Below the pieces are notes generated by a model. That model saw nothing but the letters and a program-made list of their open reading frames with translations, was not told where the DNA came from and made no database searches. From Methanothrix sp. (GTDB lineage Archaea > Halobacteriota > Methanosarcinia > Methanotrichales > Methanotrichaceae): DNA of 64,000 nt. The DNA lies in assembly GCA_026394555.1 (NCBI GenBank), contig JAPKXZ010000071.1, forward strand, positions 1-64,000. The letters are read 5' to 3'. This document shows, in pieces, positions 1-64,000 of the stretch. Position 1 is the first letter of the stretch; each line of letters begins with the position of its first letter. A program made the translations under genes and the position numbers.

Positions 1-684
1 GGCCGTCCCATTGATTTTGCCGTGGCCTGGGGCTGCAAAAATGTCGCGCTCATCATTATCGACAGCCTGGGCTATGATCTATTGATGTGGCTCTTGCCAA
101 CTCTTGAGAACATGAGAGCTCTGAGCATTGCGGGGCAGCTCTTGCCCATAACCGCCGTCTCCAATCACACCACTCCGGCCATCGCCAGCATCCTATGCGG
201 ACTGTTGCCGGAGCACCACGGAATTTTCGATAAGGCCGGCGCCAAAGAGTCCCGTATTAAGAGCTTGCCGGAGATAGCGGCCGCGTCAGGCCAAAAGTGC
301 GCGGTGATAATGGAGCAAAATGGAGCCGACGTTTACCAGGATCTGATTGAGATAGTGCACGGCATACCGGACAGCATCCCTCCGCAGGACTTCGACCGGG
401 AGGCTTGCCGCATGACCTGCCAGGCTCTTTTAGAGAGGCCTAGGCTTCTTGTTTCCTACTTCATAGGAATTGATAAGAGCATTCATCTAGGCCCGGGCCG
501 GGAAGGTATAAGAGAGGCGGCTTTGCTTATTGATCGCTGCATAGGTGAGACTGTAAGAACGGCAAATGACGAGACATTATTCATCATCTGCGGAGACCAT
601 CCTATACACGCCGGGCCTCTAAAAAGAACCAGAGAGCCTTACTACGTGGCCATGATCCTGGCAAGAGGGAAAGCGCAAAAATAA
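1..684 (+). CDS. Alkaline phosphatase-superfamily protein (5' end outside window)
   Basis: The frame is open from base 1, so the gene starts upstream; a GTG at 22 is an internal alternative. The visible part has an IDSLGYD motif, matching the metal-binding Asp of the alkaline phosphatase/phosphodiesterase fold. The segment NHTTPAIASILCGLLPEHHG holds the nucleophile region (a Thr/Ser in NHTTP), and ICGDHPIHAG near the C-terminus resembles the late Asp-His metal ligands. No signal peptide or membrane segment is visible. Family members hydrolyse or transfer phosphate or sulfate esters; the substrate cannot be told. Superfamily is fairly sure, function open. Confidence 0.7.
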   Translation, partial: GRPIDFAVAWGCKNVALIIIDSLGYDLLMWLLPTLENMRALSIAGQLLPITAVSNHTTPAIASILCGLLPEHHGIFDKAGAKESRIKSLPEIAAASGQKCAVIMEQNGADVYQDLIEIVHGIPDSIPPQDFDREACRMTCQALLERPRLLVSYFIGIDKSIHLGPGREGIREAALLIDRCIGETVRTANDETLFIICGDHPIHAGPLKRTREPYYVAMILARGKAQK

Positions 685-704
685 GGTTCTAACGGCCTCT
701 CGAT

Positions 705-716
705 AAGTTTAAATGC
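705..716 (+). promoter_or_regulatory. TATA box for the small leaderless gene at 740
   Basis: An AAGTTTAAATGC archaeal box A lies about 27 bases before the ATG at 740. Transcription would start almost at the start codon, giving a leaderless mRNA, as for several other genes in this window. Confidence 0.45.
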
Positions 717-739
717 CGTAAGTGGATAACACGTGTTCA

Positions 740-862
740 ATGGATGAAGATCTTTCTGAGGTTTTTCAATTGATTGCCGAAGATGAACGCAAGCGCAGGT
801 ATCTTAAGGAGGTCGGCGACTGGCTTGTAGAAGAATATTTCGAACTTCGTCAGGCTTCTTGA
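740..862 (+). CDS. Small acidic protein, 40 aa, function unknown
   Basis: A 40-codon frame from ATG 740 to TGA 860-862. The product is strongly charged, begins MDEDLSEVFQLIAEDERKRR and ends in EEYFELRQAS; it looks like one or two amphipathic helices without a signal peptide. A TATA box about 27 bases upstream places the transcription start at the ATG. There is no Shine-Dalgarno, which fits a leaderless message. I recognise no family. Downstream, 863-1237 has no coding frame, so it appears to be a single-gene unit. Confidence 0.45.
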   Translation: MDEDLSEVFQLIAEDERKRRYLKEVGDWLVEEYFELRQAS

Positions 863-1006
863 ACCATTTTCTAATTTCTTGGTTATTCTTTATTTAAATT
901 TCTGGGCATGTGGTGCGGCAACTTCGCGCGCATTAATTCGCAATGTTTTTTAAGAATAGGGCAGATTTCCGGGCAATTTTCCCATAATTTCCGTATCGGT
1001 TGGTCG

Positions 1007-1153
1007 TTGTGAAATGGTTTCACAAGGGTATTAGGTCCTCCGCGCATGAGCACAGGGCCCAATGATATCTATTATCATGATAGTATTCGCCCGAAAATTC
1101 TTTTCACAACACATTATAATGCATTTTACCAGTCTTAAGCATACCTTGTGAAA
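1007..1153. promoter_or_regulatory. Cluster of TTGTGAAA / TTTCACAA sites upstream of the structured RNA
   Basis: Within the non-coding stretch 863-1237 the octamer TTGTGAAA occurs at 1007-1014 and 1146-1153, with its complement at 1018-1025 and 1102-1109. The pair at 1007-1025 is a perfect 8-bp inverted repeat with a 3-base spacer. The palindrome TATCATGATA lies at 1073-1082. This arrangement looks like operators for a dimeric regulator ahead of the promoter at 1242. The rest of 863-1237 is AT-rich and holds no gene I can see. Confidence 0.45.
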
Positions 1154-1241
1154 TACTATTCTGAATACTATTAGGGCTTTATTTCAAAAAATAACCTTAA
1201 ATCATAGTTTTAAGCTATCAACCACAACTACCAACTATTGG

Positions 1242-1256
1242 AAAGGTTTATATATC
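1242..1256 (+). promoter_or_regulatory. Strong BRE/TATA promoter for the structured RNA
   Basis: AAAGG directly followed by TTTATATA is a textbook archaeal BRE plus TATA box. Transcription should start near 1273-1278, just before the first strong hairpin (1290-1304). Confidence 0.6.
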
Positions 1257-1274
1257 TCAAAACACAGGTTAATA

Positions 1275-2050
1275 GTGTGCCAGAATGGCCAGACAACCTG
1301 TCTGAATACATCGAGATAGGATGGCTAAAGAGGGCTTATTCGTCTGAGGGGATGGATGGACCTTGGCAATATATCAGCGCAGTAAGGGGAGCGTATCGGG
1401 TGGATAAATCTGACGTATCGGCTCTATCTACTCCACACAATTGTGGAAGAGCTGCATCGTCTGGAAAATGTTCGCCTTTGTGAAAGCATAACGTCACCGT
1501 AAGGGATGGCACGAGGGGTAGCAATGAAGGGGGAAATCGAAGCCTTAAAAGGCATTTTCGATGTCCAGCGAAATGCTTCACAGCAATACACTTTCTCGCA
1601 TAGATGGCACAAGGGGTAGCGAAAGGGAGGATAATATCAGATCTGGATACAATGCATCTGTCTACAGACTGTTCACTGTCGGAAAGGGACGACAAAATAG
1701 CTCAGGCCTGATGCAGACGATGAATTGCTTAGCCGGTGAAATCCTCGTTGTCGGAAAGGGACGACCGTGAGGATCAAAAGGGAACGACTGAGACGGGATC
1801 TGATATGAATAGTTGGAGACCTGGACTGTGAAAGCAATGTCTTTCACAGTCCTGTCAAAAATAGGGGATGGCACGAGAATAAAAGTAGTTGGCTATGAAG
1901 AGGGGAAAATTATGAGAGGGCACATCAAATTGTTTATGCTGCAGATGGACCTAGAGAGGTCCAGGCTGCCTAAAAATGCTGCAATGACAGAAAATGTCTG
2001 CTTTGACACCTGCCGGGATGCAGCATCCTCTATGCAACGCATATTCCTTC
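1275..2050 (+). ncRNA. Candidate large structured non-coding RNA, about 780 nt, no known family recognised
   Basis: No convincing protein frame spans this stretch, but perfect stems follow one another: 1290-1295/1299-1304; a nested set 1412-1415/1458-1461, 1421-1425/1448-1452 and 1433-1437/1442-1446; 1741-1746/1769-1774 enclosing 1750-1753/1762-1765; a 12-bp stem 1823-1834/1841-1852; 1941-1944/1966-1969 enclosing 1947-1951/1958-1962; and an 8-bp stem 1976-1983/2019-2026 enclosing 1986-1989/1995-1998. Sequence modules repeat inside it: GATGGCACRAGGGGTAGC at 1505-1522 and 1603-1620 with an 11-base copy at 1867-1877, and GTCGGAAAGGGACGAC at 1678-1693 and 1750-1765. A strong promoter precedes it, and T-rich runs near 2043-2056 could end it. 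The RNase P motif GAGGAAAGTC and a typical SRP domain IV are absent. The RNA nature and both ends are inference. Confidence 0.6.
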
Positions 2051-2095
2051 CTTCTTTAAAGATAATATCCGGTAGATGATTGAAGGGGATTTAAA

Positions 2096-2554
2096 ATGAG
2101 GATCCGGATAGAGATAGAAGACAAGAGCCTTAAATCCTCCCATGAGTTTGAGTCGCAAAACATGGATGGAGAGGCTTTAAGAGACAGGATCATTGGCTTT
2201 CTGTCAGCTTCCGGTGTCTTTGAAGGCAGAGGAGAGAGCATTGCATCAGCCACAACTGCTCGTGATTATAGCAGCGGAACGCTCATGGACCGACTGGAAA
2301 GCTTCATCCGACATGAGTTTACCAATGCCTGGTTCACAACCCAGGAATTAAGAGAGAAATATGAGACGGTGGCCGATGATATAAAGCTCTCCACAGTCTC
2401 AACCTATCTATCCCGCATGAATCACGACGGTCTGCTGGATAAGAGAGGGAATAGAAATAACCGGCAGTACAAATTGATGGAGATCATCGAGCCGGAGATG
2501 GTATCGCAGCATAATTATCAAAGCTATGAGAAAAAGAGAATAGAAAGCAGATGA
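2096..2554 (+). CDS. Winged-helix domain protein, 152 aa
   Basis: The start is ATG 2096, preceded by GAAGGGG. The N-terminal 45 residues resemble a short beta-rich segment (MRIRIEIEDKSLKSS), followed by a linker. Residues about 62-135 look like a winged helix: a helix with FTNAWFTTQELREKY, a recognition helix around STVSTYLSRMNHDGL, and a wing with KRGNRNNRQYKL. It is therefore probably a DNA- or RNA-binding regulator. It sits about 45 bases beyond the end of the putative structured RNA on the same strand, so it may be expressed with it or act on it; that link is only positional. No effector domain is seen. Confidence 0.6.
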   Translation: MRIRIEIEDKSLKSSHEFESQNMDGEALRDRIIGFLSASGVFEGRGESIASATTARDYSSGTLMDRLESFIRHEFTNAWFTTQELREKYETVADDIKLSTVSTYLSRMNHDGLLDKRGNRNNRQYKLMEIIEPEMVSQHNYQSYEKKRIESR

Positions 2555-2682
2555 AAAAATAGCCAGATCGGAAAATATCTAATGGATCTTTCCCACCACC
2601 ATTATACATTCTTTGCCATAGATTTCCGGTCCGGCTCCTCTGCTCCAGAGCAGCAGTCTTTTGCATCATTTTAAGCAGAATT

Positions 2683-5600
2683 TTATATGCCCATATTTGG
2701 GCTGGTTTGGTTGAGAAGTGCCTCGGTTAAATTGATGGCATGCCTGGCGTTTGAATTCTCCGCATCCGTCACTAAAACTCCTTCAAAGGCACGAAGAGCT
2801 TCTTGGTATCTGTTTTGGGCCACCAATGTCAGGCCCCTGTAATATTGGGCATCAATATTTTGCGGCTGCAGCAAGGCTGCGTTCTCAAAACTCTGCAAAG
2901 CCAGATCAAGCTTTCCACTCTGATTTTGCGCCAGTCCCAGTTCCATCCAGGCGACTGCATCCTGCGAATTTAGCCGGGTGGCATTTTGGAAAGCATCTGC
3001 CGATTGGCTGATGCGGCCCAAAGAGTAGTACACCTGGCCCAGATTATACCAGACATCCTCATGGGATGAATCTGCCCGGCATGCCTTTTCCAGGCTCCTA
3101 GCAGCCTCATCGTACCGGCCAATAGAAGCCTGCATGCTTCCCAGATTGGACCAGGCGGCATAGTCTCCCGGATTTACGGATACGATCTCTTGGAAGCATT
3201 TTAGGGCAAGAGAGCTGTTGCCCAGAGCTGCCAGCGCCAGGCCCTTGCCTAGCAATGCATCGACATCAGATGGATTTTGGCTAAGGGATCTATCAAATAG
3301 AGTAAGAGATCTGTTGTACTCTCCATTGGCCGCGAATGCATTGCCCTGTCCCCGGTAGCCGCGGGCGCTGGGATCAAATGCGGTAGCCTGCTCGTAATAA
3401 TGAAGAGCACCACTGTAGTTGCCCCTTTCGTAAAGCACGTCACCCATGCCCAGGAGAGCAGCCACGCTTTTCGGCTGGATGGCAAGAGCCCGCTGATAGC
3501 TTTGCCGGGCGAGATCAACATCCTTGCCGCAGAGCTGTGCATTGCCCCGGCCTGCCCAGGCGGCGGCGTTATTTTCATCCAGTGAGAGGATCTGGTCATA
3601 GGAATGCAGAGCTGATTTGCAGTCCGCCATTGAATATTGAATCCCGGCTTCTCCCAATAATGCCCGAATATTTTGCCGGTCAATTTCAATAACTTTTTCA
3701 TACAGTGGCAATGCCTTATCCGGGAGGCCATTTTGCAGGAAAGCGTCTCCCCTGCCCAGCATTGCCCGCACGTTGCCGGGCTCTAGAGCGAGGACGCGAC
3801 CATAGGCCAGCATTGCGCCGGTCAGATCGTTTTGCTCCAAGAGCACATCTCCCTTACCCAGCAATGCTACCGTATTATCCGGCTCCAGGAAAAGAGCCTG
3901 ATCATAGCACTGCCGGGCCTGCACTTTCTCGCCCAGTTGATGGAGTGCCTCTCCTTTTCCCAGCAGGGCAGGGACGCTTTTCGAATCCTGGGCCAGAGCA
4001 CTGGTAAAGCTTTGCAGGGCAAAGGGATAATCATGCAGCATGAGGAAGCTGTATCCATTGCCCAGCAATGCCCGAAGATCATGGGGATCAATTTTCAGAG
4101 CCTGAGAAAATGCCAGCCGAGAGGAGTTGTAGTCCTGCCGGGCATAAAGGGCCTCAGCCTTTCCCAGCATTGATGCCAGATCGCTGGAGTTGTGCACAAG
4201 TGCCGCCTCGTAGGACTCTAACGCAAGATTGTATTCCTGGAGAGCAAGCTTTGCATCGCCCATGCCCCGCAAGGCGGCTACATTTCCTTTATCCTTTTCT
4301 AATACCTGGGAAAAGCATTGCACTGCCTCCTGGTACTTGGCATTTTCCAGCAGGAGACGGCCTTTGCCAAGCAGAGTCTCTGTATTATTATCATCCAGCT
4401 TTAATGCCTTGTTGTAGCTTTGCAGGGCGCCTTTATAGTTTTGCAGCTTCTCCAAAACCCGTGCCTTATCATTCCACAAGGCGATATTCTCCGGGTCCAG
4501 ACGCAGGGCAGAGTCGAAAAATAGCCCGGCCATTCTATATTTCCCGGTCATGGCCAGGATCTGTCCTTTTAATGCCAGGGCGGGGAGGCTGGACTGATTG
4601 ATTTCTATTGCCCGATCCAGTGAATCGAGGGCTTCGGATTGCCTGCCCAGGTGGGAGAGCATCTGTCCTTTGAGCAGCCAGGCTTCCGACTGGCTGGCAT
4701 CAAGCTCAAGGGATTTGTTGAGGCTCTCCAAAGCCAGAGAATACGAGCCGTTCCGGTTCTGGTTTTTCGCCAGCTCAAAAAAATGGGAGAATTCTGAGAT
4801 CGCCCTAACTTTTTGCCGGGAAGCGTTCCCAGATTCGGCCTCTTTCATCTTGGTGGCAAGTGCTGCCGATGCCTTCTCTTTTCCGGCCAGTGCGCCCGGG
4901 TCCAAAGGCAAAAGGACAAGCGCGGTTTCGTAACTCTTAAGAGCCTCTCTGAAGAGACCGTCGCGCAAAAGCTGGTCACCTTTGACAGTCAGAGCCCTGA
5001 CCAAACCGGACACTGCCACTTCATTTTGCGGTGCAAGACGGGAGGCTTCCCTGAAATATTCAAGTGCCTGGGAGACATTTCCAGCAGCCAATGCTTTTTC
5101 GCCCAAGCCCACCAGAGCCAGGGCCTTGCCCTCCTTTCCCTCCTTGCCCATCTTATCGGAAGAATTTCCGGCCTGGATCTCGTCATAGCAGGCCAGGGCC
5201 AACTCAAATCGACCCAGCCTGTTCAAAGCGTCTCCCTTTAGCATCAGCGCCCGGATATTTTGCGGATCAATGGCAAGAGCCGCATTGCTACTATTATAAG
5301 CCGCCTCAAATTTGCCTTCCTTCAAAAGAGCCGAACTGTGAGCCAGCAGCACTCTAACCTGGCCCGCCTTGCCGGCATCGCTCCGGCCGTAAAGAGAGGC
5401 GTTCTTGTAACTTTGCAGTGCCTCATCATAGCTTTCCAGGGCAAGAGATGCATTGGCCTTGCCCAGCCACGCCTCGGCCAGGTTTGCCTGCAAAGCCAGG
5501 GCCCGCTCGTAGCTCTGCCGGGCTTCGCCCCACTCACCGGCCAGCTCTTTGGCCCTGCCGTCCTCCAGCCATAGGCCGGCATTCCGGGCATCTTTTCCCA

Positions 5601-5895
5601 GGGCATAATTGAAGCACAACTCGGCCATCTTGTAACGGCCCAGCCGGGAGAGGGCAATGCCTTTGCCGCCCCAAGCCGATGCATTCTTCGGATCGATCTT
5701 TATGACCCGGTCAAAGCTTTCGATGGCTAGCGGAAAGCTGCCGTTTGAAAGAGATGCCTGGCCATTCTCCAGCCAGTAGGCAGCACTATCTTTAGTTTCG
5801 GCGGATGCGGGAAGGAAGAGCAGCAGCATACAGGCTAGCATAGCAGAAGAACGCATCAACAACGGGAGGGAAGAGGACTTTTGCAAAGCAATCAC
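2683..5895 (-). CDS. Giant secreted tetratricopeptide-repeat protein, 1070 aa
   Basis: The GTG start at 5895 is followed by a short polar stretch and a hydrophobic signal segment (LACMLLLFLPASAETK), so the product is probably exported. Almost the whole mature part is about 30 tandem 34-residue TPR units with the usual pattern (W.GKG.AL..LG.Y..AL..Y..AL.LDP). A TATA-like box on the minus strand around 5917-5930 suggests a nearly leaderless transcript. An internal ATG just before the signal segment is an alternative start. TPR solenoids bind proteins, and outside the cell this could be an envelope scaffold. A similar protein lies at 23394. Antisense reading frames here are by-products of the repeat composition. 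Confidence 0.85.
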   Translation of the reverse strand: MIALQKSSSLPLLMRSSAMLACMLLLFLPASAETKDSAAYWLENGQASLSNGSFPLAIESFDRVIKIDPKNASAWGGKGIALSRLGRYKMAELCFNYALGKDARNAGLWLEDGRAKELAGEWGEARQSYERALALQANLAEAWLGKANASLALESYDEALQSYKNASLYGRSDAGKAGQVRVLLAHSSALLKEGKFEAAYNSSNAALAIDPQNIRALMLKGDALNRLGRFELALACYDEIQAGNSSDKMGKEGKEGKALALVGLGEKALAAGNVSQALEYFREASRLAPQNEVAVSGLVRALTVKGDQLLRDGLFREALKSYETALVLLPLDPGALAGKEKASAALATKMKEAESGNASRQKVRAISEFSHFFELAKNQNRNGSYSLALESLNKSLELDASQSEAWLLKGQMLSHLGRQSEALDSLDRAIEINQSSLPALALKGQILAMTGKYRMAGLFFDSALRLDPENIALWNDKARVLEKLQNYKGALQSYNKALKLDDNNTETLLGKGRLLLENAKYQEAVQCFSQVLEKDKGNVAALRGMGDAKLALQEYNLALESYEAALVHNSSDLASMLGKAEALYARQDYNSSRLAFSQALKIDPHDLRALLGNGYSFLMLHDYPFALQSFTSALAQDSKSVPALLGKGEALHQLGEKVQARQCYDQALFLEPDNTVALLGKGDVLLEQNDLTGAMLAYGRVLALEPGNVRAMLGRGDAFLQNGLPDKALPLYEKVIEIDRQNIRALLGEAGIQYSMADCKSALHSYDQILSLDENNAAAWAGRGNAQLCGKDVDLARQSYQRALAIQPKSVAALLGMGDVLYERGNYSGALHYYEQATAFDPSARGYRGQGNAFAANGEYNRSLTLFDRSLSQNPSDVDALLGKGLALAALGNSSLALKCFQEIVSVNPGDYAAWSNLGSMQASIGRYDEAARSLEKACRADSSHEDVWYNLGQVYYSLGRISQSADAFQNATRLNSQDAVAWMELGLAQNQSGKLDLALQSFENAALLQPQNIDAQYYRGLTLVAQNRYQEALRAFEGVLVTDAENSNARHAINLTEALLNQTSPNMGI

Positions 5896-6018
5896 TGTTT
5901 TAGAGAGAATCGCAGATGGGATATATTACCAGCGCCTTTAGCGTTGCTCTTGGGAGGCTCCTCAAACACCCAAGGGCATGTCGTCTCATCCCAGGGGGAA
6001 ACTAAATAAGATTGTAAA

Positions 6019-6044
6019 GCTAACCAATAAATATGAGGGTTAGC
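6019..6044 (+). promoter_or_regulatory. Inverted repeat GCTAACC/GGTTAGC flanking a TATA box
   Basis: GCTAACC (6019-6025) and GGTTAGC (6038-6044) form a perfect 7-bp inverted repeat. Between them lies AATAAATATGA, a plausible TATA box whose expected start point is near 6056. A dimer binding here would block TBP, so this is a candidate operator for the downstream gene. Confidence 0.45.
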
Positions 6045-6055
6045 CTATTTTGGAG

Positions 6056-7318
6056 ATGAGGCAGATGAAAGGAATGATTTCTCAGACGAAACTTTATTTG
6101 GCAATAGTAGTATTGGCAGCATCGATCCTCGCCATAAGCACAGTCGCTATGGGTGAGGAAAGTCATAAGGCAATAACTCAAGATCTCATAAATTTAATAG
6201 AGAAAAATCCACAGATCGGGAACATGCTGGAAGCATCCATCGCTAAAGCTAAGGAAATAAATCCCGATCCCCAAACAAATCCTGTTCAGAATTTATCGGA
6301 CTACTATTATTTCATAGACCGTACATCTGAGCTTATCCCGCAAGATGTACTTGATGATCCGGCCAATCTGACACGCGACCAAATACTGCAAAGTATCTGC
6401 TACTTCTATTTCCTGGTTGACCAGCCCCTGCCGGAACTGGAAAACATGAGCCTGTTCGACAATACAATTCAGTATTACGAGCCATTCTCCGTGTGGCTGC
6501 ATAGTTTTGCTGATACCTGGGGATTATTCCTTGATACCGAAGCGTCATGGAACCCGGAAATTTATCAGCAATTTTATAACGACCCGCGCTACGGTTTACA
6601 GAAGGGATGGTATGAGTCCTCATCCAACTGGAGTACATTTAACCAGTTTTTCTCCAGATACTTAGCATCGCCTGATCAGCGGCCCATCAATTCGTCAAAC
6701 GACACGAGTGTCATTGTTTCGCCGGCTGATTCCGTTCCTCAGGGAACGTGGGCAATTGATAACAACTCAACCATCCAGGTGGATGGTGGATTGCAAGTCA
6801 AGCTTGTTCGCTATTTCAGTGTTGAGGATCTGCTCGGCAATGACAGTGAGTACAAGGATGCCTTTGCCAATGGCGTGCTCACCCACACCTTCCTGAATGT
6901 GAATGACTACCACCGCTATCATTTCGCGGTTGGCGGAAAGATTGTAGAGAATAGGTCCATAACGCAAAATGTGGCTCTAGAGGTTACATGGAATTCCACA
7001 GGAAAGAAGTATGACCCAATCGATTCAACCGGCTGGCAGTTTTCCCAGACTCGCGGTTACGTAATAATGGATACGGGAGAATATGGTCTGGTGGCACTTA
7101 TTCCCATGGGCATGGCCCAGGTCTCTTCCGTCAATTTCGAGAACGGCGTGGTTGTGGGATCCGATCATGAGAAGGGTGAAATGCTCGGCCATTTCCTGTT
7201 CGGAGGGTCAGATTTCGTTATGCTCTTCCAGAAACAGGCCGGATTTGAAATGACGGCGACGCCCGGTGTTCACATTCTCATGGGCGAGAAATATGGAGTG
7301 ATGAAAGGCACGACCTGA
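6056..7318 (+). CDS. Secreted phosphatidylserine decarboxylase-like protein, about 420 aa
   Basis: A signal peptide is followed by about 200 residues that resemble the N-terminal domain sometimes attached to these enzymes, then a PSD-like core. The core shows DGG.QVKLVRYFSVEDLLG, FANGVLTHTFL, the catalytic-type motif DYHRYHF about 285 residues in, and near the C-terminus GEMLGHFLFGGSDFVMLF. That last segment corresponds to the LGST self-cleavage site which forms the pyruvoyl group: the Gly-Ser is kept, the following Thr is Asp. True PSD enzymes make phosphatidylethanolamine at the membrane; an exported form may act on another substrate or be non-catalytic. ATG 6056 is chosen from the TATA spacing; ATG 6065 and TTG 6050 are alternatives. 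Confidence 0.7.
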   Translation: MRQMKGMISQTKLYLAIVVLAASILAISTVAMGEESHKAITQDLINLIEKNPQIGNMLEASIAKAKEINPDPQTNPVQNLSDYYYFIDRTSELIPQDVLDDPANLTRDQILQSICYFYFLVDQPLPELENMSLFDNTIQYYEPFSVWLHSFADTWGLFLDTEASWNPEIYQQFYNDPRYGLQKGWYESSSNWSTFNQFFSRYLASPDQRPINSSNDTSVIVSPADSVPQGTWAIDNNSTIQVDGGLQVKLVRYFSVEDLLGNDSEYKDAFANGVLTHTFLNVNDYHRYHFAVGGKIVENRSITQNVALEVTWNSTGKKYDPIDSTGWQFSQTRGYVIMDTGEYGLVALIPMGMAQVSSVNFENGVVVGSDHEKGEMLGHFLFGGSDFVMLFQKQAGFEMTATPGVHILMGEKYGVMKGTT

Positions 7319-7557
7319 GCCAGGGTAAGAAAGACCGGTAACTGAAGCGAATTGGGAGTTAAATTGCGGCGGCGCCCTGCATGCCCGCATTTTCCGCCGC
7401 GGGTGCGCCGCCGCCATTTCTTTTTCGAACCCATGTGCATCGAGAATCCAGGGCCACGCGCGCGGGACCGCGAGACGCGGGAGCACGCCCGTCAGGAAGG
7501 GCACCGGCATCTCCGCTTTGGTTCCTCGTTGTACCGAGTGGGTAATAGAATAATTGA

Positions 7558-7690
7558 GGTCTCTGTGAGTCCTCCGTGCGCTCTGTGTCTCTGTGGTGGT
7601 AGTCCGTAAACCATTGGTTATAACCAGTGGCTAACGACGTTTTCAACCACAAAGCACACAAAGCTCACAAAGGACGCACAAAGCGACGAA
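7558..7690. repeat. Dispersed CACAAAG-type repeat, copy 1
   Basis: Two facing arms (CTCTGTGTCTCTGTGGTGG and ACCACAAAGCACACAAAG) enclose a block reading GTCCGTAAACCATTGGTTAT...GGCTAACGACG. The same modules recur at 13600-13680 and 32557-32622 in the opposite orientation and partly at 22381, 30997 and 34114. The rest of 7319-7766 carries GC-rich sequence without a supported gene. Confidence 0.6.
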
Positions 7691-7766
7691 CTAACAATTG
7701 GAAAACCATAGTAACTAGAAAATAGCGAAGAGCCAGCTTTTTTTGGTTTTGTTTGACAGCATACTA

Positions 7767-8192
7767 TTATAATAATATTACTTCGACCGGATCGCCGTCT
7801 TCCAGCCCCAGTGCTCGACGCAGCTGCACGGGCGCAATAATCTCGATCAATTCCGGAGGATAGCGGCTTTTCTCGGGCCGGACCACAGCGGCCTCGATGC
7901 CGTTCAGTTTGATGTGGTAGCACTTGCACTCGCCAAAGCTCTTGCCCTCTTCAGCAAAGCCCTCTATTTTGATTGCCTGCTTCTCCGCCGGGAAGGGCTC
8001 CTCCAGCCGCACGTTCAGGGTGCCGGGGAAGGGGACGAAGCCCAGTTTCTGCACGAACTGGCGGCTGTAGCCCTCTCGGGAGATGAAGTACTGGCCTTGC
8101 CCCAGGCCCGACGCAATTTTTCCGCGCATGAATTTGACCTGCTGCTCCGATAGGTTCCTAATATTATGATAACCGGTCAGCAAGAAAAGCAT
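7767..8192 (-). CDS. ribK: CTP-dependent riboflavin kinase, catalytic domain only
   Basis: The archaeal enzyme phosphorylates riboflavin to FMN with CTP. Diagnostic segments are present: GKIASGLGQGQYFISREGY, KLGFVPFPGTLNVRL, IEIIAPVQLRRALGL and DGDPVEV. The chosen ATG 8192 gives 141 residues, the size of single-domain homologues. Many archaeal versions carry an N-terminal winged helix. The codons just upstream (8291-8193) still read like the tail of that domain (IPSDRKVKIAEKG), then run into an antitoxin-like gene, so the HTH portion seems to have been replaced. The kinase domain itself looks intact. Confidence 0.8.
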   Translation of the reverse strand: MLFLLTGYHNIRNLSEQQVKFMRGKIASGLGQGQYFISREGYSRQFVQKLGFVPFPGTLNVRLEEPFPAEKQAIKIEGFAEEGKSFGECKCYHIKLNGIEAAVVRPEKSRYPPELIEIIAPVQLRRALGLEDGDPVEVILL

Positions 8193-8241
8193 GCCCTTCT
8201 CAGCGATCTTAACCTTACGGTCGGAGGGAATGGAATGGCAA

Positions 8242-8628
8242 TTATCTTCCCAGAACAGATTCAAGCGTCTGGAGATCCTTTTTAGCATCATCGGCTGTGT
8301 AGTCCAGAGGCACTCCCCTCTCGCTGAGCAGCATCAGCATCTCCCATTTGCTCCTGAACCCGGCCAGCTCCGCTGCCTTGCCCAGGGAGAGCCTGCCTTC
8401 CCGGTAGAGCTCCACGGCTAAAGAGCGCTTTCTATACTTCTCTCGTGCAATTCTGTTGCCCTCTTCCTCGACATCCTTCTCAAGCTTATCGAGATCCACT
8501 TTCTCAGCCTCTTTTATAACGCCTTCCAATATGGTTCGTAGGTCCCTCTTCTTCAGGAGTATCGAGTCGCTTGTGGCTTCGCCTATGACAAACTCGTCGC
8601 CCGGGCTCATTTTAAGCCTGGCTATCAA
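8242..8628 (-). CDS. AbrB-like plus UPF0175-like antitoxin-type protein, 128 aa
   Basis: Residues 1-30 (ARLKMSPGDEFVIGEATSD) match the second half of an AbrB/SpoVT swapped-hairpin DNA-binding domain. Residues about 65-125 (LAVELYREGRLSLGKAAELA ... RGVPLDY) match UPF0175, a predicted HTH antitoxin family. A TTG at 8628 is the first start after an in-frame stop. The AbrB homology continues a few codons upstream (PFQLPADL), so its 5' end is probably clipped. The 3' end overlaps residual codons of ribK. No toxin gene is adjacent. It may be a solitary or decaying antitoxin. Confidence 0.6.
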   Translation of the reverse strand: MIARLKMSPGDEFVIGEATSDSILLKKRDLRTILEGVIKEAEKVDLDKLEKDVEEEGNRIAREKYRKRSLAVELYREGRLSLGKAAELAGFRSKWEMLMLLSERGVPLDYTADDAKKDLQTLESVLGR

Positions 8629-8640
8629 ATCGGCGGGGAG

Positions 8641-9102
8641 CTGGAAAGGGCACAGATACGGGAGAAGGAGCTGCTGATTGAAAAGTCACATCTCGAAGAT
8701 CTGTCACTCCCGGGCCGCCCGGGTGAGCCAAGGAACTTTGCAGGCCATCTGGGAGAGCCTGCAGACCTGCCCCAGGTGTGGCTCTTCCCTGGCCAAAGCA
8801 CCGGACACCTGAGCACAAAGACTGTGCTCCGGACCATAGACCGCCTGGCAGAAGTGGCCGGGATCCAGCAGGTCTCGCGCCGGCAGAAACTCTCCCGGAG
8901 AAAGGTAACGCCCCACATCCTCATGCATAGCCATGTGGTTAATGCGGTGATGGCGGGCGTGCCGGTGCCCATGATTCAGATAGTCGGGTGGAGGCACAAG
9001 AGGCTCTTTAGGACGGAAATCTACGCCACGGTGGCGCGCTGGCCCCTGGTGAAGGAGGCTTATGATCTGCATGGATTCGGGCCGGTTAGTGCAAGGAGCT
9101 AG
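8641..9102 (+). pseudogene. Tyrosine recombinase (archaeal integrase) C-terminal remnant
   Basis: The frame contains KVTPHILMHSHVVNAVMAG, VPMIQIVGWRHKRLFRTEIY and a tail VKEAYDLHGF, clearly the end of an archaeal tyrosine integrase. The catalytic HxLRH motif has Met in place of Arg, and the VGHKRL segment is altered to VGWRHKRL, so it cannot be a normal recombinase. No N-terminal or first catalytic Arg region is present. It overlaps the clipped 5' end of the antitoxin-like gene on the other strand, which marks an old integration or rearrangement boundary. Confidence 0.65.
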
Positions 9103-9486
9103 AAGCGGCTCGATTAGAAGAGAAGTACGTGTAACTTACGAATCTTCCTGTCCATTTTATCACTTGGCCTGGATGGTCACGAAATCAGCTTTGGCTAACT
9201 AACCATTCTAGGACACTATGGAATGCTTTATCTACGATTGCCCGTTATCGGAAAATCGCAGCCCTTAGTGCCAAAATATGAAATGAAACCCGGAGCGCAA
9301 CATCGGACCTTACGAGGTCGAAACCTTATTTATAAAAATATCCTGGGATATGATTCTGGCTAAGGTGAGCTGTATAATTGAGTATGTGCAACCTACACGC
9401 CAACCGGAGGGAGATATTACAGCAGTTGACCAAAGGTTTTTTCTTTAGATCTATCAATTGCTGTAAAATAGGACCAGAAGGCCGAT
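9103..9486. other. Intergenic stretch, no gene seen
   Basis: Moderately AT-rich, with no supported coding frame or strong hairpin. GAAGTACGTGTAACTTACGAAT near 9122 weakly resembles GAAGTAGTATGTGTAACCCGTAAGAAT near 11209, on the far side of the membrane/TPR gene pair. These could be worn-down flanks of an inserted segment. Confidence 0.3.
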
Positions 9487-10419
9487 ATGACTCCTGAGAT
9501 CACAATCGCCGATTGGATTGCAGCCGGTGCCGCGGTTGCGGCCTGCGTCGCAACCTTTGTCTTGGCTATTATTGCATTGAAGCAATCATCTATTTCTGAC
9601 CGACAAACGGGAATTCTTATGTACCTCAATCAAACGTTATCGGAGCTCAATACGTCGACTGGCAATTTAAGAGATTTTATGACCTCTTTGCTCATAATCA
9701 TAATCTTAATCCTCGTTATTATCCTAGTAGGTTATTTTATCTATTGGCTAAGATTTAAGAAAGAAGGAACATATATCCAGCCATTTGTGGTTGGAATCTG
9801 CGCCGAAGAGTACAATGGTCGCGCAATTTCGGACCTACTTGTTTCAGAATTGCATAGAATTCGTCAGATCCATGAACTAAATCTTCCTGGGATCGAGGAA
9901 CAAACAAAAGATGATTTGGCTTTTCTTTCTATTACACCCTCAAGTGAAAATCCGAAGTATGAGATTACTAACGTTAATATCAGTGGCGGTTCTTTTACGC
10001 TTGCTTTAGGGCAAATACTGCTAGTGCTGAAGCGCTTGATCGGCCATCCTGGAAATACGATCGTCGGAAGCGTACAACGATATGGATCGAATATAAAACT
10101 TGTAGCATGGATGGGGCCTGAAAGAACTGGTGCATGGCAAGCTGAAGGAAATGATGAGAATATACCGAATTTAATCAAAGACGCCGCATTTATGATTGCA
10201 AAAGACATCTCTGAAGAGAAAATTCAAGCCAAGACTTGGCAATCATTTAAATTTTTTACAGAGGCAAGATATTGTTATCAACAATATATATTAACTGACG
10301 ACGAGGAGCACCTTAAATGTTCGAAAGAGAACTGCCTAATGGGTCTAGACTATGAGAAAGATTACGAAGATATACACAGCTTATTATTAAATCTGGCTAC
10401 AGCTTATGAGCGACACTGA
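9487..10419 (+). CDS. Membrane-anchored protein with two TM segments, 310 aa
   Basis: Residues about 10-32 and 68-90 are strongly hydrophobic, with a short loop between them. The following cytoplasmic part (residues 100-240) has mixed alpha/beta character and includes ITNVNISGGSFTLALGQILL. The last 60 residues look helical and TPR-like (AYCYQQY, LLLNLATAYERH). The end overlaps the next gene by 14 bases in another frame, and the protein sequence reads naturally across that junction into the TPR protein. The two may therefore be one gene split by a frameshift or a translationally coupled pair. Codon use is more AT-rich than its neighbours. No family recognised. Confidence 0.6.
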   Translation: MTPEITIADWIAAGAAVAACVATFVLAIIALKQSSISDRQTGILMYLNQTLSELNTSTGNLRDFMTSLLIIIILILVIILVGYFIYWLRFKKEGTYIQPFVVGICAEEYNGRAISDLLVSELHRIRQIHELNLPGIEEQTKDDLAFLSITPSSENPKYEITNVNISGGSFTLALGQILLVLKRLIGHPGNTIVGSVQRYGSNIKLVAWMGPERTGAWQAEGNDENIPNLIKDAAFMIAKDISEEKIQAKTWQSFKFFTEARYCYQQYILTDDEEHLKCSKENCLMGLDYEKDYEDIHSLLLNLATAYERH

Positions 10420-11200
10420 TGGTAATTGGGTAGCTAAGGAGTTGTTCCGTAGAGTAGCAATGCTCGAACCAAATGCTAAATCGGTAAAAGGTTGGCTTAT
10501 CAAAGGCACTGCTCTCGGCAATCTTGGCAAGTACGATGAGGCCCTAAAGGCTTACGAAAAGGCCATCGAGCTCGATCCAAATGATGCACCGGCCTGGTAT
10601 AACAAAGGCACTGTGCTCATGCGAACTCGCAAGTACGATGAGGCCCTAATGGCTTTAGAAAAGGCCATCGAACTCGATCCAAATTATGCACCGGCCTGGA
10701 GCAGAAAAGCCGCTACTTTCGGCAATCTTGACAAGAACGATGAGGCCCTAATGGCTTGTGAAAAGGCCATCGAGCTCGATCCAAATTATGCACCAGCCTG
10801 GAGCAACAAAGGCGCTGCTCTCGGCAATCTTGGCAAGTACGATGAGGCCCTAATGGCGTGTGAAAAGGCCATCGAGCTCGATCCAAATTTTGCACCGGCC
10901 TGGAATAACAAATGCGCTGTGCTCATGCGAAATGGCAAGTACGATGAGGCCCTAATGGCGTGTGAAAAGGCCATCGAGCTCGATCCAAATGATGCAATCG
11001 CCTGGTGTAACAAAGGCGCTGTGCTCATGCGAAATGGCAAGTACGATGAGGCCCTAAAGGCTTACGAAAAGGCCATCGAGCTCGATCCAAATTTTGCACC
11101 GGCCTGGAATGACAAAGGTGCTGCTCTCGGCAATCTTGGACGCAATACAGAGGCGCATGCAGCCTTCACCAAGGCAAAAGAGTTGAGATATACAGGATGA
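10406..11200 (+). CDS. TPR protein with seven nearly identical repeats, 264 aa
   Basis: After a short lead (residues 1-30) come seven 34-residue TPR units with consensus NKGA.L.NLGKYDEAL.A.EKAIELDPN. No signal peptide is present, so if separate it is cytoplasmic; joined to the preceding gene it would be a membrane-tethered TPR domain. The start ATG 10406 overlaps the previous stop, favouring coupled translation. Near-identical repeat DNA suggests recent unit duplication, and repeat number may vary between strains. Confidence 0.75.
   Translation: MSDTDGNWVAKELFRRVAMLEPNAKSVKGWLIKGTALGNLGKYDEALKAYEKAIELDPNDAPAWYNKGTVLMRTRKYDEALMALEKAIELDPNYAPAWSRKAATFGNLDKNDEALMACEKAIELDPNYAPAWSNKGAALGNLGKYDEALMACEKAIELDPNFAPAWNNKCAVLMRNGKYDEALMACEKAIELDPNDAIAWCNKGAVLMRNGKYDEALKAYEKAIELDPNFAPAWNDKGAALGNLGRNTEAHAAFTKAKELRYTG
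10507..11140 (+). repeat. Tandem 102-bp DNA repeats coding TPR units
   Basis: Successive 102-base units share blocks such as AAGTACGATGAGGCCCTAA and AAGGCCATCGAGCTCGATCC almost unchanged. The low divergence marks recent expansion or gene conversion within the gene. Confidence 0.7.
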
Positions 11201-11635
11201 TCTCATCTCGAAGTAGTATGTGTAACCCGTAAGAATATATTTCACTCTTTTCGCTTAATTTTACAATACACGGCTAATGCATATTTTTATAAAATACAAT
11301 TTGACCCGATAACCATTATGGTGCGCTACTTAAAAGGCCCTTGCAAGAACCGTTATCTTTAGCCTGAATAGACCGATATGAGGAGATCGAACAAGTAGAA
11401 TTATGCTCCATTCGGTAGTGTGTGGAATGACGACTTAGGTCTTGTTGCGGAATAACTTAGGTGAAAATTCGGATGGATACCTAAAGAAACAAATATGCTT
11501 AAGCTATGTATAAATCATGTAGTCATATTTATATAACGAGGTTATTGCGTTATAAGCACTTAGCCCAAAGAGCTTTTGAGCTGTTTTCATCATACCGAGC
11601 TGGTTGTACAATCTGGTGCGTACAACATGCAATTA

Positions 11636-11680
11636 GTTCTATGGCACTTTCTTATAGTTATTTAAAAAATGCCATAGAAC
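11636..11680. repeat. Hairpin element GTTCTATGGCA...TGCCATAGAAC
   Basis: Perfect 11-bp inverted repeat (11636-11646 / 11670-11680) around a 23-base AT-rich loop. A near-identical element with one mismatch lies at 55019-55062, and its right arm plus flank resembles 57721-57740. It could be the remnant of a very small inverted-repeat element. Confidence 0.5.
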
Positions 11681-12877
11681 CATTTCAGAAGAACAGCGCA
11701 GCGCGCCCATAAAATCGATTATGCTGAATGAGATAAATGGAGCTGCGGGCCTGGCCAGTCCTCAAGCCACATATCTCCGACTTAAATTGCCTCTCTCCTC
11801 CAAATGGCTGGCGTTCTGGAGAGAATAAGGACGAGTCAGGCTATAAGTCTTTCTTTGAGGAAGCGGAGCATGAATGAAATCAGATTCTTTAGAGCCTCAT
11901 GAATAAGAGAGATAAGAAGGAGGGAGGAGAAAGTCAATTTGATGTAGGAGGGAAAAATAGTCATCGACTTTCGCCAATACACTATACGTCAATTGCCGAG
12001 ATAAAAGGCTTTCGCTTCAAGTTTAGAAAAGATCATCTCCACCAAGAAGAAATAACCAAAGAGAAAGAGATATCAAGTCCCAGGCGGGACAGCGCCGATC
12101 CACAGCGCCCTCCTCAGAGGAGCCAATCACCGCATAGTGTTGGCCTGACCCTGCCCGAAGCTCGACTTTAAGCCGGGCTCGAAGGCAGCATAAGCGCTGG
12201 AATCTCACACAGCGTCCGTTTTACGGGAACCCTTTTCATGGGGCCTCTTGCTCGCCCTCTCGCCTTTGGCTTCTACTTGTGCCGCTTCATGCCCCGACCG
12301 TGTATTAGCGTGAGATCCGGCGGATTACTGCGCCTGTTACAGCGCGCAACTTTTTCAGCCCGCCGAAATATCAGCCTCACAGGCTCGTAGCCAAATGCAG
12401 TGCCACGACGGCATGCATCTCCTGTACCAAGGGATCTTGATCGGCCATACTGCCCCATGGTGGGGCAAACACCCTTGTCATCAGAGCATCATCGGATACG
12501 TTAAGCCCACGGCACGCCCGCCACCCTATTCAATGGCATGAAGCGGCAAACTATGTGTATAATCATTATAGATATTAGTAGTTGGCGGTCGAGAGCCGCC
12601 AGGACTGGAAAATAGAACAATAATTGAGCTGGACTGGAGTCCGGGATCAAGCGGTAATCTTGGTCTGAATCCATTTTAATTAAATGTTTTCTTAAGGATC
12701 AATCGGCCTCTCCTCGACATGCTGCTACCTCTTTTTCGATCTCATCCCATCCAATTAGAGTCTCTCCCGATGCAACTATCCTCTTTCGGATGGACCAGAG
12801 TCGCCGACCCAGAGGCGTTTTCGGTTTGAATGAAGAGCCAATCCCCTGACTATTGTAACGAAGCGCAGTCATTGCAG
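11681..12877. other. 1.2-kb stretch without a supported gene
   Basis: No frame here looks like a real protein; those present are short and of odd composition. Between about 12060 and 12540 the DNA is GC-rich, with hairpins such as TGCCCCA/TGGGGCA around 12450-12466 and GGCGG/CCGCC near 12583-12599. The upstream part (11201-11900) is AT-rich and holds another 7-bp hairpin, GTTGTAC/GTACAAC, near 11603-11626. It may contain worn-out mobile DNA or an RNA; I cannot name either. Confidence 0.35.
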
Positions 12878-13543
12878 CTACACCTTCCGCCCTCTCCGCA
12901 CACCCTTCCTCACAATCGTGTAAATGGACTGCACGGTATTCCCGATAAAAAACCGCGGCGGCGTTCGTTTGCCCACCACGCGCGTCTGCCCGGCCCGGAT
13001 GGCCGCCACTGCCTCCTCTGCATCCGCCGCCTCGATCTCCGTGACCCCCAGCCCCACCGTGGCGGCGAAGTGCGAGTCGCTTCCCGCTACCATGGGCAGA
13101 CCTAGCTTCTTGGCGTTCCTCCGGGCCCGAGCATTGGCTATGCCGAAGAGGTGCTTGGAGTTGTAGACCTCCACGGCATCGCAGTCCGGTATGCGTCCGA
13201 TGGCATGGCGGAAGGGATGGTAAGGATGAGGAACGATGGTGATGCCACCTTGCTCGCGGGCCATCTCCGCCGTCTCCTCCGGGCTCCTGCCCCGGGGCGG
13301 CAGCTCCTGCACGCCCAAAACCAGCAGATGGCCCTCGGCGGTGGTGACCTCTCCACCCGGTATGAGGATCAGGTCCAACTTCTCCTCGCGAATGATCTTC
13401 ATGGCTTTTAGAGAGCCCTGCAGGGTGTCGTGATCGGTTATGGACAGGCCAGCCAATCCGCGGCGCACGGCGGCGCGGAGAATGGTCCTGACCTCATCGC
13501 GACCGTCGGAACAGTTGGAATGCACATGCAGATCAAATCTCAT
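12878..13543 (-). CDS. PHP-domain metal-dependent phosphoesterase, 222 aa
   Basis: The N-terminus MRFDLHVHSNCSDG carries the HxH metal motif of the PHP superfamily. Further ligands are visible in SITDHDT, the PGGEVTT region, PHPYHPFRH and GSDSH. The family hydrolyses phosphoesters such as nucleoside 3',5'-bisphosphates or histidinol phosphate; the substrate here is not known. ATG 13543 is chosen because the domain starts there; ATG 13573 would add ten residues. It stands alone, with a dispersed repeat at its 5' side. Confidence 0.8.
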   Translation of the reverse strand: MRFDLHVHSNCSDGRDEVRTILRAAVRRGLAGLSITDHDTLQGSLKAMKIIREEKLDLILIPGGEVTTAEGHLLVLGVQELPPRGRSPEETAEMAREQGGITIVPHPYHPFRHAIGRIPDCDAVEVYNSKHLFGIANARARRNAKKLGLPMVAGSDSHFAATVGLGVTEIEAADAEEAVAAIRAGQTRVVGKRTPPRFFIGNTVQSIYTIVRKGVRRGRKV

Positions 13544-13599
13544 CTTCGCCAGGGGCTCCATCTCCAAATACATTAGTGCTTACGACTTAGCGTTTCTCA

Positions 13600-13680
13600 G
13601 TGCGTCCTTTGTGGCTTTGTGCCTTTGTGGTGGAATCGTCGTTAGCCGCTGGTTATAGCCAAAACGGTTACGGACTACTA
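13600..13680. repeat. Dispersed CACAAAG-type repeat, copy 2
   Basis: It contains TCCTTTGTGGCTTTGTGCC, then TTTGTGGTGG, and the second module GTCGTTAGCCGCTGGTTATAG...GGTTACGGACTAC. The same order is seen in copy 5 at 32557 and inverted in copy 1. It fills the gap to the aconitase-family gene and overlaps its stop codon. Confidence 0.6.
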
Positions 13681-14931
13681 TCCGCTAATTTCTGGCACAA
13701 CCAGATAGCCGCTCAGGGCCGAGGCCGCCGCTGTGGCCGGGCTTGCCAGATAGACCAGTCCACCTTTGCCCATCCGTCCCGGGAAGTTGCGGTTGGATGT
13801 GGAGACGCAAACTTCCCCTTCCGCCAGGACGCCCATGTGCGCCCCCAGGCAGGGCCCGCATCCCGGCGGGCCGATCATCGCCCCCGCTTCCACCAGCGTC
13901 TGGATGATGCCGCATTGCAGTGCCGCCAGCAGAACCTCTCGCGAGGCGGGGATGACCAGGGTCCTCGCAATAACCCGCTTACCCTTCAAAATGCGCGCGG
14001 CGACAGCCAGATCCTCCAGCCTTCCGTTGGTGCAGGTGCCTATGAAGACCTGATCGACCTCCAGGCCATCCAGCTCCGAGACAGGCCGAACATTGTCCAC
14101 CCGGTAGGGCACGGCCACCTGCGGCTCTAAATCAGTTATATCGTATTCGTATTCATAATCGTATGAACCGGGATCGGAGTGCACCTGTTTGTAAGGCTGG
14201 CGCGCCCGGCCCGCCAGCCACACATCCGTCTTTTTGTCGGGCGGAACTATTGCAGCCTTGGCCCCCATCTCCACGCCCAAATTGCACAGCGTCATCCTGC
14301 CGGATATGCTCAGATCCTCAATGACCGGACCGATGTACTCGACGGCTTTGTAGGTCGCCCCGTCTGCGCCAAGTGTTCCTATTATCATAAGCGCAATGTC
14401 TTTGGCGGAGACGTTGGGCCTAAGCCTGCCGGACACCCGCACAGCTATGGTCTCGGGCACCTTGAACCACAAACGCCCGCGAGAATAGATCTCGGCCATA
14501 TCCGTCGCCCCCACGCCCGTGCCAAACGCTCCCAGGGCCCCATAGGTGCAGGAATGCGAATCAGCTCCTACCAGCAGCAGTCCGGGCAAGGCAAATCCCT
14601 GCTCGGGAAAGACCTGATGGCAGACTCCAAAGCCGCAGTCAAAAAAGTTGCTGATTTTCTGCTCTTTCGCCCAGGCCCGCACATCCTTTTGTAGCTCAGC
14701 CGCCGTCTCATTGTTGGCAGGAACGATATGGTCGAAGGGTATGACAATTCTTTCCGGGTCCCATACCTTCTCCGAGCCCATCTCCTGGAAAGCCTTGATG
14801 GCCAGGACACTAGTTCCGTCATGAGACATGACGTAATCCACGCCTGCCTCAAGAATCTCCCCCGGCTCCACCAAATTAGCGGAACCGGAGGCCCGTGAAA
14901 AGATTTTTTGGCTTATCGTTCCAGTCGCCAT
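13678..14931 (-). CDS. Aconitase-superfamily dehydratase, large subunit (LeuC/HacA/AksD type), 417 aa
   Basis: Length and sequence match the archaeal isopropylmalate/homoaconitate dehydratase large subunit. The [4Fe-4S] ligands are Cys300 (GTCTNGR) and Cys358 and Cys361 ([10 protein letters not shown]). Substrate-binding segments include [14 protein letters not shown] and [21 protein letters not shown]. An acidic Tyr-rich insert (SYDYEYEYD) lies near residue 256. Specificity is set mainly by the small subunit, which is not in the window. It follows the ATP-citrate lyase subunits by only 41 bases, so it may isomerise citrate, homocitrate or isopropylmalate. Confidence 0.8.
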
Positions 14932-14972
14932 TTTTATCGCCCGCCTCAGGGCTTAAACGGCGATCCTATCAC

Positions 14973-16838
14973 TTAAGCTCGACGCTTGCATTCAATGTCC
15001 TCCGGAGAAGGCATCATGTAAGCGATATCCTCAGCCGGATGACGGTAGAGCCTTGAACCCAACCTTTTTTGATCCAGGATATGCCCGATCAGGCCGATGC
15101 TTCTGCCCAGGGCAAACAGCCCGTTGAGATAGCCCAGACGCACCACCTCATCGATCTCCGCCTTGCTGAAGACTTTGCAGGAGGTCATCAGATCCAGGAA
15201 GAGAATGCCGATGCACCCATCCACATTCAAGATCAGGTTCCCCTTCTTGGCCGTGGTAAGCTCCTCCACCTGCAGGGCGTAATTGAGCAGCTCTGTGCTC
15301 GGGAATTTCGCTTTGGCGTAGCTTATGAGCAATTGCACGCGCTTGTCCGGGTTCTTGACGCTCTTGATCTTGTGGCCGATGCCCGGGATGTTGATGCCCT
15401 TCCTCTTCATGTCATTGACGAACTGCTCGGGCGTCAGATCCGCCTCTCTGGCATGCTTGAACTCGCGAGCCGCATCATCGATAGCTCCGCCGAAGCGCGG
15501 CCCTATGGTCAACAGTCCGCTGCATAGTGATGATACCAGGTCTTTTCCGGCGCAGGAAGCCACAATGGCGTTGTGGGCCCCGGATACGGCCGGACCATGG
15601 TCGGCCACGATCTGCAAGACGAGCTCAATGAAGCCTGCGGCATAATCGGGCAGCTCCTTCTTGAACCAGAGCAGGCCGATGACCCCCCCGATACCCATCT
15701 TATCTTCCAGGACGGCAGAGAGCCTCTTGCCGGCGTAGAGCACCTCTTCTCCACTGTCATCAGATACGGTGCAGATGAATGTGGTCGGCTTTCTGATGTC
15801 GCCGGAAGCCAACGCTTTGCTGTAGTCCGCCGGAATTCTTGGTGCCTCCGGCTCAATGAGCGGCAAAACTATGCCCTGAGAGAGCAGCATCTCGAATACC
15901 TGTCGCACACAATCGCCATAGCCGTCGAATGATGTGGGAACATAGGCCCCCGCCTCACGAAAGGCCTCATTCTTGGCCTGAGCCGTCTCCTTCTGAGTAT
16001 CGGCCTTGGCTCCGGCATGGCCGAATTGAACGCTGGCGGGAAGCACGGGCGAGCAGGTCCCCGTCACCCAGGCGACCAGCGGCTTTTTGATCTTGCCCTC
16101 TTTTAAGGCGGAAATGATCCTGTACTCGTCCTCACCCCCCAGTTCTCCCAGGCAGGCAATCATCTTGATGGCGGGATTTTCCTCATAGCGCAGAATGTGG
16201 TCGAGCATGGTCGAGCCGGGATAGCGATCTCCGCCAATAGCCACGCCCTCGTAAATGCCGTCTGAGTTTCTGGAGATGATGTTGAAGGCCTCGTTGAGCA
16301 TGCCACCCGACTTAGAGACAAAGCCCACACATCCCGGCCGGTAGAGCTTGGAGGCGATGATGTTCTCGATGGTCCCTGCGGTATTGCCGATGCGAAAAGC
16401 TCCGGCAGTCATGCCTCCCACCGTAGCCGGACCGATGATGATCTTACCCTGCTTTTTGGCTGTGGCGCTCATGATCCGCGACTGCCTCTCCGGCACACCT
16501 TCGGCAATGACTGCCACAACGCGAATGCTTTTCTCTGCTATTGCCTCCATGGTGGTATCGAAGGCGGAACGGTGCGAGGCGAAGTTGACCATCACATCGG
16601 CCTCTGGATAGGCCTTGACCGCCAGGGCGATGCTCCGGTACATGGGCAGGATTATCTCTTTGCTTCCCCAAAAGGCCTTGTGAATGCCGGCCCGGCTGGG
16701 ATTGATGATGGCCGAGATGCTCGGATCGGGGCGATTGCAGATGTAATCGAAATCCAGCATGCGCTGGATGGCATTGGTCTGATAGCCGTAGACGAAGGCT
16801 TTCGTGTTTCTATCAAAGAGAACGTAATTCTGGCTCAT
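14973..16838 (-). CDS. aclA: ATP-citrate lyase, CoA-ligase/citrate-synthase-like subunit, 621 aa
   Basis: The N-terminal half resembles succinyl-CoA synthetase alpha: a CoA-binding Rossmann fold and the phospho-histidine loop FGHAGAKAD (His274). The C-terminal half (about 340-621) is citrate-synthase-like, with PGIGHKIKS and the terminal R.YRHPAEDIAYM. The size fits the larger subunit of two-subunit citrate lyases of Chlorobium type. Known chemistry: citrate + CoA + ATP to acetyl-CoA + oxaloacetate. Its ATG overlaps the stop of the partner gene (ATGA), so the two are co-translated. In a methanogen it could supply or consume citrate in partial TCA biosynthesis. Confidence 0.85.
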   Translation of the reverse strand: MSQNYVLFDRNTKAFVYGYQTNAIQRMLDFDYICNRPDPSISAIINPSRAGIHKAFWGSKEIILPMYRSIALAVKAYPEADVMVNFASHRSAFDTTMEAIAEKSIRVVAVIAEGVPERQSRIMSATAKKQGKIIIGPATVGGMTAGAFRIGNTAGTIENIIASKLYRPGCVGFVSKSGGMLNEAFNIISRNSDGIYEGVAIGGDRYPGSTMLDHILRYEENPAIKMIACLGELGGEDEYRIISALKEGKIKKPLVAWVTGTCSPVLPASVQFGHAGAKADTQKETAQAKNEAFREAGAYVPTSFDGYGDCVRQVFEMLLSQGIVLPLIEPEAPRIPADYSKALASGDIRKPTTFICTVSDDSGEEVLYAGKRLSAVLEDKMGIGGVIGLLWFKKELPDYAAGFIELVLQIVADHGPAVSGAHNAIVASCAGKDLVSSLCSGLLTIGPRFGGAIDDAAREFKHAREADLTPEQFVNDMKRKGINIPGIGHKIKSVKNPDKRVQLLISYAKAKFPSTELLNYALQVEELTTAKKGNLILNVDGCIGILFLDLMTSCKVFSKAEIDEVVRLGYLNGLFALGRSIGLIGHILDQKRLGSRLYRHPAEDIAYMMPSPEDIECKRRA

Positions 16839-18103
16839 GTAGATGCACCTTTCAATGCCAGGGGAACAATTCTGGTCATATGCGTCTCAGGTCCGTATAC
16901 TTCAATGGGCACGCCTAGCCTTCCGCCAACACTACGCATGAGCTTCAGCCCCTGCTCATAATTGGGGCCGCCTCTCCTCACATAAATCTTGACGCCCGCA
17001 TCCTGTAGCTTTTGCTGGTACTCCTCTAAGGCCGTGACCACGCCCTTGAAGGTTTTGGCCACATCTGTGAAGTTGGCAATAGCGCCTCCGATGAGCAGCA
17101 TCTTTCCGCGGGGGTCAATGCCACGCGTCATCAGGTCCAGAATGGTCCTGGTGTAGTAGTAAGTCTCCTCGGTATTGGGATCGCCGCTGTATTCGCCGTA
17201 ATTGGCCATCTCCTTGGCAAAGCCCAGATCGCAGATGGTATCGGCGTAGATCACGCTCGCCCCGCCTCCTGCCACCATGGTCCAGACCCTTCCATCCGGA
17301 TTTAAAATGGTCAGCTTCAAAGATGCTCCCGTCTTGGAATCAAGATCTTTGATGAACTGCTCTTCCTTGGAAAGGCTTCTGCCGAAGGGCTCGGGGAAAG
17401 CGAGACCTGACCATCTCTTCCTCTGCCAGTACTCCTCGGCATCATCAAGCTTGGCCACCATATCCAAAGGCACAATTGATCCGTTATGGAAGGTGAAGGG
17501 ATTGATCTCCAGATAGGAAAAGCCCGTTTCTGCATAAAAGCGCCACAAAGCCTTGATGAAATTCTCAACGGCGGTGCTCTTTTCCCCTAGATCCCCTGGC
17601 AAGCGGGACTTTATATCAACGCCATCTATTCCGGTCAGTACATCCACATGAAAACGAACTACTTTGTCCCAATTCTCCTCCACAAAGACGCCGCCTTGCA
17701 TGGAGAAGAATATGTTGTCGCCATCGCTGTTCGAGCTGATGGCCACATAAAGCTCCTCTATGTGGGGTATGAATGGTTCAATTAAGAAATGGGATAGCCT
17801 TCCGGTTATGTCTCCAATTGCGACCAGTGCGCCCATGTTCTCCTGAAGGAACTTCTTCGCCATATCCCAATCTGCATCCAGAAGAACCAGCCCGTGCTTG
17901 CCCCTCTTTCCAAAGAGCTGATCCGGCTTGACGACTAGCCTTGCCGTCTTCAGCCAGGGATGAGTTGATGCCAACTCTTCCAGATCGGTCTCTGGTCCTA
18001 CAAGGGCGAGATCGCCCTTATAGGAGAATTCATTGAGGTACTGGGGAAGGAATCCGGCCAGCAAACGTTTTGCATCGTACTCCCTAATGCCTCTTTGTGC
18101 CAT
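16835..18103 (-). CDS. aclB: ATP-citrate lyase, ATP-grasp/citrate-binding subunit, 422 aa
   Basis: From ATG 18103 the protein starts MAQRGIREYDAKRLLAGFLP, typical of the small citrate lyase subunit. Its ATP-grasp features include VVKPDQLFGKRGKHGLV and YLEINPFTF, followed by a C-terminal succinyl-CoA-synthetase-like domain (VAGGGASVIYADTI, LLIGGAIANFTDVA). Longer upstream frames lack homology. It is the first gene of a minus-strand operon with aclA and an aconitase-family gene. A TATA-like sequence (GTTTGTAAATAAG on the minus strand, about 30-45 bases upstream) lies in the 112-bp divergent gap to the gene at 18216. Confidence 0.85.
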   Translation of the reverse strand: MAQRGIREYDAKRLLAGFLPQYLNEFSYKGDLALVGPETDLEELASTHPWLKTARLVVKPDQLFGKRGKHGLVLLDADWDMAKKFLQENMGALVAIGDITGRLSHFLIEPFIPHIEELYVAISSNSDGDNIFFSMQGGVFVEENWDKVVRFHVDVLTGIDGVDIKSRLPGDLGEKSTAVENFIKALWRFYAETGFSYLEINPFTFHNGSIVPLDMVAKLDDAEEYWQRKRWSGLAFPEPFGRSLSKEEQFIKDLDSKTGASLKLTILNPDGRVWTMVAGGGASVIYADTICDLGFAKEMANYGEYSGDPNTEETYYYTRTILDLMTRGIDPRGKMLLIGGAIANFTDVAKTFKGVVTALEEYQQKLQDAGVKIYVRRGGPNYEQGLKLMRSVGGRLGVPIEVYGPETHMTRIVPLALKGAST

Positions 18104-18215
18104 GTTCAAAACCACCTTCGCCGCCTTAATGATTTTCTTATTTACAAACCTTTCTAAAGGAAAAAGCCTAAAATGGCTCTTGAATGGCGAAATACTCTCG
18201 GGAGACCGACCTACT

Positions 18216-19214
18216 ATGAAGTGTCCTGTCTGCAAAAAAGGCTGCATTCAGCCTGCAAATGAGGTTCTGGCAGAGATCGAGCAGAGGTACCCGGCCTGCC
18301 CCGCATGCGCGCCGGAGCCCAATTTAGACAAAACTGCCGGGTCAAAGCTTCTTCCGGAAAAGGTGGAAAGGTGCAGATCCTGCGGCAAAGCAACGCTTGA
18401 CGGCGTAATGCTCGATGCCCTGCGCCTGCTGCAAGGCTACGGTCTGCGCGATGAAGATGAAACGTTGCGCTCCGTGGGCTCGCCGCTCATTGAGGTCGGC
18501 TATCCCCTGGCCTACTCGCCCCGGCTTGGGCCCAGGAGCCTGATACTTTCTGGTGATAGGTACAGCAAAGAGGCTGCCGAGGCTATGCTCGATCACATTC
18601 CGGAGATCAAGGGGGTGATTCTGAGCCGAGGCGTTGCTGGCGTCATCGACTCAGGGAAAAAGCCCCAGGAGAATGTGCTAATGGCCGGCTGCGACATGCG
18701 CGCCGACATCTCTCAGAGCCTCTTTGGGGAAACGGTGATATACAAAAGCCAGTCGCGAATACACATTGAATTTTCCCGGCAGAGCGCCCCCAAGATGAGA
18801 ATTTTAGAGCAGCTATATTTGCAAGGAAAGCTTCGCGATGTGGTGGATGGGCTCGCGGGTCCGGGAACACTGGGGATGATGTGCGTTTTAGCCGGGGCCA
18901 AGCGCGTGGTGCTCAATGATGCCTGGCTTGCCAGCGTGCAAAACGTGCTGCTCAATCTGGAAGTTAATAGAAGCTTGCTTGGAATCGATGAGATAGAGTA
19001 TCCGGAAACTTCCAGGAGCGCCGTGGGAAGGGCGCCGGTGCTCGTCGGTCGCGCCCATGGGGCATGTGAGATCGAGGTCTATCATGGCGACCTTTTGCGG
19101 CTATTTTCCAGAGCGCGGCCCGCCGACATTTGCCTGATCGATCACTTTCCCGGCGCGAATACATCGGAGATGGAGAGGGCCTGCCGATGCTGTAAAGAGA
19201 TAGTAGTCGTGTAA
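18216..19214 (+). CDS. Zinc-ribbon protein with a methyltransferase-like domain, 332 aa
   Basis: The start ATG 18216 gives an N-terminus MKCPVCKKGC with more CxxC pairs later (CPACAPEP, CRSCGK), suggesting two small zinc sites. The middle part is of unknown type. Residues about 215-330 look like a class I SAM methyltransferase: VDGLAGPGTLGMMCVLAGAK (glycine loop), RVVLNDAWLASVQNVLLNLE (acidic loop as in Trm5-like enzymes), and ADICLIDHFPG as the later strand. A tRNA or small-molecule methyltransferase is possible, but no substrate is known. It is divergently transcribed from aclB. Confidence 0.6.
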   Translation: MKCPVCKKGCIQPANEVLAEIEQRYPACPACAPEPNLDKTAGSKLLPEKVERCRSCGKATLDGVMLDALRLLQGYGLRDEDETLRSVGSPLIEVGYPLAYSPRLGPRSLILSGDRYSKEAAEAMLDHIPEIKGVILSRGVAGVIDSGKKPQENVLMAGCDMRADISQSLFGETVIYKSQSRIHIEFSRQSAPKMRILEQLYLQGKLRDVVDGLAGPGTLGMMCVLAGAKRVVLNDAWLASVQNVLLNLEVNRSLLGIDEIEYPETSRSAVGRAPVLVGRAHGACEIEVYHGDLLRLFSRARPADICLIDHFPGANTSEMERACRCCKEIVVV

Positions 19215-19261
19215 ATAATGATAGAACAATAATTGAGGAACGATTGGATAATAAAGATTAG

Positions 19262-19336
19262 TGGGACAGCGCGGATTCGAACCGCGGTCCAAGAGTCCCA
19301 AACCCTCGAGGATAGACCAGGCTACCCCACTGTCCC
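19262..19336 (-). tRNA. tRNA-Pro (anticodon UGG)
   Basis: The complement folds as a full cloverleaf: acceptor GGGACAG/CTGTCCC, D arm with GGTAGCCTGGTCTATCC, anticodon stem GAGGG/CTCTT with loop TTTGGGA (anticodon TGG followed by G37, normal for proline), T arm CGCGG TTCGAAT CCGCG and discriminator A. CCA is not encoded and no intron is present. Confidence 0.93.
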
Positions 19337-19474
19337 AAAATGCAGTAGGCCTACTGGTCTGTGGCCTTTAAAAGGCTTTTGCTAGGCATTTCCCTGGTGC
19401 GACCATCAAAGCATTGCGATTCGAGAAAAAACTAATCACAACCTTTTTAAATCCTGCTTTGATAGGGACATCTC

Positions 19475-19654
19475 ATGGGAAAGACAGGAAGCATAGTATG
19501 GGTCAAGATTAAGGGTAGAAAGGGTCAGATCCGGCAGGTTACTAAGGCCGAGGCCACTCACAAGAAGCCCGGTCCGATGCAAAGATATACGGCAGCAGGT
19601 TCTAGAGTCAAAAAGATAAAGAGATCTCTGAAGGCTACTCAAATCAGAACATGA
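19475..19654 (+). CDS. Small basic methanogen protein, DUF5350-like, 59 aa
   Basis: ATG 19475 to TGA 19652-19654. The product is very basic, begins MGKTGSIVWVKIKGRKGQIR and continues with HKKPGPMQRYTAAGSRVKKI. I recognise it as the short conserved methanogen family DUF5350; function unknown, but the charge suggests RNA or ribosome binding. Its stop overlaps the start of thiI (ATGA), so the two are translationally coupled. A TATA-like TTTTTAAATCC lies about 30 bases upstream. Confidence 0.75.
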   Translation: MGKTGSIVWVKIKGRKGQIRQVTKAEATHKKPGPMQRYTAAGSRVKKIKRSLKATQIRT

Positions 19655-20826
19655 TCTCCCAGGACGTAGTCTTGGTTCGCTACGGGGAGATCACACTAAA
19701 AGATAGCTGGACCAGGCAGAACTGGGAACGCATTTTAGCCGGCAATATAGCTTTTTCCTTGCATCGAGCCGGGGTGGAGCATAGAATGGAAAGGGGCGAG
19801 GGCAGGATCTTCGTCCATACCTCTGACTCCAGGGCAAGCGAGATTGCGGCACGGGTTTTTGGTGTGGTCTCAACCAGCCCCGCCCTAACTGTAGCTTCCG
19901 ATCTGGAAGAGATAAGCCGGGCGGCAGCGGAGCTGGCAGGCCTGGCCAAGCCGAGCACTTTTGCCATCCGGCCCAGGCGCTCAGGGGTCTCATTCTCCAG
20001 CGAACAGATCGGACGGGTCGTGGGCGAAGCGGTTAGAGTTGCGACGTTCTCCACCGTGGACCTGAATAAACCGGAACTGGAGATCTTCGTTGAGGCCAGG
20101 AAGGATCGAACCCTAATCTTCACAAAGGTTGTGAAGGGCGTGGGCGGCCTGCCTCTGGGCTCGCAGGGCAAGATGTTAGTGCTCATTTCCGGTGGCATTG
20201 ACTCGCCTGTTGCCGCCTGGATGATGATGAAGAGGGGCTGTCCGGTCACTCTCCTGCATTTCGACTCCCGACCTTATGCCGATGCCATAGACCAGTCCAT
20301 GAGATGCGCAAAGGTTCTGGCGGACTGGACGGCAGGCAGGAAGATTGATTTTATCACCATTCCCATCAGCCGGGGAATTGAGAAAATAGCATCTCACTAT
20401 CCTAGAGCCACTTGCGTTCTCTGCCGGCGCTTGATGTACCGCATAGCGACCGAGGTCATGCAGATGCAGGGATGCCTGGGCATTGTCACCGGCTATTCCA
20501 TGGGCCAGGTGGCCTCGCAGACCGCAGATAACATCCTGGCTGAGCAGGCAGCGATCGGAGTTCCAGTCTTCCATCCGCTCATCTCTCTGGACAAAACGGA
20601 GATCACTGATCTGGCCAGAAAGGTTGGCACCTACGGCATTGCCGCAGAGACCAAATCCTGCACTGCCGTGCCCAGCAAGCCCATGACTCGGGCCAAGAAG
20701 GACGAGATCCTCCTGGCAGAAGAAGAGCTGGGGCTCCGGGAAATAGCCAGGGCGCTGGTCAAAGAGATGACGGTAACCAGAATCGGATACCAGGATATTG
20801 ACGTGCCGCAAGAAGGCCTGGAATGA
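19651..20826 (+). CDS. thiI: tRNA sulfurtransferase ThiI (4-thiouridine synthesis), 391 aa
   Basis: The N-terminal ferredoxin-like and THUMP domains (residues 1-165; VRYGEITLK at the start, IEVFARKDR-like segment later) bind tRNA. The PP-loop SGGIDSPVAAWMMMKRG near residue 180 activates U8 with ATP. CVLCRRLMYR near residue 258 supplies a conserved Cys pair typical of archaeal members. There is no rhodanese domain, as in other methanogens. The product makes s4U8 in tRNA and may aid thiazole synthesis. Confidence 0.88.
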   Translation: MISQDVVLVRYGEITLKDSWTRQNWERILAGNIAFSLHRAGVEHRMERGEGRIFVHTSDSRASEIAARVFGVVSTSPALTVASDLEEISRAAAELAGLAKPSTFAIRPRRSGVSFSSEQIGRVVGEAVRVATFSTVDLNKPELEIFVEARKDRTLIFTKVVKGVGGLPLGSQGKMLVLISGGIDSPVAAWMMMKRGCPVTLLHFDSRPYADAIDQSMRCAKVLADWTAGRKIDFITIPISRGIEKIASHYPRATCVLCRRLMYRIATEVMQMQGCLGIVTGYSMGQVASQTADNILAEQAAIGVPVFHPLISLDKTEITDLARKVGTYGIAAETKSCTAVPSKPMTRAKKDEILLAEEELGLREIARALVKEMTVTRIGYQDIDVPQEGLE

Positions 20827-21117
20827 TTTGTCCGTTCGTAATATCAACAGTCATTATTGATAATATCTGATCAGTAAGTAATGAACTGACTTAAGGATTA
20901 TAAACTGAGATTCTTTTTTTAAACTCCGCAATAGTTCTCTCAAAAGCAATCGATCAATGATTTGGCATTGGAGTATTTAGTGGTATTCTTGCTAATCGCT
21001 AATGTATCAATAGTTATTTGTTATGGATGATATTATTAGGACTAAAATAATACACAATTTTCTAGATTTATGCCACAATTTCGACACCAATCCCAGACAA
21101 ATAAAGGCGTAAAACAT

Positions 21118-21164
21118 AAATATTTAAAGAAGATAGTATAGACATCAATTGCAAATTAATTGAT
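21118..21164 (+). promoter_or_regulatory. TATA box and inverted repeat ahead of the KGG stress peptide
   Basis: AAATATTTAAAG around 21118-21129 is a good TATA box. ATCAATT (21144-21150) and AATTGAT (21158-21164) form a perfect inverted repeat just at the expected transcription start, a possible repressor site. The remainder of 20827-21249 is AT-rich and shows no gene. Confidence 0.45.
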
Positions 21165-21249
21165 AATCACATTTGTCGTAAATCCCACAATGAAGGGAAG
21201 AATACTGGCAAATGAATTAATTTCAATAATAAGTTTCGGAGAGATCTGG

Positions 21250-21453
21250 ATGGCTGAAGATAAAAGAAGTTCCAAAAAAGATGTAAAGGGCACGATGACC
21301 GTTCAGGAGGCAGGCAGAAAAGGCGGCATGAAGACCGCCCAAACTCATGGCAAGGATTTCTATGAAGAAATCGGCCACAAGGGCGGCCAGAGGGTCAAAG
21401 AACTCATTGAAGAAGGAAAGAGATCCAAGGCACTGAGCAGAGAGAAGCAGTAG
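21250..21453 (+). CDS. KGG-repeat general stress protein, 67 aa
   Basis: ATG 21250 follows a GGAGAGATCTGG leader with a ribosome site. The protein is hydrophilic and contains two KGG motifs, EAGRKGGMKTAQTHGKDF and EIGHKGGQRVKELIEEGKR. This is the stress-induced bacterial GsiB/plant Em-like pattern linked with desiccation and osmotic stress. It is transcribed alone from an AT-rich promoter region and followed by a T run. Confidence 0.8.
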   Translation: MAEDKRSSKKDVKGTMTVQEAGRKGGMKTAQTHGKDFYEEIGHKGGQRVKELIEEGKRSKALSREKQ

Positions 21454-21457
21454 CGCC

Positions 21458-21464
21458 TTTTTTT
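21458..21464 (+). terminator. T-run terminator after the KGG gene
   Basis: Seven T residues in CGCCTTTTTTTGC directly after the stop codon match the archaeal oligo-T termination signal. Confidence 0.4.
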
Positions 21465-21479
21465 GCAGGATAGCAGGGC

Positions 21480-21607
21480 AAGTCCAGGTAAAGGTAGATT
21501 ATTTGTCGCTTTGCTTGGACCGGCATCTTGGCCAGGATCATTCCTCGCTTGGTGCGAGTGAGGGCATAGCCGCCTTTGAGCTTTTTGCCCTCACATAGTA
21601 GTATATC
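21480..21607 (-). pseudogene. Possible short gene remnant (DNA-ligase-D phosphoesterase-like?)
   Basis: The minus strand reads GKKLKGGYALTRTKRGMIL from about 21590, bounded by an in-frame stop upstream. The GKKLKGGYAL segment resembles the 3'-phosphoesterase domain linked to LigD. Only about 40 codons remain, so this is at most a fragment. A 9-bp inverted repeat (21558-21566/21586-21594) falls in the same place. Confidence 0.25.
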
Positions 21608-21677
21608 ATTTGCAGGCTATAGAAAAGTTTTGAGAAGATGCCATCAGGCCGGAATCGGTCCGACCCGTTTGCATAAA

Positions 21678-22325
21678 TCAAGCCGGCGGGAGAAGAGCGA
21701 GAAGCTTCTTTGCCGAGGCTACCGGGTCCTCTGCCTCGTAGACCGATCTGCCCACGATTAGATAGTCGGCTCCTGCCAGCAGAGCTGCGCCAGCGGAGCC
21801 ACCTTGAGCACCTACGCCTGGCGAGATGATGACACGCTCTCCGATGATGGAACGGATCTGCTTAATTCTATCCGGGCGCGTGGCCGGGGCCACCACTCCG
21901 GCTGCGCCCACCTCCACCGCCAGCCGGGCCATCTTCTCGGCCAGGGGCGCCATAAACAGCTGTGCTCCGGGGTGGCTCATCTCTGTTACCACATAGAGAT
22001 CAGCCCCGTGCTCTGCAGCACTCTTGGCGCAGGCAAGAAGAGAGTCCTTTCCTGGGAAGGCCTGAGCGATAATGCCGCAGGCTCCCGCGCCCAGCACCGC
22101 CTGGCAGATGAGCCGGTTGGTGTTGGGTATGTCGGCCACTTTCAGGTCGGCGATGACCGGCAGAGTGGTAGCGATCTGCGTTACGATTCCAAGACCAGCA
22201 GAGAGAATAAGAGGATAGCCGATCTTGATGGCGTCGAAATAGCCGCAAAGCTTCTCGACGAGCGAAAGAGCCTGCTCTCGGGTTGTGACATCCAGTGCCA
22301 GGATCAGCCTTGTCTTTTTCTTCAT
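21678..22325 (-). CDS. pyrF: Orotidine 5'-phosphate decarboxylase
   Basis: It converts OMP to UMP in pyrimidine synthesis. The key segment VIADLKVADIPNTN carries the catalytic Asp-Lys-Asp. LILALDVT near the start and ISPGVGAQGG plus LIVGRSVYEAEDP at the phosphate-binding end fit the archaeal type. ATG 22325 has an AAAGGAAG ribosome site at proper spacing; ATG 22334 would put it too close. It is a single gene, with a dispersed repeat upstream. Confidence 0.9.
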   Translation of the reverse strand: MKKKTRLILALDVTTREQALSLVEKLCGYFDAIKIGYPLILSAGLGIVTQIATTLPVIADLKVADIPNTNRLICQAVLGAGACGIIAQAFPGKDSLLACAKSAAEHGADLYVVTEMSHPGAQLFMAPLAEKMARLAVEVGAAGVVAPATRPDRIKQIRSIIGERVIISPGVGAQGGSAGAALLAGADYLIVGRSVYEAEDPVASAKKLLALLPPA

Positions 22326-22380
22326 GAAGGTCATCTTCCTTTGGACTTTAAGTTGAATTTAGGTACGAATGTGGGATTAG

Positions 22381-22495
22381 AGCTAACGACCACGATCACC
22401 ACAAAGACACAAAGGCACAAAGACAAACCAAACAATTACTCTCTTTGCGCGTCCTTTGTGTCTTTGTGCCTTTGTGGTGAAATTCGTAAGCCATT
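22381..22495. repeat. Dispersed CACAAAG-type repeat, copy 3, as a long inverted repeat
   Basis: CACCACAAAGACACAAAGG...CACAAAG (22397-22423) faces CTTTGTGTCTTTGTGCC...TTTGTGGTG (22453-22479). The two arms can form a 27-bp imperfect stem with a loop of about 30 bases between pyrF and the HAD gene. AGCTAACGACC at the left edge matches the second module of copies 1, 2 and 5. Confidence 0.65.
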
Positions 22496-22507
22496 TCCTT
22501 CTCATGA

Positions 22508-23146
22508 CTAAATGCAGCCGTCGATCAGCACCACAGCCTCTCGCAGATCGCCCACTACCTCGCGACCAGAGCGTTCCCCCTTGCGATCCAGAAAGAGCGC
22601 ATCCAGACCCGCCTCCAGGGGCGACTCGTAATCGTAATTGTAGTGATCGCCAATATGCAGGACCTCAAAGGGCTTGGCGCCCATGTGGGCACAGACCGTG
22701 CCGTAGATGAGAGGCGATTTCTTGACCTCCCGGAAATCTGAGGTAGCGGAGAAGGTCTCGCTGAAGTAGTCGGAAAGACCTTCCAGCTCGATGTCGATGA
22801 ACTCGCGAGCAGCATTGGATGTCACCACCAGCTCATAGTTTTCGGCGAGAAGATCCAGCACCTCCTGCACCTCAGGATAGGTCTCGATCTCGTCCTCGTA
22901 CATCTGCAAGAGCTCGTCCTTGCCAACCTTCAGTCCGAACCTCTCGATCCAGTACATGAGGTCGTACCACTCCAGCCGATCGCTGCCGATCTTCATGTAC
23001 TCGCCGACAACATAACTCTTGGCAACGGGAAAGTCCAGGCCGGTCTTTTCGGCGTAAAGCATAGGCATGCCTTCCATCCAGACCTTGTCCACGAACCTGG
23101 AGTTGACCAGGGTGCCGTCCATGTCCAGGGATATGACGCGAATCAT
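22508..23146 (-). CDS. HAD-family phosphatase, 212 aa
   Basis: Motif I is ISLDMDGTLVNS (Asp nucleophile and DxDGT), motif II VVTSNAA, and motif III/IV VKKSPLIYG plus HIGDHYNYDYE. An alpha-helical cap of about 85 residues (WMEGMPMLYAEK to YPEVQE) lies between motifs I and II, as in phosphoglycolate phosphatase-like members. The substrate is unknown. The start ATG 23146 follows a plausible ribosome site. Confidence 0.8.
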   Translation of the reverse strand: MIRVISLDMDGTLVNSRFVDKVWMEGMPMLYAEKTGLDFPVAKSYVVGEYMKIGSDRLEWYDLMYWIERFGLKVGKDELLQMYEDEIETYPEVQEVLDLLAENYELVVTSNAAREFIDIELEGLSDYFSETFSATSDFREVKKSPLIYGTVCAHMGAKPFEVLHIGDHYNYDYESPLEAGLDALFLDRKGERSGREVVGDLREAVVLIDGCI

Positions 23147-23393
23147 TTAATTCTCCGGTTGTTGGTGGTTTGGATCGCTCTATGGGTTATTATTCTTTTT
23201 GGGCCAAAATGATATTTAATCGAATCTGATTTTTTTACGACTGCCGTAAAGCTTATATTCGTTATATGTCGTAGTACGTCGCATGCCGTAAATCGTGGTG
23301 GAGAATTGGGGTGGGGAGAGTGGAGCTTATTTGCCTCAGTTATTTGACTTCGACCGCTTTCGGCGTTTACCGAAGAAAAAGGAGAGTGATTTC

Positions 23394-26279
23394 ATGAAAC
23401 GGAATAATAAGTTAGCGAAAGCCAGGTTCGTTATTGTGTTGATGGCCCTGGCCGTGCTGTGCGTTTCTGCTGTGGCACAGGAGAACACTGCCGAAAGCTG
23501 GATTGCAGAAGGCAATGAACTACGATGGAACGGATCGTTCGAAGAGTCGATCATCGCCTTTGATAATGCCATCGATGCTGCCGACTCAAACCAGACATTA
23601 CAGGCAGAAGCCTGGAGCTCTAAAGGCGCAGCTCTATTTGAGCTAGACAGGTACGAGGAGGCCGTCAAGGCATATGACGAATCTCTGGCAAAGAGCAACG
23701 ATGCCTACTTCCTGGGCAGTGGCTGGCTGCTTAAAGGCAATGCTTTAGAGAGCTCGGGAAAGAAAAACGAGTCCGTCCAGGCTTATGAAAAGGCCCTTCT
23801 TGAGGCAGATCGGGCCATAGCGATGGCCAATTCCGGCCAGAGGAAGCCCTCGGATCTGAGTTTATCCCAGGCCTGGCTCTTTAAAGAACAGATTCTTATG
23901 GCGCAGGGAAGATCTGAAGAGGCCCTCCTGGCGTTTGAAAATGCCACAAAAGCAAATCCTGAAGACGCATTTTCCTGGAGTCTGGTAGGGGACATTCTCG
24001 CAGATAATCTGGGCCGGTACAATGAATCACTGGCTGCTTACGACAGGTCTTTGGAAATTGAACCGAATAATTTGGGAGCCTTGCAGGGAAAAGGCAACGT
24101 TCTCCTGAGTTTGGGCAGATACGAAGAGGCACTTGAGTTTTTCAATAAAGCCCTGCAAGTCGACACCAAGTATGCCAGAGCCTGGTATGGCATGGGAGAG
24201 GCGCTCAGGAAGATGGACATGTACAACGAGTCCATTCAGGCCTACGACAGAGCCATCGAGCTGTATCCGCATCAGTTCAAGTATGCCCTGATTGGAAAGG
24301 CAATGACACTGAATAGTCTGGGCTGGCATGAAGAGGCCACCAAAGCCTACAACGAGTCTCTCAAGGATTACGATAGAGTTGTAGAGAATAATCCCGGGAA
24401 TCCTGAGGTCATGTACAACAAAGGAAATGCTCTTCTGGGCCTGGGCAGGTATAATGAATCTCTTCTGGCTTATGATAAGGCCCTGGAGCTAAATCCGAGA
24501 TGCATTGAAGCTTGGTGTGGCAAAAGCATCACTCTGAGGCTGCTAGGCAAACAGGCAGAGGCAGATCTAGCTTATGCAAAGGCAAGAGAGCTGGGGTATG
24601 TGCCTCCTTCTGGCCTACCCAAGCTTCTGGTCGTCACCAACATCATATCTGAAGGAATGGATAGGTTCATAGAAATAACAACTGATCGCAATCAGACCCA
24701 GAGCTTTACGAATTGGAGCATCCATGATGGTGAAAACCGATCTGTGAGTCTTCCTGATTTTTCTCTTGAGCCGGACAGCAAGCTTCGGCTTCATTTCGGC
24801 AAAGGACTGAGCAATAAGACAGACCTCTTCCTTGACGCCGGATTCGATCTGAACGAGATTGGCGGAGATCTGACCTTTAGGAATCAGGCCCTTGGACAAG
24901 AATTCTTCATGACTTACTGGACTCCTGGCTTGATGCATGAGAACACCACGGACTACTGGGTAACAAAGGCCAAGGATCTCAGGCTGAACGGCTCAACCGA
25001 TGAGGCCATCTCTGCATACGACCGGGCCCTGCAGATCGATCCCTCAAATGAGACCGTCTGGACCTACAAAGCCCAGGAGCTTGCCTTCTCCGGGAGAGAT
25101 AAGGAGTCCCTCCGGGCTTTTGAAAAGGCGCTTGGCATTCTGGATGACAAATTGAAGATGAATCCTCAGGATGCCAAGGCCTGGATGAAGAAAGGCCGGG
25201 CTTTGAGCAGCTTGGGCCGGCAGAATGAATCCAACCAGGCCCACGAGATAGCGGTGCAGATCTTCAATCAGAGCATCCAGAAGGACACCAAGAACGTCAG
25301 CCTCTGGAGGAACATGGCTGAGGCGCTCATGAATCTAGGTCGGTGGGAAGAGGGCTTGCAGGCTCTGGACAGGGTGACGGAGATTGATCCCAAGAACCTG
25401 GACGCCTGGGAGAGAAAAGGCGAGTTTCTTACCTTGATGAGCCGGACCAACGAGTCTCTGCAAGCCTTGGACAGGTCTTTAGAGCTGATACCGGAGAACG
25501 ACACCAAAGAGCGATCACTGATCTGGATGGCCAAGGCCCAGTCTCTTTCCTATGTGGACCGGAAGGAAGAGACCCTGGCGGCTCTGGACAGGGTTACGAA
25601 GCTGGACCCGAGCTTTGTTGTGGCCTGGCGCACCAAGGGATATCTTCTGGCCGATCTGGGCAGACAGAATGAATCTCTGGCCGCCTACGAAGAGGCCATT
25701 AAGATCGATCCCGCCGATGCTCTGACTTGGAGCGAAAAGGGCTCGCAGCTTGTTCAATTAAAGAGATACAACGAATCCCTGCCCGCTTTCGAGCACGCCC
25801 TGGAGCTGACGCCCGAGAGCGGCAGCAAAGAGCGAGCCCAAATCTGGATTTCTAAGGGAGAGGCCCTGAACAAGACCGGCCGGCAGGAAGAAGCCCTGGC
25901 CGCCTTCCAAAAGTCCGTTGATGCATCAGAAAGGGCACTCTTGAGCAATGCCAACGACACGAGCGTCCTGGAGCTGAAAGGCCGGGCGCTTCTCAAGCTG
26001 GGCAAGTACGACGAGGCCATAAAGGCATTTGAGCAGGCCATCGAAACGGCTATGCCCGGATCATTCCATGCACCGACGATCTGGATAGGCAAGGGCGACG
26101 CCTTGCGTGCTCAAAGGAAGAACGAAGCGGCGCTGGAGGCCTACAACCAGGCCATCCTTCTAAGTCCCATCTATTCCGATGCCTGGGCGGGCAGGGGCGA
26201 GGCCCAGAAGTCGATGGGCCTGGTCACCGAAGCCAGCGGGTCATTCTACCTGGCCAGGATACTGGGGTACGAGGGGTGA
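23394..26279 (+). CDS. Secreted TPR protein with lamin-tail domain, about 960 aa
   Basis: ATG 23394 has AAAAGGAGAG upstream and begins a signal peptide (FVIVLMALAVLCVSAVAQ). TPR-like units fill roughly residues 35-400. Residues about 405-510 form a lamin-tail-like beta domain (LLVVTNIISEGMDRFIEI, FTNWSIHDG, LRLHFGKG). A second TPR array follows to the end. Such a solenoid-beta-solenoid layout outside the membrane suggests an envelope scaffold or adhesion role. The upstream region has TATA-like GCTTATATTC and two direct TGCCGTAAA copies (23242-23250 and 23285-23293). It is related to the giant protein at 2683 and to the stump at 26353. Confidence 0.82.
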   Translation: MKRNNKLAKARFVIVLMALAVLCVSAVAQENTAESWIAEGNELRWNGSFEESIIAFDNAIDAADSNQTLQAEAWSSKGAALFELDRYEEAVKAYDESLAKSNDAYFLGSGWLLKGNALESSGKKNESVQAYEKALLEADRAIAMANSGQRKPSDLSLSQAWLFKEQILMAQGRSEEALLAFENATKANPEDAFSWSLVGDILADNLGRYNESLAAYDRSLEIEPNNLGALQGKGNVLLSLGRYEEALEFFNKALQVDTKYARAWYGMGEALRKMDMYNESIQAYDRAIELYPHQFKYALIGKAMTLNSLGWHEEATKAYNESLKDYDRVVENNPGNPEVMYNKGNALLGLGRYNESLLAYDKALELNPRCIEAWCGKSITLRLLGKQAEADLAYAKARELGYVPPSGLPKLLVVTNIISEGMDRFIEITTDRNQTQSFTNWSIHDGENRSVSLPDFSLEPDSKLRLHFGKGLSNKTDLFLDAGFDLNEIGGDLTFRNQALGQEFFMTYWTPGLMHENTTDYWVTKAKDLRLNGSTDEAISAYDRALQIDPSNETVWTYKAQELAFSGRDKESLRAFEKALGILDDKLKMNPQDAKAWMKKGRALSSLGRQNESNQAHEIAVQIFNQSIQKDTKNVSLWRNMAEALMNLGRWEEGLQALDRVTEIDPKNLDAWERKGEFLTLMSRTNESLQALDRSLELIPENDTKERSLIWMAKAQSLSYVDRKEETLAALDRVTKLDPSFVVAWRTKGYLLADLGRQNESLAAYEEAIKIDPADALTWSEKGSQLVQLKRYNESLPAFEHALELTPESGSKERAQIWISKGEALNKTGRQEEALAAFQKSVDASERALLSNANDTSVLELKGRALLKLGKYDEAIKAFEQAIETAMPGSFHAPTIWIGKGDALRAQRKNEAALEAYNQAILLSPIYSDAWAGRGEAQKSMGLVTEASGSFYLARILGYEG

Positions 26280-26352
26280 AGCCGACTATTTTTTTGGTTT
26301 ATGGTTGCCGGATCGATTGGCGTTGTGGAAAAGCGAAAAAAGAGGTGACTGA

Positions 26353-26505
26353 ATGAAGATAGCAAAGATCGTAGTAGGCGCAAGGCTCGCCCTCGCCCTG
26401 CTGGCTCTGGCAACGTTGTGGGTCTGCGCTGCAGCTCAGGAGGAGACAGCAGATGAATGGTATAAAAAAGGGCGGGATCTGAGGGCTAACCATTTCTTTT
26501 TTTGA
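26353..26505 (+). pseudogene. Stump of a third secreted TPR gene
   Basis: The 50-codon frame encodes a complete signal peptide (LALALLALATLWVCAAAQ) followed by EETADEWYKKGRDLRAN. This closely parallels the beginning of the mature 23394 product (ENTAESWIAEGNELRWN). It stops after the first half-TPR at a run of Ts. It keeps a ribosome site (AGAGGTGA), so a signal peptide could still be made. I read it as the truncated start of a paralogue. Confidence 0.55.
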
Positions 26506-26568
26506 AGCCCAAATATAGATTCCTTCGAGCCCGAAAGATGCTTGTATCTCCTGCTCGTCTTTAGAGCT

Positions 26569-27183
26569 ATGCGCAATTTCATCGTTGTCGGTCACAAGGC
26601 CACCACCACACCCAGCTTCTCCTTGGAAGACATCCCCGGCACCTCCGGCCGCCTGGACATCCTCTGCCGCGCCGTCACTGCCGCCTTCGTCATCTCGCAC
26701 GGCATTCGAAAGGACGTCTGCGTCTACCTGGTGCTGCTGGGCGGGGAGATTCCCAAGACCATACGGCTCGTGGGCGAGACGCTTCGCCACCTCAATCCGG
26801 ACGAACGCACCACGGCCGCTCTGCTCAAGAAGGCCCTGGCCGTGCCGGCCACGCCGGAGTGGGCCATGTCCACCTCCGGCATCTTTGTGCGGACCGGCGG
26901 CCTGGCGGAAGTACTGACCGATCTGAAGGATGCGAAATTGATCTACCTGCGCGAGGACGGCGCGGATATTCGCGGCCTTGATGCGCCGGGCAAGGACAGC
27001 AGCCTTTCAGGTGAAGCGGCCTTCATCCTGGGAGACCACACCGGCATGACGCCGGAAGAGGAGGCTCTGATCGAGCAGGCCGGGGCTAGGGTAGTCTCCC
27101 TGGGTGCGACCAGCCTGCACGCCGACCATTGCATCGTACTCATAAACTGGTTCCTGGACACCAACGTCTTTATGTCGGGATGA
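26569..27183 (+). CDS. trmY: tRNA (pseudouridine(54)-N1)-methyltransferase
   Basis: A SPOUT-class enzyme that methylates pseudouridine 54 of archaeal tRNA. Supporting segments: MRNFIVVGHKATTTPSFSLED at the start, VISHGIRKDVCVYLVLLGG, and the knot region FILGDHTGMTPEEE and SLGATSLHADHCIVLINWFLD. The start ATG 26569 fits the family length (about 200 aa). The pseudouridine substrate is made by Pus10, whose gene lies 450 bases downstream. Confidence 0.9.
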   Translation: MRNFIVVGHKATTTPSFSLEDIPGTSGRLDILCRAVTAAFVISHGIRKDVCVYLVLLGGEIPKTIRLVGETLRHLNPDERTTAALLKKALAVPATPEWAMSTSGIFVRTGGLAEVLTDLKDAKLIYLREDGADIRGLDAPGKDSSLSGEAAFILGDHTGMTPEEEALIEQAGARVVSLGATSLHADHCIVLINWFLDTNVFMSG

Positions 27184-27219
27184 TGATAATATATGCCTGA
27201 ATGAAAATGGAGCTAAGAC

Positions 27220-27465
27220 ATGTCTGAATCAAAGAGCCCAATAATCGCAGTGATATTGAACCTTCTCATCGCTGGACTAGGCCACGTTTATTTGGGGTAC
27301 ACCAAGCGAGGAATAGTTCTGTTCTTATTGACCATCCTGATAGCAGCCATCAGCATGGGACTGGGGTGGATTGTGGGCGTTATCCTCTGCTCATACGATG
27401 CCTGGCAGCTTGCCAAGAATAGACCTGCTCCCTTCGACTCTCTGATGAAATATATCGGCGAATAG
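27220..27465 (+). CDS. Small TM2-like membrane protein, 81 aa
   Basis: Two hydrophobic segments (residues about 9-28 and 32-60) with GLGHVYLGYTKRGIVLFLL between them match the TM2/short membrane-protein pattern. It ends in YDAWQLAKNRPAPFDSLMK. Function unknown. It lies between trmY and pus10 with short gaps. Confidence 0.65.
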   Translation: MSESKSPIIAVILNLLIAGLGHVYLGYTKRGIVLFLLTILIAAISMGLGWIVGVILCSYDAWQLAKNRPAPFDSLMKYIGE

Positions 27466-27634
27466 ATTTCACGAACCTTATCTTTTTGAATCCTTTTTAC
27501 GCTGCAAATAAGTTATCTTGGCTCCCTCATAACGTAAGACGCCCCGATTCCCTCCTGGCATGAACCTCTCCTGGATGGATCAAGTACAAGCTCTAATAAA
27601 CCAGAAGTGTGAACAGAAGATATGAAGAGTCATT

Positions 27635-29029
27635 ATGAGCGAAGACAATTTAGAGAATCTAGAGAATCCCAAAGACAACATCCTTGACACGGCCCGAAAG
27701 ATCATCAGCTTCGGCCCTATCTGCGACAATTGCCTGGGCCGCCAGTTCGCCATGCTCTCCACCGGCCTTACCAATGCCGAGCGCGGGCGCTCCCTCAAGA
27801 CGGCCCTGGCCATGCAGGCCTCTGCCGATGACGACCGCGCCTTGCTTGAAGAGCTGGCCCCCTCCTTCCGATCGGCGCGCCTCAAACTGGGCCGCAAAAA
27901 CGAGGAGGATGCCCGTTGCACGGTCTGCCTGGGCGAGATGGCCCCCGCAAATCTGGACGCCTGGGCGGACAAAGCGGCCGCTGCCATCGCGGGCCGGGAG
28001 ATAGAGACCCTGGTGGTGGGCACCAAGATGTCCGGCCTTCTCTCCGAGAATGAGGAGCTGTTGCTGGCGGACGGTGGATCCACCCACGCCGAGCCCTTCA
28101 AGTCGGAGCTGAATCGCGAGGTGGGAAAAAGGCTTTCCATCCAGACCGGGAAGACGGTTGATTTGAAGAACCCGGATGTGGTAGTTCACCTCAATTTGGA
28201 AAAAGGCGAGGTTGAGCTGCAAATCGCGTCCCTCTTCATTCGCGGGCGCTACCGAAAGCTCGTGCGCGGCATTCCCCAGACACGCTGGCCCTGTCGCGAA
28301 TGTCGCGGTCGCGGCTGCCCGCGCTGCGAAGGCACGGGCAAAATGTACCCGGAGTCAGTGGATGAGTTGATCCGCCCAGCAGTGATGGCGGCAGCCGCAG
28401 CCGAAGACACTGTTTTTCACGGTGCAGGTCGCGAGGACATCGACGCTCGCATGATAGGCACCGGTCGTCCCTTCATTGTCGAGGCGGTGCGCCCCCTCAT
28501 CAGGACAATCGATCTGGCCAGGCTGGAAGAGGAGATCAACCGCCATGCGGCAGGCAAAGTAGAGGTCCTGGGCCTCGCCAAGGCCTATTCCGCAATGGTG
28601 GAGAAGCTCAAAGAGGCCACATTTGAGAAGACCTACACCGCCCTGGTTAGGCTTGGTGCCGAGGTTTCAGAAGAAAAGCTTAAATCTGTCCTGAAAGAAT
28701 TGGAAGGGCCGATCGATCAGCGTACGCCAACCCGCGTGTCTCACCGAAGGGCAGATAAAGTCAGGGTGAGAAAAGTTCATAGCGCTGATCTACTAGAGGT
28801 TACGGGCAATTTGGCCCGCATAAATATAAGAGGCGACAGCGGTCTGTATATCAAGGAGCTGATCTCCGGAGACGGAGGCAGAACCCGCCCGAACCTCGCA
28901 GAAATCCTTAGAGTCGACGCAATCGTCGAAGAATTAGATGTAATAGATGTAGGTGGAGAATCAGATGGCACATCATCACGGAATGCGGAAGAAGTCAAGA
29001 GACAAGCTGAGCAGGACAGTCAGGGCTAG
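27635..29029 (+). CDS. pus10: tRNA pseudouridine synthase Pus10, 464 aa
   Basis: The N-terminal THUMP-bearing part has the zinc cysteines FGPICDNCLGRQF and CTVCLGEM. The catalytic domain includes CRECRGRGCPRCEGTGKMYPESV and the active-site region GAGREDIDARMIGTGRPF, where the Asp in REDIDARM is the likely nucleophile. The C-terminus carries GDSGLYIKELISGDGGRTRPNL. The enzyme makes pseudouridine 54 and/or 55 in archaeal tRNA. Its last 65 bases overlap rpl21e in another frame. Confidence 0.9.
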   Translation: MSEDNLENLENPKDNILDTARKIISFGPICDNCLGRQFAMLSTGLTNAERGRSLKTALAMQASADDDRALLEELAPSFRSARLKLGRKNEEDARCTVCLGEMAPANLDAWADKAAAAIAGREIETLVVGTKMSGLLSENEELLLADGGSTHAEPFKSELNREVGKRLSIQTGKTVDLKNPDVVVHLNLEKGEVELQIASLFIRGRYRKLVRGIPQTRWPCRECRGRGCPRCEGTGKMYPESVDELIRPAVMAAAAAEDTVFHGAGREDIDARMIGTGRPFIVEAVRPLIRTIDLARLEEEINRHAAGKVEVLGLAKAYSAMVEKLKEATFEKTYTALVRLGAEVSEEKLKSVLKELEGPIDQRTPTRVSHRRADKVRVRKVHSADLLEVTGNLARINIRGDSGLYIKELISGDGGRTRPNLAEILRVDAIVEELDVIDVGGESDGTSSRNAEEVKRQAEQDSQG

Positions 29030-29255
29030 GGGCAAATCCTCGGTAGTCAGGGCGATTCAGGAGTTCGAGACGGGCGCAATGGTCCACGTGATCATCGATC
29101 CCAGCATACACAAGGGTATGCCTCACCCCAGGTTCCACGGAAAGACGGGCGAGGTTGTAGGAACGAGAGGTAGAGCCTTTGTCCTGAGGGTCACTGATGG
29201 CAACGCCACCAAGACCTTGATCACATTACCAGAACATCTGACGGCACAAAAATAG
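28965..29255 (+). CDS. rpl21e: Ribosomal protein L21e
   Basis: From ATG 28965 (preceded by GGTGGAGAATCAG) the 96-residue product is basic and shows SRDKLSRTVRARGKSS, VHVIIDPSIHKGMPHPRFHG and GKTGEVVGTRGRAFVL, all typical for L21e. It overlaps the end of pus10 and is followed directly by rpoF, a common euryarchaeal order. Confidence 0.92.
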   Translation: MAHHHGMRKKSRDKLSRTVRARGKSSVVRAIQEFETGAMVHVIIDPSIHKGMPHPRFHGKTGEVVGTRGRAFVLRVTDGNATKTLITLPEHLTAQK

Positions 29256-29600
29256 ATGATTGTCAAAAGCGTATTGCAGGAGGACATCCTGACCATGGCG
29301 GAGGTCAGGGAGATCCTAGACCAGGTCCGGCTAAAGCGAGCCGATGAAGAGGAACTGGGTTACGAACTGCGCCGGGCCATCAGACATGCGGAGCTCTTTA
29401 GCAAGGGCACTGCTGAAGAAAGCCTGGCAATGGTAGCGGAGCTCATGAAGCTGGAAAAGATGAACAAGGTGATTGCCGTAAAGATCGCCGATGTCAGGCC
29501 CGTCACGAAGGATGAACTGAGGGCGATTTATGCCAAGGAACGGTTCACCTTAAGCGAAGAAGAGCTCAACAGTATTTTAGAGATCGTATTCAGGGGGTAA
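29256..29600 (+). CDS. rpoF: DNA-directed RNA polymerase subunit F (Rpb4-like)
   Basis: 114 residues matching the archaeal Rpb4 homologue: MAEVREILDQVRLKRADEEE, a helical HRDC-like C-terminus and VRPVTKDELRAIYAKERF. It forms the RNA polymerase stalk with subunit E. It starts on the base after the rpl21e stop, so it is in the same operon. Confidence 0.88.
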   Translation: MIVKSVLQEDILTMAEVREILDQVRLKRADEEELGYELRRAIRHAELFSKGTAEESLAMVAELMKLEKMNKVIAVKIADVRPVTKDELRAIYAKERFTLSEEELNSILEIVFRG

Positions 29601-29606
29601 AGGCAC

Positions 29607-30188
29607 ATGCCTGAGGGGAGACCGCCGAAGAGAGAAGAGGTAGCTAGGATTCTCGATTACCTCCCCTATGGACGTACTCCTGACTCCAGGAGCTACCAAA
29701 AGCAACCTCTTATCCAGGCCGTTGGAGAAGCCAACTTCGTTCTCATGGAGATGACACCCAAGGAGAATGTAGTTCCTACAGCCGGAACTCGAGTCTACAT
29801 CGGTAGCGGTAGTCGTGATATCATAGACCATGTCAATCGCAGAATCGACTATGTGGAGCTGTCTAACAACGCCAAGCTCGAGCTAACTTATCAGATTGTG
29901 AGCATCGTCCTGGAAAATGAGGCCCGGTTCATTCGCTACTTTAACGAGGCAGGACCCATAACCACTCGCATGCACGCTCTGGAGCTATTGCCCGGAATAG
30001 GCAAAAAGCTGATGTGGGCGGTGCTCAATGAGCGCAAGAAAGGAGTTTTCAAGAACTTTGCCGATCTGATGGAGAGGGTGAAGGGGTTGCACAATCCCGA
30101 GAAGATCATCTACAGGCGCGTCGAGGACGAGCTGATGGATGACAAGATCAAATACCGCGTCTTTACCACAATGCCCCGCTCGAGATGA
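29607..30188 (+). CDS. DUF655 family protein, 193 aa
   Basis: An archaeal conserved protein that usually sits between rpoF and rsmA, as here. The first half resembles an OB-like fold (ILDYLPYGRTPDSR, ANFVLMEMTPKENV), and the second half contains a helix-hairpin-helix (HALELLPGIGKKLMWAVLNE). A nucleic-acid-binding role in translation or rRNA maturation is likely but unproven. Its stop overlaps the rsmA start (ATGA). Confidence 0.85.
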   Translation: MPEGRPPKREEVARILDYLPYGRTPDSRSYQKQPLIQAVGEANFVLMEMTPKENVVPTAGTRVYIGSGSRDIIDHVNRRIDYVELSNNAKLELTYQIVSIVLENEARFIRYFNEAGPITTRMHALELLPGIGKKLMWAVLNERKKGVFKNFADLMERVKGLHNPEKIIYRRVEDELMDDKIKYRVFTTMPRSR

Positions 30189-30928
30189 AGCTGGGGCAGC
30201 ATTTTCTCATGGATCGCGCGGCCATATCGCGCATTGCGAACTATGCCGATCTGGGGCGGCAGGACAATGTGCTGGAGATTGGACCGGGGTCTGGGAATCT
30301 CACACAAGCGCTGGCCTCTCGAGCCGGCCATGTTTTTGCGGTGGAGATAGATCCCGATCTGGCCACGCAGCTTTCCGGCCGCTTTTCTAACGTTCAGGTG
30401 ATAATGGGGGATGCACTGAAGGTACCGCTTCCCCATTACAATAAGATCGTTTCCAACCTTCCCTATCAGATCTCGTCTAAGATCACCTACCGTTTGCTCT
30501 CCCAGCCCTTTGAGACGGCCGTTTTGATGTACCAGAGGGAGTTTGCAGAGCGCATGGCGGCCAGGGTGGGAAGCGAGGAGTACGGCCGTCTGGCCATGGT
30601 AGCGGGCTTCTTCTGCCGCATCGAGATTTTGGAGAAGGTCTCCAAGATGGCCTTTCGACCTGTGCCCCAGGTTGACTCAGCAGTCGTGCGGCTACAGCCC
30701 CGATCGGATCGGCCTCTGGCGGACGGGGCGGATTTCATGAGGCTGGCCGAGGGGCTCTTCAACAATAGACGCAAAAAAGTAAAGAGGGGTTTGGCGGCAT
30801 TGGGAGCAGGCCGGCGGGCAATAGCGGAGCTGGATGCAGCTCTTTTGGAGAGAAGGCCGGAGGATCTAACGCCGGATGAGGCGGCAAGCCTTGTCGGGGC
30901 CATATCCAAAAATCCCGTTCATGGGTGA
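30185..30928 (+). CDS. rsmA: 16S rRNA dimethyladenosine transferase
   Basis: KsgA/Dim1 enzyme that dimethylates two adjacent adenosines at the 3' end of 16S rRNA. SAM-binding motifs: MKLGQHFLMD, VLEIGPGSGNLTQAL, FAVEIDPDLA and the catalytic KIVSNLPYQISSKI (NLPY). The C-terminal helical part includes FRPVPQVDSAVVRL and FNNRRKKVKRGLAAL. It is the fourth gene of the rpl21e-rpoF-DUF655-rsmA unit. Confidence 0.92.
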   Translation: MKLGQHFLMDRAAISRIANYADLGRQDNVLEIGPGSGNLTQALASRAGHVFAVEIDPDLATQLSGRFSNVQVIMGDALKVPLPHYNKIVSNLPYQISSKITYRLLSQPFETAVLMYQREFAERMAARVGSEEYGRLAMVAGFFCRIEILEKVSKMAFRPVPQVDSAVVRLQPRSDRPLADGADFMRLAEGLFNNRRKKVKRGLAALGAGRRAIAELDAALLERRPEDLTPDEAASLVGAISKNPVHG

Positions 30929-30996
30929 TCTGTGGTTTGGTTTTTTGGGTAGGGATGTGGCGTTAGAGCTTACTACTAATACTACCACTACTACGC

Positions 30997-31026
30997 TCAC
31001 CACAAAGGCACAAAGGCACAAAGACG
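30997..31026. repeat. Dispersed CACAAAG-type repeat, copy 4 (short)
   Basis: Contains CTCACCACAAAGGCACAAAG followed by GCACAAAGAC, the simple left module of the family, in the gap between rsmA and the MFS gene. Confidence 0.5.
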
Positions 31027-31092
31027 ACTTGGTAAAGATATCATAAAGGCAAACACTAAATAAATCTACGTCGTTGCACCGGCTGATCTCTC

Positions 31093-32280
31093 GTGTCCGA
31101 TGCCAAATCCAGCAAGAATATACTACTATTAGGTTTTGTCAGCCTGCTTAACGACATCAGTAGCGAGATCATTCAGCCGATTCTCCCGCTCTTTATCGCC
31201 TCTCTGGGAGGCGGCAGCCTGGCTGTCGGCCTTATCGGCGGCATAAGCGACGGCTTGCCCAGCCTGCTCAAAGTCCTGGCCGGATACTGGTCCGACCGAC
31301 TAGGCAAGAGAAAGCCGCTGGTGGTAGCCGGTTATGCACTTTCGGCGGTGGGAAAGCTCTTTTTGCCTGCGGCCACCTCATGGCAGCAAGTCTTCCTGCT
31401 CAAGATCCTGGAGAGAAGCGGCAAAGGAGTGCGCTCTGCGCCTAGAGACGCCATGATCTCCGAGTCAGCCGAAGAAGGCAGGCGGGGAAGGGGCTTTGGG
31501 CTGCACAGAGCCATGGACTCCACGGGCGCGGTTATCGGCTCGATCCTGGCCTATCTTCTCTGGCAGGGGGGCATGAGCTATAGCTCCATATTCATGGTGG
31601 CGGGAGTCTTGTCCGTGCTGGCTCTGCTTCCTTTCTACCGTGTAAAAGAGAGCTTTCGGGCTCCGAGCTGCACGGTCAAGCTGAAGCTCTCCGATCTTTC
31701 CCCGGAGCTACGCCGCTTCCTGGGTCTTGCCGGTCTTTTCGCTTTAGGCAACTTCAGCTACATGTTCTTCATCCTGCGCGCCCAGGGGCTTTTTTCCGGG
31801 GCAGAGGCGGTGGCCGCGCCTCTTCTGCTTTATGCGCTCTTCAACTTGGTCTACGCCCTGCTGGCGCTACCAGTTGGTATCTGGTCGGACCGGGTGGGCC
31901 GGAGAAAAGTCCTGGCCCTGGGCTACGCCCTCTTTGCCCTGACTGCTCTGGGGTTTGCCTTTGTCACCTCTCTAGCGGGCTTGATCGCTCTCTTTGCCCT
32001 CTACGGACTGGTCTACGCACTGGTGGACGGCTCGGAGAGGGCTTATGTATCCGACCTGAGCCCCGCCATTCTTCGCGGCAGTTCACTGGGTATTTATTAC
32101 GGAGCCATTGGTGTGGCGGCCATTTTTTCCAGCCTGGTGGCGGGAGCCCTCTGGGCCTGGTGGGGGGCAGAGGCGACATTCATCTTTGGGGCAGGAGCGG
32201 CGGCGCTGGCAGCGGTGGGGCTGCTGGGGATGAAGAGTACTGAAAGATCGGGCAATGACTTAAATAAATGCGAAGCATAA
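31093..32280 (+). CDS. MFS transporter, 395 aa
   Basis: Twelve hydrophobic segments, with the family loop YWSDRLGKRKPLVVAGY between helices 2 and 3 and its echo IWSDRVGRRKVLALGY in the second half. Further conserved pieces are ERSGKGVRSAPRDAMIS and a helix 7-8 region with FSYMFFILRAQG. The start is GTG 31093. This type is often annotated as a drug- or metabolite-exporting permease; substrate unknown. It is likely transcribed with the small gene at 32290. Confidence 0.85.
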   Translation: MSDAKSSKNILLLGFVSLLNDISSEIIQPILPLFIASLGGGSLAVGLIGGISDGLPSLLKVLAGYWSDRLGKRKPLVVAGYALSAVGKLFLPAATSWQQVFLLKILERSGKGVRSAPRDAMISESAEEGRRGRGFGLHRAMDSTGAVIGSILAYLLWQGGMSYSSIFMVAGVLSVLALLPFYRVKESFRAPSCTVKLKLSDLSPELRRFLGLAGLFALGNFSYMFFILRAQGLFSGAEAVAAPLLLYALFNLVYALLALPVGIWSDRVGRRKVLALGYALFALTALGFAFVTSLAGLIALFALYGLVYALVDGSERAYVSDLSPAILRGSSLGIYYGAIGVAAIFSSLVAGALWAWWGAEATFIFGAGAAALAAVGLLGMKSTERSGNDLNKCEA

Positions 32281-32289
32281 GCATTAATC

Positions 32290-32544
32290 ATGTCCATGGA
32301 AGATACACAGAAGCGTCTGAAGGAAATGTTATCCAAAGGTGCAACCGAAGAGCTAATGCTCCGGCAGCTCAGCCTGGCAGAAGGATGCGGACTCAAAGTA
32401 TTCTGCGAGCAGCAGATCGTTCCCGGCACAGAAAAGAAGATACACCGCTGGTGCGGATATATCACCCACTGCGATGATCCTGCCGAGAGCATACCGGAGA
32501 CCGTCTACGGTGCCTGGATGGATGGAGGCTGCCCGGGAAAATGA
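32290..32544 (+). CDS. Small cysteine-containing protein, 84 aa, unknown
   Basis: ATG 32290 is 10 bases after the MFS stop. The product has a helical N-terminus (MSMEDTQKRLKEMLSKGATE) and four cysteines (GCGLKVFCEQQ, RWCGYITHCDD) that could bind a metal, then ends in MDGGCPGK. No family recognised. Confidence 0.55.
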   Translation: MSMEDTQKRLKEMLSKGATEELMLRQLSLAEGCGLKVFCEQQIVPGTEKKIHRWCGYITHCDDPAESIPETVYGAWMDGGCPGK

Positions 32545-32556
32545 TTTCTCTTTTTC

Positions 32557-32622
32557 GCTCTGTGCGTCCTCTGTGGTGAAATCGTCGTTAGCCACTGGTT
32601 AATCAAATTGTTACGGACTACC
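32557..32622. repeat. Dispersed CACAAAG-type repeat, copy 5
   Basis: CTCTGTGCGTCCTCTGTGG then TGAAATCGTCGTTAGCCACT, GGTTAATC and GTTACGGACTACC. This is the same modular order as copy 2, with a shortened left module. Confidence 0.55.
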
Positions 32623-32645
32623 GCAGGGTTCCTACTTTTTCCGCC

Positions 32646-34079
32646 TCACATCCCCAGGCGGATGTGCTTCATTTCCAGGTACGCCTCCAGCCCCCAGTGC
32701 CCCAGCTCTCGCCCCAGACCGCTCTCCTTCCACCCGCCAAAGGGCGCTTGCAGGTCCACCACATTGTTCACATTAACCCCGATGCCTCCCGCCTCCAGCC
32801 CCTCGGCGGCGCGCAGGGCCGTCTTGAGGTCATTGGTAAAGACGTAAGCGGCCAGGCCGTACTCGCTATCGTTAGCGAGGGTTACGGCCTCCTCCAGCGT
32901 CTTGAATTTCATGATGGGAGCCACCGGCCCGAAGGTCTCCTCTCGCATAACTCGCATGCTGTGGTCAGCTTCGCCCAGCACCGTTGGTAGGAAGAAGTAG
33001 CCCTTCTCGTAGGCCTCGCCCTCCGGCTCACTGCCGCCCGAAAGAAGCTCTGCCCCTTTTTCAATCGCGTCGGCCACATGGCTTCGCGTCCTCTCCCGCT
33101 GCGCCCTGCTGAACATGGGCCCCAGGTCCACATCCGGCTCCAGGCCGTTGCCGATCTTGAGCCGCTCGGCCCGCCGCACCAGCAGCTTCGTGAACGGCTC
33201 TGCCACCTCTTCTGCCACATAAATTCGATTAACACTGATGCAGATCTGGCCCATGTTGGAGAAGGCACGCTGGGCCGCAGCGGCTGCAGCGGCCTCCAGG
33301 TCGGCATCTGCGCAGACGATGAAGGGCGACTGGCCGCCCAGCTCCAGGGAGACGCGCTTGATGTGTGCAGCCGCGTGGGCCATGATCTCGCGACCGGTCT
33401 GTGTCTCACCAGTAAAAGCGATCTTTCTGGAGATGGGATTTTCCACTAATTCCGCGCCCACCTCGCTCCCAGGCCCGTGCACCACATTCGCCGCGCCCGC
33501 GGGAAGGCCAGCTTCAGAGACGGCCCGCACAAACTCTGTAGCCGCCAGCGGAGCCTTGCTGGGCGGCTTGGCAACGAAGGTGCAGCCGGCCGCGAGAGCG
33601 GGCGCGACCTTCCAGGCCAAAAGATCCACGGGAAAGTTCCAGGGGGTGATGAGTGCAGCGACGCCCACAGGCTGGCGGAGCACGATGCTTCGGCTGTGCG
33701 AGGAAGAAATCCAATCGCCAAAGTTTCTCTTGCCTTCTTCTGCGTAATAGTCCAGGACATCCGCCGAGGAAAGAATCTCCATTTTAGCGTTTTTGAGGGG
33801 CTTGCCCATCTCCAGAGTCAGCAGTCTAGCTATTTGTTCGGCTCGCTGCCGTACTAAGTCAGCAGCAGCGTGCAAGATCTTAGCCCGCTCTTGGCTGGAG
33901 GTTGCCGACCAGATGGGAAAAGCCTTCTTGGCCGCCTGCAAGGCCTGGCAAGCATCCTGGCGCGTGCCCACGGCCACTTGGGCCACTGGCTCCTGGTTGG
34001 CCGGGTTGTAGATGATTTCAACTTTGCCGGATAAGGAGGCGACATCTTCTCCGTTGATGAGCATGTGAGATTGATGCAT
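32646..34079 (-). CDS. NAD(P)-dependent aldehyde dehydrogenase, 477 aa
   Basis: Full-length ALDH fold. It has the cofactor region VAALITPWNFPVDLL and FVAKPPSKAPLAA, IAFTGETQTGREI, catalytic Glu in VSLELGGQSPFIV, catalytic Cys in FSNMGQICISVNRIYV, and a C-terminal GGWKESGLGRELGHWGLEAY. It is closest in look to succinate-semialdehyde/lactaldehyde/glyceraldehyde-type members; substrate cannot be fixed. It stands alone with repeats on both sides. Confidence 0.87.
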   Translation of the reverse strand: MHQSHMLINGEDVASLSGKVEIIYNPANQEPVAQVAVGTRQDACQALQAAKKAFPIWSATSSQERAKILHAAADLVRQRAEQIARLLTLEMGKPLKNAKMEILSSADVLDYYAEEGKRNFGDWISSSHSRSIVLRQPVGVAALITPWNFPVDLLAWKVAPALAAGCTFVAKPPSKAPLAATEFVRAVSEAGLPAGAANVVHGPGSEVGAELVENPISRKIAFTGETQTGREIMAHAAAHIKRVSLELGGQSPFIVCADADLEAAAAAAAQRAFSNMGQICISVNRIYVAEEVAEPFTKLLVRRAERLKIGNGLEPDVDLGPMFSRAQRERTRSHVADAIEKGAELLSGGSEPEGEAYEKGYFFLPTVLGEADHSMRVMREETFGPVAPIMKFKTLEEAVTLANDSEYGLAAYVFTNDLKTALRAAEGLEAGGIGVNVNNVVDLQAPFGGWKESGLGRELGHWGLEAYLEMKHIRLGM

Positions 34080-34113
34080 GCCAAGTATCCAGTCGTTCTG
34101 AACTCATAACCCT

Positions 34114-34137
34114 TGCTCACAAAGAACGCACAAAGCC
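34114..34137. repeat. Dispersed CACAAAG-type repeat, copy 6 (fragment)
   Basis: GCTCACAAAGAACGCACAAAGC between the aldehyde dehydrogenase and serB; only the left module remains. Confidence 0.4.
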
Positions 34138-34180
34138 GTTTGAGGGAACTGAAAGGGGCTGAAAAAGTATTTAGGCTTGA

Positions 34181-35416
34181 ATGGCTAGCATTGTTTCCGA
34201 TGCAGCTGCCAAGAAAAGGGGGACGTGCCCTCTGAACGACGATCTCTGGGTCATCTCCTTCCTGGGCAAAGATCGACCGGGACTAATCCGCGATATCCTG
34301 GAGGAGCCAGCCCAGCAGAATGTAAATATCGTGGATATGGATCAGCGGGTGATGCAAGGCATATTTGTCATGTCTGTGGTAGCTGATTTTGCCAACGCGC
34401 ACGTCACGGCCAACGAGCTACAGGCGTGGCTGCAAAGGAAGGCCGACGATCTAGGCATTCAATTCAATTTCCTGCCCCTGGGCCAGTACCGGGGCCGGCG
34501 CAAATCGAAGAAGAGCCTGCATGTCGTCACCATTTTGGCCAAAGACCGGCCGGGCATCATCCGCGATGCGTCAAACGTGGCTGCTGGAAATGAGATCAAT
34601 ATCGAAAGAGCATCGGTCACGGCCCGGGGGGACCTCATCTCCATTGAATTTCTCATGGACTTTTCCGATTGCGATGAGAATGACTGCAAAGCCAGGCTCA
34701 AGAAGGATTGCGAGCTTCTCGGCCTGGATGTGGTGATTCAGGATCTGGGGCGCTCTCGCAAAGAGAAACGGCTTATCGTTTTTGACATGGACATGACCAT
34801 TGTCGATTTTGAGATCATCAACAAGCTGGCCGGATTTGCGGGAGTGGACGAGCAGGTAAAAGCGATAACTGAGATGGCCATGAATGGGGAGATGGACTTC
34901 AAGGAGTCGCTGCGCCAGAGGGTGCGCCTCCTCAAGGGAATGCCGGAGAGAACCTTGCAGGAGATCGCTTCCGATCTGCGTCTTACCCCAGGATCGGAGG
35001 AGCTGCTGCATCACTTAAAGCATTTAGGCTACAAGATCGCACTCATCAGCGGCGGATTTACCTATTTCACCGATGTGCTCAAAGAGCAACTGGGCTTTGA
35101 CTACACCTTTGCCAATGAACTGATGATTGAGAACGGCTTTGTCACCGGCGAGATCAAAGGAGATATCATCGATGCCGAGGCCAAGGGGCGCATCATCTAC
35201 CATCTGGCGGAGCTGGAGAATATCAGTTCGGACAATATTGTGGCCGTGGGCGACGGAGCCAACGACTGCCTCATGATCAAGAACGCCGGTCTCGGTGTGG
35301 CCTTCAATGCCAAAGAGGTCTTAAAGAAGGTATCCGACGGATCACTGTCCCGGGAGAACCTGCTGGGACTGCTCAATGTCCTGGGCCTGGCCGAGAAGGA
35401 TAAAGAGATGCCTTGA
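34181..35416 (+). CDS. serB: Phosphoserine phosphatase with two ACT domains, 411 aa
   Basis: Two ACT domains (about 20-95 and 110-185; ISFLGKDRPGLIRDI and VTILAKDRPGIIRDA) precede a HAD domain from about 198. HAD motifs: VFDMDMTIVDFE, ALISGGFTYFTD, and VAVGDGANDCLMIKNAGLG. It catalyses the last step of serine synthesis; the ACT domains suggest control by serine or another amino acid. After its TGA the same frame stays open and encodes a winged-helix segment (35447 entry). Confidence 0.88.
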   Translation: MASIVSDAAAKKRGTCPLNDDLWVISFLGKDRPGLIRDILEEPAQQNVNIVDMDQRVMQGIFVMSVVADFANAHVTANELQAWLQRKADDLGIQFNFLPLGQYRGRRKSKKSLHVVTILAKDRPGIIRDASNVAAGNEINIERASVTARGDLISIEFLMDFSDCDENDCKARLKKDCELLGLDVVIQDLGRSRKEKRLIVFDMDMTIVDFEIINKLAGFAGVDEQVKAITEMAMNGEMDFKESLRQRVRLLKGMPERTLQEIASDLRLTPGSEELLHHLKHLGYKIALISGGFTYFTDVLKEQLGFDYTFANELMIENGFVTGEIKGDIIDAEAKGRIIYHLAELENISSDNIVAVGDGANDCLMIKNAGLGVAFNAKEVLKKVSDGSLSRENLLGLLNVLGLAEKDKEMP

Positions 35417-35446
35417 TCTGAAAAAGAGACAATCACTGCCCCTCAG

Positions 35447-35644
35447 GTGGCCGCCGAGCTGGGCCTTTCCGAAAGGATGGCTAGAAATCTTCTCAAAAGT
35501 TGGGTGGAAGACGGATGGCTGGAGAAAGGCAAATCAGTCACGACGCGCCCGAAGCTACAATTTAACGGCAAAATATCGGCAATACATCAGCAGCTTATCG
35601 GCAACGCCCTGGGAAGAAGAGAAGAACATGGGCTGATTGAGTAA
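35447..35644 (+). CDS. Small HTH protein in frame behind serB
   Basis: The GTG at 35447 gives 65 residues with AAELGLSERMARNLLKSWVE as an HTH and DGWLEKGK as a wing. The domain homology begins earlier (EKETITAPQV), directly after the serB TGA and in the same frame, without an obvious start codon. Possibilities: a clipped gene, a non-standard start, or low-level stop read-through producing a SerB-HTH fusion. I cannot decide. Confidence 0.45.
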   Translation: MAAELGLSERMARNLLKSWVEDGWLEKGKSVTTRPKLQFNGKISAIHQQLIGNALGRREEHGLIE

Positions 35645-35682
35645 CCGCAGTTTTTCGAGTTTCATTCATGAGATCGGAGACC

Positions 35683-36054
35683 CTAAGCTTTCATCTCTTT
35701 AATCATAGCCTCAAGCTTTTTGATTCCTCTTGAAGCCTCAATCATCAATTCATAGTATCTATCAGGCGTGTCCGTATCTAAGAAAAACTCGAACTCCCCG
35801 GTTGACGGCGAATACTCTTTCTGAATATCAACTGCGTCTCGCTCCTTTGTGGAATCCAATGCTAATAATAAGTGCTGCAGATCGGCAGCTCCTCCTTCCG
35901 CCACAACTTTCACGCGCCCATCTTCCTGGTTCTTTGCGTAACCTGTCAGCCCGAAAATCCGAGCAATGCTGACAGCTCGGTCTCTGTAACCAGACTCCTG
36001 GGCCTTGCCTGAGATGTAAGCAGTTAGCCTTAGCATTTCTGTCATCAAGATCAT
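35683..36054 (-). CDS. Acylphosphatase-like protein, 123 aa
   Basis: LTAYISGKAQESGYRDRAVSIA aligns with the acylphosphatase start, where the Arg of GxR binds phosphate; GLTGYAKNQEDGRVKVVAEG carries the catalytic-type Asn. A C-terminal tail (about 35 residues) is extra. The ATG at 36054 overlaps the stop of the preceding antitoxin-type gene. The coupling suggests joint function, for instance as partner of the DUF104 protein, though the catalytic residues also permit a simple housekeeping role. Confidence 0.65.
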   Translation of the reverse strand: MILMTEMLRLTAYISGKAQESGYRDRAVSIARIFGLTGYAKNQEDGRVKVVAEGGAADLQHLLLALDSTKERDAVDIQKEYSPSTGEFEFFLDTDTPDRYYELMIEASRGIKKLEAMIKEMKA

Positions 36055-36464
36055 TCGTCGCTATCTGCGATATCTCTAGCTATGGCTGGATCAAGCTTGA
36101 TTATGCCTTTTGTCTTTCTAACGGAGCTACCAATCTCAGTATTCGCCTCAATCGGCAGGAGTTCAAGAACTTCTGAATCATTAGATTCTTCCAGCTCTGC
36201 TAATCTCTCTGCAGATGCCTTACCAAGTATGCCGTAATATTTCGAAAGGCCACATCTGCCCATCTGGGCATCTTCTTCAAACTTTTCAAACTCTCCCATA
36301 GAACCTTCGCCGAATGCTCCGTAGAATCTAGAGATGTCGAATTTTCTTACCGTAAGCTTCAATCTCTCGCCTTCTCTAAAGTCAACCTCATGAAGCGGCC
36401 TTAATACGCCGCCTTCATAAACGCATTCAATGGTATTGGGTCCACTCATAATACAGCCGTTCAT
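36051..36464 (-). CDS. DUF104 (AF2212-like) antitoxin-type protein, 137 aa
   Basis: Residues about 7-42 (MSGPNTIECVYEGGVLRPLH, FREGERLKLTVRK) match DUF104, a small beta-rich family usually found as a VapB-like antitoxin. The rest is acidic, contains FYGAFGEGSMGEFEKFEEDA and a partial echo YYGILGKASAERLAELEES, and may bind a partner. Both ends overlap neighbours by ATGA, making a three-gene coupled unit without a recognisable PIN toxin. Confidence 0.65.
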   Translation of the reverse strand: MNGCIMSGPNTIECVYEGGVLRPLHEVDFREGERLKLTVRKFDISRFYGAFGEGSMGEFEKFEEDAQMGRCGLSKYYGILGKASAERLAELEESNDSEVLELLPIEANTEIGSSVRKTKGIIKLDPAIARDIADSDE

Positions 36465-36595
36465 TTTATTGGACTCGCATGGCTAAATATTCTTCCGTTA
36501 ACCTCATGCAAAAGCTTTTTCCCGTTTGCCGCCAGAAAGCCGTCATCAGGAGGATAATAGTAATTGACCCTGAGCCTCAAGTCTCCAAAACTCAT
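36461..36595 (-). CDS. Short coupled ORF, 44 aa (56 aa from an upstream ATG)
   Basis: MSFGDLRLRVNYYYPPDDGF... ends at a TGA overlapping the start of the DUF104 gene. A start at 36631 would add 12 residues. The Tyr-rich, basic peptide is not recognised. The exact ATGA overlap is the main argument that it is real. It might be a truncated upstream partner. Confidence 0.35.
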   Translation of the reverse strand: MSFGDLRLRVNYYYPPDDGFLAANGKKLLHEVNGRIFSHASPIK

Positions 36596-36651
36596 TTTGA
36601 AGTCCTGCGTTGCCGCTGCGATCTCCCCCATCAGCCCGGAGCCACGTCCCC

Positions 36652-36885
36652 ATGCCTGACCTTGCCCGCTGGGGTCCGGACAATCCCCATCCTCTCTCCC
36701 AGATGAGGACGGAACTGGTCTAGGACGGCAAGCACATTGAGTACGGCCGCCGCCGCAGCGTGGACGTGGCCGGGGCAGCCATGCCCATGCAGAAAATAGA
36801 AACGATGGACATGCCCAGGAGTGAGGCCCTGGCATCCGGCCAGACCACTTTTGGGGAGCTTTCCACCACCTTGCAGGAGGATTAA
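36652..36885 (+). pseudogene. Broken coding fragment with internal TAG
   Basis: The frame starting at ATG 36652 reads NPHPLSQMRTELV, then a TAG at 36721, then DGKHIEYGRRRSVDV and MPMQKIETMDMPRSEALASG to TAA at 36883-36885. The pattern 'NPxPLSxMxTELVxDGKxxEYG' reminds me of the N-terminus of proteins in restriction-modification clusters, but this is a weak memory-based match. It is clearly inactivated. Confidence 0.4.
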
Positions 36886-36914
36886 CGCCTCCTGGCGGGA
36901 TATTCTCTGCAGTA

Positions 36915-37090
36915 AAGCTGCATTTGTGGAAACGGCAAAAACAGATTTGCTGGATACGGTTGACCGAATCTATTCCTTCCGCAACGAATACATCGCCCAT
37001 CAGGAAAAGGAGCTTCTGGACAGAGAGGTGGCCAAAGAGGCCATGAGGGACTGGATCTCTGGCTTGAGACGAATCTGGCGTCATCCGTGA
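36915..37090 (+). pseudogene. HEPN-like C-terminal fragment
   Basis: The frame reads ETAKTDLLDTVDRIYSFRNE then YIAHQEKELLDREVAKEAMR. The RNEYIAH element fits the R-x4-6-H HEPN RNase signature. Nothing resembling the start of such a protein is left, so it is most likely the tail of a lost toxin or defence gene. Confidence 0.4.
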
Positions 37091-37193
37091 CGCACAAATT
37101 AGTTCGTGCGACATATTTGGCAAGATATGACGCGCAAATAAATTTGCAGGTAATCCACGACACAATGAGAGAAGTGATTATCTCTTGAACAAC

Positions 37194-37310
37194 ATGGCCT
37201 ATGCAGAGAATTCTCTTCCCGGAGAGCTAAGTTATTATGCTAAGAGAACAAAAGAAGCACTCCAAAATTCGTATCGCTCGGAAAAAGCATTTATACTTGT
37301 TTCTGCGTAA
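37194..37310 (+). CDS. Doubtful 38-aa ORF before rps19e
   Basis: ATG 37194 to TAA 37308-37310 encodes MAYAENSLPGELSYYAKRTK and 18 more residues. It runs through the likely rps19e promoter (TATA CATTTATACTT, 37288-37298). It may be another decayed fragment rather than a gene. Confidence 0.2.
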   Translation: MAYAENSLPGELSYYAKRTKEALQNSYRSEKAFILVSA

Positions 37311-37352
37311 GGGTTCTGGTTTGTTCCTTATCATCTCGGAGGATTGAAAGAT

Positions 37353-37817
37353 TTGACAACTGTTTACGACGTACCTCCCCATGACTTGATAGCTGCCGTA
37401 GCCGAAGAGCTAAAGGCGGCAGGCAAGGTTCAGCCCCCGGAATGGGCTGAGTTTGCTAAGACTGGGGTAAATAGGGAGATGCCGCCCACAAACCCCGACT
37501 GGTGGTTTGTGCGGTGTGCATCAGTACTGCGCAGAATATATATCGACGGCCCGGTGGGCGTTTCCCGCCTTAGAAGCTTCTACGGCGGAAAGCATCGCAA
37601 GGGTGTAGCTACAGGATTCTTCTGCAAGGGCAGCGGCTCAGTAGCAAGAGAGTCCCTGCAGCAGCTGGAGAAGGCCGGCTACGTGAAAAAGCTAAAGAAA
37701 GGACGCCAAATGACCCCCGCTGGTCAGGCATACCTTGATGGGGTCGCCCATAAAGTAAGAAGCCAGATGCAAGGCTCGGCGGCACCTGCAGCAGAACCTG
37801 CTGCCGATTCGGCATAA
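37353..37817 (+). CDS. rps19e: Ribosomal protein S19e
   Basis: TTG 37353 is chosen: the protein then begins MTTVYDVPPHDLI like its homologues, and the ribosome site CGGAGG lies about 10 bases upstream. The TTG at 37344 is too close to it. Conserved parts: PDWWFVRCASVLRRIYIDGP, VGVSRLRSFYGGKHRKG and RESLQQLEKAGYVKK. An Ala-rich tail (SAAPAAEPAADSA) is extra. It heads the ribosomal/chaperone cluster. Confidence 0.92.
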   Translation: MTTVYDVPPHDLIAAVAEELKAAGKVQPPEWAEFAKTGVNREMPPTNPDWWFVRCASVLRRIYIDGPVGVSRLRSFYGGKHRKGVATGFFCKGSGSVARESLQQLEKAGYVKKLKKGRQMTPAGQAYLDGVAHKVRSQMQGSAAPAAEPAADSA

Positions 37818-37842
37818 AGCTTAGGCGAGGACTGAAAAAAGT

Positions 37843-38184
37843 ATGGCTGATGATGAGCTTGCAGATTTAAGACGAAAGAGGATGGACCAGATCCAAAAAC
37901 AGCAGGTGGATTCGCAGATGGCTGCGGCTTCGCAAGAGCAGGCCCAGCAGGAGATGGAGGCCAAAAAGGCATCCTTGATGAGGACCATCCTCACTCCCGA
38001 AGCTCGGGAACGGCTCAATGCAATACGCATGACCAAGCCGGAGTTCGTCACTCAGATTGAAGGTCAACTCATCATGCTTGCTCAAAGCGGCAGGCTGAGG
38101 GGCGCAATCACCGACGAGCAACTCAAGGCGATCCTCAAGCAGGCTCAGCCCACGAAGAGAGACATCACCATAACCAGGAGATAA
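37843..38184 (+). CDS. PDCD5-family DNA-binding protein, 113 aa
   Basis: An archaeal homologue of the PDCD5/TFAR19 family: a charged coiled N-terminus ([16 protein letters not shown]), then [20 protein letters not shown] and a three-helix core ending [10 protein letters not shown]. It normally follows rps19e in archaea, as here. The biological role in archaea is not established. Confidence 0.88.
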
Positions 38185-38209
38185 AGCGGCTGTAAGCTGT
38201 AGGCAGTTC

Positions 38210-38866
38210 ATGAAGGTTGCAGTCTTATTTTCCGGCGGAAAAGATAGCAGCTTGGCGGCTCTTCTTCTCGAACCGTTCTTTGACGAGATAGAGCTTGTCA
38301 CCTTCAGCTTCGGCCATGATGATACCTGGACGAGAGCGGCTGATGCGGCACGAGAGCTTGGCCATCCCCATAGGAGGATGGTCTTTGAAGATAGCGTCCT
38401 GGAGCGGGCCCTGGAGATACTGCTTTGCACGGGCTATCCCAATGATGCTCTCAATTATGTTCATCCAATTGCAGTAGAAACTGTAGCGAAAGAGTGCGAA
38501 TTTGTGGCGGACGGGACGAGGCGGGATGATCGCGCACCCAAAATGGGCTTTAGCGCTATCCGAAGCCTGGAAGACCGGTTGCATATGCAATACTTAAGAC
38601 CCCTGGCGGGCCTGGGTCAAAAGGCGATCCGGGCCATGGCCTCGCGCTATTTGGACTTCGAGGAAGAGCTATCCGAGAGGTATCCCGCCTCAGACTTCGA
38701 GGTGGGCCTGAGATATGCGCTAAAAGAGAGGTGCGGCCAGGCTAAGGTCGATGAGATCTTCCCCTCCAATCATACGCACACCAGAGTTATCCGGAGGAAG
38801 AGATTTGTCCAAGAAATTAAAGGGCAAGAAGATCAGGCTTGCCAAGGCGTTCAATCAGAATCGTAG
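38210..38866 (+). CDS. PP-loop ATPase family protein, 218 aa
   Basis: The N-terminal [18 protein letters not shown] is a PP-loop (SGGxDSS) of adenine-nucleotide alpha hydrolases. It continues with [24 protein letters not shown] and [15 protein letters not shown]. It may be a tRNA-modifying or amide-forming ATPase; no specific function is known. It is encoded inside the S19e-L39e-L31e cluster, and its end overlaps the L39e start, so it is part of the translation operon. Confidence 0.8.
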
Positions 38867-38957
38867 GGTTCCCTCCTGGGTCATTGTCAAGACCATGAGG
38901 AAAGTAGTCACTCATCCCAAGAGACGACATTGGAGAAGAAGCAGCTTAGAGAGATAG
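38805..38957 (+). CDS. rpl39e: Ribosomal protein L39e
   Basis: TTG 38805 after CCGGAGGAAGA gives a 50-residue, highly basic protein: [32 protein letters not shown] and [11 protein letters not shown]. Length and sequence are typical. It overlaps the preceding gene by 62 bases and ends three bases before the rpl31e start. Confidence 0.92.
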
Positions 38958-38959
38958 AC

Positions 38960-39226
38960 ATGGCGGACACAGAAAGAGTTTACACCATACCCCTGGGTAT
39001 AGTCAAATGCGCTCCCATTTACAGAAGGTCCAACCGGGCCATAACCGAGATTAGGACCTACCTCGCCCGGCATATGAAGGTGGAAAAGAAAAATATAAAG
39101 ATCGACCCAGGTCTAAGCGAAGTCATCTGGGCCAGAGGCGATATGAAGCCTCCCCGGCGCGTAAGGGTACGCGCGGTCAAGTTCGAAGACGGCGGGGTTG
39201 AGGCGGAGTTTGCTGGTGACAGATAA
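38960..39226 (+). CDS. rpl31e: Ribosomal protein L31e
   Basis: ATG 38960, 88 residues: ERVYTIPLGIVKCAPIYRRS, AITEIRTYLARHMKVE and the C-terminal RRVRVRAVKFEDGGVEAEF fit L31e. It follows rpl39e by two bases and overlaps eif6. Confidence 0.92.
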   Translation: MADTERVYTIPLGIVKCAPIYRRSNRAITEIRTYLARHMKVEKKNIKIDPGLSEVIWARGDMKPPRRVRVRAVKFEDGGVEAEFAGDR

Positions 39227-39881
39227 ACGATTAAAGATAGCAGGAAGCAGCCTTCTCGGTGTATTTGCCAAATGCACGGATAAGGTTCTACTCGTGCCGC
39301 AGGAAGTGGGCGAAGCCGATCGGCAATTACTCGAGGCTGGCCTGAAAGTGCCGTCCGTGCGGGTACTGGCCGGTGTAGGCTCCGTCTTGGGGTCCCTGGT
39401 CGCGGCCAATAGCAATGGCTTCGTGGTAACCCATCATGCCGGCAGTGAGGAACTCAAGGTTCTTCGCGAACACGGCCAGGTCGCAAGACTGCCGGCCAGG
39501 ATCAATGCCGCGGGCAATGTGATTTTGGTCAACGACAGCGCTGCTTTGGTCCATCCGGAGCTGTCTAGCAGGGCCTGCGAAACGATAGAGCAAACATTAG
39601 GCGTGAAGTTGGAGAAAGGCACTATCGGTGGCCTGAAGACCGTGGGAATGGCGGGAGTGGCAACCAACAAAGGGCTTCTCGTGCACCCACGCATCTGTGA
39701 AGAGGAGATCGCCGTCTTAGAGAGGCTCTTCGGGTTGCCTGTGGACGTGGGCACAGTGAACCTCGGCTCACCGCTGGTGGGCTCAGGAGTGCTGGCCAAC
39801 AGCCATGGTTACTTCGCAGGTACAGGAACTTCCGGCCCAGAGCTGGGGCGCATCGAGGACGCACTAGGTTTCCTGATTTAA
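39216..39881 (+). CDS. eif6: Translation initiation factor 6
   Basis: aIF6 binds the 50S subunit and prevents premature joining. Family marks: GSSLLGVFAKCTDKVLLVP, GSVLGSLVAANSNGFVV, TIGGLKTVGMAGVATNKGLL and GTVNLGSPLVGSGVLANSHG. The start is uncertain: GTG 39216 gives the usual length, TTG 39210 is also possible. Both lie inside the end of rpl31e. Confidence 0.9.
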   Translation: MTDKRLKIAGSSLLGVFAKCTDKVLLVPQEVGEADRQLLEAGLKVPSVRVLAGVGSVLGSLVAANSNGFVVTHHAGSEELKVLREHGQVARLPARINAAGNVILVNDSAALVHPELSSRACETIEQTLGVKLEKGTIGGLKTVGMAGVATNKGLLVHPRICEEEIAVLERLFGLPVDVGTVNLGSPLVGSGVLANSHGYFAGTGTSGPELGRIEDALGFLI

Positions 39882-39919
39882 TGATTCCAGTAGTTGATGA
39901 ATAGAGTAGGGGTGGAATA

Positions 39920-40108
39920 GTGAGCAATTTCGAGATCAGAGGAAAGTACAAGGGAGGACTTGTCGGCAAGACCTGGCTGGTCTTCAGCAAGGTTGTTGAG
40001 AGCCAGAACGAGAAAAATGCCGTAAATAAAGTCTATTCCCTCATGGGAAGCGAACACGGTCTAAAGAGGGGTCTCATCACGATAGACGAGGTGAAGGCTG
40101 TTGAGTAG
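39920..40108 (+). CDS. rplX: Ribosomal protein L18Ae/LX
   Basis: GTG 39920, 62 residues: FEIRGKYKGGLVGKTWLVFS, AVNKVYSLMGSEHGLKRGLI. This is the archaeal LX protein. It overlaps the prefoldin gene by 8 bases in the common archaeal order eif6-rplX-pfdA-ftsY. Confidence 0.9.
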   Translation: MSNFEIRGKYKGGLVGKTWLVFSKVVESQNEKNAVNKVYSLMGSEHGLKRGLITIDEVKAVE

Positions 40109-40565
40109 CACTCCTGGAGGCGAGGAAGAGGTCAGAAGGCTCCTGGCCGCATATCAGCAATATCAGGCTCAAGCAGACGGCATAATGCAACAGCTCAGTC
40201 TGACACAGATGACGGCGGAGGGCTTGGAGAGGGCACTGCTTGCGGTAGAGGCCCTGGCCGAGGCACAAGTCGGACAGGAGATTCTCGTTCCCATCGGATC
40301 TGGGTCTTTTATCCACGGAAATCTCGCCTCTAAGGAGAAAGTAGTCTTGAATGTGGGCGCGGGCGTTAGCATTGAAAAGACCGCCGCCGAGGCTAAGGAT
40401 ATTCTGACTGTTAGGAAGGCAGAAGTTCTTGAGGGATCTAAAAAGCTTAATGCGGTGCTTGCCAAGATCGATCAAGAGATGCAGAAGATCCAGGCCATAA
40501 TGCAGCAATTTGAAGAGAGCGCTAATTCGCATCAGCACGGCCCGGGGAGCGAAGGGGTTGTTTAG
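40101..40565 (+). CDS. pfdA: Prefoldin alpha subunit
   Basis: A TTG start at 40101. Coiled-coil arms (residues about 8-50 and 100-140) flank beta hairpins with ILVPIGSGSFIHGNL and VVLNVGAGVSIEKTAAEA, the hallmark of alpha prefoldin. It holds unfolded proteins for the thermosome. Its end overlaps ftsY by 8 bases. Confidence 0.9.
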   Translation: MSSTPGGEEEVRRLLAAYQQYQAQADGIMQQLSLTQMTAEGLERALLAVEALAEAQVGQEILVPIGSGSFIHGNLASKEKVVLNVGAGVSIEKTAAEAKDILTVRKAEVLEGSKKLNAVLAKIDQEMQKIQAIMQQFEESANSHQHGPGSEGVV

Positions 40566-41736
40566 TCGTTTCAAGGAGAAACTCTCCGGCTTCAAAGAGG
40601 CTCTGTCCTCCAAAATTGCCGAGAAGGTCTCCCTGGCTGAGAAGATAGCTGGAAAGAAAGACGATAAAGAGATAAGCAGCCTGACCGAAGCACTCCCTGC
40701 GGCAGACAAAAATGCTGCCCTGGAGAAGTCTTCTGCAACCAATACAAATCTCTCCAGTAAAACTCTCTCCAGTGCGTCCCCCGCCAAGCCTTCTCTGTTT
40801 CCAGAAAAGGCCGCTACCGACAACAAGCCCAGGAATCGATTCTCCTTCCTGGAAAAGGCCAAGAGCCTGATATTTGAGCAGGAAATAATCCTGGAAGAAA
40901 AGGATCTTGAGGAGCCCATGTGGGCCCTGGAGATGGCCCTCATGGAAAGTGATGTGGCCCTGCCCGTGGCGGAAGAGATCATCAGAGAGGTAAAAAACGA
41001 TCTGGTGGGAAAGAAGAGGAAGATTGGCGCAGACACAGGCGCCATAGCCGAGCAGTCGCTGCGAAATGCTCTTTTAACGATTCTTTCCAGGAATTATCTG
41101 GACTTTGATGAGTACATCAGGAGCAAAGAAAAACCCATCAAGATTCTTTTCGTAGGTGTGAACGGCACGGGAAAGACAACCAGCATCGCCAAGGTGGCCC
41201 GGTATCTGATGAACCAGAGCTACTCCGTGGTCTTGGCAGCAGGCGATACCTTCCGAGCCGGAGCCATTGAGCAGCTGGAGGTGCACGGCAATAGCCTGGG
41301 CCTTAAAGTCGTCAAGCACAAGACAGGCGGCGATCCCGCGGCTGTGATCTTTGACGCCATCGAGTATGCCAAGGCACACAACAAGGATGTGGTGCTGGCG
41401 GATACGGCGGGAAGGCTGCACACCAATATCAATCTCATGGATCAGATGAGAAAGATCGTGCGCGTGACCAAGCCCGATCTGCTCATCTTCGTAGATGAAG
41501 CAATAGCCGGTAACGACGCCGTGGAGCGGGCGCGCCTCTTCAATGAGTCGGTTCCCATTGACGGCTCAATTCTTACCAAGACCGACGCCGACGCCAAGGG
41601 CGGCTCAGCGATCTCCATCGCCTACATCACCGGCAAGCCCGTGCTCTTTTTGGGCGTGGGCCAGACCTATCCCGACCTGGTGAAGTTCGAGCCAGAGTGG
41701 CTGGTGGACAGGCTGATGGGAGAGGCGGAAGCTTAG
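40558..41736 (+). CDS. ftsY: Signal recognition particle receptor FtsY
   Basis: TTG 40558 after GAAGGGG gives a protein beginning MFSRFKEKLSGFKEAL. A charged linker of about 100 residues precedes the NG domain. GTPase motifs: FVGVNGTGKTTSIAKVARYL (G1), DTFRAGAIEQL, LADTAGRLHTN (G3), TKTDADAKGGSAISIAYITG (G4/G5). It is the SRP docking receptor for membrane protein targeting and the last gene of the cluster. Confidence 0.93.
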   Translation: MFSRFKEKLSGFKEALSSKIAEKVSLAEKIAGKKDDKEISSLTEALPAADKNAALEKSSATNTNLSSKTLSSASPAKPSLFPEKAATDNKPRNRFSFLEKAKSLIFEQEIILEEKDLEEPMWALEMALMESDVALPVAEEIIREVKNDLVGKKRKIGADTGAIAEQSLRNALLTILSRNYLDFDEYIRSKEKPIKILFVGVNGTGKTTSIAKVARYLMNQSYSVVLAAGDTFRAGAIEQLEVHGNSLGLKVVKHKTGGDPAAVIFDAIEYAKAHNKDVVLADTAGRLHTNINLMDQMRKIVRVTKPDLLIFVDEAIAGNDAVERARLFNESVPIDGSILTKTDADAKGGSAISIAYITGKPVLFLGVGQTYPDLVKFEPEWLVDRLMGEAEA

Positions 41737-41740
41737 AATC

Positions 41741-41747
41741 TTTTTTT
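41741..41747 (+). terminator. T-run after ftsY
   Basis: Seven Ts within ten bases of the ftsY stop codon, where the long translation operon would end. Confidence 0.4.
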
Positions 41748-41865
41748 CATGGGTTATGAGCTGAGTTGCTTTAAGGCGAAGCAAAGCGTGGCAATCGATG
41801 CAACAAGGCACACCTTTGCCCACAAATCTACTCTGTATAGCCACAGAAGGGGTTTTCCCCTTCGT

Positions 41866-42150
41866 GGATCTTCGCGCCCAGGCCCACCGCCACCTCAACT
41901 GCTGCCAGGTCCTTCATCAGGAATAGCCTCTCATTCGCGGCCTCCTTGAAGGCCACGGAGTTCTTCAGGATCTGGGCATACTTGACGTGCTTGGGGAGCC
42001 CAGGACCACGTAGCCCTTCAGGTCCTCCACCAGGTCATAGTCGAAGCCATTCTTCTCCAGGAGCTTGAGGGCATTGTTCCTTGCGCCGATGGACTTGAAC
42101 TCGATAGCAGTGCCTTTGTTGGACCTAGACCATGGCATATTTGGGATCAA
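41866..42150 (-). pseudogene. Broken gene fragment, family A copy 1
   Basis: The minus strand reads GARNNALKLLEKNGFDYDLV...LKGYVVL in one frame and then KYAQILKNSVAFKEAANERL...LMKDLAAVEVAVGLGAKI in another. Close copies lie at 47047-47228 and 48238-48487. I do not recognise the parent protein. The rest of 41748-42280 shows no gene. Confidence 0.55.
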
Positions 42151-42260
42151 GTCTGATAGGCCTCATTATGAGCCTTGATAGCATCGCCGTACCTGCCCTT
42201 GAAACCGAGGCTAGTAAGTCCATCCTGCAATTATCTATCAAGTTCTCAGTCCCTTGCAAG

Positions 42261-42272
42261 AATTATAAATAG
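42261..42272 (+). promoter_or_regulatory. TATA box of the sensor operon
   Basis: AATTATAAATAG about 25-30 bases before ATG 42294 predicts a transcription start at or just before that ATG. This supports 42294 over GTG 42288 as a leaderless start. Confidence 0.45.
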
Positions 42273-42293
42273 TAGTCCAAACTATTAGTGTAT

Positions 42294-44315
42294 ATGGATA
42301 GGCATACGATAAGGATCTTGTTCGGAATTTTGTTACTTATACCCTTACTGTCTGCTACTTGCTCGGCAATCAGTCCCAGTCCAGCCAAACAAGTCCTCAT
42401 CTTGGCCTCTGATCATCCTGGAATGAAATGGGAGGACTCGATTGATGGGGCGATAAAGCTACGTCTCGCAATCAGCATGCCATCCGCAATTGTCAACGTC
42501 GAATATATGGATACAAAAAGAATCGATCCCAACCAGACCCGCCTCGCAGAACTAAAATCGTTGTATGTTAAAACATATAAAAATGTGCATTTCGATCTGA
42601 TTATCGCGACCAATACAGATGCCTTTAATTTCTTGCTTAATAATGGGGATGCTATATTTCCAGGAACTCCTGTGGTCTTCTGCGGTGTTATCGACTTCAA
42701 CGACAGAATGCTGGATGGAAAGCCGGGATTCACAGGCGTCGTGGAGACGTACGAGGTTCTTGACACGATCTCATTGATGCTCCATCTGCACCCCGGTGCT
42801 CGACACATTGCAATTATAACCGATCAAACCGCCACGGGTAAGGCTAATCGAAAGGTCGTCGAACTAGCCGTCTCCAACTTCAAACAAAGCATCTCCTTTG
42901 AATTCCTGGACAATATGACCGCAAATGAACTTCGTGAACAGGTTGCCACCTTATCCAACGAGAGCCTCATTTTACTTATGACCTTCAACCGAGATAGAAC
43001 CGGGAAAACATTGACTGATGAGGATTCATCGGAGCTGATTCGAGGTGCTTGCTCAGTTCCAATTTACAGTGTATATGATTTCTATCTGGGATACGGTGTC
43101 GTAGGGGGAAAGATGATCAGTGGGACCTCTCAAGGCGACCAGGCGGCTGATCTTGCTCTTCGAGTCCTCCGAGGCGAACCGGCAAATAAAATACCAGTGA
43201 TAAAGAAGACCGCTACTCGTAACATGTTCGATAAGTTTGAACTCAATCGTTTTGGTGTTCCCCTCATCAATCTGCCTCAAGATAGCGAAATTATCAACCA
43301 GCCATTCAGAGATCATGCCCATCTCATAGGTATGAACTTAAGCGGCCTGGACCTGTCAAGGACTAACCTGAGCAGATCGGATCTGCAAGAGGCAAATCTC
43401 AGCGGTGCAAATCTGTCGGAGGCTAACCTCGAAGATGCCTGGTTAAACCAAGCCACACTGGTTAAAGCCCGGCTGAATGGCACAAATTTGAAAGGAGCAC
43501 ACTTGAGTCATTCTGATCTCTCAGGTTCCGATCTCAACGATACCGATCTGACTGATGCCAAGCTGGATGAAACAGATCTAAGAGGCGCAACTCTAAATAA
43601 CGCTAGGCTCTCCAAAGCCGACCTAACCCTTGCTAAAATGCCCGGTGCTAATCTAGATAGAACGATCTTGATTGGATCCAGAATCAATTGGGCAGATCTG
43701 AGCGGGAGCCGTATCTATTACTGTCAATTCGCGAGATCTGACCTATTTGGTGCAAACCTGAGCAACTCCGACTTGACAGGCTCGGATTTTACTCGAGCGT
43801 ACTTACCCCGAGCCAACCTTTCTGGAGCCATGCTGAGAGATACCATATTGCAAAACGCAGACCTAACCAATGTCAATTTATCGGGAGCTCACTTCCATGG
43901 AACCAAACTAGATGATTTAAATGCGAATTATGCCGACTTTTCGGGTGCCGACCTCACTGGAGCCGTCTTGAGATCGATGAATCTGAAGGGGACAGTTATG
44001 CGCAAAACAGTGTTAAGATCAGCTATCATAAGTGGATTGTTGTTGGACCATGCAGATCTATCCCAGGCCGATCTCAGAAATGCTACGATTAGCACAATCT
44101 ACATGGATAATGTAAACCTTTCAGGGGCGGATCTGCGAGGAGCCAACCTGACCATGGCGGTTCTCAAGGATGTCAATCTGGGCGGCGCCAATCTTGAGGG
44201 CATCAAGTATGATAATGTTGCACTCCAATCTCTGGCTGTATCAAACCTCGATGGGGCTAAAATGGGTGTTGATCTGCAAAAGGATCTCAAAGAAATGAGT
44301 AATCTGGAGGGATAA
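42294..44315 (+). CDS. Exported substrate-binding domain fused to a pentapeptide-repeat solenoid, 673 aa
   Basis: A signal peptide (residues about 6-26) is followed by a periplasmic-binding-like domain (about 30-320). It carries KQVLILASDHPGMKW, FDLIIATNTDAFNFLL, GTPVVFCGVIDFND, GARHIAIITDQTATGK and YGVVGGKMISGTSQGDQAA, resembling the ABC-type sensor/substrate-binding family PF04392. From about residue 345 the chain is all pentapeptide repeats (A(D/N)LSx), some 60 units, forming a right-handed quadrilateral helix. I know of no standard family with this combination. It is encoded immediately before an SBP3-Cache protein (stop and start overlap as TAATG). No transporter permease or kinase is adjacent. 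Ligand binding outside the cell is likely. Confidence 0.75.
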   Translation: MDRHTIRILFGILLLIPLLSATCSAISPSPAKQVLILASDHPGMKWEDSIDGAIKLRLAISMPSAIVNVEYMDTKRIDPNQTRLAELKSLYVKTYKNVHFDLIIATNTDAFNFLLNNGDAIFPGTPVVFCGVIDFNDRMLDGKPGFTGVVETYEVLDTISLMLHLHPGARHIAIITDQTATGKANRKVVELAVSNFKQSISFEFLDNMTANELREQVATLSNESLILLMTFNRDRTGKTLTDEDSSELIRGACSVPIYSVYDFYLGYGVVGGKMISGTSQGDQAADLALRVLRGEPANKIPVIKKTATRNMFDKFELNRFGVPLINLPQDSEIINQPFRDHAHLIGMNLSGLDLSRTNLSRSDLQEANLSGANLSEANLEDAWLNQATLVKARLNGTNLKGAHLSHSDLSGSDLNDTDLTDAKLDETDLRGATLNNARLSKADLTLAKMPGANLDRTILIGSRINWADLSGSRIYYCQFARSDLFGANLSNSDLTGSDFTRAYLPRANLSGAMLRDTILQNADLTNVNLSGAHFHGTKLDDLNANYADFSGADLTGAVLRSMNLKGTVMRKTVLRSAIISGLLLDHADLSQADLRNATISTIYMDNVNLSGADLRGANLTMAVLKDVNLGGANLEGIKYDNVALQSLAVSNLDGAKMGVDLQKDLKEMSNLEG

Positions 44316-45529
44316 TGCTGAAGATTGAATCAATGCTATCCATAGCATTACTGACCATGTTTATTGCTCCTGCCATGGGTTATGAGCCAGCCCCATCGAT
44401 CGAGCATCTGGTTTACATAACTGAGCAATTTCCGCCTTTCAATTTCCAAGAAGAGGGAATACTTAAGGGCATATCTGTTGACCTGCTGGATAGGATGCTC
44501 AATCGCATGAACCTGGATCTAAATCGCAGCAGCATTAGATTACTGGCATGGGACGTAGGCTATCAGATTGCTTTAAAAAAGAATAATACAGTTCTCTTTT
44601 CAACCACTCGATTGCCCGAGAGAGAATCGTCCTTCAAATGGGTAGGTCCTATAAGTCCCATCAAAATCGTTCTATTTGCCATGAATGATACGGCGATAAA
44701 TATAGGATCGCCGGAGGATCTGAAGAATTACAAGATTGCAGTCATCCAAAATTCAGCTGAACAATTATTGGCCATTAAGGCGGGTTTGGATCCCAAGGAT
44801 TTGGTCGTTGAAAATGATTCGAATATCATTATGAAACGACTAGAAGATGGAACTATCGACGCCTGGGCTTATGCGGATATTCCTGGCATGTGGCTACTCG
44901 ATAGATACGGCATTAAGACGAGCCAATACCGGACGGTCTATGATTTGGGAGACGATTTTGAGCTCTACTACGCTTTCAATAAGGATACGCCGGACTCTTT
45001 AGTGCAGGCTTTCCAGCGTGCTTTGAATCAAACTAAGCAGGAAAAGGACCTCGACGGAATTGGCGATTACGAAAAGATCCTCTATAAGTATATACCCCCC
45101 AGATATAGCAAGCAAAACATTACGGATGAACAGGTCATCAGGTTGGCGAATTTCACATCATCACGTATCGAAAGCGATGCTCCTGATGCATTCAAGAAAA
45201 TCTCCGCCGGAGAGCACCCGTTCAAGGACAAGGATAATCCCGCGCTCTACGTCTTTGTGTACGATACGGAGATAAATATGATAGCTCATGCCGATAATCC
45301 TCGATTAGTCGGTATGAATTTCATGGGCAAGGTGGATGTCAGCGGAAAGAAATTCAGAGACGATATTGTGGCAGGGGCGATAAAAAATAGGACCGGCTGG
45401 GTAGATTACATATACACAAATCCGGCTGAGAGCGGCCTCTATTATAAAACTACCTACTACACGCTAACCAGAGGCAGTGACGGAAAGCTGTACGTAGTAT
45501 GCTGCGGCAAATATAAAGAAGCACAATGA
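44315..45529 (+). CDS. Exported SBP_bac_3 plus Cache sensor-like protein, 404 aa
   Basis: Signal peptide up to about residue 22. Residues 30-250 form a family-3 solute-binding domain (VYITEQFPPFNFQEEGILKG, RLPERESSFKWVGP, KNYKIAVIQNSAEQLL). Residues about 280-400 look like a Cache domain (NPALYVFVYDTEINMIAHAD, NPRLVGMNFMGKVDVSGK, TGWVDYIYTNP). The order SBP then Cache without a transmembrane helix or signalling output is unusual. Its start overlaps the stop of the pentapeptide fusion gene. It probably binds small ligands outside the cell, perhaps with that partner. Confidence 0.75.
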   Translation: MLKIESMLSIALLTMFIAPAMGYEPAPSIEHLVYITEQFPPFNFQEEGILKGISVDLLDRMLNRMNLDLNRSSIRLLAWDVGYQIALKKNNTVLFSTTRLPERESSFKWVGPISPIKIVLFAMNDTAINIGSPEDLKNYKIAVIQNSAEQLLAIKAGLDPKDLVVENDSNIIMKRLEDGTIDAWAYADIPGMWLLDRYGIKTSQYRTVYDLGDDFELYYAFNKDTPDSLVQAFQRALNQTKQEKDLDGIGDYEKILYKYIPPRYSKQNITDEQVIRLANFTSSRIESDAPDAFKKISAGEHPFKDKDNPALYVFVYDTEINMIAHADNPRLVGMNFMGKVDVSGKKFRDDIVAGAIKNRTGWVDYIYTNPAESGLYYKTTYYTLTRGSDGKLYVVCCGKYKEAQ

Positions 45530-45536
45530 TGACGGG

Positions 45537-45878
45537 GTGAAAGGGACCTTGAGCGAAAAAATACACTGCTACGATTCCATTCTTACCTGGCACATAGGAC
45601 CTCCCCTATATTTGGTCGTAATCTTCGTTTTTCTGATATCCCTGTACTTTTCTCCGTTATCCTCAGCCGTGACCGATAAATCAGGACTAATGAAGCTGAT
45701 CTCAGAAACGGAGGATTCCTACTTAAGCGTAAATGACCTGGCATTTATCTTGGCGACACACGATTTTGATGCTACCCCAAAAGGAGATTATGTTGAGGTC
45801 CGCCTTAACGACGTCGTCCTCAAGTTGGTGCCCAACGGCTCGCATCCGGGACTAGCTAATGTGACTATTATGTCTTGA
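45537..45878 (+). CDS. Small membrane-anchored protein, 113 aa
   Basis: GTG 45537 is 8 bases after the SBP-Cache stop. One TM segment (residues about 22-46, YLVVIFVFLISLYFS) is followed by an exposed domain of about 65 residues, LAFILATHDFDATPKGDYVE and VVLKLVPNGSHPGL. No family recognised. Position makes it the third gene of the sensor operon, possibly an anchor. Confidence 0.55.
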   Translation: MKGTLSEKIHCYDSILTWHIGPPLYLVVIFVFLISLYFSPLSSAVTDKSGLMKLISETEDSYLSVNDLAFILATHDFDATPKGDYVEVRLNDVVLKLVPNGSHPGLANVTIMS

Positions 45879-45935
45879 TGCCGGCATGGCAAAAGGACTG
45901 GATCTGGTGAGATCACGAAATCGTCCAGTGCAATC

Positions 45936-45997
45936 ACCTCTAAAAGGGATAGCTGGAGGCAGCCTAAAGGGAGTAGCACGAGGGGATAGCTGTCTCC
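45936..45997 (+). ncRNA. Short structured element sharing a motif with the 1275-2050 RNA
   Basis: AAGGGAGTAGCACGAGGGGA (45967-45986) differs little from AAGGGATGGCACGAGGGGTA at 1501-1520. GGGGAT/GTCTCC at 45982-45997 forms a stem, and a sister piece AAAGGGATAGCTGG lies at 45943-45956. It lies in the untranslated gap between the sensor operon and the secreted-protein gene at 46160. It could be a 3' or 5' UTR element or a small RNA. Confidence 0.35.
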
Positions 45998-46159
45998 AAT
46001 TAACAAGTAGTAGTAATAGTAGAAAAAACTCATCCGCGCGCCGCGAAAGTGATTTCTGGCCACCCATAGCAAAGCTGCCGAAACACCTCCTGCTTTGCTC
46101 TACTTATGCTCATTGGCTGACCGGGTGGTATTAATAATCTCGAAAGAAAAGTCATTACC

Positions 46160-46597
46160 ATGAAGACAATTATAATTCTTGTAAGCCTATTAGCAGCCGT
46201 TTCTCTGGCTGCTGCGTATACCCCAGAACAACAAGCCACAGTAGACGGAGTGCACCTGTCCTTCCAACTCGGTCAATCATACGACAAAGCCGCCCAGGGT
46301 CAAGATGTCCCAGTTTTCAATGCCCTGGTCGATAAGTGGAATGCATGGGTCGTCAAGAACTTTGGAAATGACACTACTTTGCTCATGGCAAAGATGACCG
46401 TACCAGTCAATTTGCAAAAGCCCTATATGGCTGCCGGAAACAACACAACAAGCAAGGGCATAACCCATGAGATAAATGGTGAAGGGGCGAAATATACTAC
46501 CAACGATGTCAACCTCATGTCAGACGCAGCCATCGCAAAGTATGCGACATCGACACAAGGAAAAAACCAGGGTGCAGATTTCCTTGGTGGGGTCTGA
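46160..46597 (+). CDS. Small secreted protein, 145 aa
   Basis: Signal peptide MKTIIILVSLLAAVSLAAAY, then a helical region (FQLGQSYDKAAQGQDVPVFN, LVDKWNAWVVKNFG) and a polar tail rich in Asn/Thr with N-glycosylation-type sites (GNNTTSKG). I recognise no domain. A TATA-like TATTAATA lies about 27 bases before the ATG. Confidence 0.6.
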   Translation: MKTIIILVSLLAAVSLAAAYTPEQQATVDGVHLSFQLGQSYDKAAQGQDVPVFNALVDKWNAWVVKNFGNDTTLLMAKMTVPVNLQKPYMAAGNNTTSKGITHEINGEGAKYTTNDVNLMSDAAIAKYATSTQGKNQGADFLGGV

Positions 46598-46696
46598 GCC
46601 GCAAGACAATGATCAATTTTTTTAAAGAAAATATTTATATGCGACTAAGATATGTATAAATCTTGAGGGATTATAATAAAACAAACTTCTGTCAAA

Positions 46697-47053
46697 GTGC
46701 TGGACGAAAAGGATCTGGAATTCGTCGAAGCACTGCGAAGCTTGGATGTGCCAAGAAACGTAGCCATGTTGATCACCTTTCTGGCGAACGTGAGCGAAGC
46801 AAACTCCAGAGAAATCGAAACGGCAACACGCATGAGGCAGCCAGAAGTGAGCATAGCTATGCGTGCATTACGCTCAAATAACTGGGTCGAGGAAGGCGAT
46901 ATCAACGCGGAGGGAAAAGGTCGGCCCATGAAGGTCTACATGCTCAGTGTAACCCTCAATATGATCATACAGCACTATGAAGAAGAGAGAAATCGCGAAG
47001 CTGCCAGGGCAATGGAGGCCATCCAAAGACTTCGGGAACTGACAACTACTTGA
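46697..47053 (+). CDS. Winged-helix transcription regulator, 118 aa
   Basis: A wHTH around VPRNVAMLITFLANVSEANS, TRMRQPEVSIAMRALRSNNW and wing EGDINAEGKGRPMKVY, with a C-terminal coiled helix (YEEERNREAARAMEAIQRLR) for dimerisation. GTG 46697 is the first standard start, but the frame continues upstream with IKQTSVK. An ATA at 46676 sits at good distance from GAGGG (46665-46669), so a non-standard start may be used. A TATA box lies near 46632-46640. It is probably a local regulator. Confidence 0.7.
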   Translation: MLDEKDLEFVEALRSLDVPRNVAMLITFLANVSEANSREIETATRMRQPEVSIAMRALRSNNWVEEGDINAEGKGRPMKVYMLSVTLNMIIQHYEEERNREAARAMEAIQRLRELTTT

Positions 47054-47228
47054 TCATAAGGCAACCCTCGCCTTCTACTATTTTCGCGCCCAGGCCCACC
47101 GCCTCCTCGACTGCTGCCCGGTCCTTCATCAGGAATAGCCGCTCATTCGCGATCTCCTGGAAGGCCACGAAGTTTTTCAGGATCGGGGCATATTTCGCGG
47201 ATTTGGGGAGCCAGGACCACGTAGCCTA
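47047..47228 (-). pseudogene. Broken gene fragment, family A copy 2
   Basis: The minus strand reads KYAPILKNFVAFQEIANERL, FLMKDRAAVEEAVGLGAKIV and ends EGEGCLMIK then stop. It lacks the LLEKNGFDYDLV part present in copies 1 and 3. The frame changes at the same TGGCTCCCCAA site as in copy 3. Confidence 0.55.
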
Positions 47229-47299
47229 TCTGCCTCTGCCACATCTCCCCGTTCTGCCTTCTCCACTACTACAAGCTTAAAGAAGGAGCCCCAGATGTG

Positions 47300-48139
47300 C
47301 TAAGAAGTTTCCAGACCTTCAGCAGCACGGCAGTCATCAATACATTGGGTACCGCTGCTGTCGCGACATCCGCTCCAACAACCAAGTTCAGCCGCAGCAT
47401 CACCAACGGCTTTGAAGATGTCATTTAAATTGACTCCGTAGGTTTGGGGGGCGTATTCAGTGCTGACATACCCCACCCCCAGGGTAAGCCAGGTTATTGC
47501 CATCTTTTGGCCGTTTTCGGTAACTAGATAGCTGGGTTTGGATGTCAAATTCTCAGTAACTATCACATAGTTCTGACTGAGTACCGGCGTGATGCTTTGA
47601 GTTGGTGTTGACGCTTCCTGTGGCTCTACTGGCCAGAGGGAGTCATCACCGGCCGTGACTGGCAAGCTGAGGTACTTAAGGTGGTAACTCGCTGAACCGG
47701 TCAAGCTAATATCGTAACCAGAAGCGGACCCACCATAGGCCTCTACAATGTCGCCGACGTTAATATTGGAGTCCATGGTCCCCCTGGGATACACTGTCGG
47801 ATCAGCCGAAGTCAGGTAGATTGATATTGTTTTGTCTTTCATTTCAGGTGGCCCTTCCACGACATTATCTACATAAACGTTCCAACCCCATGCCCCGATT
47901 CGGTCGAATTTGCTGATTGCTGTTCCTTGAATCGTAATGTCCCCAAGGTATCCTGTTCCAGAGTCCAGCGGAGTTACAACTGGGACCAGATGATTTTCGC
48001 TGTTATTTGCGACCAGAACGTCTGGAATAGGCATTCTTTCAAAAGTTTCGCGCTTGCTATGCGCTGCAATTCCGTCAGCAAACCCTACCGCCAATAGCAG
48101 CATTGCCGCTATTGCCAATATTCCAATTTTTTTATACAT
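47300..48139 (-). CDS. Secreted protein of unknown function, about 279 aa
   Basis: ATG 48139 opens a signal peptide (MYKKIGILAIAAMLLLAVGF). The mature part looks beta-rich, with GTGYLGDITIQGTAISKFDR, GAWGWNVYVDNVVEGPPEM and VGDIVEAYGGSASGYD, suggesting an OB/immunoglobulin-like fold. It ends in a Cys-rich tail (CWSGCRDSSGTQCIDDCR), possibly disulfide-bonded. No family recognised. Confidence 0.6.
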   Translation of the reverse strand: MYKKIGILAIAAMLLLAVGFADGIAAHSKRETFERMPIPDVLVANNSENHLVPVVTPLDSGTGYLGDITIQGTAISKFDRIGAWGWNVYVDNVVEGPPEMKDKTISIYLTSADPTVYPRGTMDSNINVGDIVEAYGGSASGYDISLTGSASYHLKYLSLPVTAGDDSLWPVEPQEASTPTQSITPVLSQNYVIVTENLTSKPSYLVTENGQKMAITWLTLGVGYVSTEYAPQTYGVNLNDIFKAVGDAAAELGCWSGCRDSSGTQCIDDCRAAEGLETS

Positions 48140-48237
48140 TTTTCTTACCTTCAGTAATATATCATTGTCTTTCATGATAATTAAAAGGCGACGGTCAGAA
48201 AAGAGAGGTGGAACCCAGAGCGCCTCTGTCCTCTGTT

Positions 48238-48487
48238 CAGAAGACTACCTCGCCCTCGAATATTTTTGCGCCCTGAACCACCGTTTCCTCAACTACTGCC
48301 AGGTCCTTCATCAGGAATAGCCTCTCATTCGCGGTCTCCTGGAAGGCCACGGAGTTTTTCAGGATCGGGGCATACTTGGCGTGCTTGGGGAGCCAGGACC
48401 ACGTAGCCCTTCAGGTCCTCCACCAGGTCGTAATCAAAGCCGTTCTTCTCCAGGAGCTTGAGGGCATTGTTCCTCGCGCCGATTAAT
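48238..48487 (-). pseudogene. Broken gene fragment, family A copy 3
   Basis: Reads GARNNALKLLEKNGFDYDLV and EDLKGYVVL, then after a +1 shift PKHAKYAPILKNSVAFQETA and NERLFLMKDLAVVEETVVQG. It is closely similar to copy 1 over more than 200 bases. It occupies the gap before the polymerase gene's 3' end. Confidence 0.55.
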
Positions 48488-48516
48488 TCACGATAAATCT
48501 ATGAGTTACTCATTGC

Positions 48517-50469
48517 CTACTGATCGCTGCCCTCAAACACATACGCCACCTCTCTCCAGGCCTTCTCCAGCAGCTTCCCGTAATATCCCAGATCGAACTC
48601 CGACGCCGTCCTCTCCGGCTCCACCTCCCACTTTTTGGCGTCCTTAACCACGTAGCCTATCTCCATCCCCGCAGCCAGGGGAAGGCCCTGCTTCAGGTGA
48701 GCCTGCACCGCCGAGGCCTCCGCACACCTGCGGGAATAGCTCAGCCTGCTAACCCTGCGATGAATGGCCAGCTCCCGCACGTCCGCCTCTACAAGCTCGT
48801 CCATGTACCGCCTGCGCACCTCTCGGGCCTTGGGCTCTATCCACCTCAGCTCCTCCCGGCACCTCGCTTCGGCCAGAACCTCGAAAATCTCTTTCTGCAT
48901 GCGAAGCACATACTCGGGCGTGTCTCCCTTGCGGGCCATCACGCCCCGGATCTTCATCTTGCCCGCCTTCAGCCGCCCAAAATAGCGGTTATAGGCTCCT
49001 GAGCCGTCGGCCATGGGCAGGAAGGCGATCCAGTCATAGGAGTCCACCTCGGTCAAGATGCCCGTCTCCCTCTCCACAGCCTCCTTGAAGCTGGCTATGG
49101 GCTCGCCTATAACCCATAAACAGTCCACGATGCCGTGCAGTACCTGGAAGTTCATGCCCTCGGCCAGCTCCTTGATCTGCACGAGCAGATCCCTGGAGAT
49201 CTCCGTGATCCTCTCATGCACCTGGATCTGGCCGAACTTGGCATTCCGGTAGCCGGTATAGCCGAAGCAGGTTACCAGCATCCATTTGAGGATAGAATCT
49301 ATGCCGGCGTAATCCGGGTTGGTCTTCTTCAGCCTCTTGGTCTCGATGCGTAAATTGAGCAGAGAGGAGAGCACGGTACAAAGAAAGCCCTTCAGCTCGG
49401 GATCACGAACGGTTTCGGGGGAGAGGTTGTACTTGACGATGATGGAAGGGTACATGGATGTGAAGTCGATCTGGTGGACCCGCTCGTACACGCCCGGTTC
49501 GGGCTGGAAGATCATGCCTCCCTTGTCGCAGGCCCTCAGCTCGGATATGTTCCGGAGGCCCTCCACATCCCTCTTTCGGAAGGGCACGGCTACGCCCCGG
49601 CGCAGGGCCTCGAAGACCTCGTAGCTGGAGATGAGTGTGCCGGGCGTGAAGCGAGAGGTAAGGTTAGGAGAAAGGCCGGAGAGCCGGGAGGCCATGAGTA
49701 TGCCCTTCAAGCCGCTCTCGGCATAGACGAAGCTCTTGGCGGTGTCTATGAGAATGCGGCCCTCGGGGATGAGAGCGCCGTCCTTATGGTTGACTTTTCC
49801 ATAGCTCCAGTAGGACTTGGAGGCCATCGGCTTGAAGAAGCCAGTGCGGCTGAATGTAGGCTCCAGGCCGTATCTTCTGGCCTTGCGAACCAGGATGGGG
49901 ACCCAGGTATCAGCATGGGGACAAAGAATCAAATCCGGGTCATGGACCTTGATGAGATCCATGAGATCGGAGAGGACCTCTCTCTCAGATCCTTCCAGCC
50001 TCCGCTTGCGGCCATTGAAGACCTCGACGCGGGTGATCTCCCCAGGCAGAGAAGGATCTCCGGCCACCTCTATTTCCAGGCTGGTTAAAGGGATCTCAAA
50101 ATCTGGCGAGAACCGGGACTTGTCTCTGTCTCCGCAAGGGAAGAGGTCGTGCTCGGCCAGGTAGCGCTGATCCTGGCGGACATCGACGTTATAGAGCTCG
50201 GCGGCGTAGCGGGTCTGGATCTCGATCTTCTCGGCCACTTTCCTGCTGGCGTAGATCCTGTGGCCCGGGAAGGTGCCAAAGATGGTTCTGAAGCTGCATT
50301 CTTCCGCCTTGAATCGGCTTTCCAGGGCCTCGATCATCTCCCGGTAGGCGGGAGGGTCCTTGAGGTGCATGTAGAAAGAGGGTGGATAGGCGGCGCTGTC
50401 TTTGCGAAGGCCTCTCTCCCGGCCCCACAGCTCCACACAGCCCTTGTAGTAAGAGTCGAAAATCCACAT
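48517..50469 (-). CDS. Inactivated family-B DNA polymerase homologue (PolB2-like), 650 aa
   Basis: An N-terminal domain and a remnant exonuclease fold (LTSLEIEVAG replaces DIETxG, lacking the metal-binding Asp) precede the polymerase core. Motif A is intact (DFTSMYPSII, Asp335). Motif B resembles KWMLVTCFGYTGYRNAKFG. Motif C, normally YGDTDS, reads GIVDCLW, so the second catalytic Asp is missing. It is also short for a PolB. A structural or accessory role in damage-tolerant synthesis is likelier than polymerisation. It is the last gene of a tight four-gene operon with a RecA-like protein. Confidence 0.75.
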   Translation of the reverse strand: MWIFDSYYKGCVELWGRERGLRKDSAAYPPSFYMHLKDPPAYREMIEALESRFKAEECSFRTIFGTFPGHRIYASRKVAEKIEIQTRYAAELYNVDVRQDQRYLAEHDLFPCGDRDKSRFSPDFEIPLTSLEIEVAGDPSLPGEITRVEVFNGRKRRLEGSEREVLSDLMDLIKVHDPDLILCPHADTWVPILVRKARRYGLEPTFSRTGFFKPMASKSYWSYGKVNHKDGALIPEGRILIDTAKSFVYAESGLKGILMASRLSGLSPNLTSRFTPGTLISSYEVFEALRRGVAVPFRKRDVEGLRNISELRACDKGGMIFQPEPGVYERVHQIDFTSMYPSIIVKYNLSPETVRDPELKGFLCTVLSSLLNLRIETKRLKKTNPDYAGIDSILKWMLVTCFGYTGYRNAKFGQIQVHERITEISRDLLVQIKELAEGMNFQVLHGIVDCLWVIGEPIASFKEAVERETGILTEVDSYDWIAFLPMADGSGAYNRYFGRLKAGKMKIRGVMARKGDTPEYVLRMQKEIFEVLAEARCREELRWIEPKAREVRRRYMDELVEADVRELAIHRRVSRLSYSRRCAEASAVQAHLKQGLPLAAGMEIGYVVKDAKKWEVEPERTASEFDLGYYGKLLEKAWREVAYVFEGSDQ

Positions 50470-50473
50470 AAGT

Positions 50474-50707
50474 CTATTCTTCTCGCCCCCTCTCCAGCTC
50501 CTTCAACAGCTCCACCAGCACCGAGAATACCGCCGCCTCCAGCGGATCGTCCAGCGCATAGAAGGCCTCGCTGGAGTGCTTCAGGGCCATCTGTGCCACC
50601 CTTTGCCCGTAAACCTGATCCTCTTTCTTCAGAGCCCGGCTGGCCTTCAGCCATCTGGCTGAGACATCCTTAACACCCATTCTCACGCTCTCGAAACTTC
50701 GTCCCAT
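50474..50707 (-). CDS. Small helical protein in the PolB cassette, 77 aa
   Basis: ATG 50707 lies two bases after the preceding stop. The product is predicted helical (VSARWLKASRALKKEDQVYG, LDDPLEAAVFSVLVELLKEL). No known domain. Its tight spacing on both sides (2 and 4 bases) shows it belongs functionally to the PolB-like gene. Confidence 0.65.
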   Translation of the reverse strand: MGRSFESVRMGVKDVSARWLKASRALKKEDQVYGQRVAQMALKHSSEAFYALDDPLEAAVFSVLVELLKELERGREE

Positions 50708-50709
50708 AG

Positions 50710-50961
50710 CTAATCACCAACAGAGAACGTCGCCGGCCACAGCCCCTCTTCGCGCTTCTCCGGACAGATATTCTTCACTTTCTTCTCTTCGTCCCAGCTC
50801 CTTTCCTCCAGCCGGCTCTTTATCATCTCTTCCACCTCGCCGGGCCGGGCATCGAAGACCTCCGCCAGTATCTCCTTGGCAGTCTGTAGCTCCATGGCCC
50901 TGATGCTTACCATCGATCTAGGCTCGATCGGCTTCGCCCTCTGACTCCAGGGCCAGCTCAT
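50710..50961 (-). CDS. Small acidic protein in the PolB cassette, 83 aa
   Basis: Its ATG overlaps the stop of the RecA-like gene (ATGA). The core ELQTAKEILAEVFDARPGEV plus EEMIKSRLEERSWDEEKK is helical and charged, followed by EGLWPATFSVGD. A diverged relic of the same gene is at 60064-60183, so this is a genuine gene family. Confidence 0.65.
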   Translation of the reverse strand: MSWPWSQRAKPIEPRSMVSIRAMELQTAKEILAEVFDARPGEVEEMIKSRLEERSWDEEKKVKNICPEKREEGLWPATFSVGD

Positions 50962-51470
50962 GAGTAGGCCTCCAGCGTTCTCTGGTTCTCCCTCGCCCGC
51001 GGGTGGGCTTTGGCCGCCAGCCGTGGAATTTCCCGGGGGCCTTCCTCGAAGTAGAACACACGATCGGCATTCTGAACCAGGTCTTCGAAAAAAGGGTCAA
51101 TCCCCGGAGCGTAGAGCAGCACGGCGGCCTCCTTTGCGGCATCGCAGAGAGCATGGGAGACGTACTCGGTCAGCTCTTTGGCGTCCTCGTAGAGGAGAGG
51201 GTCATGCTCGATGAGAATCAGCGAATGGTGGGCCTCCTCCAGGATGGTCATGAGCTGGAAGACGGTAAATCCCCGCCGGATTTCCAGGGCCTCAAACCTG
51301 CGGTCCAGCCTGGAAAGGATGGCTGAGGAGTTGCCGGTGACGTAGAGCACCTTGAACCGTTGCAGGTTCAGGTTGCGGTTCAGGGCCTGGATGAACATCT
51401 CCCTGGGAGCTGTCAGGGCATTGAAGGAGCGGGGCCGGAGGGAGACTGTGGGAAGAAGCTCGAAGTCCAT
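50958..51470 (-). CDS. RecA/RadA-like protein lacking Walker A, 170 aa
   Basis: The fold order fits a RecA core: LQRFKVLYVTGNSSAILSRL in place of a GxxxxGKT P-loop, HHSLILIEHDPLLYED as a Walker-B-like strand, then AAKEAAVLLYAPGIDPF and ADRVFYFEEG. No Lys-Thr of Walker A is left, so ATP hydrolysis is unlikely. By position (with an inactive polymerase) it recalls bacterial ImuA, a RecA-like part of the mutagenic repair complex. That parallel is inference. Confidence 0.65.
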   Translation of the reverse strand: MDFELLPTVSLRPRSFNALTAPREMFIQALNRNLNLQRFKVLYVTGNSSAILSRLDRRFEALEIRRGFTVFQLMTILEEAHHSLILIEHDPLLYEDAKELTEYVSHALCDAAKEAAVLLYAPGIDPFFEDLVQNADRVFYFEEGPREIPRLAAKAHPRARENQRTLEAYS

Positions 51471-51527
51471 GCTTAAAGGCTGGAGCTACGGGGATATGAG
51501 GGCGAGCCGGGTGCGGGGCGAAAGTGA

Positions 51528-51770
51528 TTGAAGGGCTTTGAGTACTCCGTCAAAGTGCCCCAGCTCGTCACTCACAAGGCGCTCGTGGAGGGAGACCCGA
51601 AGAAGGCCATCTTCTGGGCTACCTCTTTCGAGAAGACCTGCGTCGAGCCCCTGGCCGAGGCAGGCCTTTTGGACGGCGTGCTGCTACAGCTATCCCCCTA
51701 CTTTAAGAATGAAGGATCCGCTCTCGCCACGCTGAAAGGTGTTCTGGATGCCGTTTCTTGTCCGGAGATT
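51528..51770 (+). pseudogene. DUF72 family fragment
   Basis: KGFEYSVKVPQLVTHKALVE, FEKTCVEPLAEAGLLDGVLL and QLSPYFKNEGSA match the middle of DUF72 (YecE-type TIM barrel). The start of the barrel and the last third are missing; the frame runs into an unrelated GC-rich fragment. It is a remnant. Confidence 0.5.
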
Positions 51771-51825
51771 GCCGTACCTGCGCAGCAGCAGCCTTACTAT
51801 GGCAGCTTCGAATCTCCTGGCGCGC

Positions 51826-51880
51826 TGGCGGCAAGTCGAGGGCGCCGCCGGGAGCAGCAGGAAGATGGATGGCGAGGGCG
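51826..51880 (+). repeat. Fragment family B, short copy
   Basis: GAGGGCGCCGCCGGGAGCAG followed by CAGGAAGATGGATGGCG repeats the end part of the larger copies at 55075 and 57275. Confidence 0.5.
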
Positions 51881-51970
51881 GCCAGCCAGAAGGACAAGAG
51901 CCGTTAGAAGCCTCTAAGAGCTATGCTCTGGAGGCTTCAAATTCTGTCGGACTTTTCTCGATTCGGAGTC

Positions 51971-53833
51971 TCAGCCTACTGTCACCACATTGGTCTGGCC
52001 CAGGAGCTGGTAAGCCCCTTGACCGGCCCCGGTGATAGCAGATTGGAACATCCTGAAGTCATAGGTGCCCGGATCAGCAGGAAGCTGCCAGGTCATTCTG
52101 CCGCAATTATTGCTGCCTATCGACCTCGTTTCCAAGGGGAACTTGTCAGGCCTGTTCACGCCGTACATGCCGATAACACCTGTTCCTTCCAGAGGTGCTC
52201 CCCAGTAGCTTACCGTGACTTTGCCTCCGGGCGCAACATGCGATGGTGAGGCTATGACTTTGTTGCCCTTAAATATTTTGACTTCTATACTGCTGCTGGT
52301 GTCCAGCCGGGTATAACTATCGTTCTCGAAGATCCTGAAGTCATACATGCCCGGATCGGGAGCATACAGAATCACAGTTCCGTTCTCCTTTCCGCCCAGA
52401 TACTGGCGGGAAGTAAAGCTGGTGTCGGGTGATCCGGATTTGTACATAGCTATCCAATCATTCTCATAACCCGAAGCCCCTGCATAGCTAACGGTGATCT
52501 CCTCGCAGGTGTTCACCGAGGCCGGAGTCGCAGTGATGGTCGGAACCATAACATTGAAATTCAGAGAGTCCATCTCCTCCCCATTGGCGTTGTACATGCG
52601 AAGATCGTAGGATCCATTGCTGGCAGGCGCCTTCAGCTTCAGTGTACCTGATGAGCCTTCCAGGTTCTGAGATGATAGAGCCTTATCCCGGCTAACTTTT
52701 CCTCTGGTCTGATCCGTCTTCATAATTCCCACCCAGCCGGAGAAGTTCCCGGGAGCCGCATAGAACGCATTGACATCTCGCCCAGGCATGTAGGTTCTGT
52801 GGTCCATCTTCAGCACTGAGCCCATCAATCCCTTGGACTTATAACTGAGTATGGCATCAATAGACGCCTTCGGCAGATTGTCCACGTTATGCCCTCCAAG
52901 AATGCCGTAGCCGCTGTCGCAGATCCCGTCTCTATTGCGGTCATTGCAGCCCTGCTCACGGGCATCGTAATTGCTGTAGTGGTTGCCTGCCTTGCCGTTG
53001 TCCCACTGGTTGTAGCCATCGTCGAAGGCATTCTGAACGTTGTTCTGCAGATTGTTCTGGTAGAGAACGTTGGCACCGGCTTTTGAGGCGTTCGTGCTGT
53101 TCTGTCCGATGTTGTAGGTCTTCGCCTGGCTGCCTGAGACGTACGCTATGGAGACTCCCTTGCCCTTTGAGGTGATGCTCTCGCTTATGTTATTGTTCGA
53201 GATGTTTATGCCCATCCTGTTACGGGTCAAGTTGTTGGACATGATGGTATTTCCTCTGGATGTTTCTATGGTGATACCATTCCAGTTCATGCTGGCATAG
53301 TTGCCCCATATCTGGTTGTTATTGGAATGAATCAGCAGGATTGCGCCTTTTTTGTTTTCCGTCACCGTATTAAAAAAGACGGCATTTTTGTCGGCATAGT
53401 AAAGGATTATTCCATAATTACCATTTTTGACGACGGTATTGTTTTTGATTATGTTCCCGTCGGAGAGCACCCTTATGCCCGCGTCTTTGGCATCCGAACC
53501 AGATCCTGTAACCGAAAATCCCATAAGGGTTGAACCGTTGGCCGAGATGGTTACTGCGCTTCCCTTGCCGCCGGCATCAATAACCGGCTTGCCCATGCCC
53601 TTGAGGGTAAGCTCTTTGGTCATGTTGACCCTCTCGTGGAAGGTGCCGTTCTGCACCTCGATGATTTGGCCTGGATTTGCGGCATCTATGACCGACTGGA
53701 TGCTATTTCCTGATTTGACATAGTATGTGGCATTCGTCAAACCGGAAAGAATCAGTACCGTGATCGCTAGAACCGTGATCGCTAGAATTACCAATGTGGA
53801 TTTACCAATCCTGGGGCCCAACCCGTTCTCCAT
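51971..53833 (-). CDS. Secreted right-handed beta-helix (NosD/CASH-type) protein with Ig-like repeats, 620 aa
   Basis: An N-terminal hydrophobic segment (VILAITVLAITVLILSG), partly encoded by a 15-base direct repeat, anchors or exports the protein. Residues about 37-300 form parallel beta-helix rungs (GNIIKNNTVVKNGNYGIILY, NNQIWGNYASMNWNGITIET), with a calcium-type loop NDRNRDGICDSGYGI. Three beta-sandwich repeats follow (WVGIMKTD, WIAMYKSG, VIGMYGVN), each ending in YDxRMF/YDFRIF. It is likely a surface carbohydrate-binding or adhesin protein. Confidence 0.8.
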   Translation of the reverse strand: MENGLGPRIGKSTLVILAITVLAITVLILSGLTNATYYVKSGNSIQSVIDAANPGQIIEVQNGTFHERVNMTKELTLKGMGKPVIDAGGKGSAVTISANGSTLMGFSVTGSGSDAKDAGIRVLSDGNIIKNNTVVKNGNYGIILYYADKNAVFFNTVTENKKGAILLIHSNNNQIWGNYASMNWNGITIETSRGNTIMSNNLTRNRMGINISNNNISESITSKGKGVSIAYVSGSQAKTYNIGQNSTNASKAGANVLYQNNLQNNVQNAFDDGYNQWDNGKAGNHYSNYDAREQGCNDRNRDGICDSGYGILGGHNVDNLPKASIDAILSYKSKGLMGSVLKMDHRTYMPGRDVNAFYAAPGNFSGWVGIMKTDQTRGKVSRDKALSSQNLEGSSGTLKLKAPASNGSYDLRMYNANGEEMDSLNFNVMVPTITATPASVNTCEEITVSYAGASGYENDWIAMYKSGSPDTSFTSRQYLGGKENGTVILYAPDPGMYDFRIFENDSYTRLDTSSSIEVKIFKGNKVIASPSHVAPGGKVTVSYWGAPLEGTGVIGMYGVNRPDKFPLETRSIGSNNCGRMTWQLPADPGTYDFRMFQSAITGAGQGAYQLLGQTNVVTVG

Positions 53834-53939
53834 GCTTACTAGAATGCAGAAGCAGTATAAGATAGTGATCGTTAAGGAAAATGCTTATTCTCGATTCCAG
53901 CGAAGCATAAATAAGCATGAATGGGCTAGAAACCATTCA

Positions 53940-54239
53940 ATGAGCGATATGAAGTGTTTGATACTGATATTGTTCTCGTTGATAGTGACGGCGGCTCTTA
54001 CCTCCAGTCAAATGCCTGTCAGACTGAACGGCTCTGCAGGCTTGACCTTGCTGAATAGCCTGACCGAAGGATCTCTGAATCAGACCAATGATTCTCTGAA
54101 TGCAACCAACAACTCAACAAACCTGAATGGGTTCAAATATACCTCCCCCGACTTCCGGTCCTGGGGAACTGAGCCCAAAAACTATCCTCTATTTGTCTCC
54201 GGCACCGGGACCGACTATCTTAACGACACCAGCATTTAG
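53940..54239 (+). CDS. Small secreted protein, 99 aa
   Basis: ATG 53940 begins MSDMKCLILILFSLIVTAAL, a signal peptide. The rest is Asn/Thr/Ser-rich with several N-x-T/S sites (NQTNDSLNATNNSTN), then TSPDFRSWGTEPKNYPLF. CATAAATAAG about 28 bases upstream gives a leaderless start. It may be a surface glycoprotein; unknown family. Confidence 0.5.
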   Translation: MSDMKCLILILFSLIVTAALTSSQMPVRLNGSAGLTLLNSLTEGSLNQTNDSLNATNNSTNLNGFKYTSPDFRSWGTEPKNYPLFVSGTGTDYLNDTSI

Positions 54240-54318
54240 CTTGTCGGGTTAGGAGGGATGAGCGGGAAATCGCTGGAAGCATGCCCCTCAGCAGGAGTCT
54301 CGATCAGCTATCGCTGAA

Positions 54319-54969
54319 GTTCTGAGCTGGAGTTATCCTCATATAAGTTCACCAGGGAATGACTTTGAGTTGGTTCACAAAGAAGTCCCCCAACCAAAGG
54401 AAAACGAAGTACTCATCAAAGTAGAAGCTTGTGGGGTGTGTCATGGAGATGCGATCGTCAAAGAAGGTCGGTTTCCTGGACTGCAATATCCCAGAATTCC
54501 TGGCCATGAAGTTGTCGGAATTATAGATCAATTGGGGTCTAAGTCAAATTATTGGAAGATAGGACAGAGAGTAGGCGTAGGATGGCACGGAGGACATTGC
54601 TTCCAATGTCCCGCGTGTCGAAGTGGCGAGTTCGGAGCCTGCAAGGATTCATCGACGACTGGCATCACAACCGATGGAGGCTATGCTGAGTTCATGGTTG
54701 CCCGCATGGAGGCTCTGAATTCTGTTCCCGACAATATTGACCCTGTAGAAGCCGCACCACTCCTCTGCGCGGGAAGGACAACCTTTGGAGCCCTGCAAAA
54801 CAGCGTGGCAAAAGGCGGCGACCTGGTGGCAATCCATGGTTTTGGGGGGCTGGGCCATCTGGGCTTACAGTTCGCCATCAAGCTCGGCTTCGAAACCGCG
54901 GTCTTATCGCGAGGCAGGGAAAAGGAGGCACTGGCTCGCAAACTGGGCGCCCACCACTTCATTTTATCT
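54319..54969 (+). pseudogene. Zinc alcohol dehydrogenase, truncated at both ends
   Basis: Clear MDR family parts: ENEVLIKVEACGVCHGDAIV (catalytic Cys), IPGHEVVGIID (His-Glu), the structural zinc cysteines CFQCPACRSGEFGAC and the cofactor loop HGFGGLGHLGLQFAIK. Homology starts near 54319 without an ATG; TTG 54370 is the first start. At KLGAHHFILS, near 54969, it breaks off into AT-rich DNA with the hairpin element at 55019. About 120 residues are missing. Confidence 0.65.
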
Positions 54970-55018
54970 ACCTTTTTATTATTCTATTACCAGTGGAAAC
55001 TAGGAAATAGCGTCTATA

Positions 55019-55062
55019 GTTCTATGACATTACGCAAAGTATAAAGTAAAATGCCATAGAAC
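55019..55062. repeat. Hairpin element, second copy
   Basis: GTTCTATGACA (55019-55029) pairs with TGCCATAGAAC (55052-55062). Compare the perfect copy at 11636-11680. It sits at the break point of the alcohol dehydrogenase fragment. Confidence 0.5.
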
Positions 55063-55074
55063 CATTCTCCCATG

Positions 55075-55455
55075 GACCGTACTCCCTCCGGCGACCGCCG
55101 CCAGGCCCTCCAGAGGTCCGCCCGGGAGATGGCCAGAGATGCCCGAGCCCTGCAGAAGGCCGCCGACCGTGCACCTGCGGCCCGCCCCAGGGGCAAGGGC
55201 TGCAAGGAGAGGCGGAGAAGGCCCTGGCAGAGGCCGAGGACCTCAAACTTCAGGCCCGACCGGAGGACCTGACTAGTGCGGAAGATGAAGAAGGTCAATC
55301 AGACCCGCAAGGGCTCCAGGACCTACACCTGACTGAAATGGCATCCTGGCGCGAGGGCGGCAGGACGAGGGCGCCGCCGGGAGCAGCAGGATGATGGATG
55401 GCGCAAAAGTCCGCCGGAAGGCCAGGGAGAGGAAGGCGGAGGGGCTGGGCTACCA
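55075..55455 (+). pseudogene. Broken gene fragment, family B copy 1
   Basis: Coding remains in several frames: DRRQALQRSAREMARDARAL, then MKKVNQTRKGSRTYT followed by a TGA, then in another frame MMDGAKVRRKARERKAEGLG. The parent looks like a coiled-coil protein with a short Arg/Lys-rich beta region (KQTRKGSRTYTYW type). A close copy at 57275-57645 carries the same TGA. The rest of 55456-55701 shows short GC-rich repeats only; one block, GGCCGGGCGGTGCGATG, recurs at about 60312. Confidence 0.55.
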
Positions 55456-55701
55456 TGAGACCGGAGATTGATGATCGTGCCCGGTCTGGGGTCAAGGCCG
55501 GGCGGTGCGATGCAAGCGCCCGGCAGGATCTTGCGGCTTCCTGGCCTGCGCTCCCTCAGGATTACTGGCGACATTGGTCTCCTGCCTCCGGGTGTCAGGC
55601 TCTTGCGGGACTGCTACCCATGGTTACGAGGGTCGAGTGCGGGAGATGAGACCCCCACATAACAGGCGACATCTGAAGATGTTCATATACATCTCGACGA
55701 C

Positions 55702-56925
55702 TTACGATCTCGTTCCCACGAAAGATACTCGATGGAAAGGCACGTTGACGGGCGCAAATTGCTCCGTCCAATTAACGCCGCGATTAGTTGTATGCAGTAT
55801 TATGCCCTTACCAATCCATGGAGCAATTCCTACAACCCACACCGTTTTCAAGCTCCTCGCACTCACACTCATGAGCCAGAAGCCGGTTCCATTTGGATTT
55901 TGCACGTTCCAAGTTTTGCTACCATCGCTTGTCCAATAAACACGCCCATAATCTTGTGTAATCCATGCATTAGATTTATCAATTGCACAGGCACCATTCA
56001 TATGGGCTATGCCAGACGCTATACCATTCATCCGTGTTTGCCATGATGCACCACCATCCATTGTTTTGATAACGGTATGATTCACTCCAACAGCCCACGC
56101 GGTTCTGTTGTCAGCGGCAGTGACATCTATCAGCCCCGTAGTTTTAACAGTTGAAGCATTTCCTTGCCGCGTCCAAGTGAGCCCTCCATCGCTTGTCCTA
56201 AGGATGACTGCGTAGCCATTATCGTGAGCTCCAACAATCCATGCGTTGTAACGGTCTATAGCTGCCACCTTCATTAAAGCCGCGCTTGTGTTACTTGCTT
56301 GCTGGGCCCAAGTCTTGCCGCCGTCTTCTGTATGAATAATGGTGCCATTGCTTCCGACAACCCAAGCGATCTTGCTATCAACTGCGCCAATTCCCAATGC
56401 GCCAAAATCAGGGACCGATCCGGGAGCACCACGTCTGATCCAGGTCTTGCCTCCATCCGTCGTTCTCAGAATTACTGCGTAATTACCGTCTTCATTGCCA
56501 ACAACCCAAGCACAGTAAGCGTCAATGGCACGGACATCCGAGAGAGGAACATTTGGTATCGTATTTGGAGACCCTTGTCTGGTCCAATTTTTTCCACCGT
56601 TTGTTGTGTGCAGAATAACTCCGTAACCATCAGCAGGAACACCTGTAATCCACCCTACGTCACCCTGTACTGGGGGAGACATCGTACTGCCTTTCGATGA
56701 CTCGCTTATATTGATTGAATTGGTTGCGGCGCCATGAGTGAACGACAACGCTTCCTGATTACCTATTGAGATCTCTTCCGCCTGTTTCACAGAGGCATGT
56801 AACCCTGGATAGTTTAATGCATCCTTATCTATCTCAAATTGGGCTTGGACTAGCCCGGCGAAGAGAAGTAGCAGAGAGATTAGACCTATCCAAAAGAGGA
56901 ATCGATTTGCCGCATTTTCTGTCAT
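55702..56925 (-). CDS. Exported YCF48/BNR-like beta-propeller protein, 407 aa
   Basis: An N-terminal signal/TM segment (FLFWIGLISLLLLFAGLVQA) precedes about seven repeats of the form AWVVG..G.I..T.DGG.TW, e.g. GYGVILHTTNGGKNWTRQGS and GTIIHTEDGGKTWAQQ. This is the photosystem II stability factor-like/BNR propeller pattern. It is probably a surface or extracellular protein that binds partners or sugars. No catalytic residues are evident. Confidence 0.8.
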   Translation of the reverse strand: MTENAANRFLFWIGLISLLLLFAGLVQAQFEIDKDALNYPGLHASVKQAEEISIGNQEALSFTHGAATNSINISESSKGSTMSPPVQGDVGWITGVPADGYGVILHTTNGGKNWTRQGSPNTIPNVPLSDVRAIDAYCAWVVGNEDGNYAVILRTTDGGKTWIRRGAPGSVPDFGALGIGAVDSKIAWVVGSNGTIIHTEDGGKTWAQQASNTSAALMKVAAIDRYNAWIVGAHDNGYAVILRTSDGGLTWTRQGNASTVKTTGLIDVTAADNRTAWAVGVNHTVIKTMDGGASWQTRMNGIASGIAHMNGACAIDKSNAWITQDYGRVYWTSDGSKTWNVQNPNGTGFWLMSVSARSLKTVWVVGIAPWIGKGIILHTTNRGVNWTEQFAPVNVPFHRVSFVGTRS

Positions 56926-57274
56926 TCTGCAACCATTTAAATTTTATTAGTTTAACGCCTATGTTTGGACTTAAATAACTTTCGCTGAAATATATGATCG
57001 AAAAGTCTTACACGTATTTACGGGTATTGATACGGCTCAATTTATCATATACTTACTGGGTGAGACCTTCAGGCAACGAGTCCGCATTTGGCAACCGCAC
57101 GTTTCGGACGATGCCCATCAATGGTCCGTTTATTTTTATTGTAATCAGCGACTCGCAGGAAGGTCATAATTACGGCAACAGCACAAGAGATTTTCGTCGC
57201 CTACGTTAGCGAGGATGATGACGATGAGACACCTATGGTCTATGACCCACCGGTCATTGCGGATACGATAACAT

Positions 57275-57645
57275 TCCCCCTCCGGCGATCGCCGCCAGGC
57301 CCTCCAGAAGGAAGCCCGGGAGCTGGCCAGGGATGCCCGAGCCCTGCAGAAGGTCGCACGTGCGCCCGCGGCTCGCCCCTGGGGCAAGGGCTGCAAGGCG
57401 AGGCGGAGAAGGCCCTGGCAGAGGCCCAGGCCCTCAAGCTCCAGGCCCGGCTGGAGGACCTGACCGTGTGGCAAATGAAGAATGTCAAGCAGACCCGCAA
57501 GGGCTCCAGGACCTACACCTGACTGAAATGGCATCCTGGCGCGATGGCGGCAGGACGAGGGCGCCGCCGGGAGCAGCAGGAAGATGGATGGCGCAAAAGT
57601 CCGCCGGAAGGCCAGGGAGAGGAAGGCGGAGGGGCGGGGGATGAT
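57275..57645 (+). pseudogene. Broken gene fragment, family B copy 2
   Basis: Highly similar to 55075-55455. Frames include DRRQALQKEARELARDARAL; then GQGLQGEAEKALAEAQALKL and EDLTVWQMKNVKQTRKGS up to the shared TGA; then the GAAGSSRKMDGAKVRRKAR segment. The upstream gap 56926-57274 has no supported gene. Confidence 0.55.
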
Positions 57646-57693
57646 TAGGCCAGGACATCTATTATGTAAATTTTCAACTCTTACCGAATATAT

Positions 57694-57742
57694 TTTCACA
57701 AAGAAATAGCTAATGTTTATATGCCATAAAATCATTTCACAA
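57694..57742 (+). promoter_or_regulatory. TATA box flanked by two TTTCACAA sites
   Basis: TTTCACAA at 57694-57701 and 57735-57742 bracket GTTTATAT (57715-57722), a TATA box. The octamer is the same as in the cluster upstream of the structured RNA at 1007-1153. The region leads to the M13 peptidase gene. Confidence 0.4.
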
Positions 57743-57827
57743 AAATGGACGATAGAAGACTCCACCAAATAGAAGTGGGGAAATAGAAGTGGGGAAACGA
57801 ATTCAATTAACTGAAAGAGGGTGGTGA

Positions 57828-59915
57828 ATGATGTTGAGGAAAACATTTGGACCTTTAGCTAAAGAGGTTTTTCGATTCGTAGCATTCATATCTTTGATTA
57901 TGTTGACACAGATGCCGTGCCTGATGGCTGCCGGCGTATCTAACAACGAGACACCGGCCTTTGACCCTAACAACATGGATCTATCAATTCATCCCGGAGA
58001 CGACTTCTATCAATATGTCAACGGCGGGTGGATCGAGAAGAATCCAGTTCCATCGGATAAGACCGAATATAACGAGTTCAAGATCGTGGAAGACAGAACA
58101 GACGAGCAGGTTCGAAAGCTGGTGGAGCAGGCCTCCAATAACACATCTGCTAAGATTGTCAGCCTTGATTGGAAGATAGGCCGTTTCTACAGCATCGGCA
58201 TGGATACGAATTTTATAAACCGACAGGGGATCGAGCCGCTGCAAGGAGAGCTAAAACTCATCGACAACATGACCACGGCCGCAGATGTTCAGAGAGTCTC
58301 TACCCAGTTGCTTTCATTTTATATTATCGACCCGCTCTTCTCATTCTATGCCTCTCCAGACAGTAAGAACAGCAAAGTGATGATAGCCACTCTTTACCAA
58401 TCGGGGCTGAGCTTGCCGGACAGAGATTATTACCTCCGAAAGGACAATGAATCAACAAAGACGCGGGAAGATTATCTCAAATTCGTTACAAGGATGTTCG
58501 TCTTGCTGGGAGATTCCCAGAACGCCTCGATAGATGCTCAAACGATCATGAGGATGGAGACCCGTCTGGCTAATGCCTCTTTCACAAATGTTGAGAATCG
58601 AGATGCAGTCAAGACCTACCATCGCATGACTTTAACGGAGCTGGAGGACCTGGCACCAGAATTCAACTGGACGGAATTGTTCCAGGATGTTGACCATCCC
58701 GATATTAAGGAGATCAACGTCAACCAGCCGGCCTTCGTAAAGGAGCTGGGAAAGATGATGGAGACGGAGAGCGTGGGAGACTGGAAGACCTTCCTCTGCT
58801 GGAAGCTGATATCGGCCACCGCTCCATACCTCTCCTCAGAATTTGAGAACGAATCCTTTGACTTCTATGGTCGTAAGTTGAACGGCCAGGAGCAGATGGA
58901 ACCACGCTGGAAGAGGGTCCTCAAGACAGAGAACGCATTTTTGGGAGAGCCCATGGGCCAGCTCTACATTCAACAATACTTTGATCCTTCCTCTAAGGCC
59001 AAGATGAAGGATATGGTAAAGAACCTGAAGAGAGCATTTCGCGCCCGGCTTCAGAATCTGACCTGGATGGAGAATGCCACCAAAGTCAAGGCTCTTGAGA
59101 AGCTGGAGAGCATGGATGTTCAGGTCGGCTACCCGGAAGAATGGCAGAATTACTCTGGCCTGGAGATAAAGAACGATTCCTATGTCATGAATGTGCTGCG
59201 AGCCGGCAAATTCCAGTTCGACCACGGATATTCTGGCCTGGACAAGGCCGGAAAACCCGTAAACCGCGACACTTGGTTTGCGCCACCGCAAGATGTCAAT
59301 GCCTACGCCTACTTCGAAATGAATGCCATATTCTTCCCGGCTGGAATACTGCAGCCGCCGTTCTTCAACGCCAAGGCCGATGATGCCATCAACTATGGAG
59401 CCATTGGCGCCGTCATCGGACACGAGATGACCCATGGTTTCGATGATCAGGGAAGAAAGTTCGACAAGAATGGCAATTTGACTGACTGGTGGACCGAACA
59501 GGATGGATCCAACTTCAACAACAGCACAAAGGTGCTCGTCGGCCAGTACGACAAGTTCGAAGCGCTGCCGGGCCTTTATGTAAACGGCAACCTGACTTTA
59601 GGAGAGAACATAGCTGATATGGGAGGCTTGACCACGGCCTATTATGCCTACCATCTGGCTCAACCGAATGAGACAAAGAAGATCGACGGATTCACTGCAG
59701 AGCAGAGATTCTTCTTGGGTAATGCCCAGATGTGGCGAGAGAATATCAGAAATGAGTCTTTGAGGACCAAGGTATTGACCAATCCCCATTCGCCCTGCAA
59801 GTTCAGAATTGGTGGTGTGGTCTTCAATATGCCCGAGTTCTACCTGGCCTTCTCAGAGATCAAGCCTGGCGACAAGCAGTACAGACCGGAGGAGGAGAGG
59901 CCGGTCATCTGGTAG
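57828..59915 (+). CDS. Exported M13-family metallopeptidase (neprilysin/PepO-like), 695 aa
   Basis: A signal peptide (VFRFVAFISLIMLTQMPCLM) leads into the M13 N-domain (HPGDDFYQYVNGGWIEKNPV). The catalytic domain shows NAYAYFEMNAIFFPAGILQP, the zinc motif VIGHEMTHGFDDQGRKFD (HExxH), ENIADMGGLTTAYYAY (third ligand Glu) and the C-terminal SPCKFRIGGVVFNMPEFY. Length and motifs are complete, so it should be an active secreted zinc endopeptidase for oligopeptides. M13 peptidases are rare in methanogens, so acquisition from bacteria is possible. Confidence 0.9.
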   Translation: MMLRKTFGPLAKEVFRFVAFISLIMLTQMPCLMAAGVSNNETPAFDPNNMDLSIHPGDDFYQYVNGGWIEKNPVPSDKTEYNEFKIVEDRTDEQVRKLVEQASNNTSAKIVSLDWKIGRFYSIGMDTNFINRQGIEPLQGELKLIDNMTTAADVQRVSTQLLSFYIIDPLFSFYASPDSKNSKVMIATLYQSGLSLPDRDYYLRKDNESTKTREDYLKFVTRMFVLLGDSQNASIDAQTIMRMETRLANASFTNVENRDAVKTYHRMTLTELEDLAPEFNWTELFQDVDHPDIKEINVNQPAFVKELGKMMETESVGDWKTFLCWKLISATAPYLSSEFENESFDFYGRKLNGQEQMEPRWKRVLKTENAFLGEPMGQLYIQQYFDPSSKAKMKDMVKNLKRAFRARLQNLTWMENATKVKALEKLESMDVQVGYPEEWQNYSGLEIKNDSYVMNVLRAGKFQFDHGYSGLDKAGKPVNRDTWFAPPQDVNAYAYFEMNAIFFPAGILQPPFFNAKADDAINYGAIGAVIGHEMTHGFDDQGRKFDKNGNLTDWWTEQDGSNFNNSTKVLVGQYDKFEALPGLYVNGNLTLGENIADMGGLTTAYYAYHLAQPNETKKIDGFTAEQRFFLGNAQMWRENIRNESLRTKVLTNPHSPCKFRIGGVVFNMPEFYLAFSEIKPGDKQYRPEEERPVIW

Positions 59916-60063
59916 GGGGAACCAGGAAGGATTGCATATCAACTCGCTACCCTTCAACCGATGCGACGGAGAATCTTGCAGAACTTGGCAAAATGCATTC
60001 TTACCGTCGCATTGAGATCGTTTTTTTGTTACCCTGAAAAAATTCGGGACATTATGCCCATAT

Positions 60064-60305
60064 TCACACAATCCGCCAAAAAGTCGTCGGCCATCGCCTC
60101 TTCTCGCGCTCCTCCTGCCCGCTCTCCTCCAGCCTTCTTTGTATCACCTCCTCCACCTCGCCGGGCCGGGCGTGGAAGACCTCCGTAGATGCAGAACACC
60201 TGGGTTAGCCAGCTCGGTTCAGCTTCTGCTGGTGGGGGTCGCGCGCCGCCGGCGCGTAGAGCAGGATGGTGGCCTCCCAGGAGGTCTGCCTGAGGGCCTG
60301 GGGTG
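60064..60305 (-). pseudogene. Relic of the PolB cassette (RecA-like tail and small acidic gene)
   Basis: On the minus strand, 60302-60228 reads ALRQTSWEATILLYAPAA, matching ALCDAAKEAAVLLYAPGI of the RecA-like gene at 50958. From 60183 to 60064 it reads EVFHARPGEVEEVIQRRLEE then EKRRWPTTFWRIV, matching EVFDARPGEVEEMIKSRLEE of the gene at 50710. The order is the same as in the intact operon, but much is deleted. Outside it, 59916-60509 holds only GC-rich scraps, including a block shared with 55494-55560. Confidence 0.6.
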
Positions 60306-60509
60306 TCTAAGGCCGGGCGGTGCGATGAAAGCGCCCTGCAGGATCTTGCGGTTTCCTGGCCTGCGCCCATGGCTTGGAAAAGTGGTGATCATCAATACTT
60401 TAGGTTATAAACTATCCGATAGTTATAAATTAACCAAGAGTTAGTATTGAGTAACGGTCTCCGGGCAGATTCCAGGAGATTACGGCTCCAAAGATGAGGA
60501 GATGATTCC

Positions 60510-60908
60510 ATGGTTACACTGACACAGGAAATCAAAGAATCGCTACTAGTAACGAAGACCGCTTTCCTTGCAACATCGTCAAAAGAAGGCATTCCCAATG
60601 TTGTCCCGATCGCGGCGTTCAAGGTACTGGATGACGGGACGATGCTCATCTCGGATCAGTTCTTCAACAAGACACTGCAGAACATGAAGGAGAACCCGGA
60701 GATCGCCCTGTCGTGGTGGGGGGACAAAGGCGGTTTCCAGATCAAGGGTACAGTCACTATCCACACGAATGACGAGATCTTCAGACAGGACGTTGCCTGG
60801 ATGAAAGAGATCTGGCCCAATTTTGTGCCCAAGTCTGCAGTGATCGTGAAGATCACTGATGTGTACGTCGTTAAACCGGGGCCCGAACCAGGAAAGAAGA
60901 TCCTATAA
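60510..60908 (+). CDS. Pyridoxamine 5'-phosphate oxidase-like FMN-binding protein, 132 aa
   Basis: A split-barrel flavin-binding fold: LLVTKTAFLATSSKEGIPNV, DDGTMLISDQFFNKTLQNMK, IALSWWGDKGGFQIKGTVTI and VKITDVYVVKPGPEPGKKI. Members reduce or oxidise small molecules with FMN or F420; no specific activity can be assigned. ATG 60510 follows a GAGGAGATGATTCC leader. Confidence 0.8.
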   Translation: MVTLTQEIKESLLVTKTAFLATSSKEGIPNVVPIAAFKVLDDGTMLISDQFFNKTLQNMKENPEIALSWWGDKGGFQIKGTVTIHTNDEIFRQDVAWMKEIWPNFVPKSAVIVKITDVYVVKPGPEPGKKIL

Positions 60909-60996
60909 TCCGGAGGTTGAGAGTAGCCGCCATCAGCAGATGGGACAATAAGAGAACGACCCGAAAAAATCTGGCGACTTCAATGGAGAACATCTC

Positions 60997-61797
60997 ATGA
61001 AAATACAATCACTGAAACTAGTTTATTTTTCACCTACGGGGACAACCAAAGCGGTTGTTCAGGGCATTGCACGCGGAATTAATCAAAGCATGGTGGAAAT
61101 CATAGATATTACCAGACCAATTGCGAGAAAACAACCTATGAAAACATCAGAGAACGAATTACTTGTTATTGCAGTGCCGGTTTATATGGGTAGAGTGCCG
61201 GCACTTTTAAGCGAATGGCTGCATGCAATTCAAGCACATAATACGCCTGCTGTCTGCGTTGTCGTGTATGGTAATCGCGTGTATGACGATGCCCTGCTCG
61301 AGCTGAATGATATTTTGACACAGTGTGGATGTAAATCGATCGCCGGTGCAGCATATATAGGGGAACACTCATTTTCGAACTCCGAAACACCAACGGCCAA
61401 AGATCGTCCGGATGCAAGCGACCTAAACCACGCAGAGTCATTTGGGCGAAAAATACGGGAAAAACTCAGCACCATTTCATCAGTTGACCAGATTTCTGAT
61501 GTAAATATACCCGGCTGCCGTCCTTACCGAGGAGATTCGAAGCTGTGGACGGTTGATTTTATTGCGGTTAGTGATGCGTGTACCCAATGTGGGACTTGTG
61601 CAGAGGGATGCCCTGTCGGTGCGATCGATCCAGAAAATAGCAATTTGATTGATACGGAAAAATGCATCACATGTTGCGCCTGCATCAGACACTGTCCCAA
61701 GCACGCGAGAACGATGAAACCCGGCCGGGTCAGGGATGCCGCATTGCGTTTAAGTACACTATATAATGAGCGAAAGGAGCCGGAATTCTTTTTATAA
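60997..61797 (+). CDS. EFR1-type flavodoxin-ferredoxin fusion, 266 aa
   Basis: The N-terminal flavodoxin domain (KLVYFSPTGTTKAVVQGIAR, the FMN phosphate loop; VIAVPVYMGRVPALL) is followed by two 4Fe-4S clusters, CTQCGTCAEGCPVGAID and CITCCACIRHCPKHART. It transfers electrons in anaerobes; partners unknown. Codon use is more AT-rich than the core genes, which may indicate transfer. It precedes a TetR regulator on the same strand. Confidence 0.85.
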   Translation: MKIQSLKLVYFSPTGTTKAVVQGIARGINQSMVEIIDITRPIARKQPMKTSENELLVIAVPVYMGRVPALLSEWLHAIQAHNTPAVCVVVYGNRVYDDALLELNDILTQCGCKSIAGAAYIGEHSFSNSETPTAKDRPDASDLNHAESFGRKIREKLSTISSVDQISDVNIPGCRPYRGDSKLWTVDFIAVSDACTQCGTCAEGCPVGAIDPENSNLIDTEKCITCCACIRHCPKHARTMKPGRVRDAALRLSTLYNERKEPEFFL

Positions 61798-61858
61798 TTA
61801 GGAACCCACTCTGCGAGGCCTGCAAGGCCTGCGGTGGATTGCCTGCCGTGAGGTAAGG

Positions 61859-62617
61859 ATGGGAATTTCTGAAAGAAAGATGCGGGAGAAAGATAAGCGA
61901 AAGAAAGAGATCCTTGATACAGCCGAGCGTCTCTTCTTCTCTCGCGGATACGATGACGTCTCCATGGACGAGATCGCAAATGAGGTCGAGCTGAACAAGG
62001 CCACCCTCTATCTCTATTTTAAAAATAAGGAGACGCTCTTCGCTGCCATCGTGCTACGAGGCATCTGGATCCTGCAGAAAAAATACGTGGAATGCATGGA
62101 GACACAGGTCCCGGGCGTTGTCAAGGTAGCCCTGATGGGCCAGGCCTATTACCGGTTTTCTCAGGAACACCCGGATTACCTGCGACTGATCCACTTTTAC
62201 GGGTCTGAACGTTTTTCCAAAGAGAATCCGTGTACCGCAGAGATCGGAAAAGGGTATGGTACGTGCCGGATGATCCTGAGGGATGCAGTCCAGGAGGGCA
62301 TCGATGACGGTACGATCCGGGACGATCTCAACCCTTTCCTGATCTCGATGTACCTGATGACCACCTTCATGGGCATCCTGTCCATGGAAGACAAGTGGAA
62401 ACGAGTGATCGAGGCAGAGGGGTTCAGCTACGAGCAGTACTCCCGGGAATTCTTTCGGTTCATTTTACCGGCTATAAAGAGCGGCGCATCACGGGAAAAT
62501 CCACATCTCATTAATGTGAAAGGGTTCGAATCATTCGACTTCTTCCAGGATCCCATTGAGATCGAAACCCCTAAACGGAAAAAAGAGATAATCGGAAGAA
62601 TGGGCGAATATCCATGA
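61859..62617 (+). CDS. TetR-family transcription regulator, 252 aa
   Basis: The N-terminal HTH (KKEILDTAERLFFSRGYDDV, SMDEIANEVELNKATLYLYF, KNKETLF) is the standard TetR DNA-binding domain. The C-terminal helical ligand-binding part is longer than average and ends in a polar tail. Its stop overlaps the start of dapB (ATGA), an odd partner for a regulator. It probably controls itself and perhaps the EFR1 gene; the effector is unknown. Confidence 0.85.
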   Translation: MGISERKMREKDKRKKEILDTAERLFFSRGYDDVSMDEIANEVELNKATLYLYFKNKETLFAAIVLRGIWILQKKYVECMETQVPGVVKVALMGQAYYRFSQEHPDYLRLIHFYGSERFSKENPCTAEIGKGYGTCRMILRDAVQEGIDDGTIRDDLNPFLISMYLMTTFMGILSMEDKWKRVIEAEGFSYEQYSREFFRFILPAIKSGASRENPHLINVKGFESFDFFQDPIEIETPKRKKEIIGRMGEYP

Positions 62618-63396
62618 CTATAAAAGTGGCCATAACCGGAGCAGCGGGCCGCATGGGCACCATGGTCATTGATGCCATGAAAGCAGTGCCTGAGATGGAG
62701 CTGGTTGCAGGCTTTGGCATCTCCGGAATGGGCAAGCTCCTGGCAGGCGGCGTGATCGTCTCCAATGCCTCTGAGCTTAGAGATATTCTGGCCCAAAAGA
62801 GGCCCGACGTGCTCATAGATTTCACCGTCCCAGCAGCAGCTGTGTCCAACGTCGGTATAGCCGCAGATCTGGGCATAAATCTGGTTGTGGGAACCACTGG
62901 CTTCTCCAAGGAACAGCAGGCCCAGATGAGAGGGGCCATAGAAGGAAAGGTGGCGGCAGTCATCACCCCCAACTTCATCATGGGCGTCAATGTCTTCTGG
63001 AAGCTCATAGAGATCGCTGCAAAATCGCTCCAGGATTACGACATAGAGGTCATAGAGTCCCACCACCGTATGAAGAAGGATGCACCCTCGGGAACTGCTG
63101 TGGCAGCGGTTAATATACTCAAGAGGGTCACAGGCATAGATGAGGTCAAGCATGGCCGGGAAGGCATAGCCCTGAGAGGAAAGGAGATCGGGGTCCATGC
63201 CGTCCGAGCCGGAGATATAGTTGGTGACCACATCGTGCTCTTCGCCGGTCCCGGTGAGCGGTTGGAGATAAGGCACCGGGCCCACAGCAGATCAGCATTC
63301 GCCAGCGGCGCGGTGAGAGCGGCGGGCTGGGTTGTGGGAGCCAAACCTGGCATCTATAGCATGGCCGATGTTCTGGGATCTGCCACCACACCATAA
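62614..63396 (+). CDS. dapB: 4-hydroxy-tetrahydrodipicolinate reductase
   Basis: Lysine/diaminopimelate pathway enzyme. Nucleotide loop VAITGAAGRMGTMVIDAM, VDFTVPAA-type segment (LIDFTVPAAAVSN), VVGTTGFSKEQQ, substrate signature VIESHHRMKKDAPSGTAVA with catalytic His-His and Lys, and RAGDIVGDHIVLFAGPGERL. It is complete at 260 residues and translationally coupled to the preceding TetR gene. No other lysine genes are nearby. Confidence 0.92.
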   Translation: MTIKVAITGAAGRMGTMVIDAMKAVPEMELVAGFGISGMGKLLAGGVIVSNASELRDILAQKRPDVLIDFTVPAAAVSNVGIAADLGINLVVGTTGFSKEQQAQMRGAIEGKVAAVITPNFIMGVNVFWKLIEIAAKSLQDYDIEVIESHHRMKKDAPSGTAVAAVNILKRVTGIDEVKHGREGIALRGKEIGVHAVRAGDIVGDHIVLFAGPGERLEIRHRAHSRSAFASGAVRAAGWVVGAKPGIYSMADVLGSATTP

Positions 63397-63429
63397 AAGG
63401 GGTGGCTTGAATTAATTTTTCTGACATCC

Positions 63430-63590
63430 ATCCCGGCTGAAGGACATGACCATGTGGCAGGATGAAGAAGGTCAAGCAGAGCCGGAAGGGCTCCAAGACC
63501 TACAGCTATTGGATGGCCTGCTGGGGCGAGGGCGACAAGACGCGACGCCGCCGAGTGTCGGGCTCTTGGGGAAGGACTGACCCCGGTTGC
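63430..63590 (+). pseudogene. Broken gene fragment, family B copy 3
   Basis: MKKVKQSRKGSKTYSYWMAC then WGEGDKTRRRR is the best-preserved version of the KQTRKGSKTYTYW segment, without the TGA of the other copies. An extra base separates it from a preceding DMTMWQ piece. The sequence that follows (GTGTCGGGCTCTTG) also resembles one at about 55590. Confidence 0.5.
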
Positions 63591-63725
63591 TAGAGTCGCG
63601 CCATGTGCCTGTGATCAAACGCACAACTAGAACCAAGTCCTTTAATCCCATTTCAACCGAAAACTGTATTATCTATAACGATTAGATAGATAGACTGCTG
63701 CGAGATAAGGCTGTAGCCGATTAAG

Positions 63726-64000
63726 CTATGAGAGTTGGGCACCTCGCTTAATTGCGAAGTCTTCGGTGAATGCGAGAATCTGTCGTAACTCGTTCAGTTC
63801 TTGTATGAGCGCGGCAAGAATCGAAATGTGTGCAGGCGAAGCGGGAGCAGGCTCTTCATCTCTGATGACGTGTCCCCGTAAGAAGGGCGCTGTGTCAAAA
63901 TCCAGTGCTGCCTCGCCGTTACCTGTGTGATGGCGCAGGGCGGGCTCAAGGCCGCCACTACGGTGGTTGGTCCCTTTGAGAAGGGCATTGTGGATCGGTG
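63726..64000 (-). CDS. Unknown protein, C-terminal 90 aa (start beyond window)
   Basis: The minus strand is open from the window edge to a TAG at 63726-63728. It encodes IHNALLKGTNHRSGGLEPAL, GEAALDFDTAPFLRGHVIRD and a helical end ISILAALIQELNELRQILAF with TEDFAIKRGAQLS. The composition looks like real coding sequence. No family recognised. Confidence 0.5.
   Translation of the reverse strand, partial: PIHNALLKGTNHRSGGLEPALRHHTGNGEAALDFDTAPFLRGHVIRDEEPAPASPAHISILAALIQELNELRQILAFTEDFAIKRGAQLS

Follow-up and report, generated by a model that had tools for sequence, protein, structure and literature searches.

The three genes described here lie in a 64,000-nucleotide stretch of a Methanothrix sp. 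contig (hereafter the window). Methanothrix is an acetate-eating, methane-producing archaeon and a major source of methane, and to our knowledge little is known of how solutes are sensed or gathered behind its sheath. The genes and features of the locus are as follows.

42258..42273, + strand: BRE/TATA promoter element AAGAATTATAAATAGT, kept in four Methanotrichaceae orthologues
42294..44315, + strand: gene 1, SBPX-PENTA, an exported protein with a PF04392-type binding domain and a pentapeptide-repeat solenoid (Pfam, AlphaFold2 and repeat count)
42294..42371, + strand: N-terminal export signal of gene 1 (hydrophobic window KD 2.4), its sole transmembrane-like segment
42387..43298, + strand: SBPX domain of gene 1, a class I periplasmic-binding fold; nearest solved structures CD0873 (Tyr), TrpX (Trp) and VC_1101 (Phe)
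43305..44207, + strand: pentapeptide solenoid of gene 1, ~60 pentapeptides in 15 coils, ~7 nm
44214..44306, + strand: two C-terminal helices of gene 1 with the motif AKM(S/G).DLQ.DL, common to other exported solenoids of Methanotrichaceae
44315..45529, + strand: gene 2, an exported protein with SBP_bac_3 and a single Cache (Pfam), without a transmembrane segment beyond its signal
44414..45061, + strand: SBP_bac_3 domain of gene 2 (Pfam)
45098..45526, + strand: Cache region of gene 2 (Pfam; profile match 45245-45463)
45537..45878, + strand: gene 3, SM, a small protein, exported or anchored, from a family confined to Methanotrichaceae
45669..45875, + strand: conserved domain of SM, predicted alpha-alpha-beta-beta-beta-beta (model core pLDDT ~75-85), without a PDB match

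Genes 1 and 2 overlap by one base and genes 2 and 3 are separated by 7 bases, in agreement with the initial annotation, which had the genes overlapping or within 8 bases. The same annotation held all three products to be exported or membrane-bound, and an N-terminal signal or anchor is predicted in each. Gene 1 encodes 675 aa from GTG 42288 or 673 aa from ATG 42294. The ATG is the more likely start in sequence comparisons, because the orthologue at locus L004 starts there and a conserved TATA element precedes it by ~27 nt; in the comparison of Methanotrichaceae orthologues this element was kept in four species and the stretch upstream of it was not. The ATG lies ~25-27 nt downstream of the TATA centre, a spacing at which the transcript probably has no leader.

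Upstream of gene 1 are found eIF-6, prefoldin-like and FtsY genes, and downstream of the SM gene are short genes of no assigned function and a DNA-polymerase-B-like gene. No permease, ATPase, kinase or chemoreceptor was recognised among the flanking genes examined. The earlier claim that permease, kinase and chemoreceptor are lacking therefore holds at the window locus, where transporter genes were looked for as part of the real operon and none was recognised; it does not extend to kinases at three paralogous loci. The same gene order with near-zero gaps was found at family loci L004/L041, L042 and L048, except that SM was not found in L042 and lies 78 bases away in L048; at other loci gene 2 can be replaced, and the conservation of order is partial. 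Genes 1 and 2 share 79-88% identity with their orthologues in L004/L041 and L042. All three genes are under purifying selection, with dN/dS values relative to L004 of 0.26, 0.17 and 0.47 for genes 1, 2 and 3, respectively. A frame or assembly artefact is ruled out by the orthologues with the same order, the dN/dS values and the conserved promoter.

Structure and conservation of the gene 1 product

Residues 95-312 of gene 1 match ABC_sub_bind (PF04392) in Pfam with 26.9 bits against a cut-off of 25.9 (E 3.5e-6), and Pentapeptide (PF00805) is matched in nine separate stretches (E 8.6e-70). With the best register, L, F, M, I or V occupies 58 of 60 central pentapeptide positions, and 53 in-register pentapeptides fit a stricter pattern, against a mean of 10 and a maximum of 18 in 2000 shuffles. 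In the AlphaFold2 model, residues 34-337 form a two-lobed binding protein and ~residues 340-640 a solenoid (pLDDT 95-98), which two C-terminal helices follow; the mean pLDDT is 87, and with a pTM of 0.58 the placement of the head relative to the solenoid is uncertain. Using Foldseek, the rod was matched to the pentapeptide structures 3du1, 2bm5 and 2xtw, and the head to CD0873, VC_1101 and TrpX over ~320 columns (TMt 0.68-0.73). CD0873 was also the only significant PDB relative of SBPX by sequence profile (E 1e-5). The A(D/N)LXX repeat and the quadrilateral solenoid, by which PF00805 membership is judged, were both found by profile, model and Foldseek. Pfam, the repeat shuffles and AlphaFold2 thus confirm the initial description of gene 1 as a PF04392-like binding domain followed by about 60 pentapeptides. 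No second hydrophobic segment was found in gene 1 beyond the N-terminal one. Anchoring as a lipoprotein was rejected: the Cys at the end of the signal is missing in the L004 orthologue, and no lipobox is kept among orthologues.

Among SBPX fusions, polar residues conserved at 94% or more are enriched in the cleft-end loops (14/72 vs 16/232, Fisher p 0.003); only this polar subset is significant, as conservation of the cleft loops overall was not significantly raised (p 0.18). The window copy carries Y42D and Y312N (numbered from GTG 42288) at two positions that are Tyr in 94% of fusions. In the solved relatives, one residue helps to set the side-chain preference, namely Tyr279 in CD0873, Tyr262 in VC_1101 and Gln284 in TrpX (PMC6816091). 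No counterpart of Tyr279/Gln284 of CD0873/TrpX was found in the aligned SBPX stretch ISG.SQG, so that this comparison assigns no ligand to SBPX. Most likely, small-molecule binding has been retained in the head.

The solenoid is more constrained than the binding domain, with dN/dS of 0.23 vs 0.29 relative to L004 and 0.14 vs 0.40 relative to L003, and most other fusions are longer than the window copy through added coils (836-973 aa vs 675). This stronger constraint, and the large steps in which solenoid length changes, would suit a structural or adhesive envelope protein whose solenoid packs into a sheath or S-layer lattice and whose head is vestigial or adhesive. Several loci also have, before or after the fusion, a free exported solenoid that ends in the same helical cap, and CD0873, the nearest relative with a solved structure, doubles as an adhesin (PMC6816091). 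Such a role is nevertheless unlikely, given that the binding domain is retained with an invariant polar set in all full-length members and that several distinct binding proteins travel with the fusion.

The fusion and its kinase relatives

The SBPX-pentapeptide fusion was found at ~35 loci in 5 genera, so the architecture recurs and is not unique to one genome, the outcome on which the initial annotation had made its reading depend. SBPX was matched in 31 of 50 Methanotrichaceae genomes and is present in 51 of 393 genomes of the phylum. Across ~40 family loci read, all close SBPX relatives run into pentapeptides, and the most distant ones are kinases. The ectodomains of SBPX kinases share 22-41% identity with the gene 1 head and fall into a common alignment and tree with it. 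The 34 fusions form one clade (support 100/98, present in 100% of bootstrap trees) among the 63 SBPX domains of a tree whose root is not fixed, and the fusion state changes once, against a mean of 21 changes after shuffling.

Every judgeable SBPX protein from outside the family (20 archaeal loci and two Nitrospirota) has the SBPX-TM-(PAS)-kinase form, and no pentapeptide run was found in any of them. At the archaeal loci the TM-like helix and the PAS/kinase-like sequence were read by eye; Pfam confirmed such sequence for L006 and L007. A Desulfobacteraceae SBPX record is masked past the binding domain and was left out of the kinase/solenoid judgement; breadth outside Halobacteriota was sampled by one scan of genome contigs. 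The distant SBPX proteins of Methanotrichaceae itself (L071 and L076) likewise continue into a TM helix and kinase, and kinase domains were confirmed for L071. A linker, FD..EL..F.I....LP...I(I/V)N, is common to fusions and SBPX kinases, and the solenoid starts at the position where the TM helix starts in the kinases.

From these alignments and the tree, the fusion arose once and has been maintained across Methanotrichaceae. Because the judgeable outside relatives are kinase ectodomains and the solenoid starts at the TM position, gene 1 appears to encode the ectodomain of a sensor histidine kinase, without its kinase, set on a rod. Loss of the kinase is the more likely direction on this unrooted tree.

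Large soluble hybrid kinases are encoded directly upstream of the fusion in three paralogous loci (L044, L057 and L063) and upstream of a free solenoid in L113; no clear transmembrane segment was found in these upstream kinases. Their inclusion as a core component is unsupported, since most of 42 matches (E up to 1e-25) lie at other places. SBPX kinases coexist with the fusion in genomes G017, G025 and G031 (30-32% identical, ~1030-aa frames). Both observations would be in keeping with a trans-acting co-receptor or decoy, in which the soluble receptor tunes SBPX-type membrane kinases or other two-component systems. A precedent is YjbI, an exported pentapeptide protein of Caulobacter that keeps two envelope-stress two-component systems silent (PMC12864828). 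However, the upstream kinases are soluble and of an expanded family with most copies elsewhere, and no SBPX kinase match was found in the window genome. We regard this as the least probable of the explanations considered.

Exchangeable partners and the SM family

Gene 2 matches SBP_bac_3 and sCache_2/dCache_2 in Pfam, every match being above cut-off, as initially annotated. With both domains over its full length and an exported-type signal, it belongs to the stand-alone SBP3-Cache type, whose full-length members occur as exported proteins throughout Halobacteriota; the suggestion that SBP3 plus Cache is an unusual or new architecture was rejected, as it is ordinary there. The neighbours of paralogous fusion loci were read by eye and partly scanned with Pfam. 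SBP3-Cache stands beside the fusion in four loci only (the window, L041, L042 and L048), and a Bmp/PnrA-type binding protein is near the fusion instead in seven (L040, L045, L046, L053, L057, L060 and L062). Because other loci swap SBP3-Cache for a Bmp-type protein or a free solenoid, the window trio is one edition of a modular locus, and a fixed three-gene operon was rejected; the partner that recurs is SM.

No permease or ATPase was recognised beside the fusion at ~33 loci by sequence reading and partial Pfam scans. Both binders could be orphan transport proteins that scavenge nutrients for ABC permeases encoded elsewhere, with the solenoid retaining or spacing them: PF04392 and SBP_bac_3 are transporter-type families, and the Bmp (PnrA-like) protein at some paralogous loci points the same way. 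This is improbable in view of the missing linked permease, of nearest SBPX sequence relatives that are kinase ectodomains and not transport proteins, and of a 7-15 nm C-terminal rod, which would be unusual for permease docking.

The description of gene 3 as a small membrane protein is half right: SM has one N-terminal hydrophobic stretch, acting as a signal peptide or single anchor, and a ~68-residue domain that is predicted to be exported. No Pfam match was found for SM, the invariant core of which reads DLAF.L.TH..A.P ... PN...GL in the family alignment. Its model (alpha-alpha-beta4) is of moderate quality (core pLDDT 75-85) and gave no PDB fold match, and a PDB sequence search with SM and its long form returned no match. 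SM is present in 15 of 15 Methanotrichaceae genomes vs 0 of 378 others in the phylum sample; a less sensitive search found it in 42 of the 50 Methanotrichaceae genomes. It is a family without earlier description.

At 20 of 33 loci, SM is encoded within two genes of the fusion. It precedes the fusion at some of them and follows it at others, a pattern that points to its having been kept repeatedly and not to a single fixed order; SM was not seen beside any genus g9 fusion locus read. In nine well-assembled genomes, short SM copies are within two genes of an exported solenoid in 10 of 26 cases, vs ~2% expected by our own estimate from 7 pentapeptide genes in 2.53 Mb. The remaining 16 are away from any solenoid, and SM as a solenoid-only partner was rejected. 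A long form, not present in the window, is a ~230-aa protein that begins with SM and has conserved Cys, His and Asp residues; at 11 of 15 loci its gene is an immediate neighbour of exported solenoid genes. The Cys-His-Asp triad occurs in 14 of 15 long forms, and its alignment with two PF01841 proteins from the same genome keeps the register, with weak scores and no Pfam match. By inspection alone, the long form looks weakly transglutaminase-like.

Proposed function and comparison with known systems

We tentatively propose, at a little short of an even chance, that the locus encodes an exported ligand-capturing module of Methanotrichaceae, a receptor or scaffold with its output by docking or buffering. 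An SBPX-type sensor histidine kinase would have lost its transmembrane segment and kinase, and a single event in the clade's ancestor would have joined the freed ectodomain to a pentapeptide beta-solenoid capped by helices at its C-terminus. Outside the membrane, the binding domain would close on a small molecule, and the stiff rod (~7 nm in the window, up to ~15 nm in paralogues) would fix the distance of the head or dock it to partner proteins. The Methanothrix envelope has a space under the sheath, and the rod may act there, between membrane and sheath. SM, the partner that recurs at these loci, would probably help exported solenoids to assemble or dock, and SBP3-Cache (window) or Bmp (other loci), as swappable second binders, would broaden the range of ligands. 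With a rod in place of the membrane anchor and kinase, signalling would have to proceed outside the membrane, by docking, assembly or buffering; its output may be docking, under control of the ligand, to membrane receptors or transporters whose genes lie at other places, or buffering of the ligand, and not direct kinase signalling.

The initial annotation had suggested an undescribed sensing, scavenging or surface-scaffold system. The best fit is an exported module that binds ligands or serves as a scaffold; its head is closer to kinase ectodomains than to transporter proteins, and the parts are of known kinds. A more elaborate version, which we consider quite improbable, if ahead of the co-receptor or decoy and behind the envelope and transport roles, would be a kinase-free, multi-component receptor scaffold under the sheath, in which swappable binders sit on or beside rods of graded length, SM assembles them, SM-transglutaminase-like enzymes modify or cross-link them at some loci, and readout is by extracellular assembly.

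The SBPX/ABC_sub_bind sensor histidine kinases of Halobacteriota and Nitrospirota have a homologous exported head and linker, followed by a TM helix, PAS and kinase where gene 1 has the pentapeptide solenoid. CD0873, TrpX and VC_1101 (6hni, 3lft and 3lkv) have the class I binding fold in common with the gene 1 head, but at 14-17% identity and with different specificity residues; gene 1 also differs in carrying a solenoid and in having no linked ABC transporter. Gene 2 is a full-length member of the stand-alone Halobacteriota SBP3-Cache proteins (48-51% identity), unlike which it lies in an operon with a solenoid fusion.

HetL, Qnr and MfpA have the solenoid fold in common with gene 1, but are ~180-220 aa long and without an export signal or binding domain; gene 1 falls below the curated equivalog cut-offs for Qnr (97 bits vs 240) and MfpA (76 vs 360). 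YjbI, the only well-worked extracellular pentapeptide precedent in the literature found, is an exported quadrilateral beta-helix beyond the cytoplasmic membrane, as gene 1 would be by its signal-like N-terminus (PMC12864828). Two conserved Cys pairs and a membrane-crossing C-terminal tail in YjbI are both absent from gene 1, the window solenoid of which carries one Cys only; unlike gene 1, YjbI has no described binding domain, and the Caulobacter envelope differs (PMC12864828).

No literature on Methanothrix/Methanosaeta pentapeptide proteins with a binding domain was found, nor any description of the fusion, its single origin, its spread or its SM linkage in the literature searched, in which subscription journals were mostly outside reach. 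Each component is of a known kind, and their combination in the fusion is new. SM adds a family-specific partner without a recognised fold, and a sensor domain that would have parted once from its kinase and then spread on rods offers a testable case of a receptor becoming an extracellular scaffold.

Long SM form beside solenoid genes

At 11 of 15 loci, exported pentapeptide genes directly adjoin proteins of ~230 aa that carry the SM domain, known from a small exported Methanotrichaceae protein, with a Cys/His/Asp triad. Named examples are as follows; further loci exist.

L110:4214-4906, long SM-domain protein, ~230 aa
L059:5838-6509, long SM-domain protein, ~230 aa
L120:4201-4881, long SM-domain protein, ~230 aa
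L198:4445-5119, long SM-domain protein, ~230 aa

The long form at L117 has lost the Cys and His of the triad, and no solenoid lies near it. Approximately 2.5 kb upstream of the L059 cluster of SM-transglutaminase-like, solenoid and SBPX-solenoid fusion genes, peptides repeat regularly in several frames (L059:1-3300; FNSLFIGIGSAI / FQFPFHRDRLCN), a sign in the sequence of a putative CRISPR array. A genome search placed a broken SM copy at the end of a hybrid kinase that carries a PocR domain for sensing (L114:152-3412; contig C73 of the window's own genome).

SBP3-Cache relatives elsewhere, and further window genes

Other Halobacteriota have longer SBP3-Cache relatives of 650-960 aa that contain a second SBP3 copy (L228, L225, L227, L230). 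They seem to be exported orphans, and the signal of some of them is lipobox-like. The window also encodes:

46160-46597, exported-looking protein, 145 aa, just downstream of the operon
47300-48175, exported-looking protein, 291 aa, just downstream of the operon
2683-5895, very long TPR-repeat protein, 1070 aa
23295-26279, very long TPR-repeat protein, 994 aa

Neither exported-looking protein had a Pfam match.

Other fusion and pentapeptide loci

The fusion gene at L079:5050-7576 (= L009) is decayed, with SBPX split over several frames; the neighbouring SM is intact and solenoid genes lie alongside. On contig C24 of the window's genome (L112:2066-5666), a 989-aa pentapeptide protein is preceded by a 193-aa protein whose start resembles a TIR/SEFIR domain (KVYISHSPADEDMALQLARALG). 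This pair looks cytoplasmic and is perhaps a conflict or defence system.
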